Shown here piece after piece: positions 1-64,000 of a stretch of 64,000 nucleotides of DNA; the first letter of the stretch is position 1; every line of letters starts with the position of its first letter. The notes under the pieces are model-generated. The model saw only the letters and a list, made by a program, of their open reading frames with translations. It did not search any database and was not told the origin of the DNA. The translations under genes and the position numbers were made by a program. Source of the DNA: Crossaster papposus. Lineage: Eukaryota > Echinodermata > Asteroidea > Velatida > Solasteridae. Where the stretch lies: assembly GCA_037893245.1 (NCBI GenBank), contig JBAIAA010000603.1:1302001-1366000 (forward strand). Direction: 5' to 3'.

Positions 1-850
1 GTTTGTTCAGTCATCCATGGCAATGACATAAGAACCATATACCACTTTACAGAGGACACTATACGCTTTCCACAGACATTTGTCTTTATCTGAAATATTC
101 ACAATAATATGATTTTGAAAACGGGTATACTTTTTTTAGATACACCCTGTATAGTGGCTGGCAAGACATACATGTACCGGTACGGCATAAAGTTATAATG
201 AATACTTAAAACGAATGAGCTTCACGATGAAAACAAATTACCTTGGTTTCATTATACATTTGTACATGTACAAATATAACATGGTTTAAGGACGGGTAGT
301 CAATATTAGCCCTAAAATGTAGTTTGTCAACTTCCAATACCGAGGGAAGCAATAGTTTCTGATTGACTACCTAAAAAAAAAATCATGTTACAATTTGTTT
401 TACTATCAGGGATGAGATTGTGAATTGAGAAATGTCTGAAAGATGCATTTCATTTTATACAAATAATGTTATTCCCTGAGATTCAGACAAGTCTGACAAA
501 TTTCATGCCTGTAATATACCTCGTACATATTCATTTTCATTACAATTTTGGGAGCTCGCGATCGGGAGCTAGCGCATGCATATTTACCATGTTTGTAAAT
601 GCTTAAGTGCACGCTTGGCAAAAAGCAAAAATGGCAGCTGGTACGTGATGTTGAATGGACCAGTGAAATTTTGGCTCTTCATCATGAATATGTATGAGGT
701 ATAGTAACAAGAATTATATAACTAGTATATATACTGAACAGTCGGTCTTCACTCAGAAACCTGGGGAAGAAGGTTGTGACCCAATTTGTGCTGCTCACAC
801 ACAATCATGGCGGCAACGTTTGCGGATCTGTATGACAGTTATATAAAATA
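1..850. other. No gene seen
   Basis: A+T-rich sequence with many short tacatgta-like palindromes and no reading frame with recognisable protein features. A short G+C-rich patch lies near 550-580. Nothing here is assigned. Confidence 0.6.
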
Positions 851-852
851 AA

Positions 853-1007
853 TATTGAGTGGCTTTAAATTGTGAAATGGGAGGAATATTATTACGAGGT
901 AAAATCTTTTCCATTTCACTCGGCTTCACCTCGTGAAATTGAAAAGTTCAGATTTTACCTCGCGAAAATATTCCTCCTGATTCACTTATTAGCTGAGCCA
1001 CTCAATA
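853..1007. repeat. 155 bp hairpin MITE-like element
   Basis: The ends are exact inverted copies of TATTGAGTGGCT (853-864) and AGCCACTCAATA (996-1007). Inside, GGAGGAATATT and GAGGTAAAATCT on the left recur inverted on the right, so nearly the whole unit folds into one hairpin. This is the form of a small non-autonomous DNA element. No coding capacity. Confidence 0.7.
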
Positions 1008-1684
1008 CAAAATATTTTCACCAGAAGCAGGGCGATTTGGGAGTACAGGCTCTGGCTCTGGGACAGGCTGGATTCGGTTTTGCTGAACACGAACAGCTCT
1101 GTCGCCATGTCGATCACGAGAATTAGTAAACCACTTCCCAATACATTTGTGAATGTCTTGGTCAGTGTTTGAGCGGTAATCACCGTGTCGTCGAATACTC
1201 TCTGTATTAATAAAAAATTAAAACATAAATTAAATCAATAAGGTAGCTCAATACAACTTTAACAAAGGAAATCCAGTTATTTATACACCAGTGATAAGTA
1301 CAGTAACACTCAAACTATATCAAGTATTTATTGTACATTTTTCATTGATTTTCAGAATATTGAATGATTTGGTACATTCCAAACAATTAGCTGAATTTCA
1401 AATTCAGAATTTTGTACGACCAAATTGTACCTAAATTGTGTTGAATTATCTTGACATGCAATTGTGTTTTGTTGCAGTGGTAACAGGTTGAGGGGATAAA
1501 AGTTCCTCCAAAATTGAGCCGAATAGACCACAAAGGTGCACGTCAATTAACACGATTGATACTGGTGATACTCATGACAAAGGAAGTGCCAAGACTTTTT
1601 ATAATCAACGAACTGTTCACTCCAATGTATTCCAGCAGGGAATGAGGAAATTTACAGGGCAGTACTGCTATAAAGATAACTCAC

Positions 1685-1841
1685 ACAAAATGACTTGGTG
1701 CAGTGCCTTCCACTCCATCAAGGAAGTTTTCCCCTTTACACCCGTCAGGTTTAGTAGTTAGGTCGTGGGTGAAGAGCTCCTTGAGGACTTCCCCACCACT
1801 GCCATGAGCGATTGACCCCTGACAAGGCTCAAAGAGCGGGT
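1685..1841 (-). CDS. Candidate internal exon, possibly of the interrupted DUF4806/BEN-like gene
   Basis: On the minus strand this 157 bp block follows a tttcag acceptor and precedes a GTGAGT donor. It stays open in one frame (starts DPLFEPCQGS, includes LKELFTHDL and GENFLDG). It lies just beyond the DUF7869 transposon and in the same orientation as the exons at 7181-9505, so it may be the next exon of that gene, with the transposon sitting in the intron. The LF-D-L spacing is loosely like the end of a BEN domain, but this is a guess. A further weak open block lies at 1010-1190 on the same strand. Confidence 0.35.
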
Positions 1842-1941
1842 CTGAAACAAAATGTTTTAGACAAAGGCATTATCCAAGGCTCTATGACAGCTCATTTTGC
1901 ATAATAAATTACCGTATCTGCACACATCATAGTCGCTCATA

Positions 1942-1973
1942 TGTGACCTGTCACCACGAAACCCGGACAAAGT
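1942..1973 (+). repeat. Left TIR of the DUF7869-like transposon
   Basis: Perfect 32 bp inverted match to 7024-7055. The outer bases GTGACCTGTCAC form a near-palindrome (only the central CT is unpaired), which could be a binding site for a dimeric transposase. Confidence 0.9.
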
Positions 1974-2925
1974 TGACAAAATTAATTTTGGGTTTATGAT
2001 ATTTTCAAATTCTCCTGTTCATTAGCTTTTGAATGATATATAACTTATGTGGGTAGCCCTTCCCTGTAATTCCGTGCGGGGAGATTAAGACCCAGGATCA
2101 ATCATAAGCCAAACAGAGAAAACAAGGTTTTTGTGCAGGAAGTGCTGTGTGCACTGTGCGTGCAGTTATGCCCGGAGTTATGCCCCTGCATAGTTTCAAC
2201 ATGGATAGCCAATGTACAAGGTATGAACATTACATTTCTGATTGCTGTTTAATGTGAGTGTCATACTTCTTTATAATTTTGCTTCATTACCCTCTTTGAT
2301 ATCTACATGTACGTTATCTGTTGAACTTGCATCGGGATAATGTAAATCAATATTAATTAATCTTGCCCTTCACCGATAAATAAACACTGTACATTCCGTG
2401 TGCAGCGCTACCACCCGAGTGAATGGGGTGGGACTTGAACCCAATATTCGCCATTTAAAACGATCTATTAAAGTTGGATATCTACCTTATCTGCTTTACT
2501 TCTTGAGGTTTGAACATAAATTTTACATTGTCTATAGTGTGCCAACATTCGCTATTTAAAACTATCTACATGTATTACAAGGATTACATACTATTAAAAG
2601 GAGAAATCAACAAAATTAACAAAAGACTGTCTTGTACTAGGTTTCACGGATTGCCGTACTTAACCTTTGACATACAAAGCGAATCGGGGTTTAGGGAGAA
2701 AAAAAACTTCATTAATAAAGAATCAGAAAATCAAAAACAGAGGTAATGTACTTCCACCTCTACAATTAATACCGTAGAAACCAATAACCAATGTTTAAAT
2801 TAAAATGCATATTATTGTGCAATAAAATTATTGAGTTTTGGGTTCACGTCTGTCAAAGCAACCTGCACAGCTTTTTACTTCAAAATAAAAACAATACACT
2901 GTGAGACTTCTGCAACTGTTTAGAT
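1974..2925. other. 3' noncoding part of the DUF7869-like transposon
   Basis: About 950 bp between the left TIR and the stop codon of the element gene. A 78-codon plus-strand frame (2510-2746) is compositionally A+T-rich and resembles nothing known to me. A short repeat, catt(t/c)gctatttaaaac-like, occurs near 2450 and 2550. No gene is assigned. Confidence 0.5.
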
Positions 2926-5900
2926 TTAGGAGCCCAAACGTGAAATCTTTGCGAGTGGTACATCCTCGTCAGAGGAATCGTCAGATGTAGGCATACTTTC
3001 CGGTTTTGATGGCACTACTTTTGGAGCTGGGCATGTAATATCTCGCGTCTCTGCAGTACAAAACTCCCGGATATGCTTGTGGAGGTATCCAACACGGGCG
3101 CTTGACAGACCTGGTACGGAGAGAGCCTGAGGTAAATCCCTTGGGGGGAGATTGGCGGAATTCCGCAGCATCTGATACTCCTGCTCCTCACTTTCTGCTG
3201 TGAGCTTGGTGAAGACCTTGCCTGGATGTTCATTGCTGAACCTGCAAAAACATAAGCAAAATAATGACTAATAACATAAAACATGCACATGAAGCTCAAA
3301 TTTACCTATGCAATAACAGCGGATGTCTGACTAGATTGGTAAAAGGTCACGTTTAGCACCAACTCATTTTACACAAAAAACAAAGATTTTTTACCTCCAT
3401 TTTAGGTTATGGCAGGCAAAACCTTCAAAGATGGCAATGCTGACAAGTTAAAGCATGCAAACAATGGACTGCATTTTCTCTATTCCCAAACTGAACATGT
3501 TTTATTCTCTAGTTTGCAATTTTTTTTATATTGTTGCGCTTGGCTTGATAAGAAATTGGATTTGGAGGGGGGTATATCTGTGGAACTGTCATACAGGTTT
3601 TCACACTGTCTTCTAATATCACCAAGTGATAGTTAAAGTCCTACAGTTATTTGCAATGATAAAAGTACCTCATGTGATGGCAGGGCTTGATGCCAAGAAA
3701 TGGTACAAAGTACGTGGACAAAAACTTCTGCCAGTCGTATGTCCGAACAGTGACTTGCCCATCCTCAGTTCCAACGAGTCGTGGAACATTCACACCAGTA
3801 ACCGAGCTGGAACGTACCACCTTCTCCATGTCTCTCAGGCAGCTCACCATACTCCTGCGATATCGCTGCTTGACCAGGCCAAAGCACCAATCTGGTGCAA
3901 ATTTGGTGTGACCCGCAATCATAAAGTTGACAGTAATGTTCATGTGTAAGGCATTGATGGCTCTCAAGGCCAAGTGCCACATTACATATTTATTTTTGTT
4001 CTGTCCCGAACAATTGTCGCAATGAAGATGAACATCTTGCTCTCCAAGGCCGAAATTGTCAAAGAAGTCGTGTACGTACCGTAGCTGATCACAGCATTTG
4101 ATCCCTTTCCCACAGCTACCCCCTCGTCAATTATATAATTAACCTGTTGTGGGATTGCCTCACATGCTACTCCGAAAAGTCCACATTTCCTTGGGCAAAG
4201 GAAATAAACGGGCCCAGGCTGGAGTGGGTCGTTCGGGTAATGCACTTGCTGTGCGAAATCAAACGGATAATGCATCTGGCCCTCTCTGCTGCATGGTTCA
4301 TTGATGCCGAGCTTGACGTCCTTGTCTACTGTTGTTTTTGAATCTGCCACCATCTTTCTATAGAAGTCTCGCTCCATGGCAACAACATGCAGATGTTCCT
4401 CCTGCTGACGAACTCTCTCTAGCTTCAGTTCCTCCAACATGTTGGCGCTTCGATAGACGGCATTGTTGTTCCGTTGGCATTGCCAACAGAGGTCGCTCAT
4501 GGGTTTTGTTGTCAAGATGAAGGGAGTGTAACGTCTCCAGATGTATGAGAAGGATGTTCTCTTGGCAATTCTTAACTCAGGTTCTCCTGTAAAAACAAAA
4601 CAAACAAAAACCCACATTTGTCGCATAAAAGTCATGTACGCTAAAAAGGTAAAAACAAAGCCAATCCAATCTTTCTTTGAAAACATCTGAGTAGCAGGAC
4701 CAAAGTCGAGTTCACGTCAATTGCTCAACATGCAGTCTTGTTTGAGTACCAATCCATGTGAAGGTACAAGAACAATCACTATACTTGTGCCAATACAAAA
4801 TTAGAAATTCAACATGCACATTATTATGTTTCAACAAAATTATGTAAATTGGACATGAAGATTGCAGTGTTAGCAGAGTTTGCGAACTGTTAACCAGACT
4901 TTTACAGTTACGATGCCATGCAATCCCAAACCCTACTTGTAGCTATGTATGGCCAGTTTATTAATTGATTGATTTAATTTATCAGCGATACGATGTGCCT
5001 CGTTAAGTGTCTCAAGCTGGGTCCTATACTGCCTCCAGATGGATGACTTGTTGTCACGTGAGGGCAGGAGGCGAACTCTAGGGTCCGAACACTTCACACC
5101 GCTCACACGGCCTGGAATCACCATCTCATTCACCTCCGCATAATTGACGATAAAACCAACAGTTCGCCTGATGTCTTTGTCGGAGAGGGCTCTCTTGTTG
5201 TAGCGTCTACCTCCAGACTTCTTGGAAGGCGGAACCACTCCATGTGTTTGATATTGTTTAATGATGCCAGAGAGCTGGTCATTACCAATACTAAAAGTAA
5301 TAAAAAAAAGTTATGAAATTGTATTAAAAACTGAATGTATATACATGCTATTTGTTATTCTTAGTAACTTCCGCGTCTCCTTTGCAAAAACATGTCTACG
5401 CGTCTTAAACTGATTTCTTGTTTGGCAGAAAAATTTAATGTTTTTTTCTGTTTAATGTTTTATTAAAAAATGTTGCTCCTAGAATTTATTTTTTTAACGT
5501 ATTTTGTTTTTGCACTGAAAACTAGAAACACTTTGCCACCTAAGTTAATAATACTCACTTGTGCATGAACACGAAGGACTTGCGACAGACTTGCACTCCC
5601 TCGACCAGATAGGTTACTCTTGACCTCTCCCTGTCTTTCTGCAGTGCTCGTTTTACACATTGAGTTTTTGCGGTTTTCCTGATCGTCGTGGTTATTTTGC
5701 CCATGATATACATCTTGCGTTCTCGCCCTGTCAGATCCGCGTCTGTCATCTGGGCACGCAGCTGTATGATGAAGCTTTCATCGAACAAGTTCGTGCAAGG
5801 ATTGTTTTTGTTTCTGTTGCGGGCACATGTACAATTGCTAAAGTTCCGTATTTTGTGTAGCTCCTCGTCATTATCTGAAGAGGTCCAGTCGTCGGTTCCT

Positions 5901-6298
5901 TCATTATCAACAATCTGCTGTGCCAGGTCAGGCACAAGGCCGATGTCACCATCAACATTCACATGATCGTGATGATTGTCGTTGTTGCTGGGACCAGGAA
6001 CAGCAGGCAAAGTAGGTTGATCTTCATTGTCAGGCTCGTGTCTCTCCTCAGATTCCTGCTCATCATCAACAATGTCCATAGGCTCAGGATAATCTTGATC
6101 ACTCTCCGGCAAATCGCAGTCCAGTTCATCTTCAGATTTGCTGTCATCCTCATCTGATGAGATGCTGTCCCCGAAGTACTCGGTGAGAAGACTTGCTAAG
6201 TTTGCGTTGTCTCGCTGTGCTAAGCCAAGCACGAGTGCTTCATTCAATGCTGTCTGTAAGTTTGCGGCGGATTCGCCAGATTTCGTAACGTGCGGCAT
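2926..6298 (-). CDS. DUF7869-like putative DDE-type transposase, four exons, one frameshift
   Basis: Exons read as 6298-5559, 5290-4992, 4586-3669 and 3241-2926, all with GT-AG introns and matching phases, giving about 756 residues. An acidic N-terminal part is followed by a basic block with TPKxHG-type spacing (QTHGVVPPSKKSGG) and TKPMSDLCWQCQ, a metal-binding-like motif. An RNase H-like core has candidate acidic residues in FDFAQQVHYPND, HCDNCSGQNKN and GHTKFAPDWCFGLVK. The C-terminus has YLHKHIREFC. This layout matches my memory of the DUF7869 family, which is widespread and uncharacterised in invertebrates. Near 4071-4085 the frame slips by +5 or -1 at a duplicated GTAC, so the copy is frameshifted or mis-sequenced. 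An in-frame ATG 45 bases upstream (6343) is an alternative start. Activity as a transposase is inferred from the TIRs and the acidic triad. Confidence 0.75.
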
Positions 6299-7023
6299 CC
6301 TCAATCTTAAACAATTACCTTTATATTTCTTATGCAATCTCACAAACGTAAAGGTGAAAAAAGTACTATTTTAAAAACTTAGCTATCGTTGAATTACCAG
6401 ATTTGTTTCTCCAGCGCCGTGATCGAAATGTCCGCCAAAATGCAATGAACGTCGGACAGAAGCCCGAAGACGAAGATGCCTAGTCTGGTGCCATCCCCGC
6501 TGCATACACGCGCAGCTGCACTAGTGTAGTGGTAACTAGACTAGGCAATTTATCACGTGATGCCAAGTGACGAATCGCAAAGCTTGTAAGAGCCAACCAA
6601 ACAACAAGAATAGATTTTGTTTACGTGTCGAGGCTTTGAAAAAAGCTCTGCCATTGGCAGTTGATGACATCATTGAATTGTTTCATGAATGAAAATTGAC
6701 CCGTGATGATCCTAGCTTTTGGGCGATACCAAATTTATAGAGGGAGGTAATATAGATCGTGCGAATTGTTGGCTCCATTTCGCGAGCTTTAGCGGACGTT
6801 TCGTCGACTTTGTTATGCAAACACGGCCCTTTGTCTTTGTAATTATATACAACCACCGTTCGGAAAAAGGGTTAAAATACGTCTTTATTGTGATCAGACT
6901 GTATTTGTTTTTTGGGAAATGCTCCGTGAATATTTTAAGATAACAAAAACATGGAAACTTAAAAATCGATGATCCCATGCAAAAATGACTTCACACGCTG
7001 TTTATATGGAATGCATGGTTGCG
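6299..7023. other. 5' region of the DUF7869-like transposon
   Basis: Upstream region of the element gene on the minus strand, presumably holding its promoter and perhaps a noncoding exon. No clear TATA box seen. Opposing 74 and 88 codon frames at 6712-6978 overlap each other and look accidental. Confidence 0.5.
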
Positions 7024-7055
7024 ACTTTGTCCGGGTTTCGTGGTGACAGGTCACA
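7024..7055 (-). repeat. Right TIR of the DUF7869-like transposon
   Basis: Exact inverted copy of 1942-1973. It is followed by TA (7056-7057), the matching half of the likely target duplication. Confidence 0.9.
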
Positions 7056-7180
7056 TATTAGAGTGTCTATTCCATAGACTACACTGACACATGCTTCAAA
7101 TATACCAGTACCGGCCCCTTTTACAAATCGTTTCACCACTGGCGAAAAGCATTAGGCTAGTTATAGCATTGCAGACTCAC

Positions 7181-9505
7181 AAATGTTTTGGTTGCAATGG
7201 AAGACTCCTCCAAAAGCTGGTTAAGTTCTCGGATGTATTGCAAATCCCCACAAGGTAGAGGTGGCAGGGCTACATCATCTGCATCTTCATAAATGAAGGT
7301 GGTCCTCCGATTGCTGCCGTTCGGCGATACCTCGCAATAGGACCTCGTGGCGATCAAACTTTTCGAGCACCCGCTCGAAGGGATTAAAAAATCTTGCACC
7401 TGGAATTTGAAGGTACTAATCTTATTTAGTACGATTAAACATACATATACTACATTTTATTGGCTGTATTTAATGAAATAAAATTTAAAAAATAAATTAA
7501 AAAAACGTGCAGATCTGTACATAATTAGGACACACACATGTACACAATTCTATTCTCTTGACAGGAATGGGGCAATATACTTTGAGATTAACGGTGCTTT
7601 GAGTTTTCAAAATTGTACCATATATGCAATTTAGTAGCTGGATTCACATGCCCAGATTTCGGTAACATGATCCTTATAGTTTTAAATCATGGGACGAATG
7701 CCAAAAAGTAAATAGGATTATGACTTTTTGTCCTATTACATTGTACATGTACTTACTGACTGCATCATTGTGTGGAATATGTCGGCTATCAGCCGAGCTG
7801 GGCGTGGACGGCACTGGCAGGGTACGTTTTGCAGGGGTGGTTTGTGGCAAGATACCCACTGGCCTCCGCTCAAACAATGTGTTTCCTGAAGTAAAGGAAA
7901 AAATGCACAATGAAATTACAAAATGAGGTGAACAATTAGCTTCAAGTCATTAAGAAGTGGGCAGCAGGCAGTCCACAGAATTTAAGTAGCAGGAAGTAAA
8001 AATATATGTAGCTGGTCTTCTGCATTCAGACTGTAAATAAAAGAGAACAAGCAAAATTTAGAATTATACTGATTGGTGATTGGGTGAAAAACAAATATTT
8101 AGGTAATTTAATTTACTTAACCCCAACAGTGCTAAATCCTTAAATTTCAATATGATTTTACACACCCTCTAGGGAGTGTAGGTCTCTTACCTCTAAAGGA
8201 GCGGGCAGTTGGTGGTGCTGGCAGAACTGCAACGCCTTCTGCTTCACGACTCCCAGAGGAAGGCTCCACAGCAGCCCTTGATGAAGTTTCGGGACTGCTG
8301 GCATTACTTTCATGCCCGGCATCGTCACAATCAGATTGTGAAAACATGAAGCGTCGAGGTACTCTAGAACCAATTTAAAAAGTCATTTTGAAATTTCAGA
8401 ATTGATATGTGCTTGCAACGTCAATCCATAGTTTTTGGCTAATAGTGCAATGCCTTGTTCTGCAATGTTCACGCCAAATACTTATTTGGTACCAGAAACC
8501 AGGACATGGGACACTGCCATTAACTTATTTTATAGAGAGCCTCTCTGTAACAAAGATCGAACAGAGAAGATCCATCCCTATTATTTTTAACTAACACAAA
8601 ACATAATTTTAAAACATGATGCTAAAGATTGACCGATCTAACAAGAGATCAATACCAGGTGGAGTTGCTCATTCTTCACAAAATCAAAAACCTGAACTCA
8701 CTTTTTCATTCTCTTTGGAGGGAAAGACTCTTCCCCATCGCTCTTGGGGTTTGATGTGTCTAAGATCGAGCTTGTCCCAGCGCTGATTCGCTCCATCCCA
8801 TGACTCTAAAAACTATTATTCCCTTTGGATTTGACCTACTTCAATAAAGCAAGTCAAGACATGCATGTACTTGTGTACACATCAAATGCATGTATAACCA
8901 AGTACTTTTGAGTCTGCATATATACATGACGAAGCAAGAGAAATACCTCCTTCAGGGATGTCAGGGATTATGATAGATGTAAAGTATAAAGGTTGTATTA
9001 CAAGCACCATGTTGACAGAAGTCATCTTGTTCTGGTGCTGATGTAAATATAAACTGTGGCGCAATACTTTAACAAGATTACCACAAAGCATTTAGATTGC
9101 CACTGGCCCACACACCATGTCTGGGGCACTTTCTGCCATAATTAAACCCCCGGCAATGGACTTGCAATGTTTAGCTCCTCAATTCGAAGACTAGTCCAAC
9201 AATCAATATCACTTGACAAGGACTAGGGACTACAGGATAGTTTTATCCCTGTCAACAATAAATAATTAAACAAATATCACTTACCTGTTCTGTACCACTC
9301 TCTCTTTATGGGAAAAGATATCCATGAATCTGTTGGCGGCTCGCCACGCTTTGCAGCTTTCACAATCCTTTCATTTGAATAATGAAAGGGGTACAAAAAG
9401 CACCGGTGTCCCTCTGTGTCACGCCAGTTTTCCCGGGAGGACCTCTATTGAGCATTCACCACCAATTTCTTTCTCGAATTCCACAACGATGTAAATAGAG
9501 GCCAT
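7181..9505 (-). CDS. DUF4806/BEN-like protein gene, N-terminal exons, host of the transposon
   Basis: Five minus-strand exons with good splice sites: 9505-9285 (starts MASIYIVVEFEKEIGG), 8805-8702, 8363-8191, 7885-7757 and 7399-7181. The first exon carries the pattern VVEF...NWRDTEG...FPIKREWY seen at the start of many invertebrate DUF4806-type and transposon-associated proteins. The second ends in the basic PPKRMKK. The remaining exons are Ser/Pro-rich and low in complexity. A 1-base slip is needed inside exon 1 (near 9430-9440), so this may be a pseudogene. Downstream exons would lie beyond the transposon at 1942-7055 (see 1685-1841). The gene could equally be the accessory gene of the neighbouring Tnp2-like element on the same strand. 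Function unknown. Confidence 0.5.
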
Positions 9506-10218
9506 GGTTTTTACTTGGAAAAGAAAAACATTTAACAATTAGGGCCTACATGTATGTTGTATTAAAATTAAAGTGTTTTGAAAGCTGACCTGATGCCGCA
9601 GGAGCTTTCAACTCTCACTTCCAACTGAAGTAAAGAATTCACATCAAGATATATGGCATATATTACGACATTTTTACGACATTTTTAAAAACATTTTAGC
9701 TAATGTCTTACCGAGCAGCTCAAGATGTCGTTTTTTAATCATGCTACAAGGTACGGTACATGTACCTCGGTTATATTGCCAATGTGATGTCCCCATAAGT
9801 TTGTCGTAGAAACTGACCAAATTCTCAAATGGTGAACAATTGAAGCTCCATTCTATGAACAAAACAAGATTTACGGTCTTGACTAACGGGGCATATTTCA
9901 CATTTGAAAAAAATGTGAATGGTTCCTGTTGCTCCATTTGCAGGATACCTTGAACCGCGTACACCTTTTGGGCACCCTGAACACATTTAACACCCCAACA
10001 TGAATTGTTAGTTTTCCTGACATGTTACTCACCACACAGCAGATAGGGACTTGAGATAAAGATTATTGAAAAATGAGAAGACTGTTTTAAATTTCCCCTT
10101 TTATTAAAAACTGGGAACCCAAACTAGTGATTAGTTCACAAAAACAATACTGTACATAACATGGCACAGCATATGAAGCACAGGTACTGACGAAACCCAC
10201 TGAATTAACATGTCCACT
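9506..10218. other. No clear gene
   Basis: A 96-codon minus-strand frame (9674-9964) matches nothing I recognise, has no convincing splice context and is left unassigned. The rest is A+T-rich spacer. Confidence 0.5.
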
Positions 10219-12300
10219 TCAACAAAATTGATGGAGAAGGGGTACTACATGTAGTACAAATGATTCTTTATATGGAATCCTAAAGAACTTTGACACAATT
10301 CCAGACACTTTCTGTGCTCTTAGAGTATCAGAAAGCCGACTAACTTTGACAATACCAAGATCAGAGGATTTTAATGGAAGTAGAAAAAAATCCCTAACCA
10401 CCATAAATGGCTCAAACATAACCAGTGGTTCAGTTGGCACTTTGGCTTTTGGATCTCTAATGATATTCCTGATCAACCCATAATGGGAACCTATTTAGTC
10501 ACATACTCCGAAACTGGGAAAATCCCCTGTACTAAAGAAGTGGACCAGCTGCATGCTCTTGGTTTAAAATAATGCCCTTTGTCCCTTCCATATAAGCTTG
10601 GCAAATTTTTTACAAAAAGCCTAAGCAGATCACCAGCATATTTACAGTATGTAGCTAGATGAAATGAACTTGACAGACAAAAATGGCAACAAACATGAGT
10701 AGGAAATGGCGGTAAAAAGGATCTGACAGCTTTCCTTTAAGAACCACAGCTCCACTGTAAAGAATAAATTGTCGCAATTCAGTGGCTTTTCACCTTTCAA
10801 ATTCATCAAGGGATCTACACTTTCTTGGAAATTCACGTGGTATATAGCGGTGATAAGAAACAAGAGATGCAGAAATGTAATGACGAGTATTTGCACTAAT
10901 TCGGCATCTATTAGCAATCAGCCCCTTGAGCCAACTCCAAATCAAACGATTAACCACACCAAAATGTTCAAGGTGCATAGGATCAAGGGGGAATTGGGAC
11001 ACTAATCCAACTGATAGCTGCAGTTGGAGGAGTTTAGCTAACATGGCGTTCTTCTTGGACCATCTCATAAAATCTGTATCAGTTCTTATAGATGAATCGA
11101 CCTCAAGAAATGTGACTTTGCCTACTCAAGCACTTTTCTGGATACACTTGTCACACCCGTAGTATGCATCGTGTGGCTTACTTTGTTTGACAAAAGCACG
11201 GGCAGGAGCATCACAGATAAAACATGACAAACAGAGTTAAACCTTTTTCTTTAGACTATCAATATAAACACCCTGTTCTTCAACCGTCTTTACTTCAGGT
11301 ACAAAATCGTCAACAAACTTGTTTACATCATCTGGTTTCTTGTCTCGAGCAAACAAACCGATAATGAATGGGTCACTCACAAATGGATAGATAATTCTCC
11401 CCAATATAGGCCAAAACTGTGATTTCGAACTGTTAAAAAGAGGCAACCCATCAACATTGACAAGAACATTAACTTGGGAGCTGTCTTCAACGCTTAAGAA
11501 TTCAGAGGAGAACTTGCTGATGCCATTAACAAGACCTGAATAGTGTACGTGGTGGTGGTCTAGAGTAGTGTTCTCGTGACCTTTGGGAAGATCAGGATGA
11601 CGTCGCTTCAAAATTGAAAGAAGCCCTTGAGTTTGCATTAACCAGTTCGCGCCGGATGACGTATATAAACGCAAATATTTTCCCAGATTCAAAACGGATG
11701 ACGCATAAACACGCCAAGTTCAAGTTCGGAAATGTATGTCAGCAGCGCGCAAGGCCGGAAATGCGTGGGGGTGCTTCCCGGCACTATCAGCCTGAACACG
11801 CTTCGGATTGAGTTTCGTTAAAATTAATCCCGCCTGTGGGCTCGGCGATGTTAAAATAATCCCGGCGCGAACTGGTTAAGGGATTTGGGAATCTGCAGCC
11901 CATTCAGCAAGATCATCAGACAGCGCTGATGGTTTTTCCTAATTCCTCATCACTCGAGCTGTCGACAGTGGAACCATGTCCGAGGGTGAATAATACCCGA
12001 ACTCATTCAAGCTATATGTATTGGAGTCATCGAAATGCTCAAAACATTTCTAGTAGGCCTAAGTCTTTATTTACAGAACATGTGTTATCACTGGCAAAAG
12101 AATTCAACATGTTGCCGCTTTGTTCCTCTTCACCATCAATAATAAAGCTATATTCTGAAGCTAAATCTTCATTTTCACTTAGATACTGACCATGCTGACA
12201 TGACTGAGTGAATGACAACCGTTTGCATGGTTTGGATATGTTGGACAAGAAGAAGACTGGGCTATTGTCTTCATCATGCTCACGTGATGCAGAGTGGACA
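10219..12300 (-). pseudogene. Tnp2/CACTA-like transposase relic
   Basis: Several minus-strand blocks line up with an animal transposase family that I associate with CACTA/EnSpm. In order they are LAEWAADSQIP, LLSILKRRHPDLPK, VLVNVDGLPLFNSSK with QFWPILG (11692-11237), YYGCDKCIQK, then VSQFPLDPMHLEHFGVVNR and PREFPRKCRSLDEFER (11068-10790), then FILYSGAVVLK. Frames change between blocks and stops occur, so it is broken. A TTAA MITE (11642-11875) interrupts the block before LLSILK. A 3' frame at 10219-10476 may be its C-terminal part. The assignment to CACTA rather than another DDE group is from memory. Confidence 0.7.
11642..11875. repeat. TTAA-flanked MITE, copy 1
   Basis: A 234 bp unit with ends CCAGTTCGCGCCGG and CCGGCGCGAACTGG, flanked on both sides by TTAA (11638-11641, 11876-11879). 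TTAA duplications are typical of piggyBac and Kolobok elements. It carries TGACGTATATAAACG, a CRE-like plus TATA-like string. It interrupts the Tnp2-like transposase. A close copy lies at 29106-29325. Confidence 0.9.
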
Positions 12301-12411
12301 AAGCGTATGTGTTCATCAACATTGCGTTTTCCTTTTGCCCAGCGAGATCAGCGAGACACTGAATCTTCCATTCTGAGTGATCAGTGATGGAGGACCGGGA
12401 CTAGACTTGGT

Positions 12412-12466
12412 AATGAAATATGATTATGAAATATGATTATGAAATATGATTGTGAAATATGATTGT
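12412..12466 (+). repeat. Short tandem repeat, about 13 bp unit, four copies
   Basis: The unit atgaaatatgatt is repeated about four times with a/g changes in the later copies. 12300-12920 otherwise shows no gene. Confidence 0.8.
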
Positions 12467-12921
12467 GATTAACCATGTTAACGATTAACGTTCGTTAGCC
12501 TAGTGCAATTATTACTAAATTAGGGCCCTAGGGCAGGTACACAACATGGTCATTTGTCAACATGATTTTATGTACTCATCAGCTACATTAACTTCAATAG
12601 GCCTCACTTTTTACAAATTACATTGTACATGTACATGTCTTGATGTTCTGATCCGCAAAACAATCGTATATGTAGGCCTATGTACAATTGTATTCAACGT
12701 ACGCGCGTTTCCGGATACATTTTGTGTACTCTCGGACAGTCTTACAAAAAAGGACGCGCATAAATACGGCCGAAATTGTCAAAATACAATTTCAACACGC
12801 ATGTAATTATCAAAATTTGAGAGAATAATACTTAATACACAATCTGAACTAATTTCTAGATACAACTAGAATGAAACAAGGGTGATAAGTTACCAGATAA
12901 TTTATATATCATATATAAAAA

Positions 12922-14096
12922 TATCATATATTGACCCAAAATAACCATCAATATGGGGATAAATCCACAATATATTGTTCTAGGGCCATTGTAAACTCTT
13001 TCCAAGCATATTTCCTTGCTTCAAATCCAAGATGGCGGCCAAAATGGCCGTCAAAATGGAAAAATGTGGATAAAGTCAGTTTGGTCAGAAATTTAATAAT
13101 TAATATGGGGAAGAAACCACAAAAACATTGTTCTTGGACAATTGTGAACTCTTTCTAAGCATATATGTTTTTTATCGTGCTTTATATCTAAGATGGTGGC
13201 CAAAATGTCGTCCAAAATGCCGCCAAAATGGAAAAAATTGTTGATAAAGTCATAGTTTGGCCAGGAATTGTATAGGGAAGAAACCACAAAAACATTGTTC
13301 ATTGCCCTGCTAAGTATATTTGTATTACTATCTTGCTTAAAATTCAACTGTCTACTAACACCTCTGAATTTGTTCCATCCCAAATCCTTGTGAAACATTA
13401 TAGCAGCCAATCAAAGTTGGGTACCCGGATGGCTTGGGCGAAACAATGGACAAATTACAATTTGCAAATAATAGCTTGTGGAATGTCTAACTAGGTTTGT
13501 TTTGTTTTGTTTTTTGTGTGGTTTTTTTGGGGGGGTGTTCATTCGATTCCAACCATTAGTTTTGAGTACAAATGACTCCCTGGCCATAACAAAATATATT
13601 AAATAGAAATGTATCTCAATTGAAACCTTGGGTAGTCGGTTCTCTAGTTCACTCAACTCATTCTACTCCCCGGCATCTCCCTAACTCCTCTCGTCATCTG
13701 GCTGGTTGATGTTCTGGCAAAAGTTACCATGACAGTTGCCGCAAGCAGAAATACACTTGACTCCTTGCTTTTTACCGCAGCACCTGAGTGTGCTACATCC
13801 CCCCCTCACAGTTGCAGCAGACAGACTTTAGAAGATAGTCCGGTGCGACAGGGTCTGTTGTAGGGACCGGCGCATAACCTTGGTCACCGAGCTTCCATCC
13901 ATAGTCCATGACACCAAATAATGGAGTTTGCAGCAGCAGTCAATCTCTAGTCTGGAGATAAGCCCGGAGAGAGTGCATGTGCTGCACGCTTCTGTTGTCG
14001 GGGGCAGTTTCTCAGGTTTGATGCTTCCAGCGGCCGCTTGCTGAAGATGTCAAATCTCAAGTCCCCTAAGTCTTAGAATGGTTTCCCGCGGAACAT
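12922..14096 (+). repeat. Left inverted arm with subterminal tandem repeats
   Basis: The outer part holds two and a half direct repeats of about 160 bp, each starting near acattgttc, containing aagatggYggccaaaat and ending near gaagaaaccacaa. The inner part encodes the C-terminus of the PIN-like protein on the minus strand. It pairs with 16044-17094. Confidence 0.8.
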
Positions 14097-16040
14097 GAGC
14101 TTGAGTAGTTCACAGCCGGCTTTGATGATGTCATCTTTCTCGGCTCAGATGTCCAGAAACACGTCCATGGCCCTCTCCGCTTAGTCAGTCTTGCAGAGCT
14201 TGGTTAGCAAAGTTGATTTGCTAAACCCAGAAATCGCAGACACTGTATCGCAGCCAGAAAAACTGTGCAAGAAGATCAGATACTTCCGGTACCTCTCTGG
14301 GAGGGCCTTCCGGATCTTGCCGACATCGTAAGATGTTTCTTTGGCTGTTGTGAGGAAGATCGGGTGGTCTGCAGCATGGGAATCTCTTGCCTCATCTAGA
14401 GCTGCCCGAACGATGAGGTGTCCGCATCATCAGGGTATTTCTATACACTGATCCCATTTCTACCGAATGTCTCAGTAAGTAGCCGAATTAACTGGGTCTT
14501 GTTGCTCTTGTTGTCGAGGAACGTTTCTCTTGGAACGTTTCTCTTGGAACGAGGCTTCTGATGTCTGGGCGAATCAGAATGTCGCAGCATGCGTTCTTTG
14601 TTCGTCTCTGGTGATCTGTGTGGAGCTGCCGTATCCGTCAAAGATCACAGTGATCCTGAGGCACTGTCTATACATGGACTTTACAAGCTAGAGATAGCTC
14701 TCGCCGATGTCCTTCCATGTACATGTCCTTCCATGACGTTGTGCAGGAGCCACCCACCATCAATCACCAGGCTCGTGCAGGGGTGTTGTTCAACGGGTTC
14801 TACAAATGCTTTCAGGACCCTTGCTCTGGCAGCCTTGTCTGGCATTCGCAACCTTTGGTCTTTGTCAAATAGAGACATCGGTGTTGGCGTCAACCTAAAT
14901 CACAGGGCGTGTTTGGTCTTGACTTCACGCTCACTGATGACAATCAGGCGGTTGAAGAACTTGAGTGAGTCAATAACCAGCTTCTTACCATTCACTTTGG
15001 GTCTACTTCTGAGGCTCTGTAATGATTGAACTTGTGCTTAGTTTCCATTGTATCCAAAACAGTTTTTGCATCCATCTTGGTCTGCATAGCTCTGCCAACC
15101 TCATCTGCCTGATTAGCGTTGACTGGGTCCACAGGAGTGCTACTGAACCCCGTGGAGAAGGATAACAGGGTCTTCGAGTCCCGTCTTGCATCAAAGGGGT
15201 TCACCTCCTTCAACCATCTAACAATGGCATTGACAGCATCGTCGTCTTTTTTCATCTAGGCTCTTGTGACGTCTATGTGAACAGGTACTTCATGTTTTTC
15301 CATACCTCCTTCCAGCTCCTGGTGAATACACGAGAAGTGGTTTAGCGTCTGAACCCAAGACTTGTAGGCAGATTCATTTCGGAAGCGTCCTCTGTTTAGA
15401 CCGCCTGAGGATTTGGCATCACACATTAGTGTGGTTTCTATCGTGATGCTGGTCCATGTGCCTGACCACTCATGGTCTGAGAACATGAGTGCATGGTTGC
15501 CGTACACGGTGAATTTAATTAAAGATTCCTAGAACACCGGACTGTCCTGTCGCTGCTGCATCAGCTGTACGTACAGCCTCGCTCCCTTCGCATACTGATG
15601 GTGGCCTGCTGCTGCGAAGGTGTTCAGCATTGCAATGATGCAGCTGAGGTGACCTGTGTGATCCGGGATACGCTCACACCTGATGAACACCTTAATAAGG
15701 TCGATTCCGCCGTGGTACCAGACCCAGAGTGCAGGTGTCTTTCCTCCCTCAGCCAAGGTCTTCAACCTCTCCTCCATCCTTTTCTTGAACACAGTGACTA
15801 TCCTTGCTGCGTACGTTGTACCTGATGGAAATTAAAAGTTTGAAATTGATATTAATTATATAATATGAACAGATATCATTTGGCACGGCAATTTAGAGAT
15901 AATTAGTATTTAGAGATAATTGGAAATTTACAGATTGGAGAGATTGCAATTACCTGTTTTCTCATCTGTTGCATTCTTCATGAAGTCCTCCATGTGTTTG
16001 AACTCTTGCTCGCTGAACAAAACATCTCTCAGCACGATCT
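13690..16040 (-). pseudogene. FEN1/XPG-like (PIN-fold) nuclease-like gene, decayed
   Basis: Read on the minus strand, blocks follow the order of a large uncharacterised invertebrate family. They are VLFSEQEFKHMEDF (exon ending near 15956); YAKGARLYVQLMQ (15529-15820); SDHEWSGTWTSITIETTLM and TKSSGGL-like SSGGLNRGRF (15256-15507); the region 14992-15255; PTPMSLFDK with VIDGGWLLH (14681-14893); PRETFLDNKSNKTQLI (about 14450-14560); DADT; FLHSFSGCDTVSAISGF (about 14220-14260); and a C-terminal Cys-rich tail (13700-13930). The VIDGG, NKS, DADT and SGCDT motifs suggest a FEN1/Asteroid-like PIN fold. In-frame stops and frame changes show that it is not functional. Family role unknown. Confidence 0.6.
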
Positions 16041-16043
16041 TGG

Positions 16044-16463
16044 TAATTCCCACAGGGAAACCATCCGAAGACTTGGGGACTTAGAAGCATCAAACCTGAG
16101 AAACTGCCCCCGACAACAGAAGCGTGCAGCACAGCACTCTCTCTGGGCTTATCTCCAGACTAGAGATTGGCTGCTGCTGCAAACTCAATCATTGGATGTT
16201 CTGGACTATGGATGGAAGCTCGGTGACCAAGGTTATGCGCCGGTCCCTACAGCAGACCCTATCGCACCGGACTATCTTCTAAAGTTTGTCTGCTGCAACT
16301 GTATGGGGAATGTAGCACACTCAGGTGCTGCTGTAAAAAGCAAGGAGTCAAGTGTATTTCTGCTTGCGGCAACTGTCATGGTAACTCTTGCCAGAACATC
16401 AACCAGCCAGACGACGAGAGGAGTGAGGGAGATGCCGGGGAGTAGAATGAGTAAAGTGAACTA
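16044..16463 (+). pseudogene. Inverted duplicate of the PIN-like protein C-terminus
   Basis: This plus-strand frame repeats the end of the minus-strand gene at 13690-14096 in the opposite direction: LRNCPRQQKRAAQHSLWAY, YGWKLGDQGYAPVP, APDYLLKFVCCNC, then a Cys-rich tail that goes out of frame (CISACGNCHGNSCQN appears in another frame). It exists because the inverted arm includes the gene's 3' end, and it has no N-terminal part. Confidence 0.7.
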
Positions 16464-17094
16464 GAGAACTGACTGCCCAAGGTTTCAATTGAGATACATT
16501 TCTATTTAATATATTTGTTATGTCCAGGGAGTCATTTGTACTCAAAACTAATGGTTGGAATTGAATGAACACCCCCCCCCAAAAGACCTAATTAAACATT
16601 TCACAAGCTAATACTTTGATTGGCTCCTATAATGTTTCACAAGGATTTGGAATGGAACAAATTCAGAGGTGTTAGTAGATTTTAAGCAAAATAATAATAC
16701 AAATATACTTAGCCCTAGAAGAGTGTTTTGTGTGGTTTCTTCCCCATATTAATTATACAATTTCTGGCCAAACTATGACTTTATCAATAATTTTGTTCCA
16801 TTTTGGCGGCATTCTGGCCACCATCTTTGATATAAAGCAAGATAATAAAACATATGCTTAGCAAGAGTTCACAATTGTCTTATAATAATGTTTTTGTGGT
16901 TTCTTCCCGATATTAATTATTACATTTCTGGCCAAACTGACTTTATCCACATTTGATTTCATTTTGACTGCCATTTTGGCCGCCATCTTTGATTTGAAGC
17001 AAGAAAATATGCTCGGAAAGGGTTTACAAAGGCCCTAGAACAATATATTGTGAATTTATCCCCATATTAATGGTTATTTTTGGTCAATATATGA
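16044..17094 (-). repeat. Right inverted arm
   Basis: Reverse-complement partner of 12922-14096, lacking about 35 bp present in the left arm (around 14040-14070). It carries the same subterminal repeats, read here as ggcYgccatctttgat and tttttgtggtttcttcccYatatta. Confidence 0.8.
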
Positions 17095-18686
17095 ATTTTT
17101 TTTTTAAATCTAATTTGGGCGACCATTTTGGACGCCATTTTGAATTATGACTTTTCCCCAAAGATTTGGAAATGAATAAATTGAGAGGTGTTTGTAGACA
17201 CCTACCTGAACACATTGTAAAAAAAGCTATTGGTAAGCAATTTTTTCACAGATTTTTCAAAAAAAATATATAATGCCCTAACTATTAGCCAGGTAACGAG
17301 TGCGTAAATATAGGGTATTGATCACCGCGGACATACGTCACAGGTCAGCGCGCCGATGAAAACAATGCGCGCCGACTCTGCACTGAAGCATAAAAGACTG
17401 CACGCGCGATTATCGTTTTCATCGGCGCGGTGTACGTATTATGACGCGTTATTGTAAAGGTTCCTGGATGTCCGCCCCGACCTAGAGGGACAATAGAGGT
17501 CTGCGCTCTGCCTGGCGGAAACCAGACGGTCCCGCCTGGCACGCGTGCGTGTTCCGTGTTGTGCAAAGCGAGATTGGAACACCATTGCCCGTGTCTCGCA
17601 CGGGCTTGACGTCTAGCGTTTACTGGTCACATTAGGTCACATTAGGCCTGACAATCTGCGGTGGTTCGGGGAAAATAAAATTACTTTTTTTGTTGAGAGA
17701 TAAACTACCGATTCCAAAATCATTATAGGTTAGTGAATGGGGTTTCTAACCATATCAACTCCAGATACATGCATCTTCAAAACGCAAATTCCACGTCCAT
17801 TTAATTGCTATTTATTTTGTTGTATGATTATCTTGACCTTTATATTAAATACGGTGACAAAGTTATCTAAACCCCCTCCTCCAAATACAAAACAAACAAA
17901 CAAAACAACAAAACACTGGACTCTATAGGGCCTGGAGGTTTTTTTAAGTGCAACGACACTGGATAAACAAATAACGATGGATTTTCATTGTTAGCGCATC
18001 GTGTTTAATAGTTTTGTTAGCTGTTCATAGTCTAGAACCGTTTTAAAATCATCATCTCCGGCGCTGCCCTTGCCCATAATTTGTAAAACATGAAATGAGA
18101 GGGGAAACAAGACATGTATGTACATTGTTGGCACAACTTTAATTTTGCTATAAAATCTGCTTCACTGACATGTCAGTCTGAATTTGGGGCAGGAACGTAA
18201 CAAGTATGAAACCACATTATGGTTACCAAAAGATTAATTTGTGTATTGTGACATTTCACACATATTTTTGCTATTTTTACCCGAACGTCATAGCCATTCC
18301 TTTGGGGGTACACAATTAATACTCAATTCTCAAGGCAAGTGTAGTAAAAGTACCGCATACTGCAGTTTACTCGAGCAATATTTTGTAGTATTAGGGGGTA
18401 TAGTCTACACCATTTGCAAACATAATAACAAAACGAATGAATTATTATTAAATGCCTTTCTTGACTGCATCTACAAATGTACATGTATTTAAGTGAATAA
18501 CAGTCTCAAATCACGACACCTAGTGTACTGCTGCAAGTAGAGAAAAGTAGAATTTTGCATCAATTTCCAATTATTGCCAGCCGGCAATTGTTTTAAACAC
18601 CTGTCTGTTTTCAAACACCCCCCTAAATTTATTAAATTTAGTTAGTCCACATGTTTTTTTGCAATCTGTGAATGGGGTAAGACAAC
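17095..18686. other. No gene; CpG-rich patch and hairpin
   Basis: 17100-17215 holds another degenerate fragment of the arm repeat (ccattttggacgccatttt and gagaggtgtttgtagac). 17300-17640 is unusually CpG-rich. Frames at 17345, 17737 and 18241 are short and unrecognised. Confidence 0.5.
17340..17430. repeat. CpG-rich inverted repeat
   Basis: gcgcgccgatgaaaacaat at about 17348 pairs with an inverted copy, attatcgttttcatcggcgc, ending near 17429. The arms are about 25 bp with a loop of roughly 35 bp. It may be a tiny MITE or a structured site. Confidence 0.6.
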
Positions 18687-18770
18687 TAGTTTGGTTTTCT
18701 AGCCTGACAATTCCCCGATGTCTATAAATTGCTCTGTTCCGTGTGAAGAAAGTCAGGAAACCAGACTATA
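18687..18770. repeat. Ultra-short TIR hairpin, copy 1 (TAGTCTGGTT family)
   Basis: The ends tagtttggttttct and agtcaggaaaccagacta are imperfect inverted copies. The interior contains gacaattccccgatg. Related units lie at 36124-36184 and 43041-43112. About 84 bp, noncoding. Confidence 0.6.
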
Positions 18771-18978
18771 AGGGCATTTTCTTAGTTTTTCCAGCATCAT
18801 GATTCAGGAACCCTAAACTTTAAAACAGGTCAACATCACAATAATGATTTACTATTAAATATGAATCCCCTTACCCATTAATTTTCAAAAAAATTCAGCA
18901 ACTTGCAAATGGTGTATACTACCTTTAAATTTAGGAATTTTCCTTTCAAGCTATGTACTGTATGTTGGTCCAACTACA

Positions 18979-21590
18979 TCACTTCCATTTGCCAAAAAAT
19001 GCCCTTCTCCTATCATTAGTTGAGGAAAATGCCTTGCAAACCACTTTCAAATCTAGTGCTTCAGTTAGGTCTTTGTGGATATGTAAAAAAGCCACATAGT
19101 TGAGCCTCTTCTGGGTCATCCTTGATCTAGTATGTTTTCAGACGTCGCAGAGCAGAGAAACTTCTTTCCGAAGTAGCATTTGACATGGGAACGGTGAAGT
19201 ACAGACGCAACAACTTGTGTATTTCAGAAAGAAGTGTTTTGGTGGCTGTTTCCTCTCTCAAGATTTCTGCAATTGTGTTGACCTTTGTGATGTGTTTTAA
19301 TTGCATATTTCTTGGCTGGCGATCATTAATAGTCCTAACAACATCAGGAAGGATCGTCAGATGAATCTTTAAACGATCCATGTCCAATTCATCGGCATAG
19401 AGAGTACAGAGAGCTGGTGGTAATGTGAAGTTAACTCCATTTGCAGCAGAAATTATCATACTTTCTATATCAGACAAAAACAACAATGTTTGCTGATCAA
19501 AACGACTGTCCAATTCAACTAAAAGGTTATCCAAGAGTGCATAATACTGTTGTCGGTAGTATTCCTCAACTGTTTCCCATTCGTGTGCTCGAGTTCCTCC
19601 GTCAATCCGTTTGGGTGGCCTAAACGTTCGTCTTGGAAGCTCTGGCGCTTCCCTAAGGTCTTTTGCTTCCATTTCTGCATCTCCAAAAATGAGGGCAAAC
19701 CGGCAAACGTCTCTTCAGTTCGCATAGACAAATAGTGATTCTTCAGAGTGGTCTTGCACATGGACACTTCTTGCGCCGTCACATTTTTTGCTTGAAACAC
19801 TCTTGCCATCTCCTCAGCAACAGAAAAGACCCTCATACTTATTTTCAGTCCAAGATATGTGCTGAATTTTTCCAACAAAGCAATCAATCCAGGCGCTTTT
19901 CTAACAGCTTCTGACGAGCCTCCTCCCTCATGTACTTTTTCAAGTGTGTCAATAACAGCCCTATAGTTCTTGCAGTCCAACGTGTAGGACACAGAGGTTT
20001 CAGACACACTCCAACTGCCCCAGAAGAATCGCTAAAGTTCTGTGCAATACTCTCAAACAATGACAACCTTTTAGGCGAAGCACTGATGATTCCGTGGACA
20101 TCCTTGATTGCAGACAATGCACATTGTATCATCTTGCAACTCGTCGCAACCTCTTGCAAGACGAGATTTAAGCTGTGATTTACACAATCAACTGTAAGGA
20201 TCTTGGGATTTTCCTTCTTTAACCTGGCAGCAACCCCAGATTTCCTACCCTGCAAAACACCGGCTCCATCAAATGCTGCACCTCTTAAAAACGATGTGTC
20301 TAATCCCATATGTCACAAGACATCTTTAACAGATTTAAATAATGACTTTGCATCTGTGCAGGGGCAGTCATAGAATCCTTAAAAAATCATCTGATATTAT
20401 GTAATCATCACTTTACCCAGCGTAGCGTAAGAGCAAGCTGTTCACGGCCAGCAATGTCTCTAGTCTCATCAATAAGGCTTAAAAAAAAAAATGTTATGTT
20501 GGCGTAACCCGACCGACCCTAAAAATACGGCCGACCCTGGATATTTTTTTTTTCAAGGGACGAAATTTAATGATTAAAATCTATATAAATCTAGTTATAA
20601 ATACGTTTGAAACCATTTCTGACTGTTTCTCATTGTTGTGTGTGTGGATTGTGTATATATTGAACCTGGACACGCTATCGTGTATCACTACCGGCTGAAA
20701 CAATTAGAAAACATATCATTTTCATTGCTGGGAGGGGGAAAAAAAAAAAAACAAAAAAAAAAACGACCTACCTACCCTATTTTTTTGGGCCCGTTACGCC
20801 AACATAACATTTTTTTTTTTATGCCTAATGATGGAACAAATGCCACTCTGTTTTATTTTGTCTGAAAGAGCTGTAAATGCTTCTCGATACATCTCCTTCA
20901 TCTGTTCGTTCACAATGTCGTGGGAAAGGTAATTATGTTCCCTCAACCATGCATCAAGCTTAGTAGACTTATCAGTTTCTTGGATTCTAGACAACAATGC
21001 AAATAGTGATTGGAGGTTGCAACCTTCACCATCAGCATGCCCACGCACAGCAAGTCCCTGCATCATGAGATATTGCAGACACTGGAACTGGAGCATCAAA
21101 CACCTTTGATTTTCTTTCTGACACTTTTCCTTTTGACATTTCAGTGTGGTGTCAATGGACACATTCTGTGCATAAATCAACACTTTAGCAGCACTTTCTT
21201 TATGAAAGTGTGACCTTTCATGCAAGTTTAACTTCCCTGGGCAATCCTTCCAATTATTAATTCCCGTAACTGTGAATGCTACATCACCACACTTTGAAAA
21301 GGTCACAACATTTTTAAACTTCGCAAATCTACAAATAGAACAGAAGGCTTTTTTGTTACTCTTGCAAATGTACAACCATGGTCTCTCTTTCAACCAGTTA
21401 ACATTGAAAAATCTCGGTTTGTTTCCCTTTCCATACAATCTGACAGTTTCTTCCTTTTTAAACGGTAAGCGATGAGGATTGACCATCAAAGCACAGCACG
21501 GTAAGAGGCACTTTTGTGTATCAGTCTGGTGGGGTACGGATGAAGATGTATCACCTGTTCCACTGTTAGGTGCATCAGCTGGTGCTGGAG
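18979..21590 (-). pseudogene. TTF-type zinc-finger hAT transposase, MITE-interrupted
   Basis: Reading down the minus strand: NPHRLPFKKEE; the TTF-type finger (RPWLYICKSNKKAFCSICR, then KLNLHERSHFHKES); helical spacer; LIDETRDIAGREQ (about 20450-20480); FDGAGVLQGRKSGVAARLK and VDCVNHSLNLVLQEVA (20309-20170); CPTRWTAR; then the C-terminal dimerisation block MSNATSERSFSALRRLK (19127-19190), with a tail to about 18979. These are the standard hAT landmarks. A MITE (20473-20828) separates the zinc-finger part from the catalytic part, and frameshifts near 19960, 19670 and 19125 disable it. The N-terminal side continues in frame into the 108 bp minisatellite (21590-22512). Confidence 0.85.
20473..20828. 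repeat. A-tailed-end MITE inside the hAT gene
   Basis: A run of A followed by tgttatgttggcgtaac (about 20481-20507) is mirrored by gttacgccaacataaca followed by a run of T (20793-20820). The inverted match continues outward to aaggc and gcct. About 350 bp, noncoding, with internal purine tracts. It interrupts the hAT reading frame, so it is the younger insertion. Confidence 0.8.
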
Positions 21591-22512
21591 GAGGTGACTC
21601 GTCATCTGCTGCTGCTCCTCTGTTGGGTGCCCCACCTGGTGTGGAAGAAGGGCCTGCTGCTCCATAGTGGGCTGGGAGTGAGGAATCACCTGGTGATGGT
21701 GGTGGTGAATCATCTGCTGCTGCTCCACTGTTGGGCGCCCCACCTAGTGTGGAAGAATAGCCTGCTGCTCCATAGTGGGCTGGGAGTGAGGAATTACCTG
21801 GTGATGGTGGTGGTGAATCATCTGCTGCTGCTCCACTGTCGGGTGTCCCACCTAGTGTGGAAGAATGGCCTGCTGCTCCATAGTGGGCTGGGAGCTAGTG
21901 AAGAATCACATGCTGCTGCTCCACTGTTGGGTGCCCCACCTGGTGTGGAAGAATGGCCTGCTGCTCCATAGTGGGCTGGGAGTGAGGAATCACCTGGTGA
22001 TGGTGGTGGTGAATCATCTGCTGCTGCTCCACTGTTGGGTGCCCCACCTAGTGTGGAAGAATGGCCTGCTGCTCCATAGTGGGCTGGGAGTGAAGAATCA
22101 CCTGGTGATGGTGGTGGTGAATCATCTGCTGCTGCTCCACTGTTGGGTGCCCCACCTGGTGTGGAAGAATGGCCTGCTGCTCCATAGTGGGCTGGGAGTG
22201 AGGAATCGCCTGGTGATGGTGGTGGTGATTCATCTGCTGCTGCTCCACTGTTGGGTGCCCCACCTCGTGTGGAAGAATGGCCTGCTGCTCCATAGTGGGC
22301 TGGGAGTGAGGAATTACCTGGTGATGGTGGTGGTGAATCATCTGCTGCTGCTCCACTGTTGGGTGTCCCACCTAGTGTGGAAGAATGGCCTGCTGCTCCA
22401 TAGTGGGCTGGGAGTGAAGAATCACATGGGGGTGGTGAATCATATGCTGCTGCTCCACTGTTGGGTGCCCCACCTGGTGTGGAAGAATGGCCTGCTGCTC
22501 CATAGTGGGCTG
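21590..22512 (-). repeat. 108 bp coding minisatellite, main block
   Basis: About eight and a half direct copies of a 108 bp (36 codon) unit. In the frame that joins the upstream exon and the hAT zinc finger, each copy reads SPPPSPGDSSLPAHYGAAG, then HSSTPGGAPNSGAAADD. One copy near 21892-21907 is 20 bp short and breaks the frame; another near 22425-22450 is 6 bp short and keeps it. His-rich and Leu/Trp-rich readings in other frames are by-products of the 3n unit length. Confidence 0.85.
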
Positions 22513-23225
22513 AAGTCCGGTGGCTTAGTGAAAAAATCGTGACCCGCCGGATTAAAGCACCAAACTTGGCACACTTGTTCTATATGACCCACTGAACAAT
22601 TCTAGAGGGGGGTGCCCGGCTTAGGTGACCTAGGTCAAGGTCAGCATGAGGTCAAAGGTCACGTGGCATGTAATTATGTTTGAATGCGGATATTGATGGC
22701 AAATCAAGGTTGAGAAGCAATTTTTTAGACACTAACTTGTGTAGAGTTGTTCTATAGGACCAACAGAACCATTGTAGAAGGGATGCCCGGCTTAGGTGAC
22801 CTAGGTAATGGTCAGCCTGGGGTCAAAGGTCACGTGGCATATAATAATGCTGTTTAAATGCACATTATGATTGCAAATCAAGGTTGACAAGCAATATTTT
22901 AGACACTTAATTGTGTAGAGTTGCTCTATAGGGCCAATAGAACCATTGTAGAAGGGGTGTCCGGTTGGGATGACCTTTATCAAGGTCAGGCTGAGGTCAA
23001 AGTTCACAAGGCATATAATACTGCATAAATGCAGATCTATGATTGCAAATCAAGGTTGACAATTAAGATAGGCTTTAAATCTTATACTTGTTTTCAAGGA
23101 CCTAAAGGACTATTCTTGATGGGGTCCCGGTTTGGGTGACCTAGGTCAAGGTCAGGCCGAGGTCAAAGGTCACATGGCATATAAAACTGTATAAATGCAG
23201 ATATGATTGGTTAAGTGAAAAAAAT
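22513..23225 (+). repeat. Left arm of the RT element: four ~170 bp units rich in AGGTCA
   Basis: Four direct units share gattgcaaatcaaggttgac, tctatagg, agaaccattgtagaaggg, ggtgacctaggtcaaggtca and gaggtcaaaggtcac. They are inverted relative to the right arm. No coding. Confidence 0.85.
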
Positions 23226-24733
23226 CAAAGGTTCCACAAACATGGAGATTCTTACAAATTAAGCTACTTAACAATTTAAATCAAAATTTCAAATGTTTAT
23301 TTGAATAAATCCAAGATGGCGGCCATATATGTTGTAGAGTTTTTTAGATTGAAATGTTCAAACAGAAAAAGTGATGTTGTTTAAGTGATGGCTTAAAGGC
23401 ACTGGACAACTTTGATAATTGTCAAAGACCAGAATTCTCACGTTGTTTTTGTGTTTATTGGGAAGCAGCGTAATCATACATGTCAGTCACGTTTTTTTTA
23501 ATTTTTAGAGCGATTCTCGGTCACCTGGGAAGGACATTAACGTGAAGGACGTATAATACTGGGTTTTGTGGAATTTTCTTTCTTTTTCTGTGAGGCTATT
23601 ATAATTCTAATGGAGTGCTTTTGCAAGAAGGTATAGCACAGAGAAACCGGTTTATGCAGGCATACTTCAAGGAATGATCAGTTAATTTTTTTGTCTTTTT
23701 TTGGATCAATTCTAGAGTTAGCTGCAGTGAATCAGAACTCATTCTATGTGGGAAGGGGAGGGTGTTTATGGGAGTTGTCACAAGTCAGAACTTTTTCTCA
23801 TCGTTTTCGTAATTTTTTTTGGAGATGCTGAAGCAGTTCTGCTGCGTGAAGTATCATTGGATTTTAGGTGGTGGCTTGGTCTGCAGAGATAAATCTGTAT
23901 AATTTATGATGTGCTGGTATGCCAGCAGTGTGGTTGCGTAACTATCCCGCCCAGAGCGTAATTCTTAATTTAAGTTTTTGTTCTAGTGATATACGCTTCA
24001 TGGGAGGTCAGTTCAGGCCACATTTTTTTCTGCGAGATTGCAGTCTGTAGGAATGGGGGGGGGGGGGGGGGGGGGGGGTGTTTCGTGTACAAGTTTCAAA
24101 AGAACCCCTCCGTGCTTTTCGTTATTTTTTTGAGACGCGGAAAAGGTTCTGCTGACAAGTATCATATGAATTGTATTTGTGACTGATCTGCCGAGATAAA
24201 TCTGTAATTGTACGTTAACTAACTAGTGGGTATGCTAGAAGGTGGCTGTTTGACTGGTCTCTCCAGAGCGTAATTCTTAACTCTTTTTTCCTTTTTTGTG
24301 TAAGACACGCATCTGGGGGTCAGTTTTAGCCACATTATCTCTGCTAGATGACAGTCCGTGGTTGGAGTTCGTGGACGGGCAAATACATCAAACGTCTGCA
24401 GGCCAATTGGGTTAGACATTCCCTAAAAGCGGGAGTTTCAAACCCTGTCTCTGATTTTGGCGACGCAATGACTGGTTTGTGTATTGCCACAGTGGTCCCT
24501 TTGTTTTTAGTTCACACAGTGATTGATTATTACCGGTGATAATATGCCGTCCCCTCTTTTTTTTCCTTTTTTGGAAGGGGAGCAGGGCATATTTTCTGTG
24601 CTATATCATGCACTTCATCAGCCACCCTCTTATATAATTCATTTTGCTTTCCTTGTTTTTATTTGTGTGTCGGTTTATATGACGCATGGCAAGTACAAGG
24701 GGGGGGGGGGGGGTTTGACTTATTTATTTTGTT
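23226..24733. other. Spacer of the RT element: ~300 bp direct repeats and G-runs
   Basis: No gene. Segments near 23820-23980, 24120-24300 and 24300-24540 are diverged direct repeats sharing ttctgctg, gataaatctgtata, gtatgc, gagcgtaattcttaa and aggccacat. Runs of 24 G (24055-24078) and 15 G (24699-24713) occur, and aagatggcggccat lies at about 23312. This is probably 3' noncoding sequence of the reverse-transcriptase gene. Confidence 0.6.
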
Positions 24734-26620
24734 TTAGTCTTGAGATCCATTTCTTTGATCATTGTTTTGTTCTTTCAATAGTTCCAATAGAATTTTCAGA
24801 TTCTCCTCATCAAGATTTTGTTCCTCTTGGTTGGATTGTGGAGATGCTTTAGTCCTAGATCGAACAAGTTCATCTTTTATGTTGTTGTGCCGTTTGTATG
24901 CCAGGATGGGTTGGGTATCAAATAGCCTTTTCAGATATTCGTTTTCGCTAATCAAGGGCCAGTGTTTGAGGATAGCCCGTTTCAGGGCTGGGTGCGCGAC
25001 ATGTGGGTAGTATGGTAGGACGAACACCAGTGGGATATTGTTTTTGTTTTTTTAACGCTTAGGGTCCGCGGGAGTCTTTCCCCTTTGAGAAAGGAGAGCT
25101 AGATCTTCGTTTGTGTATCCGCGCTTTTGAAGTTTGTCTTTGAAGAATTCAACCCTCTCCTCAAAGTCTTTTGAATGGGTACATATACGTTTGTATCTGG
25201 TCACTTCGCCCTTGATTAATCCGCCAAATACCGACTTAGGGTGTGCTGAATCTCGAGCTAGGTACTGAAATGTATCAGTTTTTTTGGTAGCGACTCGAGT
25301 ATCCAATATCCCTTCATGTATAAATCGTTCGCCTTTGTAGATAATAAGGTCGAGAAAGGTGACTTGGCGGTGCGAGATCTCAGACGTGAACTTCAGCGTA
25401 GGGTGAATTTTATTAAGTGATTGCACTAGGTCAACAGCCTGCTTTTCATTTCCGTTAAAGATTATGAGAACATCGTCTCTATATCTCATGTAGCTCACAA
25501 TTGAGGGATTGTGAGGGAGGATTTTGTCTTGTTCGTATTTGAATAGAGTTATGTCACAAATCTCCGGACTGCATTCGCTGCCCATGGCCACGCCAATTGT
25601 TTGTCTGAAAAACTTGCCATTAAATTCAAACGTGTTTAGACGCATAATGAGTTCAAGGAGACGTCGCGCGTGGTCTGTTGTGGGCTTGGGTATTGCGTAT
25701 AGTCTGTCATCGGCCATTGCAAGTGCGTCACAAACTGATTCAATTGCCTCATCTTGTGGGCAGTTAGTGTACATGGATACTATATCCAGTGTCATCAATA
25801 AGTTATCTTGCTCCAATGTCAGGTTTTTTAGTTTTTCAAGCACATGCCCAGAATCGCGTGTGTATGTGCTTTGCTGTTTGACAATTGGGAGCAAAAAATA
25901 GTCTATGTATTTGGATATGGATTGAGTCGGTCCTCCGCAACCACTAATGATTGGCCTCCCCACGAACCGTGTTCCTTCTGGTACTTTTTTGTGAACTTTC
26001 GGTAGGAGGTAAAGGCAAGGTGTTTTAATGTCGTGGTTGCGGGGGTTAAGAAACTCCGATATGTCTTTCGATACGAGTCCGTCCACGTAGAGTTGGCGTA
26101 TGGCTTGAGAGACTAATTCCGCGGTTTCATCGGTCAAGTCCCTGTTAATTTCTTCATAGTGGGGGCCTGTTAATTGTCGTGTCCCTTCACGTATGTAGTC
26201 TTGTTTGTTAAGGACGCACACACCGCGGCCTTTATCGAATTGTTTGATGATAATATCCTGTCTTTTCTTAAGGCCAGATAGCGCAACACGTTCTGCTTTT
26301 GTTATATTTAGTTTGACATTTTGAATTTTCAGTCTGGATAGTTCCTCCAGAGTGCCTTCAATATATGACTCTAGGTTTAGATTGAAGGTAGGTTGGGGAG
26401 TCCAAGTTGAAGGTAGTTTGAACGGGTGTGAGCTTATAGGTCTGACTCTCCCTGCCATTCTTAACCGTAATCTCATCTTTCTGAAGAAGGATCGGGAATG
26501 GCGAAGGATGGTCGACCTTTTTGGTTTTTGGGGGGTCGGGATGAAGTTAAGGCCCCTGCCCAATGCTACCAGTTCAATGTGGGAGAGTTGAGCGTCTGAT
26601 AGATTTTTCACATAAGGCAT
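24734..26620 (-). CDS. Penelope-like reverse transcriptase, one in-frame stop, no GIY-YIG
   Basis: One minus-strand frame runs from ATG at 26620 to 24734, broken only by a TAA at about 25052-25054 (after GKTPADPKR). It encodes roughly 628 residues. Landmarks are FDKGRGVCVLNKQDY, PCLYLLPKVHKK, GRPIISGCGGPTQSISKYID, LDIVSMYTNCPQDEA, GVAMGSECSPEICDI, MRYRDDVLIIF (YRDD where Penelope-like enzymes often have YIDD), and VTFLDLIIYKG. The C-terminal linker has KHWPLI and KDELVRS. After that only about 30 Glu/Gln/Asn-rich residues remain, so the GIY-YIG nuclease common in this class is missing. The 5' arm repeat begins within about 30 bp of the start. Confidence 0.85.
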
Positions 26621-26649
26621 ACTTTTATTGGCCCTCACTTTTGGTTAGA

Positions 26650-27220
26650 GGTGGTATGCACAAAAACTTTGATTTGCAATCATATCTGCATTTCTACAGT
26701 AATTTCTTCAGTAATATATGTCATATGAACTTTGACCTGACCTTGACCTAGGTCACCAAAACTGTACACCCCCTCTAGGGTGATTATGTTGGTCTTATAG
26801 AACACGTGCAAACAATTTAGTGCCTTCAAATCTAGCTTGGCAGCCTTTATTTGCAATCTTATCTGAATTTATAAAATATTATTTAACATGTGACCTTTGA
26901 CCTCGGCCTGACCTTGACCTAGGTCACCAAAACTGTACACCCCCTCTAGGGTGATTATGTTGGTCTTATAGAACACGTGCAAACAATTTAGTGCCTTCAA
27001 ATCTAGCTTGGCAGCCTTTATTTGCAATCTTATCTGAATTTATAAAATATTATTTAACATGTGACCTTTGACCTCGGCCTGACCTTGACCTAGGTCACCT
27101 AAGCCGGGCACCCCTCTCTAGAATTGTTCAGTGGGTCCTATAGAACAAGTGTGCCAAGTTTGGTGCTTTAATCCGGCGGGTCAAGATTTTGCCAAAAATT
27201 GGCGCTAAGCCACTGGACTA
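26650..27220 (-). repeat. Right arm of the RT element, with an exact tandem duplication
   Basis: Inverted counterpart of 22513-23225. Two neighbouring units of about 161 bp (about 26745-26905 and 26906-27066) appear identical by eye, sharing aactgtacaccccctctagg and the downstream text. This suggests a recent unit duplication. The outer 60 bp match the left end inverted. Confidence 0.85.
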
Positions 27221-27292
27221 CTGGGAGTGAGGAATCACCTGGTGATGGTGGTGGTGAATCATCTGCTGCTGCTCCACTGTTGGGTGCGCCAC
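27221..27292 (-). repeat. Displaced start of the minisatellite exon
   Basis: The remainder of the 108 bp unit separated from 22512 by the RT element. On the minus strand it begins right after a taccag acceptor (exon start 27292) and reads GAPNSGAAADDSPPPSPGD in the same frame as the main block, which supports this frame as coding. Confidence 0.8.
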
Positions 27293-27566
27293 CTGGTAAA
27301 TTTAAAATTCATTAAAGTTTTAGTATCGATATTTTTTAATGAGAACTTTAAGCCAGCATTTATAAATAAGAAATATTCTTCCTGTTAAATGGCCCGACAG
27401 AATTTGGTTGTGTAAATTGTTATAACATGTATACAATTTAATCATTACAAAAAGGTCCAAATTCTCTGTCCAATGTTCTTTCAACCTGAGTTCCCTAGAT
27501 AGTGTTTTTTAACACCATTATTATGCATTATAAGTCCCAACTTTATCTTTATCAAGTTCCACTCAC

Positions 27567-27621
27567 TCTGTCTAACAGTAACACCATCCTGGACCTTTCT
27601 TTTGGGATTTTTTGTGGCTTC
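27567..27621 (-). CDS. Small upstream exon of the minisatellite/hAT gene
   Basis: A 55 bp minus-strand exon between an acttgcag acceptor and a GTGAGT donor. It reads EATKNPKRKVQDGVTVRQ and ends in phase 1, which joins in frame to the minisatellite exon at 27292 (forming Ser). The basic PKRK could be a nuclear signal. The join to exons further upstream is not in phase as I read it, so the gene's true 5' end is unknown. Confidence 0.5.
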
Positions 27622-28631
27622 CTGCAAGTAAATATATATATAATAAATCAATAAAACATTTGTTCATATAAATAAATCAATTTTGACATTAAAATTATTT
27701 TAAATATCCTCTGAATCCAAACTATGTACATTAACCCTAAACCAAATCACATTGAAAATTTAAATCTACATAATTTAAAACAAACTTGAATTTAACTGTG
27801 CACCAGTTACACTTTGCAGTTTAACTTAAATCATTGAAGCGTAACATGTTAATTTGATCTTTAAAAAATAAATAAATTGAATACAACACAACATAAAAAT
27901 CATATGTTGAACACGTGAATATAAAAATTATTGTAGATTCGACCTCACATGCCCCCATGTACAATTTTTGGGGAGGTACATGTAACTCTGATGTACTTGA
28001 GCCATAACAGTCCCTCAACAAATCAATGAGTTGAAAAATCATCTTACTGAAGACAAAGTGAGTACCATAGGATAAATAATTGCTGACAAATACTTGAATT
28101 GGACTTATCCAAAACTGTGGCTGATTATTACTGTAGTGATGCCCCAATAAAACAAAACAATAGAGGGACAGACATATCAGATTGAATCTACTATAAATTT
28201 GAAACTATATGTATGAGTGAATAAAATACAAAATGTTGCAAAAAACAAAATGTTGTAAAGAACAAATATTTTTTTTTAAAATTATTAACACCCTAACTCC
28301 GGATGGAGTGTGCAAAATCATATTGATTTTGGAGGATTGAGGACTGTTAGGGTTAACATGAACTCATGTTATGAAACATAAAAAACTATTCATGCATGAA
28401 AACACAGACCGTGAAGAAGTCAGTGTTGGTAAGCTCCGCTTCTTGGTTTGGTAGGAACTAGAATGTTGGTCATTGAAACATGCTATAGGGACTGAATACA
28501 TATCAGACACAAAGTTATGAAGTACACAAGTTTTACATTATTGCAAGTTTTACATTATTATTATTACAAGTTTTACTTCACAAGTTTGTTCATAATTAAA
28601 ACAAAATGTAGTGAAATATATTGGTACTGAC
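27622..28631. other. No clear gene
   Basis: A+T-rich sequence between exons. A 108-codon minus-strand frame at 27821-28147 has no recognised motif; its FVFSKMIFQLIDLLRDCYG stretch could be an exon, but no convincing splice sites were found. tttacattattattattac simple sequence lies near 28530-28570. Confidence 0.4.
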
Positions 28632-29428
28632 CTTCTTGGGGTAACAAACACACAAAATGGTTTGGCACAAAGTTGCTCTCTAAGCTTTCTGATGCTGGGA
28701 GGCCATCCACAGACCACATGATGTAGATTGCTCTTTCAAGTGAAGCACATTCATCAAAAGTCTCCAAAGGAAAAAAAGGCTGATGAAAAATGCCACGGAA
28801 GAGGAAGGGACCCTGCATTTCATAGATGTTAAAAAAGATTTGTAAAACAAAGTGTCTTTCTATAACAATTATTAACAGGTAAATAATTCATTTAAATACG
28901 ACAACCTGCATCACAGCGAAATTAAGAAAATTTAAGAAAAACCAAGGTGAACATTTTTGAAGAGCAAAGAACTCAAAATAACAATAATTATTTTTCTTTG
29001 GAATTACTTTGTCTGTGTAAATGGGCCTGTTTATCACTGTGGCAAGTGCAGGAATTTGCACAAGACTCGACCAAGTCCTTCTGTTTCGGTCCAGCATTTG
29101 GTTAACCAGTTCGCGCCGGATGACGTATATAAACGCAAAAATTTCCCCAGATTTAAAACGGATGACGCTTAAACACGCCAAGTTCAAGTTCGGAAATGTA
29201 TGTCAGCAGTGGGCAAGGCCGGAAATGCGTGGGTGTGCTGCCTGAACACGCTTCGGATTGAGTTTCGTTAAAAATAATCCCGCCCGTGGGCTCGGCGATG
29301 TTAAAATAATCCCGGCGTGAACTGGTCAACCTCCACTTTGATGGTCCTTCGTAGATCCTTAGTGGTTGTCCATGTATCTGAAGCCTTGTCACCCATTGCC
29401 ATACCAAGAGTTACATCCTTATCATGTC
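28632..29428 (-). CDS. Two exons of an unidentified OTU/Vertnin-like protein
   Basis: Exon 29428-29008 (attgcag acceptor, GTAATT donor) and exon 28812-28632 (aaatgcag acceptor, GTCAGT donor) join in phase 0. They read GHDKDVTLGMAMGDKASD, then RTWSSLVQIPALATVINRPI, GPFLFRGIFHQPFFPLETF, IYIMWSVDG and NFVPNHFVCLL. The IPALA...RPIY...IMW...PNHFVxL spacing is like the OTU/Vertnin-type domains of several transposon-associated proteins; that is recall, not a search. The first exon is split by a TTAA MITE (29106-29325). Removing the MITE and one TTAA restores the frame, which is good evidence that the exon is real. Confidence 0.5.
29106..29325. repeat. TTAA-flanked MITE, copy 2
   Basis: 220 bp, same family and orientation as 11642-11875. 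The left flank is TTAA (29102-29105); the right flank is TCAA, one change from TTAA. It lies within a predicted exon. Confidence 0.9.
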
Positions 29429-29449
29429 CTGCAATATAAAGTAGAGTAC

Positions 29450-31890
29450 CATAGCTTGAGCATATTTTGATCTCCACTTCACAGATACAAATATTAAAGT
29501 TGGTGTGTCCGTGCTTTTAGGGGGTTGCACACGGAACAATAGATTTTCAAATTGAATTGATAATTTTCTCACATTGTATTTGTTATGATCTTTCGAATGA
29601 GACATCCCACCAAAAAAATGCTGGAGGACAAACGACCGAGAAGTTGAGCCAATTTCCGAACTATGAGAGTGTTCGCCTGTAAAACTTGTTGGAAGTGATC
29701 TACGATTTGGTTGAACTTCTCCACTGGAAGTGACAATTACCGTACTTCGAGTTGATGTGAAACCCCAGTTATGTAATTTGTTGTGCAGGTTGGAATTGAG
29801 ATTTTTCGTGAGTACCATTGCTGTGAAGTTGTGTTTTTTTATCTGGACGATATCCTCATACTGGGCAGATCGTCGGAAGATCACAACAAAAATCTCAACG
29901 AATTCCCTCTGCTCGGAGATGAGCTGCCAGAGGTTTCAGAACTTTTGTGAATGTTCGAGGGGCACTTGACAGCCCGAAGGGGAGGCGTGTGAATTGAAAA
30001 ACCTTTCCTTGCCAAATAAAGCGCAGATATTTTTGATGACCCTGAAAAAAGGGAATCATAAAATAAGCATCCTTGACATCAATGGAACCTAGAAAATCTC
30101 CTAGTGACAGTGAATCCTTTACTAATTCAAAGATATTTAAAGAACTTATTTCAAGAACGAAGATTAATCACTGGGCGGAGTTCTCCCGACCTTTGGGGGG
30201 ATCAAAAACAAAGATGAAATAAATTGGCCATTCACTGGTTTTTCCACAGAGACAGCCCCTTTTAAAACTAGCTTTTGAATTTCCTTGTGTGCAATCTGAT
30301 TACGAGATTGTGAATTCCTTTCTGGTACAGGTATTCTGTCCTTTGATTGAATTTTTAGAAATTCTTTTTCAATGTCATGACCAATAACAGACTGGAGTAT
30401 CTAACTATCGCCATTAACAGATTTCCAGTTGGAAATAAAATATCGAAGACGACCTGTCTGGAACACGACATCTACTTTTTAAATTTCTGGTCAAACGAAC
30501 CTCGCTGTGACCTGGTTTTGCCACGACTAGAATAAGATGCAGAATTATAAACTGCATACTTGGGCTTTGTAGCATAACCCGCCGAGCACCCTTGAAATGG
30601 GTTGTTGCCACGAAACTTTCTGTTCACTGCAGAAGAATAAGGAACAAGTATATTTCCCTTATAGTACGATGTTGCATAGGGTGCTGCCGTCTTGGTGACT
30701 TTAGCTGACAGTTTGTTTGCTTTCTCTGCATCCTCGATGTGTTTGACAATTTTTCCACCAAAAAGATGATTCATCGATGGTGAATTTCGTTTGAGGCTGT
30801 CAAACTTTTTGTCAAGTAGTTCTTTGAAGGCATTCTGTCTTGAAAATGCTAGACTCTGACTTGCAGACCCAAGGAGTATAAGTGCCGATGTGAAATGATC
30901 TTTTACCATACATGGTGTCAACTGTGTCTGCGCAAGTTGGATCAACCAAAGTATCAAAAAGATGGGTAAGAGGTAAGGCGGCCTTCAACAGTTGATTATG
31001 TGAATCTTTCAGCTTGTCATCTTGAGAAATCAATAAAGCTCGAGCTTCTCTGAATGATGTTTTTACTTGACTTGGTAACTCCGGAGCCTTGAAATATGGT
31101 TCCTGGTCAACTGGTACTTGATGGGATTGCATCTCTTTTTTGAACTCTTCATGTCCCAATTTATTTGAGCGCATATCTTCCTACCAAGTCAGAACTTTAT
31201 TTGTCACCAGAATACCCGAAGTCTTGCGATGAGGGTTACGAAATGTACTCGCCCCGTCACGCCCGTGGGAATCCGATTCAGTTTCTGCATCGCCGCCAAT
31301 TTCCGATCGTGCCGTTCCGACACTCTCAAAATCCAGATTTACGTCATCACCAGAGCTGATCGCGATATTTCCGCTCCAAATGGTCGGACTCAGCGCCGGA
31401 GGGAGGGAGAGTTGTCCCGGGGTAGAAGGATTTCCCAAGTGTGGAAGATAAATCTGCTGGGTAGCATTAGGCGGCCACTGCGGTGCCGCGTTAAGCCACG
31501 GAAATGTCCAATATGGCGGAGGCATGGGCTTCGCCATGTTGAATGTCTGCTGCCTGCTTGCGGTGCTTAATGCTCCAGGCAGAAAATTCCATTGCTGCCC
31601 GGGGTAGTACGATGGCCCTGGCGGATTGTGAGGGGGCGGACCCAAGGCAAGGTCTGCCCGGACTCGTGTTCTACCACGTGTCTAGCCTGTGGTGCTCTAG
31701 ACACATGTGGGGAAACGGAATTCCCAATCCCACGCCGGTGTCGAAAATTGGGCGAGGCAGCCCACTTTCCAGTTCTACTGCTGGTGGCTCAGCCCGAGGC
31801 CGCAAGGCTGGAGCCAGAGGTGAGGTTGACGAGACCATGGACGACGGTCTAGAGGTACCGGTTCCGGGCACATCTTTAGTCTGTAGCTTG
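29450..31890 (-). pseudogene. DIRS-like retroelement relic (gag and partial reverse transcriptase)
   Basis: Minus strand. A Pro-rich gag start (31871 to 31181, with an acidic SSGDDVNLDFESV block) is followed by SQVKTSFREARALL (31174-30900) and ALILLGSASQSLAFSR with FKELLDKKFDSLKR and HLFGGKIVKHIED (30890-30720), typical of DIRS gag. Then come reverse-transcriptase blocks GSIDVKDAYFMIPF, KYLRFIWQGKVFQFTRLPFG and LSSAPRTFTKVLKPL (about 30120-29930). Frameshifts occur near 30900 and 29880, and the catalytic, RNase H and tyrosine-recombinase parts are missing or unreadable beyond about 29500. The truncated element lies upstream of the OTU-like exons. Confidence 0.75.
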
Positions 31891-32510
31891 TCGCTGATTA
31901 TCCTTTCTTATACGAAATGTCGAAGCGATGTTTGTAAACTTGTGAGAAAAACGAATTTGATATATACATATGTGCTACGCAGTTGAAGACGTAGTGAAAA
32001 ATACGTGTGTATCAAACCGTACCACAAGAAACAAAGACATGCTTCAGTGGTTTCTTGGGGTTCTTATACCTTACTGCTAGAGGTAATTTGCATTTGTATG
32101 AATGAAGGAATGAACCATTTTCTTCAAAGGGTGGTCAAACCGTATTAAAGGAAACAATAATACAAAGTGAGTCTCGACGACGAGGACGAAATATAATCAG
32201 AGAAGATTTCCCACAAAGATGGTGGCTTCGAAACGAAAGTTTGATTTGCCACAGCGCATGCGCGGTTATTCTTAAGGTAAACAATTATTAATCAAAATAT
32301 TACAGTTAAATAAAACCAAAATATATAAATTGATAAATCTTTTTGTTTCGTCAAGGGTTCACTTGAATTAAAATTGGAAAATATTTTAATATTTTACATT
32401 GATGTACATCTGGGCGTTTTAATAAAACTCAGGTTTATGCCGCTTGGTGGTGCTATACAACATTTAATTGGTTGGTTGTGAGATAGGCCTAACATGCCAT
32501 AATTATTTTA
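31891..32510. other. No gene; probable DIRS flank
   Basis: Two diverged direct copies of caaaccgtaYYacaRgaaacaa occur near 32012 and 32146; they may be part of the DIRS terminal region. No reading frame of note. Confidence 0.4.
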
Positions 32511-32513
32511 AGT

Positions 32514-32640
32514 TCAGCCCATGTGGGGCCCATGTGCGTTTACATGGGCTGACGTGGGCAAATGTAATTTCCTGCCTGCCAAGGTAGCAAATATGGGGCC
32601 CAGATGGGTTACAGATGGGTTACATGTGGTACATATGGGT
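32514..32640. repeat. Hairpin and short iterations of catgggcc/gggttaca
   Basis: cagcccatgtg and acatgggctg (about 32516-32555) form an inverted pair. They are followed by short repeats gggcccagatgggttacagatgggttacat. Typical of small noncoding repeats. Confidence 0.6.
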
Positions 32641-33540
32641 CCTAGTTAGCCCAGCTGAAACCCAGATGGGACCCAGATCTTCTGCTAGCTGGGGTGGCGT
32701 TCCAACACTGGAACGCTCCCGTGCCTTCGATGAGGCATACCCTGAGATATCTTCCGGCAACTTCCAACAAATATCAGAATCTACCTTCACTAAAGGTGTA
32801 TCCTCGCTCACCATCTTTGGCTGTGACCCCTTCTTGACAGCCTTTAATTCTGAAGAAAGACGAGCTTTCTTCCACCACAACTACTGAAACTCTATTCTAG
32901 AGTGGTTCAGCTCATCCTGGACCGAACCTATGTCGGCCTCAGCCGAGGTGACACCCCCGTCCTTACTCATACTGATGTTTCCTCCCGACTAAGAAACTTA
33001 GTCCCCACCACACTCTCTACACTTGGCCACTGGCCACTCGGTGACAACGGTACCACACAGGTAAATTCAGGCTGTGAAACCACTGGTCCAAAGCCTTCAG
33101 AATCCACCAAACACTGTGTACGACTACCACCTATTGAATTCTCAACAGGATTGGCAGTTTCTGACTCGCAGTAAGTCGCAAAGACCGCAACTCGGCCTGA
33201 ATCCTCAACAGAATCCACACACCAATCAACAATACAACAAAAACCACAATTCCAACCTCGTTACCAAAAAAGCTTGCAGTGTACCTCACAGAGGTGGACC
33301 AACCAACAACACCACGAACACAATTTTTCTTTTATACAAGTTCTCAAATTACACAATACAATCACAAAACATCCCACTTCTGACACCATTTGTGGCGGAA
33401 CGACGTCAGCGGTAGACCGTCCAGGACTCAATAAAGCACTCTTCAGCTGAAATGTACTCTGTAGTGATCTCACAGTTGTTTTTTCTTTTTTATTTCTTCA
33501 CTTTCTTTAAAATAATTTTAAAGATGTATCACCCGTGCTT
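32620..33540 (-). mobile_element. LTR-retrotransposon 5' fragment (LTR edge, primer site, gag-like frames)
   Basis: On the minus strand, sequence ending CCGCCACA is followed within two bases by TGGTGTCAGAAGTGGGA (about 33370-33387), which has the form of a Gypsy-type LTR end plus a tRNA primer-binding site. The presumed LTR lies at higher coordinates (33391 to about 33540) and contains a CTTTATTG stretch. Downstream frames 33218-32967 and 32880-32620 may be gag but match nothing I know. The element ends in the 32514-32640 repeats. No pol. Confidence 0.45.
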
Positions 33541-33939
33541 CGGCCAATTTAATTGGTGATTCCCAGCATAATGTCTTTAATCTAAATATTACAATTTTCC
33601 TTGTAGAAATAAAAAAAACACAATTCAAAATGACATTTCATTTTAAAATATTTTTTCTCCTTTCTCTTTCAGAAAGCAGATTTTCGAATCACATGTAAAA
33701 ACAAATTGCCGGGAACAGAGAAATAGCCCAAAACACAGGCAATACATCTAAAATACCTAACTGACATAAATACAATGAATTTTTCTGATTCAAATCAATC
33801 AAGAACTCAAGGAGCAAATACAAGTAGCTTGAGTTGCAACTTTTATGTACTGAGTGACATTAAAGAAACAATACAGCCTGGGATTGGAATATATTTCCTC
33901 GGACTGGGACTATAATGGAAACCAGGCTTTAAACACGTA

Positions 33940-35030
33940 CTGATGCTTGATGATTACTTTTTTCTGCCTGAACCAAACACAGTGCTTCGTTGAGCTGTTT
34001 TGTTAAAGAAACTCTCTGACTATTAGTGAAATTGGCTGAGAATCTAGAATGTATTGATGGACAAGCATATTAAGTGTGTCAGCCTCTTCTGTTTCATAGT
34101 GCTTCTCTGAAACGTTTTCAATCGCCGAAGAGCTGAGAAGTATCTCTCTGCAGAAGCCGCAGACACAAGTAGACTCAAGCATAAGCATGCCATGCTTTCA
34201 GCCTCTGTGAACAAACGTCTAGTCTCTGGGGCTCTGCTAGCCAGAAAAGCTGCTTGGTCTGTTATGGTTTGAATCTTTTCACCGTAGCACATGTCGCCCA
34301 ACATCATCATCATTTTGAAACTTTACTAATCCTTCTTTATGGTCTCTGGAAGAGCGAGTAGTGGCTGTTTTTTCCATGTCTTCTGAGCTGCAGTGATCAG
34401 AAGTTCTTCTGAGCTGCAGTGATCAGATGTTGCTCCCTATCGGCAGCTATTCTTATCCCAGGTTGGTTGAACCTTCTGCCAAGCTCAGCAAGAATAACAT
34501 CCATGCTCTCAAAATATTGCCTCTGCCAACTATCTTTAACTGACTAAACCGTGATATCTTCAGGGGCAGAATTATCTCTGTACCGCTGGGGTGTTTTTGA
34601 GGGTCTTCCAGGTTTTGGCATCTTCAACTCTAACTGTGTCGCTGCTTTCTTGGTTTCCTGAACCAATCGTTGAGACTGTTCAGAAGAACGCCTGCTTTGA
34701 GGTGACTTGTGCAAAGAGCAAGTAGTCGGGCTGGATTTTTCCCAAACATATTTTCAAACAGTGACATCCTCTTTGATGACTCTCTTATAACATTTGAAAC
34801 GTCTTGTAGAAAGTTAAGAGCATCGGCAATCAATGTTACTCCCTTGGCAACTTGCTGCAGGACCAAGTCTAGAGAATGATTGCAGCAGTGGACGTAGAGA
34901 GCAAATGAAACTCGATATTGCATTGGGGAATGGGGATGATGTAATTTTAAATTAGATTTTTGCCCTTCCCGACATGGTGTATAGCATTGTATAAGAGTTG
35001 TAATCAAGTCAATCACAACATCACACATCT
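33940..35030 (-). pseudogene. Second hAT transposase relic
   Basis: Minus strand: YVHCCNHSLDLVLQQVAKG and VIRESSKRMSLFENMFG (about 34900-34740) are the mid-region of a ZMYM1-like hAT. LVSAASAERYFSALRRLK with FQRSTMKQKRLTHL (34200-34060) is the C-terminal dimerisation block. Frames shift several times, and material between them (34313-34630) is decayed. It is a different copy from 18979-21590 and its N-terminus is absent. Confidence 0.8.
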
Positions 35031-35493
35031 GGTCTCAAGTCACAAGCTATTTAAATGAAATGCGACAAAGGCACGAAATTGTCTTTAATTAAAAGAGTAG
35101 GATTTGATGAAAAAGTTTAAGGCACGAAAGTAGATAAAAGTAGGAGGCTGTAAAGAATTCCATATGCGGACTTGAAAAGTACCAAAAGTTGTAAATCTAA
35201 TAAAGAAACTTAAATTTAATGTGAGCCAAATCTTTAAAACTGCAGTCATTTAGAATTACATTTTAACAATTAATTATTTACTGATCTGCCAGTGTTATAT
35301 ATAACATCAAAGCGATTCATGACTTCTGTCACCTTAATATGATATCTAAGTAAAAAGGAAACAACGAGTCAATCTTCACTGGCCAAATATACTGGTATTG
35401 CATCAAGGTAACAAAAAAGCAGCTGAAACAGTTTAAGTCTTTAAGTGCATTTTAGGGATTCCCCGACATCCGACTGATTCGGCTTGATCGTGT
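35031..35493. other. No gene seen
   Basis: A+T-rich flank of the hAT relic; no frames, repeats or sites worth naming. Confidence 0.5.
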
Positions 35494-36045
35494 CATTATG
35501 TGTGCAACTTTCAAATATATACATGTATGTGAAATAATCTACACATTCGTGTGCGATTTCTGTTGTATGTATGCGATATTTGTAATTATGTGTGCAACTT
35601 TGAAATATATATGTGCGATAATCTACACATTTGTGTGCGTTTTCCGTTGTATGTATGCGATATTTGTCATACATGTATATGTGCGACTGTTAAATATATA
35701 TGTGTGATTCTACGCATTTGTATGCAATGTCCGTTTTATGTATGCGACATTTGTCATGTGCGACTTTCAAAAATTAATGTGCGATAATCTACGTAATTGT
35801 GTGTGATAATGTCCGTTGTATGTATGTGATATTTGTCATAAATGTGCGACTTTCAAAAATATATGTGCGACTTTTAAAAATATACAGTATGTGCGATGTT
35901 TATCATATAAGTGCGATATTTTTCATATGTGCAATTTTTAAATATATATGTGCGATTTCTGCAATGGATATTCGATCTTTACTTTTGTGCAATGTTTGAC
36001 GAAGTTTTATGCGATGGTATGCAATATATGTGCGAAAACGGAATT
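35494..36045 (+). repeat. Degenerate tandem array, ~90-110 bp unit with tgtgcga words
   Basis: Five or so diverged copies of a unit containing atgtgYgcaactttYaaatatata, tgcgataatctacacattt, gtgtgcg, ccgttgtatgtatgcgat and atttgtcat. Because units drift and shorten, the 3' end (35850-36045) is a looser series of tgtgcgatttt words. Open frames with repeated Cys/Tyr/Ile here are a product of the repeat. Confidence 0.7.
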
Positions 36046-36123
36046 GTGGGATATAGTATGACTTCCAGACCAAACTTTACTCCATAATAAGTTATATTAG
36101 GGACCAGACTACTTAGAACGGTG

Positions 36124-36184
36124 TAGTCTGGTCTCTTGACTTGACAATTCCTTCGCATGCACCTTTGGACTGAGAACCAGACTA
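36124..36184. repeat. Ultra-short TIR hairpin, copy 2 (TAGTCTGGTT family)
   Basis: tagtctggtctcttgac at the left and ctgagaaccagactata at the right; the interior has gacaattccttcgcatg. About 61 bp. A nearby ccagactact (36104) may be a decayed extra end. Confidence 0.65.
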
Positions 36185-36230
36185 TAAAGCGAAGTACTCT
36201 TCCAACGAATTTTCTGATGCAGATGATATT

Positions 36231-36836
36231 GTGTTCAGAGTTGAGAGGTACATTCGGCCTTTACTAATCATTTTGGTCAATATTCGCGAGATATCACCAT
36301 CCTATGTTCCTGATGCGGCGGCACGCGTCGAGTCAGGCGGCCAGTCAGGCTCTTCTCTTGATGCAGTTTCACCACATTTTGCTTCAACTTTACAGAAAAT
36401 CACATCCTTATTGAGTGTACTGCAGGACATCAAGAAACTATGGAGTGAGAAACTTAGGGAACACACAACACCGTGCACATTGAGAAATGCTACATGTAGC
36501 TTGGTTGAATTCTCTGCTGTTCCTGGCCCAGGTTGCCCGAGATTCAACATTGATCTCGATCAGGTTTCTTTTCTATTTCATCTCGGGTTCAAGTTTGTTG
36601 CCATACCCCGCATGTTTTTGGTATGTCGAACAACACTGTGGAGAAGATTGCAGCTAAGTGGACTCAACCTTCAACGTTACACCGAGATCAGGGATGATGA
36701 CATTATTAATCTTGTACGCTCAATTTATTATGAACATCCTCACTGTTTGCTTCACCATGATCGTTGGACATTTACGGTCGCATGGTCTTTTTGTTCAGCA
36801 CAACAGGATAAGGGTGCACTACCCTAATTGAAGGGA
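36231..36836 (+). pseudogene. Integrase-family (rve_3-like) N-terminal fragment
   Basis: Plus strand. The block CPRFNIDLDQVSFLFHLGF is followed by a helix-turn-helix-like stretch (VCRTTLWRRLQLSGL, with a frame slip just before it), then YTEIRDDDIINLVRSIYYEHP, then in another frame MIVGHLRSHGLFVQHNRIR. This order matches an uncharacterised animal integrase family in which the catalytic domain follows. Here the sequence stops before the DDE core, so only the DNA-binding half remains. Family assignment from memory. Confidence 0.6.
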
Positions 36837-37713
36837 GAATTTCTCCGCCAGCTCATTAGCATAAAATTTCTTTTAAAAAAGGATGCCGTTTGGTGAAAGA
36901 AATGGTGGGATTGTGTAAATATAGCATAGGATCTGGTTTTTGAGCTTCAATCTGAGAGCAGACTTGACAAAATTACGGTTGAAAAATGGGTCTAATTGCC
37001 CTAGAACGTGGAGGGATGACATTTGTAAAATGGCTGCTTGCAGGCTCGGGAACTATCAAAACAACGTTATGTTCGATCCAGCCCTATTAAAACATATTGA
37101 AACAATACAATATTTTGCAGACAGGATTATTTAAATTTTAAAAGGGCCCGACAAAACAAAAACCAATGCTGCAAAAAGAAATTAGCTGCTTAATGATGAT
37201 GAATCTTTAGTGGAAGTCGGGTGCAAATCGGTTCATGTTAGTTTTTGCTTTGCACCTAGATGTTAAAGGCAATGTCCATAGCTTATTTCAGTCCCTAAGA
37301 GGACAGGTAAAGAAAAATGGGTCAGGGAAAATATTCTCTCCTCTAAACGTTTTTGTTCTTCTTCAGAAAACAACATACATTTATCATTATTATGTTAGCT
37401 CTCATATTTTTTCCTTTACCTGCCACTTTAAGGGCTGCGAAATTCTGCCTTCTAATTTAGCAGAAATGGTTACTTATTTAAAAAACAATTAACTTATACA
37501 ATTATTGAATAATGGTGGCAATGTAACACTAACAGGGCAAGTCCAATGCAAATGCAGTTCATGAAATTGAAGAAATTATACAAATTCTTCTGTTCCACTT
37601 GATTCCCTGTTGTGAAATGAAACAGTCCAAATTTTACTTTGGTACATTCCTTTAATTACATCCACAGACACTGCATAACAACTCGAGGTACACTTCCAAA
37701 AGGCACACAGATC
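36837..37713. other. No clear gene
   Basis: Short plus-strand frames (36940-37134, 37235-37492) could be residual integrase flank (MAACRLGNYQNN) but are not supported. Otherwise spacer. Confidence 0.45.
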
Positions 37714-37715
37714 TA

Positions 37716-37973
37716 CACTGAACAAAAATATAAACGTCCCCAAAATGGTTATTTGTTTTAATTTGTAAACAACATTTGTGTGAGGAATTTGCCTGTGAGG
37801 AATTGCTCAGTGATGCAGTAAATCCACCCACATCTGTGTTGTGGGTGGAATCACTGCACGACTGAGCAATTCCTCACTGGCAGAGATGGACACAAATGTT
37901 GTTTACAAAACAAGACAAATAACCATTTTGGGGGCGTTTTTATTTTTGTGGGCGTTTATAGTTTTGTTCAGTG
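37716..37973. repeat. Tc1/mariner-type MITE
   Basis: A 258 bp palindromic unit beginning CACTGAACAAAAATATAAAC and ending with the inverse, flanked by TA on both sides (37714-37715, 37974-37975). The interior is also inverted (ggaattgctcagt and actgagcaattcc). This end is well known from Tc1/mariner-derived MITEs in fish and marine invertebrates. It sits beside the 3' end of the HECT gene. Confidence 0.92.
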
Positions 37974-38891
37974 TAGTTAATAGAGTCCAAATACCCAGGC
38001 ATTGATGATTCCATGCAATATGTGACTTTTGAATCCTTTGTATGTTGTGTGCATGACTGGAAGTTTAAATGTTTTCGAACATGTACTTGTTACAGGATAA
38101 GGCGACACAAATGGTCCGTGCTTGCCTTCCTCTGTGTCATGCATGACTTCTAACACTGGATGTTCATTAAAGCCGATTGATGGGATCTGTGATGCTCCTG
38201 TAGCAAACACCAGGAGATCTGATAGTGAAACTTCCTTTTCTGCAATTTTTCCATTACCTTCTGCAAAATGAAATAAAGATGAGGCTTGTCGGTTTTCGGA
38301 GACCTTAATTTTGCAGTTAAAATTCCACCCCCTAAATTTCAACAGCCTAGCTTCCACCCCTAACATTCAACAGCCTAGCTTCCCACCAATCAGCAGTTCC
38401 CAGTAACACCACAGTAGTGAGAGTGTGTGGTTTCCACAGCCATTGTTTTATACTGGATGACATGGCAGTAGAAACACACATACAATAAATGTACACTTCA
38501 TTGCAGTGGAATACTTTATGACCATTTAAAATGTTTCTTTATATATTAAACTATAAACCCTCAAGATCCTGAAGAAAGTCCAACCAGTGACTAAGTATTT
38601 GACGTTCTGTTGTTCGTCGGTTTGTTTCTTCTGGGCTAAGAGTTGGCTTGAACAGGTTCTCAAGTACTGTACCTAGATGTGAGTTGCTTTCGGCCAGCCT
38701 TGGTAAATGCTAGAGAGAGTAGCTGTGGTTGTGTACGGATAATATCAAGCATACCAAATGTCTGGTCTAAGCTGTCTTTGAAGCTGTAAACAGATGCAAA
38801 TAAGTCATATTGCTATGTAACAATGACTTGGATATTCTTGGTGGAACATTAGTAATACATGTAACAAATGTGTATCATCCTTCGGTCTAAA

Positions 38892-38907
38892 CCCCCCCCC
38901 CCCCCCC
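38892..38907 (+). repeat. Poly-C run (16 C)
   Basis: Lies within a HECT-gene intron, where it reads as a G-run on the transcribed strand. A (gaacaaac)-like stretch follows it. Confidence 0.95.
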
Positions 38908-39256
38908 AATAAATAAACGAACAAACAAACCAAACAGAAACCCAAACAAAACCATTTATTTTTATATTTAATGCAAACCCTTGCATAGCAAGATGATTTG
39001 GCCCTATCACAAGCCATTTGATGAAATCTTCCACCAGAGTGGTCTTGTTTGTCATAGTTGTTGGCCGTAAGCATCCTACAAGGTCCAAAAGATGTTCATG
39101 TTTCTTCAACGCATCATCCAGGTCTTTGTTTCATTCAGCGGTTTCAATCTACAAATTAAACAATTTGCATTATGAATGGCAACACTTTTTGTGACCCATG
39201 GTTCTGTCACATGAGCAACATAATTTTGTGAACATGTTACCCTGATAAAAGATAAG

Positions 39257-39281
39257 GAATAAATAAATAAATAAATAAATA
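39257..39281 (+). repeat. (AAAT)n microsatellite
   Basis: aataaataaataaataaataa, about five to six units, intronic to the HECT gene. Confidence 0.9.
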
Positions 39282-40071
39282 ACATATATCCTTACTGTTA
39301 ACTTGTTTTAAAATAAGTTTAACCAACTGGGGGCTGGGGATGGGATACTGGTATTTGAAATAAAAAAAATCATTGAAAACATGTTTGGCCTTTCGACTAG
39401 TATTACTCCGATCATTAATGACAACTAGGAGATAAATCAAAGATCACCGCTTCTACTAAATATAAACAAGATCACATGACACATGAATATAGTTAGATAT
39501 GAATGGTTTAATCTTTAACCAAACTACCTCTTCTACTGCCTCTTGAAGTTCTGGATCAGTAATATCAGCAAGAGTGGGTGTGTACTTGAATCCAGAATTG
39601 GTGAAGTAGCTGTACATGTAAGAAGAAAGGAAGGTTGGTGCGGGCCCACCGGGTACAAGTGATACAGCCATGATGCGACCAGCAATGAAGTATTCTCTTT
39701 CTCGCTATCTAGATTGATAAGTCTACTGTCTTGTGGACCTGTGGATAAGCTGCTCCCCTGAATATGTTTCATGACCAATCGCAAGAACTCTCTTCTTGGT
39801 CCTCCATTGTCGATTCCATCTTTACTGATTCCAGAATCATCTGTGAAACGACAAAGCATTTCATTTGTAGGGCTGTATGTTGGTCGCCAAAAACCTTGTA
39901 ATGCTCCCTCAAATACTGTTGGTATTAAATCTGGACACTTGTGTTCTGTTAATTGTCTCGTTTAAGAACTGCAAAATCAGTTTGCCTGGCCGACTCGTCC
40001 CGTTCCGTACGAGGAGGGGGGGCGCTCCGCGCGGAGGTGGTCCCCGGCTCCCCCGCCGGAACTGGGCCCCG

Positions 40072-41430
40072 TCATCTCTTGGCCGGGGGCGGTGACGCGG
40101 GGCTGGCAGTGTCTGGTTGATCCCGCCCGCCGCGAAGAAGGTCGGGGCTCCCTTGTCGGGAAAGGCGAGGCGGAGAAAGTTCCCGGCCATCAGGATTGAC
40201 GAGCTCCATCTCGTTGTCGCTAGGATCAATCTCTAGGGCGTGCGCCCCCGCCATCACCCCGGCAACCAACTTGGTGCTGTCGTGCTGGGAGGAACGGTAC
40301 GCCATCATGACGTATAGGAGATGTTCGTCCCAGTCATCCTGGTTCTCTTGCACGAACAGGCTTAACATCGTCTTGACGGTGCGGTTGAACCGCTCCACCA
40401 TTCCGTCGGACTGGGGTGAAACGGCGTTGTACGGGTCTTGTGGACGCCCAGTAGACGGCAGGTGTCCTGAAACAGTCGGGCCTCGAACTCCCTCCCCTGA
40501 TCCGTGTGGATCTCGAGGGGGGTGCCAAAACGGGTGATAACCTGCTCCACGAGGGTTTGGGCCACGGTGTCTGATCCGGGATCGGAAAAGCCTCTACCCA
40601 CTTGGTGAAATAATCGGCCACCACCATGATGCTCGTATTCCCAGCCTTGGTTTTGGGGAACCGGCCTGTGAGGTCGATCGCGATGCGCTCCATCGGCGCA
40701 CCCACCAAGTACTGCTGCAGTGGGGGTCGAGGGGGCGGCTTCTTGGATCCACACTCCTCCACCTGGCGTCGCATCTCTCGGAAGTACACCAGCACCTGTC
40801 TCAGCCGAGCAACCGTCCGGGTAACGCAGCACCGGCGCCGTGGTCAACGCGTCCTTCAGATGGTCGAACGCTGACTGGCAAGCAACCGACCAAGAGAATG
40901 TTCTCTGGCTCTTGGTGGTCAGGGCGTAGAGGGGGCGGCCAATCTCGGCGAAGTTCACGATGAACCGCCTGTAGTAGGAGGCGAGGCCCAGAAAGATCCT
41001 GACTTGGGTCAGGTACGCGGGTTGCGGCCAGCTCCTGATGACCGCGACTTTCTTTGAGTCGGTCCTGACTCCGTCGGCTGACACGAGATGGCCCAGGAAG
41101 GACACCTCCTTCTTGAAAAGGCTACACTTCTTTGGCTTGAGCCTCAATCCCGCGGCCCGGAACCGTTCCAGGACTACCGCCAACCTCCTCTGGTGCTCCT
41201 CGAAGTCCGTCCCCCACACGATCACGTCGTCCAGATAAACCACCGCCACTTGCCACTGCAGTCCCTTCAGCACCTGTTCCATCAGGCGCTCGAACGTCGC
41301 TTGGGCGTTACACAGCCCGAACGGCATAACGGTGAACTGGTACAGCCCGTTTTGCATGCCGAAGGCCGTCTTCTCCCGGTCCTCCTTCTCCATCCCGACC
41401 TACCAGTAGCCGCTGGCCAGGTCAAGGGTA
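40072..41430 (-). pseudogene. Gypsy pol remnant: reverse transcriptase and integrase
   Basis: Starts abruptly at STLDLASGYW (41430), with a stop (TAG) where Gln would follow, then KTAFGMQNGLYQFTVMPFGL, VAVVYLDDVIVWG (catalytic YLDD), LKPKKCSLFKKEVSFLGH and FLGLASYYRRFI. After TTAPVLRYPDG the sequence jumps out of frame into the integrase: PMERIAIDLTGRFPKTKAG, MVVADYFTKWVEAFP, then in other frames EIHTDQGREFEARLFQ and MVERFNRTVKTMLSLF, ending in a Pro-rich tail. RNase H is deleted and several frameshifts are present. Confidence 0.9.
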
Positions 41431-41448
41431 CTGAACCACTGTCACCAA

Positions 41449-41734
41449 TGTAACGTAGAATGTTCCTGGGGTCGACACAACACACAAGAAAGACTCCTGT
41501 GACAAGTGTTCCTCGATTACCGTGATTCTCTGCCGTTTATTCTGTCCTCTTGCCTACAAAACAAGTCGGGAAGCTTACACAACAACGCGGCATCTAGAAC
41601 TGGTCAGAACTGGTTCAGCGTATGCGCGATCCAAAGACGGGTTTCTGGGGCGCACCAGCAGGAGCCACCAGGGCGATCCACCACCGTGGAATAACTCCAG
41701 CGCCCCCTACCGGCCAACTGGCATGGACGCTACA
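41449..41734 (-). repeat. Gypsy 5' LTR and adjacent primer-binding site
   Basis: On the minus strand the LTR starts TGTAGCGTCC at 41734 and ends ACGTTACA at 41449. One base later TGGTGACAGTGGTTC (about 41433-41447) fits a tRNA primer-binding site. Ends TG...CA as expected. Confidence 0.85.
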
Positions 41735-41984
41735 ATATTGATATAAGGAACTTTGAAGTCAAGGAAAAAACAAGGTTTTCATAATTGGAAGTCAGTAAAT
41801 GGTTTTATTTGTGCATTTACTTATTTACAATAACTGCATTCTACTTAATTTTAGGCCTTTTCGAAACATACCCAACTGTCATAACAAGAAGTTGTTTCAA
41901 ATTTATCATGCGAGATATAGTACCTGTACATGTAGCTACAGCTGTTTCATGTATCCCGATTGGAATTATCTTTTACCAGTTATA

Positions 41985-42202
41985 ATTAGTGCCGGGATGT
42001 TTTAAACATTAACCCGGCCCAGGTGTTGGATTGTTTTTAACAAATTTTGCTCTGACGCGGGTAGAAGCCGGCATCTATCGGTAGCACATACTCTGATATT
42101 TCCAGGCTCGCTTGCTGCGAGCCAATCGCTGACAGATATTTCCAGACTTGCTCGTGACGTGTTTCTCGGTAATCCGTTTTGTACTCTGACGCGAACTGGT
42201 TA
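41985..42202. repeat. Diverged TTAA MITE-like copy
   Basis: The right end GCGAACTGGTTAA (42190-42202) matches the TTAA MITEs at 11642 and 29106. The left part (gtgccgggatgttttaaacat) is a diverged version of their interior end. 41735-41984 to its left shows no gene. Confidence 0.5.
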
Positions 42203-42419
42203 AATAGTAGGATGGCTCTTTTATAATAAGTAGACAGTACATGTCATTCCATTGTTAGAGTCTGCGTCATCATTATTATCAAAATCATCAAAATCGTCGC
42301 CTGTTGCTTGATTCTTACAGTCTATGCATTTGCACAGATCTGCGCAAGAAATATTATGCTGACGATATAAACACCTTTCTTTGCCTGTGCCAGATGGCTG
42401 CTCACAACTTGTCTTTTTA

Positions 42420-42725
42420 CAAGCATAAACACCTATCTGTGACAGTTTTTTAACATGTGACGCAGTTTATCCCCTAAACATGTTACCCTAAAACACACCG
42501 AGTGTTTAAATTCATAACGTAAACGGTGTTTAATTTCTAAACAGTTGGTGTGTTTAAATAATATACACTAGTAGTGTGTAAATTGTAAATACTAAGGGTG
42601 TTTAAAAAATAAACACACATTAAACAAATAACACATCAAACTGTTTTTATATTAAACATGTGACACCTTCATTGCCTGTGACAGATTTTAAACATGTGAC
42701 GCCGTTTATTATTATTTTGAAGTGT
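42420..42725 (+). repeat. Direct repeats of ctgtgacag-aacatgtgacgc around gtgtttaaa words
   Basis: tgtgacagttttttaacatgtgacgc (near 42436) recurs as tgtgacagattttaaacatgtgacgc (near 42688) about 250 bp apart. The interval is full of gtgtttaaa and its inverse, centred on acactagtagtgt. It may be a solo repeat or a MITE with direct ends. Confidence 0.5.
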
Positions 42726-43040
42726 TTACTTTTACAAATGTGTTTACTTTGTGAACACAATTACTTTTTAAGAAATATTATAAGCTGCAGTTAAAACACT
42801 TGATATGTCTAATGAAGTTGAATTTCAGAGCAATGGAAATGTGAGTGTAAGGCAAAGGAACGATGGCTGACATGACAGGACCAGTGCTGTGTAATGTTTC
42901 ATTTAGTAATTACAGCAGCAAATCTGTTTATGTCCCATAATGCCAAATAAAAGTTGGAAATATATAGCAAATATATTTACACTGACTTTTTTGAGGTTTT
43001 GGGTTCGAAAATGCTATAAAAAAAAAAAAATGTTTTTCTG

Positions 43041-43112
43041 TAGTCTGGTTCCCTGACTCCATATAAGCAGTTTACATACATTGGGGAATTGTAAGGTCAG
43101 GGAACCAGTCTA
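43041..43112. repeat. Ultra-short TIR hairpin, copy 3 (TAGTCTGGTT family)
   Basis: A 72 bp unit with 17 bp ends TAGTCTGGTTCCCTGAC, inverted with one mismatch at the right. The interior contains ggggaattgt, the reverse of the gacaattcccc in copy 1. The cleanest of three copies. Confidence 0.8.
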
Positions 43113-43804
43113 GCTGGCTCGTACCCGTTCATAGGTTTGTAATCGATTGCAAAAAAAAAAGGAAATTTAATTAAGTTAAAAATAAAGTTTAATTTAATTT
43201 CACAAAGACCTTTCCTAACAAGCTTACTCGTGAAAACTTCTGTCATTATTATGAGAAAAAGATTAAGTTACTTTGTCAAGTCATTCCAAAATTACAACTA
43301 TTTTTGTGAAATAGCCCAACTTTCATTTGGCACGCAGTCCGGCATTCTGGTGTCATTTTAGGCTTTTTTTGCTTAAAATGACATTATATGGAAAAACAAC
43401 AAAATTAACCTGACGGCTAAAGCCTCTCAAATTTTGTTGTAAATTTATGAAACTTGCTGGAAGTAATACCAGTATATTTTTCTCCAACAATATACTGCTG
43501 AGAAAATCCCAAGACTTGAGAGTAGATTTTAGGATATTCCAGGTCGAACGCGTAGTAAACCCCGATCAGTAAGAGGAATGCATCAACGGCAGTGGTGGGG
43601 TTGAAAACGACCTTGACATTGTCCCCACACACAACAACTTGCTGGATTGTGTTGTCGTGGAGAAAAATGACCAGATGAGGCGATTCTAGGGGTTTTGTCG
43701 TGGTAGCAGCAGCATCCTACCGGTATATGTAAATAGTTAATGAATGATTTCATTAAGATGTGCTCAATCATACTGGGAAAATCGTGACGGAAAGTGAAAC
43801 TCAA

Positions 43805-45245
43805 TTTAACACAGATATGGGCACCGTACGTTTTTTTTCTTTAAAAAAACATAGAATCTTGTCTAAAATCAATTACATTCGGCCCAGAATAGGACACATA
43901 TATGCAAACCCATTTGTGACTTTTCATTAGAAAGTGGTGCGTTAAGATTATATGAAGTTACACTGTCCTAATGATTGTATATGTTGTGAGAAACGGTCAC
44001 TTTGATATTGAATGAATTTTAAGACTGCACAGTGGAAAATCTTTCAATTTTTTTTTCAGGAAATGTATTTGAGGCATAGAAATAGTTAAGCTCATACATG
44101 TACTATCATTAGAATTATGAATATTTGCTCCCATCATTACGCCAACAGTGGTGCGGAATAAGATTCAGTGTATAGCCTACACCTTTTATCAAAGCAGAGT
44201 TCAAACCAATAACAGCAACAACATGGATTCAAAGTTCACTTGGGTCCCAAACGGGAAAGGTGGGATTAGGATTTGAGTGACCTTACCCAGACTTGACATC
44301 GGAACCCGTCACAATTGTCTGATGAGACTCGCTTAAAATTAGGCTTAAATCAGTGAGGTACACACCTGGCTGAAATTGTTAAGGGCAAATGTCGACCTTT
44401 AAACTTTTTTGAGTGGTATAGTAAGTAATATCATGTCAAAAAGTGAATACCTCATGAATGGTCAAGACACTCCTTGTCTTAGCTCCCTTGCCTCGGTCGA
44501 ATTTTGTATGTTGTTCGATGTACAAAACTGCATCGATCATCTCCAGAAGTCCCTAGTAAATTATAAACAAACGGAAAATTACAATGGAATAAAGAGACCA
44601 TATTTTATACTTGAGTCACAATCAAGTGACGCGGATAATTAAAGCTCAATTTTAACTTCCTTAAGTAAGCACTAAACCCTCGGTAATTCAGTTAGCACAT
44701 GCGCACATAGTTCAATACATGCGAGGTGTATGGTGTAGCACATCAATCCTTAATGAGCATTTTTTGTTATTGTTTTAACCTCTGCATTCTGCTCGCCCAT
44801 GCATCAAATGTTACGCATGACATTACTGTTGTTGCCTTTCCTTTTGTAGTCTTTCTGAAAATGCAACATATAATGGTCAACAAAAAATGGCATGAAACTT
44901 GACCCCCACAAAGCCGGGGGGGGGGGGGGGCGGTTAGGGGGGGCGGAATCCTTCCCCTTGCATCCTCAGAACATGGTGCATGGATATTTTGCCAAATAGT
45001 GTATAACACCCTTCAATTAATTGAAATGAAAGTTTGAACATCAATTATAATTGGTATCCTAATTTGCATACTTAATTTTTTTTTAAATGCATTACTGTTT
45101 TGGGGATATTTTGGGACGGGGGCAGAATTTTAATCCCCCCGCCCGGCTGTGAGTGGCCGAGAAAAAAAAAGAAAAAAAAAGAAAAAAAAAGCAAACAAAC
45201 AAAACAACACAGCGCTTTGAGGGCTAAATGCCTGAAAAACCACAT
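43805..45245. other. Intronic spacer, no supported gene
   Basis: A 78-codon plus-strand frame (44409-44642) is unrecognised. A G-run occupies 44916-44930. (aaaaaaaaag)n lies at about 45161-45190, next to the LINE's 3' end. Confidence 0.5.
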
Positions 45246-45433
45246 ATAATAAATAATAATAATTTATTGATTTATATTGCGCCCATTCCATACAATGTAC
45301 ACAGGCGCATAACAACTATATAATTGCTAAAACATTGGTAATTAAAAATTACATGCACATAAAATATAATAAGACATACACTGTGAACAAGTAACAATAT
45401 TATTAAAAACCTTATTATAATTAAACCACATTA

Positions 45434-48400
45434 TTAAAAAGCTTGTTTAAAAAGATGAGTCTTCAGGACTGATTTAAAAACACCAAGATTAGCAGCATTC
45501 CTAACATGAAGTGGGAGTTTATTCCAGAGGTATGGAGCACTATATTCAAAGGCTCGGTCCCCAAGAGTAGCCTTGCCACAACCTACAGGGTAGTTAAGAA
45601 AGATACCATCACTAGAACTACGAAGACAGTAACGAGATTGGGACTTGATAGAAACAAGCTGACTTAAATACTGTGGGGCTAAACTATGTAAAATTTTGTA
45701 AGTAATCAATAACAGTTTGAATTCAATTCTAGACCGAACAGGAAGCCAATGTAGATCCATAAACAATGGTGTAATATGACAAAACTTGAATGCATTACAG
45801 ACAAGCCGAGCACAAGCATTTTGAACTCTCTGGAGTTTATCAATCTGTGCCTTAGGTAAACCATAAAACAAACTATTACAGTAGTCAAGTCTACTAGAGA
45901 TAAATGCATGAATCAGTGTCTCCGTACATTCCTTTGATAAATATTTCCTAATTCGTCTAATGTTATGCAAATAATAAAAAGCACTACCGCACACTTTAGT
46001 TACATGAGTTTTCATTGACATATTGTCATCAAACCATGCACCTAAGTTTCGGGCAAGGGAGACAGGGGAGAGAATGGACTGGCCAACCTGTATGCCGTCC
46101 AATGTAACTTTACACAATTGCTGACGTGTACCAATTATCAAGAACTCTGTTTTTTTGTCATTCAAAAATAACCCATTAGTAAGCAACCATTGTCGTACAT
46201 CATGGATGCAAGCTTCCATGGCAGAAACAGCGAACTCCTGACTACCAGCCTCGTCAGGACTGAATGACAGATACAACTGTGTATCATCTGAGTAGCAGTG
46301 AATCTGTGGATGATGAACTTTGACAATGTCAAACAGTTGACTGGTATACAAAATAAAAAGTAGGGGGCCCAGACATGATCCCTGTGGGACTCCCCATTCA
46401 AGGTTATAGTTATTAGACAATTTACCATTAATTAAAACCCTTTGAGATCTGTTGGCTAGATATGAACAAAACCAATTGAGGGCTGTACCGTTAATTCCAA
46501 AACGTGACTGAAGTGCACTCAATAGAATATTATGATCTAATGTATCGAATGCAGCACTTAAATCTAATAAGACCAACAGTGATACATGTTTTCTGTTCAT
46601 AGCCATTAACAATTCGTTCTGAATTTTCAAGAGAGCTGTTTCAGTACTATGAAATTTACGGTATGCTGACTGCATCAATGGATATAAATTATTCTGAGTC
46701 AGGTAAGACTGTAATTGACTTGCCACAACTCTTTCTAATAGTTTTGAAACAAACTTTAAGTTACTAATAGGTCGGAAGTTCTCCACCCTAGCCTCGAGAC
46801 CAGGCTTTTTTAACAGAGGGAGAACAACAGCCGACTTCCATATAAGTGGAAAATGCCCAGTTTGTAATGAAAGGTTAATCAACCTCGTGATGAATGGTAA
46901 TAAAATATCTGAACATTCTGTGAATAATTGCATAGGAATTGGATCCAGTACACATGTTTTCTTACTAGAACCAGTCACAAGTGTATGAACACAACTTTCA
47001 GACAGTTGACAGAAATCAGTAAAAACAGCCGTCCGAAGATGAGGTAAGGGAGGTATGCCATAATTCAGTGGGCTGTTTGCCCTACACAATGCTAACCTTA
47101 TACGGGAGATTTTCTGGACAAAAAAGTCACCCATACAGTTAGCGAGCTGTAAATCGTCGGTATGCGGAGGTAATGATGACACGTTGTTGCGAAAAAGAGA
47201 ACATGCAGCTTTAAAAAACTTTCTTTGATTTGTACTGTTATCTTCAATAAATCTTGTATAATAATCCTGACGAGCAATTTTCATTAAAAAAGTGACAGAA
47301 TTTTTCTTCAACTTGAACAAATATAAATCATGTTGTAACCCAGTTTGGCGCCATTTCCTTTCATGTTTTCTCCTGTCACACTTGGCCTTCTTGATATTGT
47401 CATTAAACCAAGGTACCTGTGGGCGAACAATAATCGTTCTATTGATAACTGGAGCATGACAATCAATAATGGCACCTAAAGTATCACTATATAAATTAGC
47501 AAGACCCTCGAGATCATCCAGATTTACATGAGAGGACTCAATATTACACAAATCTGAATCAAGTATATCGTCCCTAAACCTTGCCAGATTGATGGCCTTA
47601 ATTTTCCTGAACGACACTTCTTTCGAAGATAAGCAAGGTTTACTGAATTGTAGATTACACACAACTGAAAAATGATCAGAAAATAATTGATCAGAAACTG
47701 GATCACCCCGAATAATGGATTCAGACTGACGGCTGATTATTAAATCCAATGTATGACCTTGTACATGAGTAGAGGTAGTGACATGCTGATGTAAATTCAT
47801 AGATTCAAGCATTTCACAAAAGTGTATAGCATCAAGGGTTTGAGTCGCATCAACATGAATGTTAAAATCACCGGTAATCACAAGTGGTTCACTAGATAAT
47901 ACAAGTGATTCTAAATAATCAGAAAATTCAGTTAAAAATGTTGTCAGAGTCACCTGATGGTTGGGTGAGTAAGGTGGCCTGTATATAATAACCAGTCTAA
48001 GAGGTTGTGATCCAGACTTAATTAACCATTCCGAAAATTCATATGACTGGCGTTCACCAGCGGCAAGCTTGCTAACTTCCATGTTGTCTCGTAAAAGCAG
48101 TGCAGTACCTCCACCAGTTCGACTGCTCCTCGGGTGGTCCAGAAATTTAAATCCTATGGGTGTTGCTTCAATTCTACAAGCATCATCAGTGTCTTTAAGC
48201 CAAGTCTCTGTCAATGCGAATATATCAGCACCAGAACTGCAGACATAATCAACGAAGTCACTTGTTTTGTTCTTAAGTGACCGCGTATTTATTGTACAAA
48301 GTTTCGCAGCGGAATCCTCATCAGAACTAACAGTCAATGAATGGCGAGGAATACAAACCAGTGGTCTCGAGTTAGACCGCATTCGTGAGAATGTTGTTGA

Positions 48401-49138
48401 ACAGGTACGCTCTCGAATGATGACATCAATTGTCTGAGTAGACGAGCATGTCTGTGGTGATGGTAAGCTGCAACCGTTATTGTTTTCTTGACGAGAAAGA
48501 ACATCAATCAGTGATCTTGGTGAAAGGTTCATCTTACCGGTAGATGTTAAAGTTGATCGATCATGGCGAGACATGATGACAGGAATGGGTTGATTACAGC
48601 GTTTTATCCGCCTGCCACCTCTGCGACCCCGATGATGTTGCTTAGCAATCCCCAGTGAAATCAAGTAGTCCCATGTTGCTTTAGGTAGTACAGATGTACT
48701 CTGGAATTTCAGTAATTCTTGACGTGTGTAGACCAGCCCATCTTGATGACATTCAGTAAATTCGCTATCACTTGTACTTGTTGTAGAGGGGCCTGGGTTT
48801 ACAGAAACATCCCCAGCAATTATAATGTCTGTTGGTGGATCGTGGCCAGGAATCAATAAACATGTTTGACCATGTTTTGACCACTTCGCTTGGGGGACCC
48901 TTGAAGAACAAAATCCCACTGGACATCGACAACGCCGTGTAAATGAAATCGTTACCGGTTTGTGCTGTACTTCTGCTAAAGCTGACCACAACTTGCAGGT
49001 AACAGTCAGATTTGTAGAAGAACTCGCATCATTGATGGAAATACAGGGCTTCAATGTACATATGCTTGAAGGCAGTGCCAGTCCTCGGAGTAACAATAAA
49101 AACATCACCGGTCCAGCAGAGTAACAAACGGCGGCCAT
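45434..49138 (-). CDS. LINE polyprotein: N-terminal 2A-like segment, AP endonuclease, reverse transcriptase
   Basis: 1234 residues from ATG at 49138. Residues 1-30 are hydrophobic and signal-like (VMFLLLLRGLALPSS). A Cys-rich stretch follows, then DVSVNPGP (110-117), a 2A-like recoding motif. The endonuclease begins near residue 280 with INTRSLKNK and has ALTETWLKD, ITGDFNIHVD and DLIISR with FSDHFSV. The reverse transcriptase has FRPISNLKFVSKLLERVV, LDLSAAFDTLDH, GVPQGSCLGPLLFILYTS and the catalytic CYSDDTQLYLSF (SDD rather than ADD). The tail ends NLGVFKSVLKTHLFKQAF. This is the usual CR1/L2 order for target-primed reverse transcription. A separate ORF1 was not seen upstream. Confidence 0.95.
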   Translation of the reverse strand: MAAVCYSAGPVMFLLLLRGLALPSSICTLKPCISINDASSSTNLTVTCKLWSALAEVQHKPVTISFTRRCRCPVGFCSSRVPQAKWSKHGQTCLLIPGHDPPTDIIIAGDVSVNPGPSTTSTSDSEFTECHQDGLVYTRQELLKFQSTSVLPKATWDYLISLGIAKQHHRGRRGGRRIKRCNQPIPVIMSRHDRSTLTSTGKMNLSPRSLIDVLSRQENNNGCSLPSPQTCSSTQTIDVIIRERTCSTTFSRMRSNSRPLVCIPRHSLTVSSDEDSAAKLCTINTRSLKNKTSDFVDYVCSSGADIFALTETWLKDTDDACRIEATPIGFKFLDHPRSSRTGGGTALLLRDNMEVSKLAAGERQSYEFSEWLIKSGSQPLRLVIIYRPPYSPNHQVTLTTFLTEFSDYLESLVLSSEPLVITGDFNIHVDATQTLDAIHFCEMLESMNLHQHVTTSTHVQGHTLDLIISRQSESIIRGDPVSDQLFSDHFSVVCNLQFSKPCLSSKEVSFRKIKAINLARFRDDILDSDLCNIESSHVNLDDLEGLANLYSDTLGAIIDCHAPVINRTIIVRPQVPWFNDNIKKAKCDRRKHERKWRQTGLQHDLYLFKLKKNSVTFLMKIARQDYYTRFIEDNSTNQRKFFKAACSLFRNNVSSLPPHTDDLQLANCMGDFFVQKISRIRLALCRANSPLNYGIPPLPHLRTAVFTDFCQLSESCVHTLVTGSSKKTCVLDPIPMQLFTECSDILLPFITRLINLSLQTGHFPLIWKSAVVLPLLKKPGLEARVENFRPISNLKFVSKLLERVVASQLQSYLTQNNLYPLMQSAYRKFHSTETALLKIQNELLMAMNRKHVSLLVLLDLSAAFDTLDHNILLSALQSRFGINGTALNWFCSYLANRSQRVLINGKLSNNYNLEWGVPQGSCLGPLLFILYTSQLFDIVKVHHPQIHCYSDDTQLYLSFSPDEAGSQEFAVSAMEACIHDVRQWLLTNGLFLNDKKTEFLIIGTRQQLCKVTLDGIQVGQSILSPVSLARNLGAWFDDNMSMKTHVTKVCGSAFYYLHNIRRIRKYLSKECTETLIHAFISSRLDYCNSLFYGLPKAQIDKLQRVQNACARLVCNAFKFCHITPLFMDLHWLPVRSRIEFKLLLITYKILHSLAPQYLSQLVSIKSQSRYCLRSSSDGIFLNYPVGCGKATLGDRAFEYSAPYLWNKLPLHVRNAANLGVFKSVLKTHLFKQAF
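48788..48811 (-). other. 2A-like ribosomal-skipping motif in the LINE ORF
   Basis: Codons 110-117 spell DVSVNPGP, matching the 2A core D-x-(E/S)-x-N-P-G-P, preceded by a hydrophobic IIIAG. 2A-like sequences are known near the N-terminus of LINE ORFs in sea urchin and lancelet. Here it would release a 116-residue N-terminal peptide with a signal-like start. Ser in place of the commoner Glu is tolerated in some 2As; activity is inferred. Confidence 0.65.
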
Positions 49139-49388
49139 GTTGTTTCAGAGCTCACACATACAGTGTACCTTTCGATTACTAAATTGTTTTTACCTGTCGG
49201 CCTTCAGTCATCTTCTGAACTGTATCCAATAGTGCCATTGCTCGTTTCTGCAGTGTTTCCAGCGGGGTTTCGATAATCATGCAGAACTCGGCAAGAACCT
49301 TGAAAATAAGAAAAACATAACTTTTTGCTTTCGTCTTACTTTTCTGAGCCAGGTGTAACATGAACCTAGTAATACGACAATTGCACAT

Positions 49389-50053
49389 AAGGTTCGAATG
49401 ACGTCTGGTGCAACTTGTTTTATTTAACGCTCACATTCAACACCTAATACTGTTACTGAGTAACACGACTTGGTGCAAGCTTGTGGTTGGTTACATAAAA
49501 GATGTCCAGCATATGTACATCATTAACAGTGGGCAAGAATGGCACAAAGGTATACATCAAACTGGGGGTATCACGTGCCACAGCAACACTATTTAGTCTG
49601 GAGAGTTTAAATGTTGAATGAGAACAAAAACAGTCAGTGCACCAGACGTTATTCAAACCTTATGGGCAAATGGTTTACTTAATATTTTTTTTATGGTTTA
49701 AAGATTCCATATTTGTTTGTGCAAAATCCATGACAGTGACATACAGCAAGCAAAGCTGGGGTTGCTTGTTCTTTTCTTTTTTTACAATTGTGATTGTTTG
49801 TTTCGTTTCCGAAAATATTTTTAGAAGATGTTTTAGCAGGATAGAATTACTTTACGTGTGGTTATCAAATAAACAAAACCGGACAGTAGCTAGAAAATTT
49901 ACATACATTTTTAGAGCAAATAAAGAAAATTGATGCGAGTGGAGATTGAACCAACTGGTTGCAGGTTCTAATCCCATTCTTGTCAATTTTTATTGTTCAC
50001 TCTGAAAATGTAAACAAAAGTAGCAAAAACATAAGCTGAAAACTTAAACTTAC
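49389..50053. other. Spacer with a possible tRNA-derived box
   Basis: No gene. At about 49933-49975 the plus strand has tgcgagtggagat (A-box-like) and about 20 bp later ggttctaatccc (B-box-like), suggesting a degraded tRNA or SINE head. Arms of a cloverleaf could not be completed. Confidence 0.3.
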
Positions 50054-50639
50054 AAATTCTTCCAGTTCAAAGCAAGGATATTTCACGACAAAGTTGTCCG
50101 CTGCCAATGGTGGTCATCCATCTTCTTCTGTCTCTAAAACTCTCCTTTAGAAGAAGACGGATGTGTGCCGAGTTTGGATGACCTTTCTCCATTTCCTTTT
50201 GTATGGTATTGGTGTGCTCCTCCAATTCCTCGCTTGATGATTGTTCTGCTTACAAGTGCATGGACTGAGTCAGGCATCTCGGCAAATGCACATCTCTTTT
50301 TTGGCTGTTCGTGTGCACTGTCATCACTCTTCCTCTTCAGGGTCCATTTGATATGCCGTATTTTTTGGCTGAGGCATCTGTTAAAGTAGGACTGTAACAA
50401 AGAGTAGGCCTACTGGATCAATGGTAAGATTGAAGACACAAAAAAGGAGCTTCTTAAAACAAAATTTCCCGAAAACAAAATTTATCTGCACCCTTGCGAA
50501 TTCAACAGAGTCAAACAGTAGCAAACTGTGAAGTCTGATGAATCCAATATAATCCATATCTAGAACAAACATGTAAGTAGGTCCTACTCCTCTTGTGCAA
50601 ATATGGCACATATCACTTGACTCCTGATCGGTGTTGTAG

Positions 50640-51390
50640 TTTCAGTTTCAGTTTATTTTCCACAGTACCAATAACATAGAAAAACATTTAGATTAAAGGT
50701 ATAGATAAGGCAAAACATAAGTACATTGTTAAAAAGATGGATGATACTGTGGAGGAGCCCATAAATAAGCAAAGCTTGTAAGGAATGGGCTCCTGAAAGC
50801 ATGCATGTACATTGAGCCGCGTAGATGTGCGTTTGTTGACTAGGAAACAAGTGTACACAAAATCGCATACTCGTAATTGATCCCCAGAATATGGGCTCAA
50901 TGTACATGCTGCTAACAATGGACATATTAACACAAAAAGTGACAAATGACAACGGACATAAACAGTATACTACGACAGGTCAGCAATGGAGGTACAATGT
51001 GAATGATAAATTAATTAAATCATCAAATTAATAATAGGATTTCAACAAAGTAGACTTATGTACATGTTTAAAAACGGGAAGATTTTTCGAAGTTTTAAGT
51101 TGTTCATTTAACGAATTCCAAAGCTTGGGTCCCTCATATTTGACTGTTTTGTGCGTAAGAGAAGTACGAGCATATGACACGTGAAAATTGGCGGCTTGGC
51201 GAGTAAAATGAGAATGAATGTCACGGTTGTGGGTAAATATATTTGTGATTGAAGATGGTAAAGTATAATGGGTAGATTGATACATGAGAGACCCAAGCTG
51301 ATAGTAATACATATCTTTAACTTTAAGTGTTTTATGTTTACAAAAGAAAAGTAGTCGAGACCTCTTAACCCTCAGAGAGAGGGGGAGGGG
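50640..51390 (-). mobile_element. 5'-truncated LINE, C-terminal end only
   Basis: Minus-strand frame 51312-51028 reads IHSHFTRQAANFHVSYARTS, YEGPKLWNSLNEQLKTSK and a Lys/Leu-rich end, the usual tail of non-LTR reverse-transcriptase ORFs. About 390 bp of 3' UTR follow to a tttcagtttcagttta end near 50640. It lies in an intron of the SAMD3-like gene and is a different family from the complete LINE. Confidence 0.75.
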
Positions 51391-51626
51391 GTTGAAAACC
51401 TGTTACCTATGTCTAGTCTTGTGTCACAGGTCTTGTGATGGTCTCGACTATAACACGTTCATGATGATGACCTTTTCTTATGATACACTGAAAACAATGG
51501 CTTCTTGTGGCAATTAACTATTGGTGAAGCACAAGTACCGTGAATTGCCGAATTGTAAAGTCCTTTGATACCCAATTCAAAGTGCTATACATGTATGCCA
51601 ATATAATACTGTGACTTAATAATTAC
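51391..51626. other. Intron, no further feature
   Basis: Spacer between the truncated LINE and the SAMD3-like exon; a gagagagggggaggggg purine tract lies near 51374-51390. Confidence 0.4.
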
Positions 51627-52019
51627 CCAGGGTTCGTTGCCCTCATACTGTATAGATGGATATGAGGCAAACATCTTCTGACCAATGGACTTGTAGTTCT
51701 CTGCTGAACTGAGTTCCGGGTACTTCGTCATGAAGAAGTGTGCACTCTCATCGATCAGCTTACTCCACACTGCTTTTGCTTGGCCAGATGCCAGTTTGTC
51801 ACTCAAAAAGGTACTAAAATCGGGAAGTTTAACATCATCGGAGCAGGATCTATAAGCTGACAAGGAAGACAAATGTAGAAACTTATTTCAAACATTTCAG
51901 TTCCAAAATTATTTTGGTTAGGTCTGAAAAAAACCCACTTCCAGTGAAGCCAATAGAATATCTGAATGTTTTCTTTATGCCCATTACTAATTGCCCATTA
52001 GAAAGTGATCGTATATATC

Positions 52020-54460
52020 CTAAAAGTCAAATTCAGCAGGGAAAATATTGAAGTGTAAGTTAAGTGAGAAAACATTTAGACCAGTCTCATATGGTTTGTG
52101 CACTTGGTAACAAGTGATGGCCAGAGATGGGAATCTTTCCAATGAGGTCCCAATGATTCTGCACTTGTTCTTGCAAAAAACATAGGGATTTTCTGGGTTT
52201 ATTCCACAAGCCTCACGTGATCCGACTAGGAGATATACTGATTCCCTAACATTAGGAGTCAGTAGAAGTGGCACTCCTCTGTCTCTCTTTCCCCGTATGT
52301 ACACTAGGCTAAGTCTTTTGATTGAAAGTTGTTCAGAGAGGGACAGAGATTCCACAACATCAGTATTTGCATCCATTCCACGTGATTTGTGTCTGTGTCT
52401 CTCCTGGCCGTCGTCGATTGTAAACAATCAGTTGTGCCAGGGTTAGCTTTGCCAATTGTGAGAAAGTTTCCCCAGTAATCCCATAATGCTTTATTTGGCC
52501 CTTTATTTCACGCTCTTCATTGCACATATGTTTATGTAGCTTCATGATGTCCTTTGTAAGTGGAAGCCTTTTTGGCTCATTCCACTTTGAGGTGGCTGCC
52601 AGCCTGCCGCAAAGCATGACCTGACACCCTTGTTGGCCATTCAAGCTGCATGAGTCTTTTAAACCCCGCACCATTGTTATCAGAAATCTCAGTTTTAAGA
52701 GACTGTGCATCAATTATTTCAGCCATTCTATTCAGTATGTGTCCATGTTTTCTGGCTAGGGATGGAGTTGAAAACTGAAATGTGTGGTCATCAAAGTTTG
52801 AACACTTCAAGGTAGCCTCAACTACTGCATCGAAATTTCTAGGATTACCCAAGTACTTTGCTGTATAGATATGGTCATCATGATCAAAGGTGCGTGCAGT
52901 GTTCAATGAGCGGGCAGCTTCTCTCATTTTCTGAGACACATAGTGGTTGCTGTTATTTGTATGTCCAGCAGCTGCGGCATAGTGTTCGCCCAATTTTAAA
53001 ATTAACCTATCATTCCTTGCTATAAGAGTGATTTGATCGTGATCCATCCCGTTCAGGACATTTGCCAGGTATCTTGACACATTTTCTGACACAGGCATAA
53101 GAGCAGCCCCTGCCCTTAGTTTTGCTGTATGTTTTTAAATGTTTAAACAATCACGCCCCATTGTATCTTTCGGACTATTTCACAAAATATGCTCCAGCTC
53201 GCCCACTAAGATCCTCTATGGACTCCACCCGCTTGACTATGCCAAAAGTCAGTAACTCAGTATTTGCAGAAAAAAGATTCAATATCATTGCTGTTAAGGC
53301 CTGGAATGGATCCCTTCTGCCATCAGAGCTGCGCAATCTGTTGACAGTTTCAAGAAACTTTTGAAATCATATTTATTTTAATCATGTGTTTTTGAATTTA
53401 TTAATGGTTGACCTTCGTACACGCTTTGGTACTCTTGTGTAAAGCGTTCTAAATGCCTATTATTATTATTATTATTATTATTATTAAATGTCTCGTCTTT
53501 TTGGGGTTTGGTTTATGACTGGGACACCTTTTTTGTGGCGGTACAAAGCAGCCTTTTTGTACAGACCTCTACAATCAAAACAAAACATGTACTGTTTGAT
53601 CTTATGTTTGTCGCCATACTTTGGACGTTTATGGACAATAACCTTGCCCTTTTCACTACCACCTAAGACACGTTTGTTGTGCTCATAATCGCCTGCTTTT
53701 CTCAATTCAGCTATGAGATCCCTTTTCGCTTTTGATTTTTTTTCAAGGGCAAGTATTTTTCCGATCTCTGTTTCCTCTGAGTGCTTGTCTTCCCAATGTT
53801 CTGTTATCTTCTTATAAGGCTTGTGACCAAAAAAAATGCAGTAGTGTCGTTTGTCCCACACCCTCTCTCCAGTTTTGGATGTGCTTGCTGATGACACAAT
53901 CCAATTTTTTTTTTTTTTTGTGCCATTCGATTCTCCTTATTACTTCTTTTCCTTTTTTTGTTTGCCCCTTTCTGACCCTGCAATGCATGTTTACGTTTTT
54001 CGTTTGGTGGTTGTCCATGGTTTCCAATAGGTATACACTACATACAAAGTGGTCATCTTCAGAGAAATCCGAGGCTTCAGAAAAATCACAGGATTCATTT
54101 TGCACACTTAAATTGGCCCCATTTTCTAAAGATCTAAATCCGGTCTTTGAAGTCCCAGCTTTAATGTCACTGGGTACATCTGCTATCCCAGGAAGGTCAT
54201 GTTCACTGACTGAAGTGTCACTGCTTTGTGAGTCATCTTCGCTCCACGAAGGTGGCTCATATACATCGTCACAAGATTCATCTCTGTCAGAAAACATTTC
54301 TTCATCACTAAGAACAGGCCTATCTACAATTTCAGATGAACTGATTATATCTAAAGTGTCCTCCACCTTCTCTACACGGACATAATTATCCTCTACATAT
54401 ACACGTACTTGTACTTGGTCCACAGATCTGTTCTCTGGTTTGTCACTTTTCACATGGTTT
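52020..54460 (-). pseudogene. Tyrosine-recombinase-like (possibly Crypton-related) gene, truncated
   Basis: Minus strand. An acidic N-terminus (54453 to 53920) runs into a Lys-rich stretch where a 15-base homopolymer (53906-53920) shifts the frame. A Cys/His region follows (HYCIFFGHKPYKKITEHWED, then MFCFDCRGLYKKAALYRHK, 53880-53490). The next exon block is 53098-52577 (ITLIARNDRLILKLGEHY, YVSQKMREAARSLN, PSLARKHGHILNRMAEI), then KLTLAQLIVYNRRRPGETQ, then IRGKRDRGVPLLLTPNVRES (about 52300). This order matches a fish/invertebrate family whose C-terminus carries the recombinase HxxR...Y. Here that end is missing and the frame closes at 52020. LINE DNA is inserted at 53110-53487. Confidence 0.65.
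53110..53487 (+). mobile_element. 5'-truncated LINE fragment with (TTA)n tail
   Basis: Plus-strand frame (53122-53364) reads LYVFKCLNNHAPLYLSDYF, KRFNIIAVKAWNGS and LPSELRNLLTVS, the C-terminus of a CR1/L2-type reverse-transcriptase ORF. It is followed by a short 3' UTR and a ttattatta microsatellite (53458-53487). It sits in antisense between exons of the recombinase-like gene. Confidence 0.85.
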
Positions 54461-54540
54461 GTGCATGTTGGTACATCCTATACAAATAATAAAAAAATTA
54501 AAAAAATCATTTTAACCTGTTGAATGTAATCTAAAATGTC

Positions 54541-54584
54541 CCAGATTTGATGTCACTGGGTACATCTGCTATCCCACGCAGCTT
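54541..54584 (-). repeat. ~44 bp duplicate of part of the recombinase-like gene
   Basis: gtcactgggtacatctgctatccca at 54550-54575 repeats 54165-54190 almost exactly, including the flanking tcccag/ttYga bases. The duplicate lies just upstream of the first readable exon. Confidence 0.7.
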
Positions 54585-54739
54585 TACCTTACATACGTAC
54601 TGTGGACATTCCTTTGTCTTCATGTAGTTAAAAAACGTTGACTAAATACTCATTTTTCTCGCTTCCCCAAAACAAATTTACCCTCAAATTTTGATTCTGG
54701 GCCTCTCACCTGTTCCTTCTATCTTTTCTATATATAACC

Positions 54740-55243
54740 CTAACCCGTTTTTCCTCTAGCGCTCTTTTTCGGAAACTGAAAAATGGATTGTGGACCGGGG
54801 CGAGTCCACAAACCGTAACCTCTTCCCGCATCGTGTGGAGAAAATTCTACTTGTTTGGGTGGACGTAATTGATAAGGTATTTCCCTAAATTCAATGTGGC
54901 AATAAGATACAGTGTCAAGCACCCATGCATCGGAAGTAATTGCTTTCCAATTCGATACAAAATGTCGCAGTCTGCCTGCGATCCGACAATACGTAGGGTA
55001 CTTACTCCCTTTTCCAGTGGTATTATGTGTGTCTGTACTACTAGTCATTGACGAAGGCTCGTCACGGTTCATTCCGCCATCTTGACGAATTCTCTGGCTG
55101 CCGTAGCTGAAAGTTGAATTTCTATTCGTTTTCGCACGGTAGGTGCGAGTGCATTTGCATACAATGCAGTTATGCAACAACGCCTTTATTAATTCCATTT
55201 CTTTACCCAGGGTGTGCCCAAACAGTTTAAAACTGGTTTTCAT
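54740..55243 (-). pseudogene. DIRS-like pol N-terminal fragment
   Basis: Minus strand: CRIAGRLRHFVSNWKAITSD, AWVLDTVSYCHIEFREIPYQ and RPPKQVEFS match the start of DIRS/Ngaro-type pol. The following KKAI/PV and RT core are absent; the frame ends in an unrelated tail near 54740. This is a second DIRS-type relic, separate from 29450-31890. Confidence 0.65.
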
Positions 55244-55422
55244 TGGGGCCCTGCATATACATCGTTAAATAAAATAACAGTACACATAAATACAACATTT
55301 ACAGAAAGTTACAAACATAATATTTACAGACGTACAAAGATATTTACAGGAATCCAAAACATTGATATCAATTCTGATTTACGAGATAGGCGAAAACCCG
55401 CCCCCCAAAAAACTTTTTTTTT

Positions 55423-55444
55423 GGGGGGGGGGGGGGGGGGGGGG
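55423..55444 (+). repeat. Poly-G run (22 G), preceded by C- and A/T-runs
   Basis: The order ccccccaaaaaacttttttttt followed by 22 G makes an imperfect inverted homopolymer pair. It may form a G-quadruplex and is a likely assembly weak point. Confidence 0.95.
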
Positions 55445-55479
55445 TGAGAGAAGGGGAAATTACCATCTGGCTCCACATT

Positions 55480-56508
55480 AGTGGCAACCAAGTTATAACT
55501 CAGAAATCAGCGCAATTGGCATAATATCTAACGGATGACATGTCGGAGCTCCGATTTAAATGTGCTTAATGAGTCCACTGTTCGCAATTGTTCGGGCAGA
55601 TTATTCCAAATATTTGCACCACTCTCAGCGAAACTTGTGGCGTAGAATTATTTTTTGGCGAAAGGAACTTCAGTGCCGTGTGGGTTGATTCACATGAGGC
55701 CTTATTAAGAATATCACTGTTTTCCCATGAATTCGACAGAGCTTGAAGGAGGCCTATAAATAGAACTGATAAGCACATGCTGTCTTTGTTTACACTTAAT
55801 TTCAACCTATACACTCGACATCATCTATTTTGAGATCTTCACGACGAGAGAACATTAGGGTATCTCAAATGTAAATTGCAACCCCGCCACCATGTCGGTT
55901 CCTGTCTTTTCTGACAATAGAATAATTTGGAAGAGTTATGTCATCATCAGAGATTGAGGCGTCGCAAAAAGTTTCGTTTAGACAGATGATGTCGAATGGA
56001 TTTCTAGACAATCTAAAAATGGTCAAATTTGTTTATGAGGCTTCTCACGTTAAGATGGGCGAATGAGAAACCCCCGGAATTTGGATTGCAGATAATGCCA
56101 TATATTATGTCTATAGTTTAGAACCTTGCCTTGGGGGTTGAGCAGCTCCCTGACCATTTTCAGATGTTGGTTCCACTACTGGCCTCGATAGTGTGTTGGG
56201 GGTGCTCTGGTCTGGGATACTGGCTGCCGTCGTTGATTGAGGTGGGTTTGGTGCCGTTTCTGATGGGGGTACGGGTAATACTGGTTGGCCATTAGAAAAC
56301 CCGTCAGAACATCACGGGTCGCTATAGTCCGCTTCATCAGGACATCCGAGTACAAACTCTGACCGAAAGGGGTTCTCTGATGTGGGGTGCGACTATCAAA
56401 GGTCTTTGGTGATCCGTAGATGTGTTGAATGGTGTTCGTGTCAAGTAGGCGCACTCCTGCTGAGTTGAGGTGCACGCCGTCCGACACAAGGTGGTTTGAG
56501 TTACAATA
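55480..56508 (-). mobile_element. LINE with SGNH-esterase ORF1, 3' part, internally deleted
   Basis: Minus strand. 56508-56176 encodes NSNHLVSDGVHLNSAGVRLL, the DGVHLN (catalytic Asp/His) end of the SGNH esterase found in ORF1 of CR1-type LINEs. At 56075-55810, FSFAHLNVRSLINKFDHF and YSIVRKDRNRHGGGVAIYI are the start of the AP endonuclease, with stops. The sequence then jumps to SFAESGANIWNNLPEQLRT (about 55640-55560), the extreme C-terminus of the reverse transcriptase, so most of the EN and RT is deleted. The upstream half of ORF1 lies at 63400-64000, beyond a nested insertion. Confidence 0.75.
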
Positions 56509-57551
56509 CCGAGCGTTCAGACACCGTTTTAAGTATAGCGAGTTTTAACTTTATAGCGTTTTATCTCTGTCCGGGGTCACGTAGAACTTCCGCTCATTTA
56601 CATAATTCGCGCGCTAAATATTTCGTGTGCACATCATCAAAACATTCAGTCATACTGAATCTCACCGGTGACAACAAAACTGCCCGAATGCAGAAAACAT
56701 GCCGCGGTAGAACATTTTGCAGAAACACGCTACGCTGTATCGCTCAAGGACGAGCGTTACTACCTCGAAATAAATACATTAAAACAGAAAACACAAACAC
56801 AGAAAAGGGTGACCATGATCTGATAATTAACCTGCAGGAAATGACTTTCTTCATCGGCATTTGTTTGCCGGGCATATTTACGTCTTACGATGTCAAATTC
56901 GACCAGTTCGTGTAACAAAAAAATACATGCGCGTCGGCCATGGACTGGTTCCGGTCCTTAACTTTGTCTTTTCAAGCGTGCGGTGGGAACCATTCAAAAA
57001 ATGCTGCATGTATTATGCATGCTTGCATGGAGCGAGCACGTGGCTTCTGGCACCCGTACCCATATCACCGTACCGCACCGTACCATACCATACCAGCACG
57101 CAAAACCTTGTTGATTTATTGGGGCAAAAACAGCGGAGTTTTGCTTCCGAAAATAGCAATTGTAAGTATTTAAACAAAATACACAGACAGCAGAAATAAT
57201 AACAGGCGTTTTAACATAACAAAAAGTGCACGGCCGGCGTATTGAAGCTTGGGCCGTTGTAATTGAAAATCGGCCGCAATATTTCGAACGTGGCCGTGCA
57301 AAACACGGCCTACACGGCTGGCTGGCTGGCTGGCTAAGACCGGCCCGCGTGGGTACGGGTATGCGGCGTATGGCTACACATAACGTGCTAGCTGCCTAAG
57401 CATGTAAACAACCGCGCTTGTTTACACCAAAAGCGCGCCACAAAAAGAGCTTACACAACACCAGGTCAACTGCGGCGGCTAAAACAGGAAGTGTTTTAGC
57501 TAAAACCGTTCACACACCGTACTAAAAAGATAAAACGGTCAGAGTTTTATG
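56509..57551. other. Left flank inside the outer element, no supported gene
   Basis: A 139-codon plus-strand frame (56496-56915) crosses the LINE junction and has no known motif. Short iterations ccgtaccgcaccgtaccatacc (57065-57095) and (ggct)n (57318-57337) occur, and the region is CpG-rich. Confidence 0.5.
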
Positions 57552-57880
57552 CCCCAGTCACACATACACGACGCACGGCTCGCGCATTGAAAATTAATTT
57601 AAAATGGAAAATGTGATCAGTGCGTCGTTGTGCGCCCAACTTTTGTCAGAATTTGGGAGAAGCTAGCGAGTTGACAACGAATGCACAGCGTGTTGCTAGC
57701 GCGCTGTGCGTATACAAGGCGCATACAGAGCGCATATATAGCGTATACAGAGCGCACATGTTAAACAATCGAACAAATGCACAACGTGTTGCTAGCGCGC
57801 GGAACGAATGGCACGCGCATGCACCGAGTCACGAAGTCGGAGGAGAAGTGATGAGGAGTTGGGGGCAGGAACCGTTTTGC
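57552..57880 (+). repeat. Fragment related to the Harbinger ends
   Basis: Begins cagtcacacatacacgacgc, like the true end at 57884, then runs through gagaagctagcgagttgacaa and acaacgtgttgctagcgcg. The last parts recur inverted at about 62590-62690 inside the right arm, so this looks like a truncated relative next to the main element. Confidence 0.6.
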
Positions 57881-57883
57881 GCC

Positions 57884-58395
57884 TGTCACACCTACACGAC
57901 GCACGACCCGCGCACTGAAAAATTAGCAATTTTGGCCAGTGCGTTGTCGTTCGCTGGATGTGCGTAAGCATTCGTTACTCGTTCGTCGAGCGCGCTGGAC
58001 CAACGCTATGCATTCTTTGTAATTCGCTGTGTGCGTCGGGATTTTTGTGCATGCACAAAAATGTGCGCGGAGCTGGATGCATGAATGTACACGCCAGAAG
58101 GACGCCAGACACGCGCGAGTGCGCTGGACCAACGCCAGACACACGCGGAGCACACGCTGGGTATTCGTTGTATGTTCGTCGGCTTAGGTCTAGCGCGCAC
58201 CTAGCGCGCACCTAGCGCGCACCTAGCGTGCACCTAGCGTACTTCTAACGCATGTCCAGCGAACATGCAGCGAATATGGGCGTGCTGAACGAGTGCTGAA
58301 CGAGTGCTGAACGAGTCTCTCGCGCGCCCAGCGTTCTTCTAGCGTGTTAATATCGTGTACCTGGCGTGTACGCAGCGTGTAGCCATGGGGTATAT
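57884..58395 (+). repeat. Left arm of the Harbinger, with 11 bp iterations
   Basis: Near 58190-58240 the unit ctagcgcgcac is repeated five times with drift, followed by variants (ctagcgtactt, ctaacgcatgt) and three copies of gctgaacgagt (58287-58317). Likely transposase or Myb binding sites. The arm ends at the transposase TATA box. Confidence 0.85.
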
Positions 58396-58398
58396 AAA
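58391..58398 (+). promoter_or_regulatory. TATA box for the Harbinger transposase
   Basis: TATATAAA lies about 100 bp upstream of the transposase ATG (58497), at the inner edge of the left arm. In the right arm the equivalent position reads tataatag. Confidence 0.7.
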
Positions 58399-58496
58399 CG
58401 GGTCCCGCCACCCACCTCTTCGTCACTTCTCCACCGACCCTCGTGGGTGAAGACAGAGGTTCCTGCTAATCGTCTCTAGAAGAACCACCTGAGAAG

Positions 58497-59790
58497 ATGG
58501 AGGATCCCGACATGCTGCGACTACAATTCGAAATCGCGGTTCTCCAACATCAGCAGAACCTCATTGAACTGGCATTTCACCAAGTCCATGTCATCAGGAG
58601 AAGGAGAAAGAGAAGAGGTCAACGGAGGTTCTGGGTCCGACCGTGGATCGGTAGGCGACGACAGTTTGGCCTGTATGACCAGCTACTTGTGGAACTCCGT
58701 AACGAAGACCAGGCAGCCCTCAAGAACTTCATGCGGATGCCCCCCGAGATGTTCGACGAGCTGCTAACGAGAGTGTGTCCGAGGATAACCAAGAAAAATA
58801 CTACCTACAGAGAGGCCCTCGACCCTGGCCTGAAGCTTGCCCTCACTCTGCGGCATCTTGCATCTGGGACCAAGTATCGCTCAATGTCCTATGGGTGGAG
58901 GGTGCCTCACAACACCATATCCCTGCTCATCCCAGAAGTTTGCCAGGCCATCATCGCTGAGTACAAGGATAAGGTGATGAAGTGTCCCACCACTCCTGAG
59001 GAATGGCGTGCCATATCTGACAAGTTTATGGACAGGTGGAACTTCCCCCATACATGTGGTGCACTTGATGGCAAGCACGTCAACTGCAAGTGTCCTCCAA
59101 ACAGTGGTTCCCTATACTATAACTATAAAGGGGTTCTACTCCATTGTCCTCATGGCGCTCGTTGATGCTGATTACAAATTCATCTGGGCAGACATCGGCG
59201 GTATGGGATCAGCATCAGACGCTCAGATCTACAATGCCTCTGAGCTTAAGGAATGCGTTGAAGATGGTAGTCTAGGCTTCCCTGATCCCGATCCTCTTCC
59301 CAACGACAACCAGGATGTGCCCTATTTCTTCGTCGGCGACGATGCCTTCGCCCTAAGACCCAACATGATGAAGCCGTACAGCCTCCGGGGTATGACGCGG
59401 CCGGAGCGCATCTTGAACTACCGGCTTTCCCGAGCCAGGAGGGTAGTAGAAAATGCCTTCGGCATCCTGGCCAACCGGTTCCAAGTTCTCCTGAGCACGA
59501 TGCAGCAGCAGCCCGAGACCGTCAAGCTCATTGTCACAGCATGCATGATTCTCCATAATCTGATGAGGACACGGTATCCAAGAATGCAGAACCAGCAGCT
59601 TGACCGTGCCGAGAACATGGGTCGTGACTACGCCCCAGGAGCGTGGAGAATTGGCCTTAACATGGAGGACACCCGCGTAGTCAGTGGCAGCAACACCTCC
59701 AGCAAGGAAGGAAAGAAGCAGAGGAACCTCATCAAGCACTGGGCCAACTCCGAAGCCGGTTCAGTTCTATGGCAAGACAGGATGATCTAG
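58497..59790 (+). CDS. Harbinger DDE transposase, one-base frameshift
   Basis: About 430 residues. The N-terminus is basic (IRRRRKRRGQRRFWVRPW). A helix-turn-helix-like region follows (LALTLRHLASGTKYRSMSY, VPHNTISLLIPEVCQAI). The catalytic triad is readable: first Asp in CGALDGKHVNCKCP, second Asp in ADIGGMGSASDAQIY, and Glu in RARRVVENAFGILANRF. The C-terminus ends WQDRMI followed by TAG. In Harbinger elements this protein cuts and joins DNA with a Myb-like partner. A run of four G at 59130-59133 (three expected) shifts the frame between NYKG and FYSIVLMALVDADYKF; this is a recent mutation or a sequence error. Immediately after the stop comes a 22-base C-run. Confidence 0.93.
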
Positions 59791-59791
59791 A

Positions 59792-59813
59792 CCCCCCCCC
59801 CCCCCCCCCCCCC
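59792..59813 (+). repeat. Poly-C run (22 C)
   Basis: Begins two bases after the transposase stop codon; a length-variable tract in the 3' UTR. Confidence 0.95.
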
Positions 59814-60723
59814 GCAGTACGCATGGATATAGAAGGATACAGAGACTGATTGAATGATGTGATTGTAACAAATATCATGTAATAAATGTCCTTTGAAAAT
59901 TAACTAGTGTATTGTATTCATTTATTGTATATGTATATATTGTCTCCGTCGTCATGTGCAACTGTGACCTACTCCACAAAAAGGGGTATTATGTCACGAA
60001 AAATGTAGTTATCAACATAGTTGAAAAGCCCACAACATACGCTTTAATTTGGTATACAATAGAGCTGCATAGCCTCTCCCATTCTGGAGATATGACGTGT
60101 TTACATATTGATTACTTCCTTGGAGTTCAAATTACACAACTGAGAAAACAGGCTGAACGATGCACACAAAATGGTCTTTTGTTCACTTTATTCTTCAAAA
60201 TCAACATTTCTTTGATTGAAACCTGAAAATGTAGGTATTAAAGATGTCATTCATGACAACAAATGAAAATCACATTTTGATGAAATGTTTACCCTCTCAA
60301 CGTTGAGTGGCCCATTACATGTTATACAATACCTGAATAAATCCCCGCCATCCGATTAGTGGGTCGTCGATCACGTGCATTGAATTATTCGACCCATCAC
60401 ACGACGCGAACCCGCACTGCCCAATACGTTCTATCACATGGTTCTATCACGTAGCTCTATCAAACGTTGAGCGCGCATTGATATAATTTATTGAGGCGTT
60501 GTATACAACAAATAATGAATGTTTCACATTCGTGCGATGGAAAGAATAATTTCATGAGGTGACAGATGGCATGTTCTATTCCACTCGGCTTAGTAGAGCC
60601 TTTTTTGTAGAGCCGGTAACATATGCAATACAACACAATACATATACATGTAAAATAGGCAAACACAAAATACATTGTTTTAAAGTAATACAAAAACAAA
60701 AGTTGTTTACATTAAATGTCTCA
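59814..60723. other. Convergent 3' UTRs of the Harbinger genes
   Basis: Contains aataaa (59880), a plausible polyadenylation signal for the transposase, about 90 bp past its stop. Frames at 59912 and 60460 are not supported. gttctatcac-type iterations lie at 60428-60460. No other gene. Confidence 0.6.
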
Positions 60724-62452
60724 CTACTGCTTCCCATCAGCACCAGATAGAGTGGGAGTATTCAAATCCTGAGATGTCTCCAACAGCGCAGATAAGCCGG
60801 ACATGTGAGGCAGAGACATATCTGCCAGGTCACGCTCACAGCCTCCAGCACTGCCACTCACTGCACCTGTGTCCAAGCTGGTGGTGAGCACCTGGTTAGC
60901 ACCGCTGATGGCTGCAGACATGCTCTGTTGCTGCGGGGGGTACTGCTGTTGCTGCTGGGGGTACTGCTGTTGCTGCTGGGGGTACTGATGTTGCTGCTGG
61001 AGGAACTGCGGTGGACCCGGAGGAGGAGGCGGCATCTGGTTGGCCATGCTGGCTTGGTACCTCTCCATGTAACAGCAGTCCTGCGAGTGCCACGGGGACC
61101 CAGTTGATGGCCTGGTGCTCTTCCACAGTTCAGGGGCCGGCTGCCACCGCTCGAATTCCACTTGGGAGAGGACGAGAAAGTGGGCGCAGAGCTGGGTCGG
61201 GGGGTTCTGCTTGCCAGAAGGATGGCGACGCGACTTGTGGAGGCTCTTCCTCATCGCTATCCTGCATGGCAACTTCCAGGATCCGGCTGATGTCAGTGCG
61301 TGCCTTCTTGAACTTCCTTTCTGACAAGTTCACCAGTGTCCCCTTGACATAAGTCCCGAAGACCTCTGCCGGAGTCTGTGGCCGCATCGCCTGCCGCAAC
61401 TGGAGCATCTGCTGGTCAGTCTCCTGCAGTCGCTTCTGCAAGGTGGCCATGACAGCATCCTCCGAGTTCTTACCCTTTCCCTTGCCCTTTCCGCTGACCT
61501 GCTGAGACTCTTTATGACGCTCTTCTTCCTCTTCGTCCGCCTCTGCGCCAATCATGGCACACTCAGCCTCAGCAGCCGAATGATCACCACTGTGTACTTT
61601 GATTGCATATCCTTCACCTGCAAGTACAAAATAATAAACATAAGTAAAAGGAATGCGAAAAATGCTAATGCAAAAATGATTGCAAATTGTTTTTTTGATA
61701 CATTGGACATTTAGATACATTTAGATACATTGGACCTTGGGATAGTTAAGATACATGTTTACATAAAAAGTATCAATAGTCTAACAATATGTAGCTGTAC
61801 TTACACTGCGAACTGGCTCTGGTCTGTGGTAAGTGATCTTTTGGAGGAAGTGCAACTTCTGCAGGGTCCAGAGCTCCCTCTCTGTGAAGATCCGTTGACC
61901 GGACCCGGACTTGGGCAGCTTGTCCAGGCGCGCGAAATTGTCTCTCATGCCCTTGAACCACCCTTGCAGGTGAGAGACTTCCTTCGACATGGTTTCTGCC
62001 TGCTTCTGCCATGCAGCGTTCTTCATGCCAGGTCTTCTGTAGTGCATGGCCTTCTTGTTCCACAACATTTCGTTTGCCTCCATGAAGGCGACCATCAACT
62101 CCTCCTCGTCATCAGACAGCTTGTTGTCCTTCTTGTCCTTCTTGTTCTTCTTGTCCTTCTTGCTCTTGGCCACAGTAGATACCTGCGATGTCAGCGATGA
62201 ACGACTGTCTACTGACCCAGAGCGTGAGTGAGTAGGGGAGCCCTCAGGGGATGAGGATGGAGAGCGTGTAGAATCCTCGACAGCATCCTCGACGACAGCA
62301 GCAGGGTCCAGGCTGGGCAGCTCTTTGCCTCTGCCTCCACGACCTCTGCCTCCACGACCTCTGCCTCCACAACCGCGGCCACTAGCAACAGGAGCAGGAG
62401 TAGTCTTCTTCTTGGGGTTCGAGGACGTCGGGTTCCTTCTCTTGAGTGGCAT
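60724..62452 (-). CDS. Harbinger Myb/MADF-like DNA-binding partner
   Basis: Minus strand, two exons. Exon 1 (62452 to about 61810) has RGRGGRGRGGRG repeats, a Ser-rich stretch and a Lys/Asp-rich linker. It then has a trihelix-like domain with the Trp/aromatic landmarks MVAFMEANEMLWNKKAMHY, MKNAAWQKQAETM, LQGWFKGMRDNFARL and LQKLHFLQKITYH. Exon 2 (from about 61620) has an acidic segment, ESQQVSGKGKGKGK, helical TLQKRLQETDQQMLQLRQ and a Gln/Pro-rich end (QQQQQYPQQQQQYP), finishing LSGADGKQ at 60724. A frame change near 61150 is needed to join the two halves of exon 2. Such proteins carry the transposase to the nucleus and bind the arms. Confidence 0.8.
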
Positions 62453-62522
62453 CTTGAAGAGCTCAGTTGTGCACTTGTCGCTGCACTACTTTGATATGAC
62501 GGCAAGCAAGACGAGCCGCCGA

Positions 62523-62530
62523 TTTTTATA
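62523..62530 (-). promoter_or_regulatory. TATA box for the Myb-like gene
   Basis: TATAAAAA on the minus strand, 71 bp upstream of the ATG at 62452, just inside the right arm. Confidence 0.65.
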
Positions 62531-62714
62531 GGCACAGTTACGTCACAGTTACGTAATAGTGACGTGACCGCTGCCGTTCGCTGGTTGTGCGTTGAGGGTG
62601 CGGTGCATGCGCGTGCCATTCGTTCCGCGCGCTAGCAACACGCTGTGCATTTGTTGTCAACTCGCTAGCTTCTCCCCAATCCGTGCCGTGCGTCGCGTAT
62701 GTGACCGAACTATT

Positions 62715-63228
62715 ATACCCCATGGCTACACGCTGCGTACACGGCAGGTACACGCTATTAACATGCTAGAAGAACGCTGGGCGCGCTATAGAGACTCGTT
62801 CAGCACTCGTTCAGCACGCCCATATTCGCTGCATGTTCGCTGAGCATGCGTTAGAAGCGCCCGAGGTATGCGCTAGGTGTGCGCGAGGTGTGCGCTAGGT
62901 GCGCGCTAGGTGTTTGCTAGACCTCAACCGACGAATATACAACGAATACCCAGCGTGTGCTCCGCGTGTGTCTGGCGTTGGTACAGCGCGCTCTGCGCGT
63001 GTCTGGCGTCCTTCTAGCGTGTACATTCATGCGTCCAGCTCCGAGCACATTTTTGTGCATGCACAAAAATCCCGACGCACACAGCGAATGACAACTAATG
63101 CATAGCGTTGGTCCAGCGCGCCCGACGAACGAGTAACGAATGCTGACGCACACCCAGCGAACGACAACGCACTGGCCAAAATTGCAAATTTTTCAGTGCG
63201 CGGGTCGTGCTTCGTGTATGTGTGACTG
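62715..63228 (-). repeat. Right arm of the Harbinger
   Basis: Inverted partner of 57884-58395. It has its own drifted ctaggtgcgcg iterations (62870-62915), two gttcagcact copies, and cacaaaaatccc paired with tttttgtgcatg. Further inward (62560-62705) it repeats part of 57552-57880. Confidence 0.85.
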
Positions 63229-63399
63229 GGCCTTTAGCTAGACCCTCCCTCCGAGGTGTTTTAAATCACCGTTTTAGCGGCGAGATAAAACCGAATCTGT
63301 TGAAACTAAAACCGTTCACACATCGTTTTAGCTAAAACCTTTAACCAAATCGAGTTCAACTAGTGTTTTAAGCGAATTTAAAACGGTGTGAACGCACCC
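63229..63399. other. Right flank of the outer element
   Basis: Noncoding; holds gataaaaccg, aaaaccgttcacaca and ttttagctaaaacc, all mirrored at 57480-57540, and ends in the outer TIR. Confidence 0.6.
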
Positions 63400-64000
63400 T
63401 ATGTTACCGTTGTCAATGAAGCCCCAGTTATTTTAACTTTGCTATGGACTTAAGCAGATTATTGGAATCATCTACTCTCTTGCACCGTGGCACCGTTTGG
63501 TTTTTACGGTGTATGATCGACAATATTGTCACTGATCTTGGTTGTAGTGACTCGTCGAGGGAGGATGTGTTACCCGAGAGACGTCGTGCTTGGGCGATAG
63601 CTGTATGGCGTGGGGGGCAAGATCTTGGATTTTTGCTCCACGCATGGTGTGGCACATCATTTTCTTTTGCCTGCTCAATCTCCTAGGCTGAAGCAGTTTT
63701 ATCATCGAGTCACCGATTAGAAGTACATCTGCACAGTGGTGTTCCGTTGGTGTGGATGCTGGTTGTTTCACTTAATTAGGTGCCGGTTTGTCCTTTGCAG
63801 TGGTCAGCTTCTTGTGCTTTTTCCGGTATTGATCCAGCTGCTCGTGAAACTCAAAGGAAATCTTAGATTTTGAGGGACGGGTCAAATTGTCTTGGGTTGG
63901 GGTTAGACAGAATCCCTGCTCCTCAGTACCAGGCTGGCCGTTTAGCTGCAAGACTTCGAAGTACGTGTAGATCACCAACTCGGCCTCGGTCCTGGAATCA
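63400..64000 (-). mobile_element. LINE ORF1 upstream half (SGNH esterase start), runs off the window
   Basis: Minus strand. From the window end to about 63775 a frame includes SKISFEFHEQLDQYRKKHKK. Then CADVLLIGDSMIKLLQPRRL (63740-63670) is the GDS block with the catalytic Ser of the SGNH esterase, and VTILSIIHRKNQTV (63560-63510) is its next strand. It joins, across the 56509-63399 insertion, to DGVHLN at 56487. Frame slips are present. Together with 55480-56508 it is one CR1-type LINE broken by later insertions. Confidence 0.7.

Follow-up and report, generated by a model that had tools for sequence, protein, structure and literature searches.

The DNA stretch of Crossaster papposus analysed here, called the window (64,000 nucleotides), almost certainly contains a DNA transposon that encodes its own transposase, a protein carrying the Pfam domain DUF7869. 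The element spans 5,112 bp (positions 1943–7054, with its gene on the minus strand), as delimited by its inverted repeats, its copies in the genome and its short derivatives. By published descriptions it is probably, and most likely, a new Sola2-type family of an already known superfamily.

An inverted-repeat search finds the perfect 32-bp terminal pair claimed in the preliminary description at 1942–1973 (plus strand) and 7024–7055 (minus strand). None of 100 shuffled sequences gives such a pair, which rules out a chance origin, and the window holds no third copy of the repeat with up to three mismatches allowed. Because the duplication is AWWT genome-wide, the element is set to 1943–7054, with perfect terminal inverted repeats (TIRs) of 31 bp at 1943–1973 (plus strand, GTGACCTGTCACCACGAAACCCGGACAAAGT) and 7024–7054 (minus strand). 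The two copies of the ATAT target-site duplication then lie outside, at 1939–1942 and 7055–7058. The preliminary description had left a choice between a TA and an ATAT duplication; the latter is the likelier reading, and a duplication restricted to TA is contradicted by the AWWT of the genome copies.

With the element's first 359 bp as query, the source assembly (1.02 Gb, 1,841 contigs) yields at least 70 matches, with 40 of 426 candidates scored, and the copies found by this left end are mostly short and devoid of the gene. Forty copies were examined, namely 39 fetched stretches and the window copy. Five one-ended copies (L045, L053, L054, L057 and L060) were left out of the end analysis, leaving 35. 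In 33 of these, identical 4-mers flank GTGACC...GGTCAC, and every one is an AWWT: ATAT, AAAT, ATTT or AATT, with TA as the commonest middle pair. The ends are thus shared by many copies with their own duplications, as the preliminary description had anticipated. The two exceptions, CTAT/ATAT and ATAT/ATAC, mismatch at the outermost base alone. Since L037 and L042 have common flanks, the copies represent 34 distinct sites, 32 of them with identical 4-mers. Outer bases of the duplication deviate in 2 of 70 cases (3 of 70 counting substitutions only) and inner bases in 0 of 70, next to 16 mismatches per 2,100 TIR positions, counts that are compatible with a duplication of 4 bp as well as of 2 bp. 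From the identical 4-mers the duplication is read as a probable 4-bp AWWT; a 2-bp WW duplication in an A..T context is less likely on published precedent. One long copy, L052 (77–5783 of its stretch), is nested in another TIR element of 423 bp. This outer element, with the termini GTGACCTGTTCC, is flanked by an ATTT duplication of its own and apparently represents a further subfamily of this kind. Subtraction of the inner element and 4 bp leaves 423 bp with only 61% identity to the majority sequence of the short copies, so that L052 does not offer a clean empty site.

The short copies measure 414–427 bp, most commonly 423 bp, and consist of the first 204 bp (1943–2146, plus strand, 97% identity to their majority sequence) and the last 219 bp (6836–7054, plus strand, 99%) of the gene-bearing element. 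The 31 short copies differ from their own majority sequence by a mean of 1.3%. They arose from the gene-bearing element by internal deletion, which means that gene and TIRs belong together; the caveat raised earlier, that the TIRs might stem from MITEs with no relation to the gene, is ruled out by this 97–99% match. Four more long copies (L052–L055) carry the exons of the window element at 97.2–99.7% identity: L052, L053 and L055 retain all four exons at least partly, and the examined stretch of L054 shows exons 3 and 4. The frame break in exon 3 of the window copy recurs in L055 and is missing from L052, L053 and L054. Exon 1 has gaps in L052, L053 and L055, exon 4 has one gap each in L053 and L054, and exon 3 has two gaps in L055. 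With frame breaks or gaps in all five long copies, none appears autonomous in the stretches examined. Even so, the family has been active in the recent past.

The broken frame of the window copy and the predominance of short, gene-less copies at the left-end matches would also suit a domesticated host gene that came to lie inside a MITE-like TIR pair by chance. This explanation is hardly credible, however, given that the short copies derive from the gene-bearing element, that four further long copies carry nearly the same exons, and that bacterial homologues of the gene are flanked by TIRs as well.

The gene was described beforehand as a single four-exon unit wholly inside the TIRs, and the gene model agrees, placing it on the minus strand with GT-AG introns. 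Exon 1 (5559–6298) encodes an acidic N-terminus and a cysteine cluster, exon 2 (4992–5290) follows, exon 3 (3669–4586) encodes the catalytic domain, and exon 4 (2926–3241) the C-terminus through the stop codon. The match to DUF7869 (PF25273) lies inside 3647–4126 of the minus strand, in exon 3 (E 4.4e-13). The reading frame of the window copy is interrupted in the same exon, within 4064–4085, a defect absent from the preliminary description. Three aspartates are conserved among DUF7869 proteins, and by conservation and an AlphaFold model they are the candidate catalytic residues, all on the minus strand: the first in FDFAQQ (4258–4260), the second in CDNCSGQNKN (4016–4018) and the third in APDWCFG (3890–3892), with 41 residues between the second and the third. 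In the model, the triad sits on an RNase H fold like that of retroviral integrases and the Mos1 mariner transposase. The structure-match lists are occupied by this one domain, so other families missing from them may still match. The element resembles retroviral integrases and Mos1 in its predicted RNase H-like fold and in the order of the three acids; it differs from them in its ends and target, and PDB chains give no sequence match at E <= 1.

The resemblance to Mos1 in the predicted fold, together with the TA present in many target sites, could point to a Tc1/mariner-like element with a TA duplication. Such an element is very improbable here, as the duplicated middle pair among the 35 copies is also AA, TT or AT, which rules out a TA-only duplication, and the Pfam matches include no mariner/Tc1 domain. 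Other cut-and-paste groups were rejected by their duplications. PIF/Harbinger, CACTA and Zator elements generate 3-bp duplications, and 3-bp identity occurs in 0 of 35 copies at each of three boundary offsets. For hAT elements, which duplicate 8 bp, the lengths scored were 5 bp, with identity in 0 of 35 copies, and 6 bp, with identity in at most 1 of 35 at the three offsets. The TTAA duplication of piggyBac and Kolobok is seen in 0 of 35. A slight likeness to Zator exists in PF07592 (transposase 36), a domain linked to that group, which gives a weak signal in 5 of the 26 members (E 0.0013 at best); for the bacterial member displayed, this signal is far below the Pfam cut-off.

A scan of a prokaryote species collection revealed 13 DUF7869 loci, the best nine with 29–33% identity over most of the protein and four partial. 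The preliminary description would have been weakened by DUF7869 genes lacking TIRs elsewhere; in bacteria, where this was examined, TIRs occur in 7 of the 11 loci searched for inverted repeats (L001, L002, L004, L005, L007, L008 and L011; L010 and L013 were left out). L003 has no TIR above shuffles, L009 and L012 yielded none in the inverted-repeat search, and L006, which has no left flank, is counted among the loci without TIR. L009 and L012 come from a sponge-symbiont bin and may be sponge DNA. A shuffle control with 450-nt flanks covered nine loci, eight of them scorable: L001, L002, L004, L007 and L008 beat all shuffles, and L003, L005 and L011 fall short, the last two having TIRs beyond that range, known from the inverted-repeat search. 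The left and right flanking 4-mers are AAAT/ATTT (L001), AAAT/AAAT (L002), ATAT/ATGT (L004), ATAT/AAAT (L005), AATT/AATT (L007), ATAT/ATTT (L008) and ATTT/ATTT (L011), which amounts to AWWT at 13 of 14 ends and to left–right identity in three of seven pairs. Five of the seven TIR-flanked loci are 2.06–2.12 kb in size; L008 measures 2.7 kb and L005 3.5 kb. The loci of Desulfocicer vacuolatum (L001), Thiomargarita (L004) and Legionellales (L007) resemble the animal element in DUF7869 (31–33% identity), TIRs and A..T flanks, but have an uninterrupted ORF, a length of about 2.1 kb and TIRs of 40–43 bp that start with GGGG instead of GTGACC.

At E <= 1e-5, a profile search brought up 566 relatives. 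Of the 120 listed, the majority are 627–664 aa long and located on contigs of 2–3.5 kb, a length close to that of a solitary insertion sequence; none of their names says transposase, and most are unnamed. One of the proteins, P0237 of Candidatus Magnetoglobus, is deposited as a "chaperonin", likely a misannotation. No DUF7869 relatives were found in viral contigs, plasmids or phages. In a 40-protein tree, the protein from the window clusters with two from Antedon (support 100), and six bacterial loci form one clade with seven metagenome proteins (support 100). L005, L008 and an Ephydatia-named protein fall outside both this clade and the window's group of 24.

The DDD RNase H-like domain, the many duplication-flanked copies, the gene-derived short copies and the bacterial TIR elements together imply that DUF7869 is very probably the transposase of the element, on the strength of sequence comparison and the predicted fold. 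The role proposed for it in the preliminary description is therefore upheld.

The superfamily was assigned by comparison with published feature descriptions, and on this basis a Sola type is likely. Sola2 elements produce 4-bp AWWT duplications, including ATAT, AAAT and ATTT (PMC3627910), and a second source characterises Sola by a DDD transposase, a 4-bp duplication, a size of mostly 2–9 kb and occurrence in bacteria and metazoans (PMC10741241). Sola1–3 are treated in a third source as subgroups within one superfamily (PMC4455052). The element shares with Sola2 the AWWT duplication in 33 of 35 copies (a 2-bp WW reading being less likely), the TIRs and the conserved Asp triad on a predicted RNase H fold. 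Its 31-bp TIRs and 5,112 bp fall into the ranges given for Sola2 (TIRs of 11–1124 bp, most elements 2–9 kb), as do the lengths of the bacterial TIR loci, and DUF7869 occurs, like Sola as a whole, in bacteria and metazoans. The published dictyostelid Sola2 elements differ in that their TIRs measure 12–21 bp and their transposase is accompanied by Fanzor genes (PMC3627910). One point counts against the Sola type: among molluscs, Sola is reported in bivalves only (PMC10294476), whereas gastropods carry DUF7869.

The preliminary description had instead postulated a separate, undescribed group of transposons. In that case, DUF7869 would define an unnamed superfamily of bacteria and animals sharing just the 4-bp AWWT preference with Sola2. 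It would agree with this that Pfam lists DUF7869 as a domain without function, that NCBIfam has no relevant model, bacterial relatives included (three matches were at chance level to unrelated families), and that the relatives listed are mostly unnamed and never called transposase. DUF7869, PF25273 and the motif strings are likewise not mentioned in the open-licence literature searched, and a search via long relatives toward named Sola2 proteins reached none. The silence of the literature weighs little, as the founding Sola paper, reportedly that of Bao et al. 2009, lies outside the literature searched. What speaks against a separate group is that the 4-bp AWWT, the DDD triad, the bacterial members and the TIR and size ranges all agree with Sola and Sola2 as published. 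A separate superfamily is accordingly unlikely. If it were true, DUF7869 would stand for a DDD superfamily of bacterial insertion sequences and animal transposons, apart from Sola, with AWWT target choice.

The element quite probably functions, or functioned, as a Sola-type transposon, most likely Sola2, whose DDD transposase would also mobilise the short copies. In such a mechanism, the N-terminal cysteine and helical region would bind DNA, and the RNase H-like domain with its three aspartates would form the transposase core. The transposase would bind the 31-bp TIRs, and the element would be excised and reinserted at AWWT sites by cut-and-paste chemistry. A 4-bp stagger followed by gap repair could account for the 4-bp duplications. 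The same protein may also move the internal-deletion copies of about 423 bp, which retain both ends. Membership in Sola2 is presumed from the features compared above.

Evidence from the ends, target sites, short derivatives, bacterial elements and fold prediction assigns a probable transposase role to a "domain of unknown function" that is common in animals. Genes listed as uncharacterized, hypothetical or, once, chaperonin could then be masked as transposons, including bacterial ones for which NCBIfam offers no matching model. The link between bacterial and animal members makes the ancestry of the DUF7869 group testable.

In the source genome, a search with the Pfam family gave at least 177 DUF7869 matches after 150 of the 358 candidates had been scored; 14 control genomes yielded no match. 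A second group of DUF7869 genes, about 98–99.9% identical, lies on contigs C119, C779, C890, C18, C507 and C572 (L061–L064 and L072–L085). C119 and C779 each have three copies at a spacing of about 92–115 kb, and the repeat of this group is longer than the stretches examined, with its ends beyond them. Two more groups reside in long near-identical repeats, on C151, C840, C510, C16, C130 and C192 and on C17 and C251 (L065–L071 and L086–L096), one such repeat showing 98.9% identity over 7.5 kb with ends beyond the stretches examined. An apparent left end in L093 and L095 shows no AWWT|G pattern and so gives no support for TIRs in these groups.

Other mobile elements occur in the window. On its minus strand are a hAT C-terminal fragment (19127–19714), a second reverse transcriptase ORF that looks Penelope-like by eye (25052–26644), fragments of a reverse transcriptase/integrase gene spread over several frames (40072–41399), and an open LINE-type frame of 1,236 aa with endonuclease and reverse transcriptase domains (45434–49144). 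A DDE_Tnp_4 transposase ORF (58470–59790, plus strand, E 5e-23), which we take to be Harbinger-type, and a MADF/Myb-SANT-like protein (61781–62485, minus strand) possibly belong to one Harbinger element.
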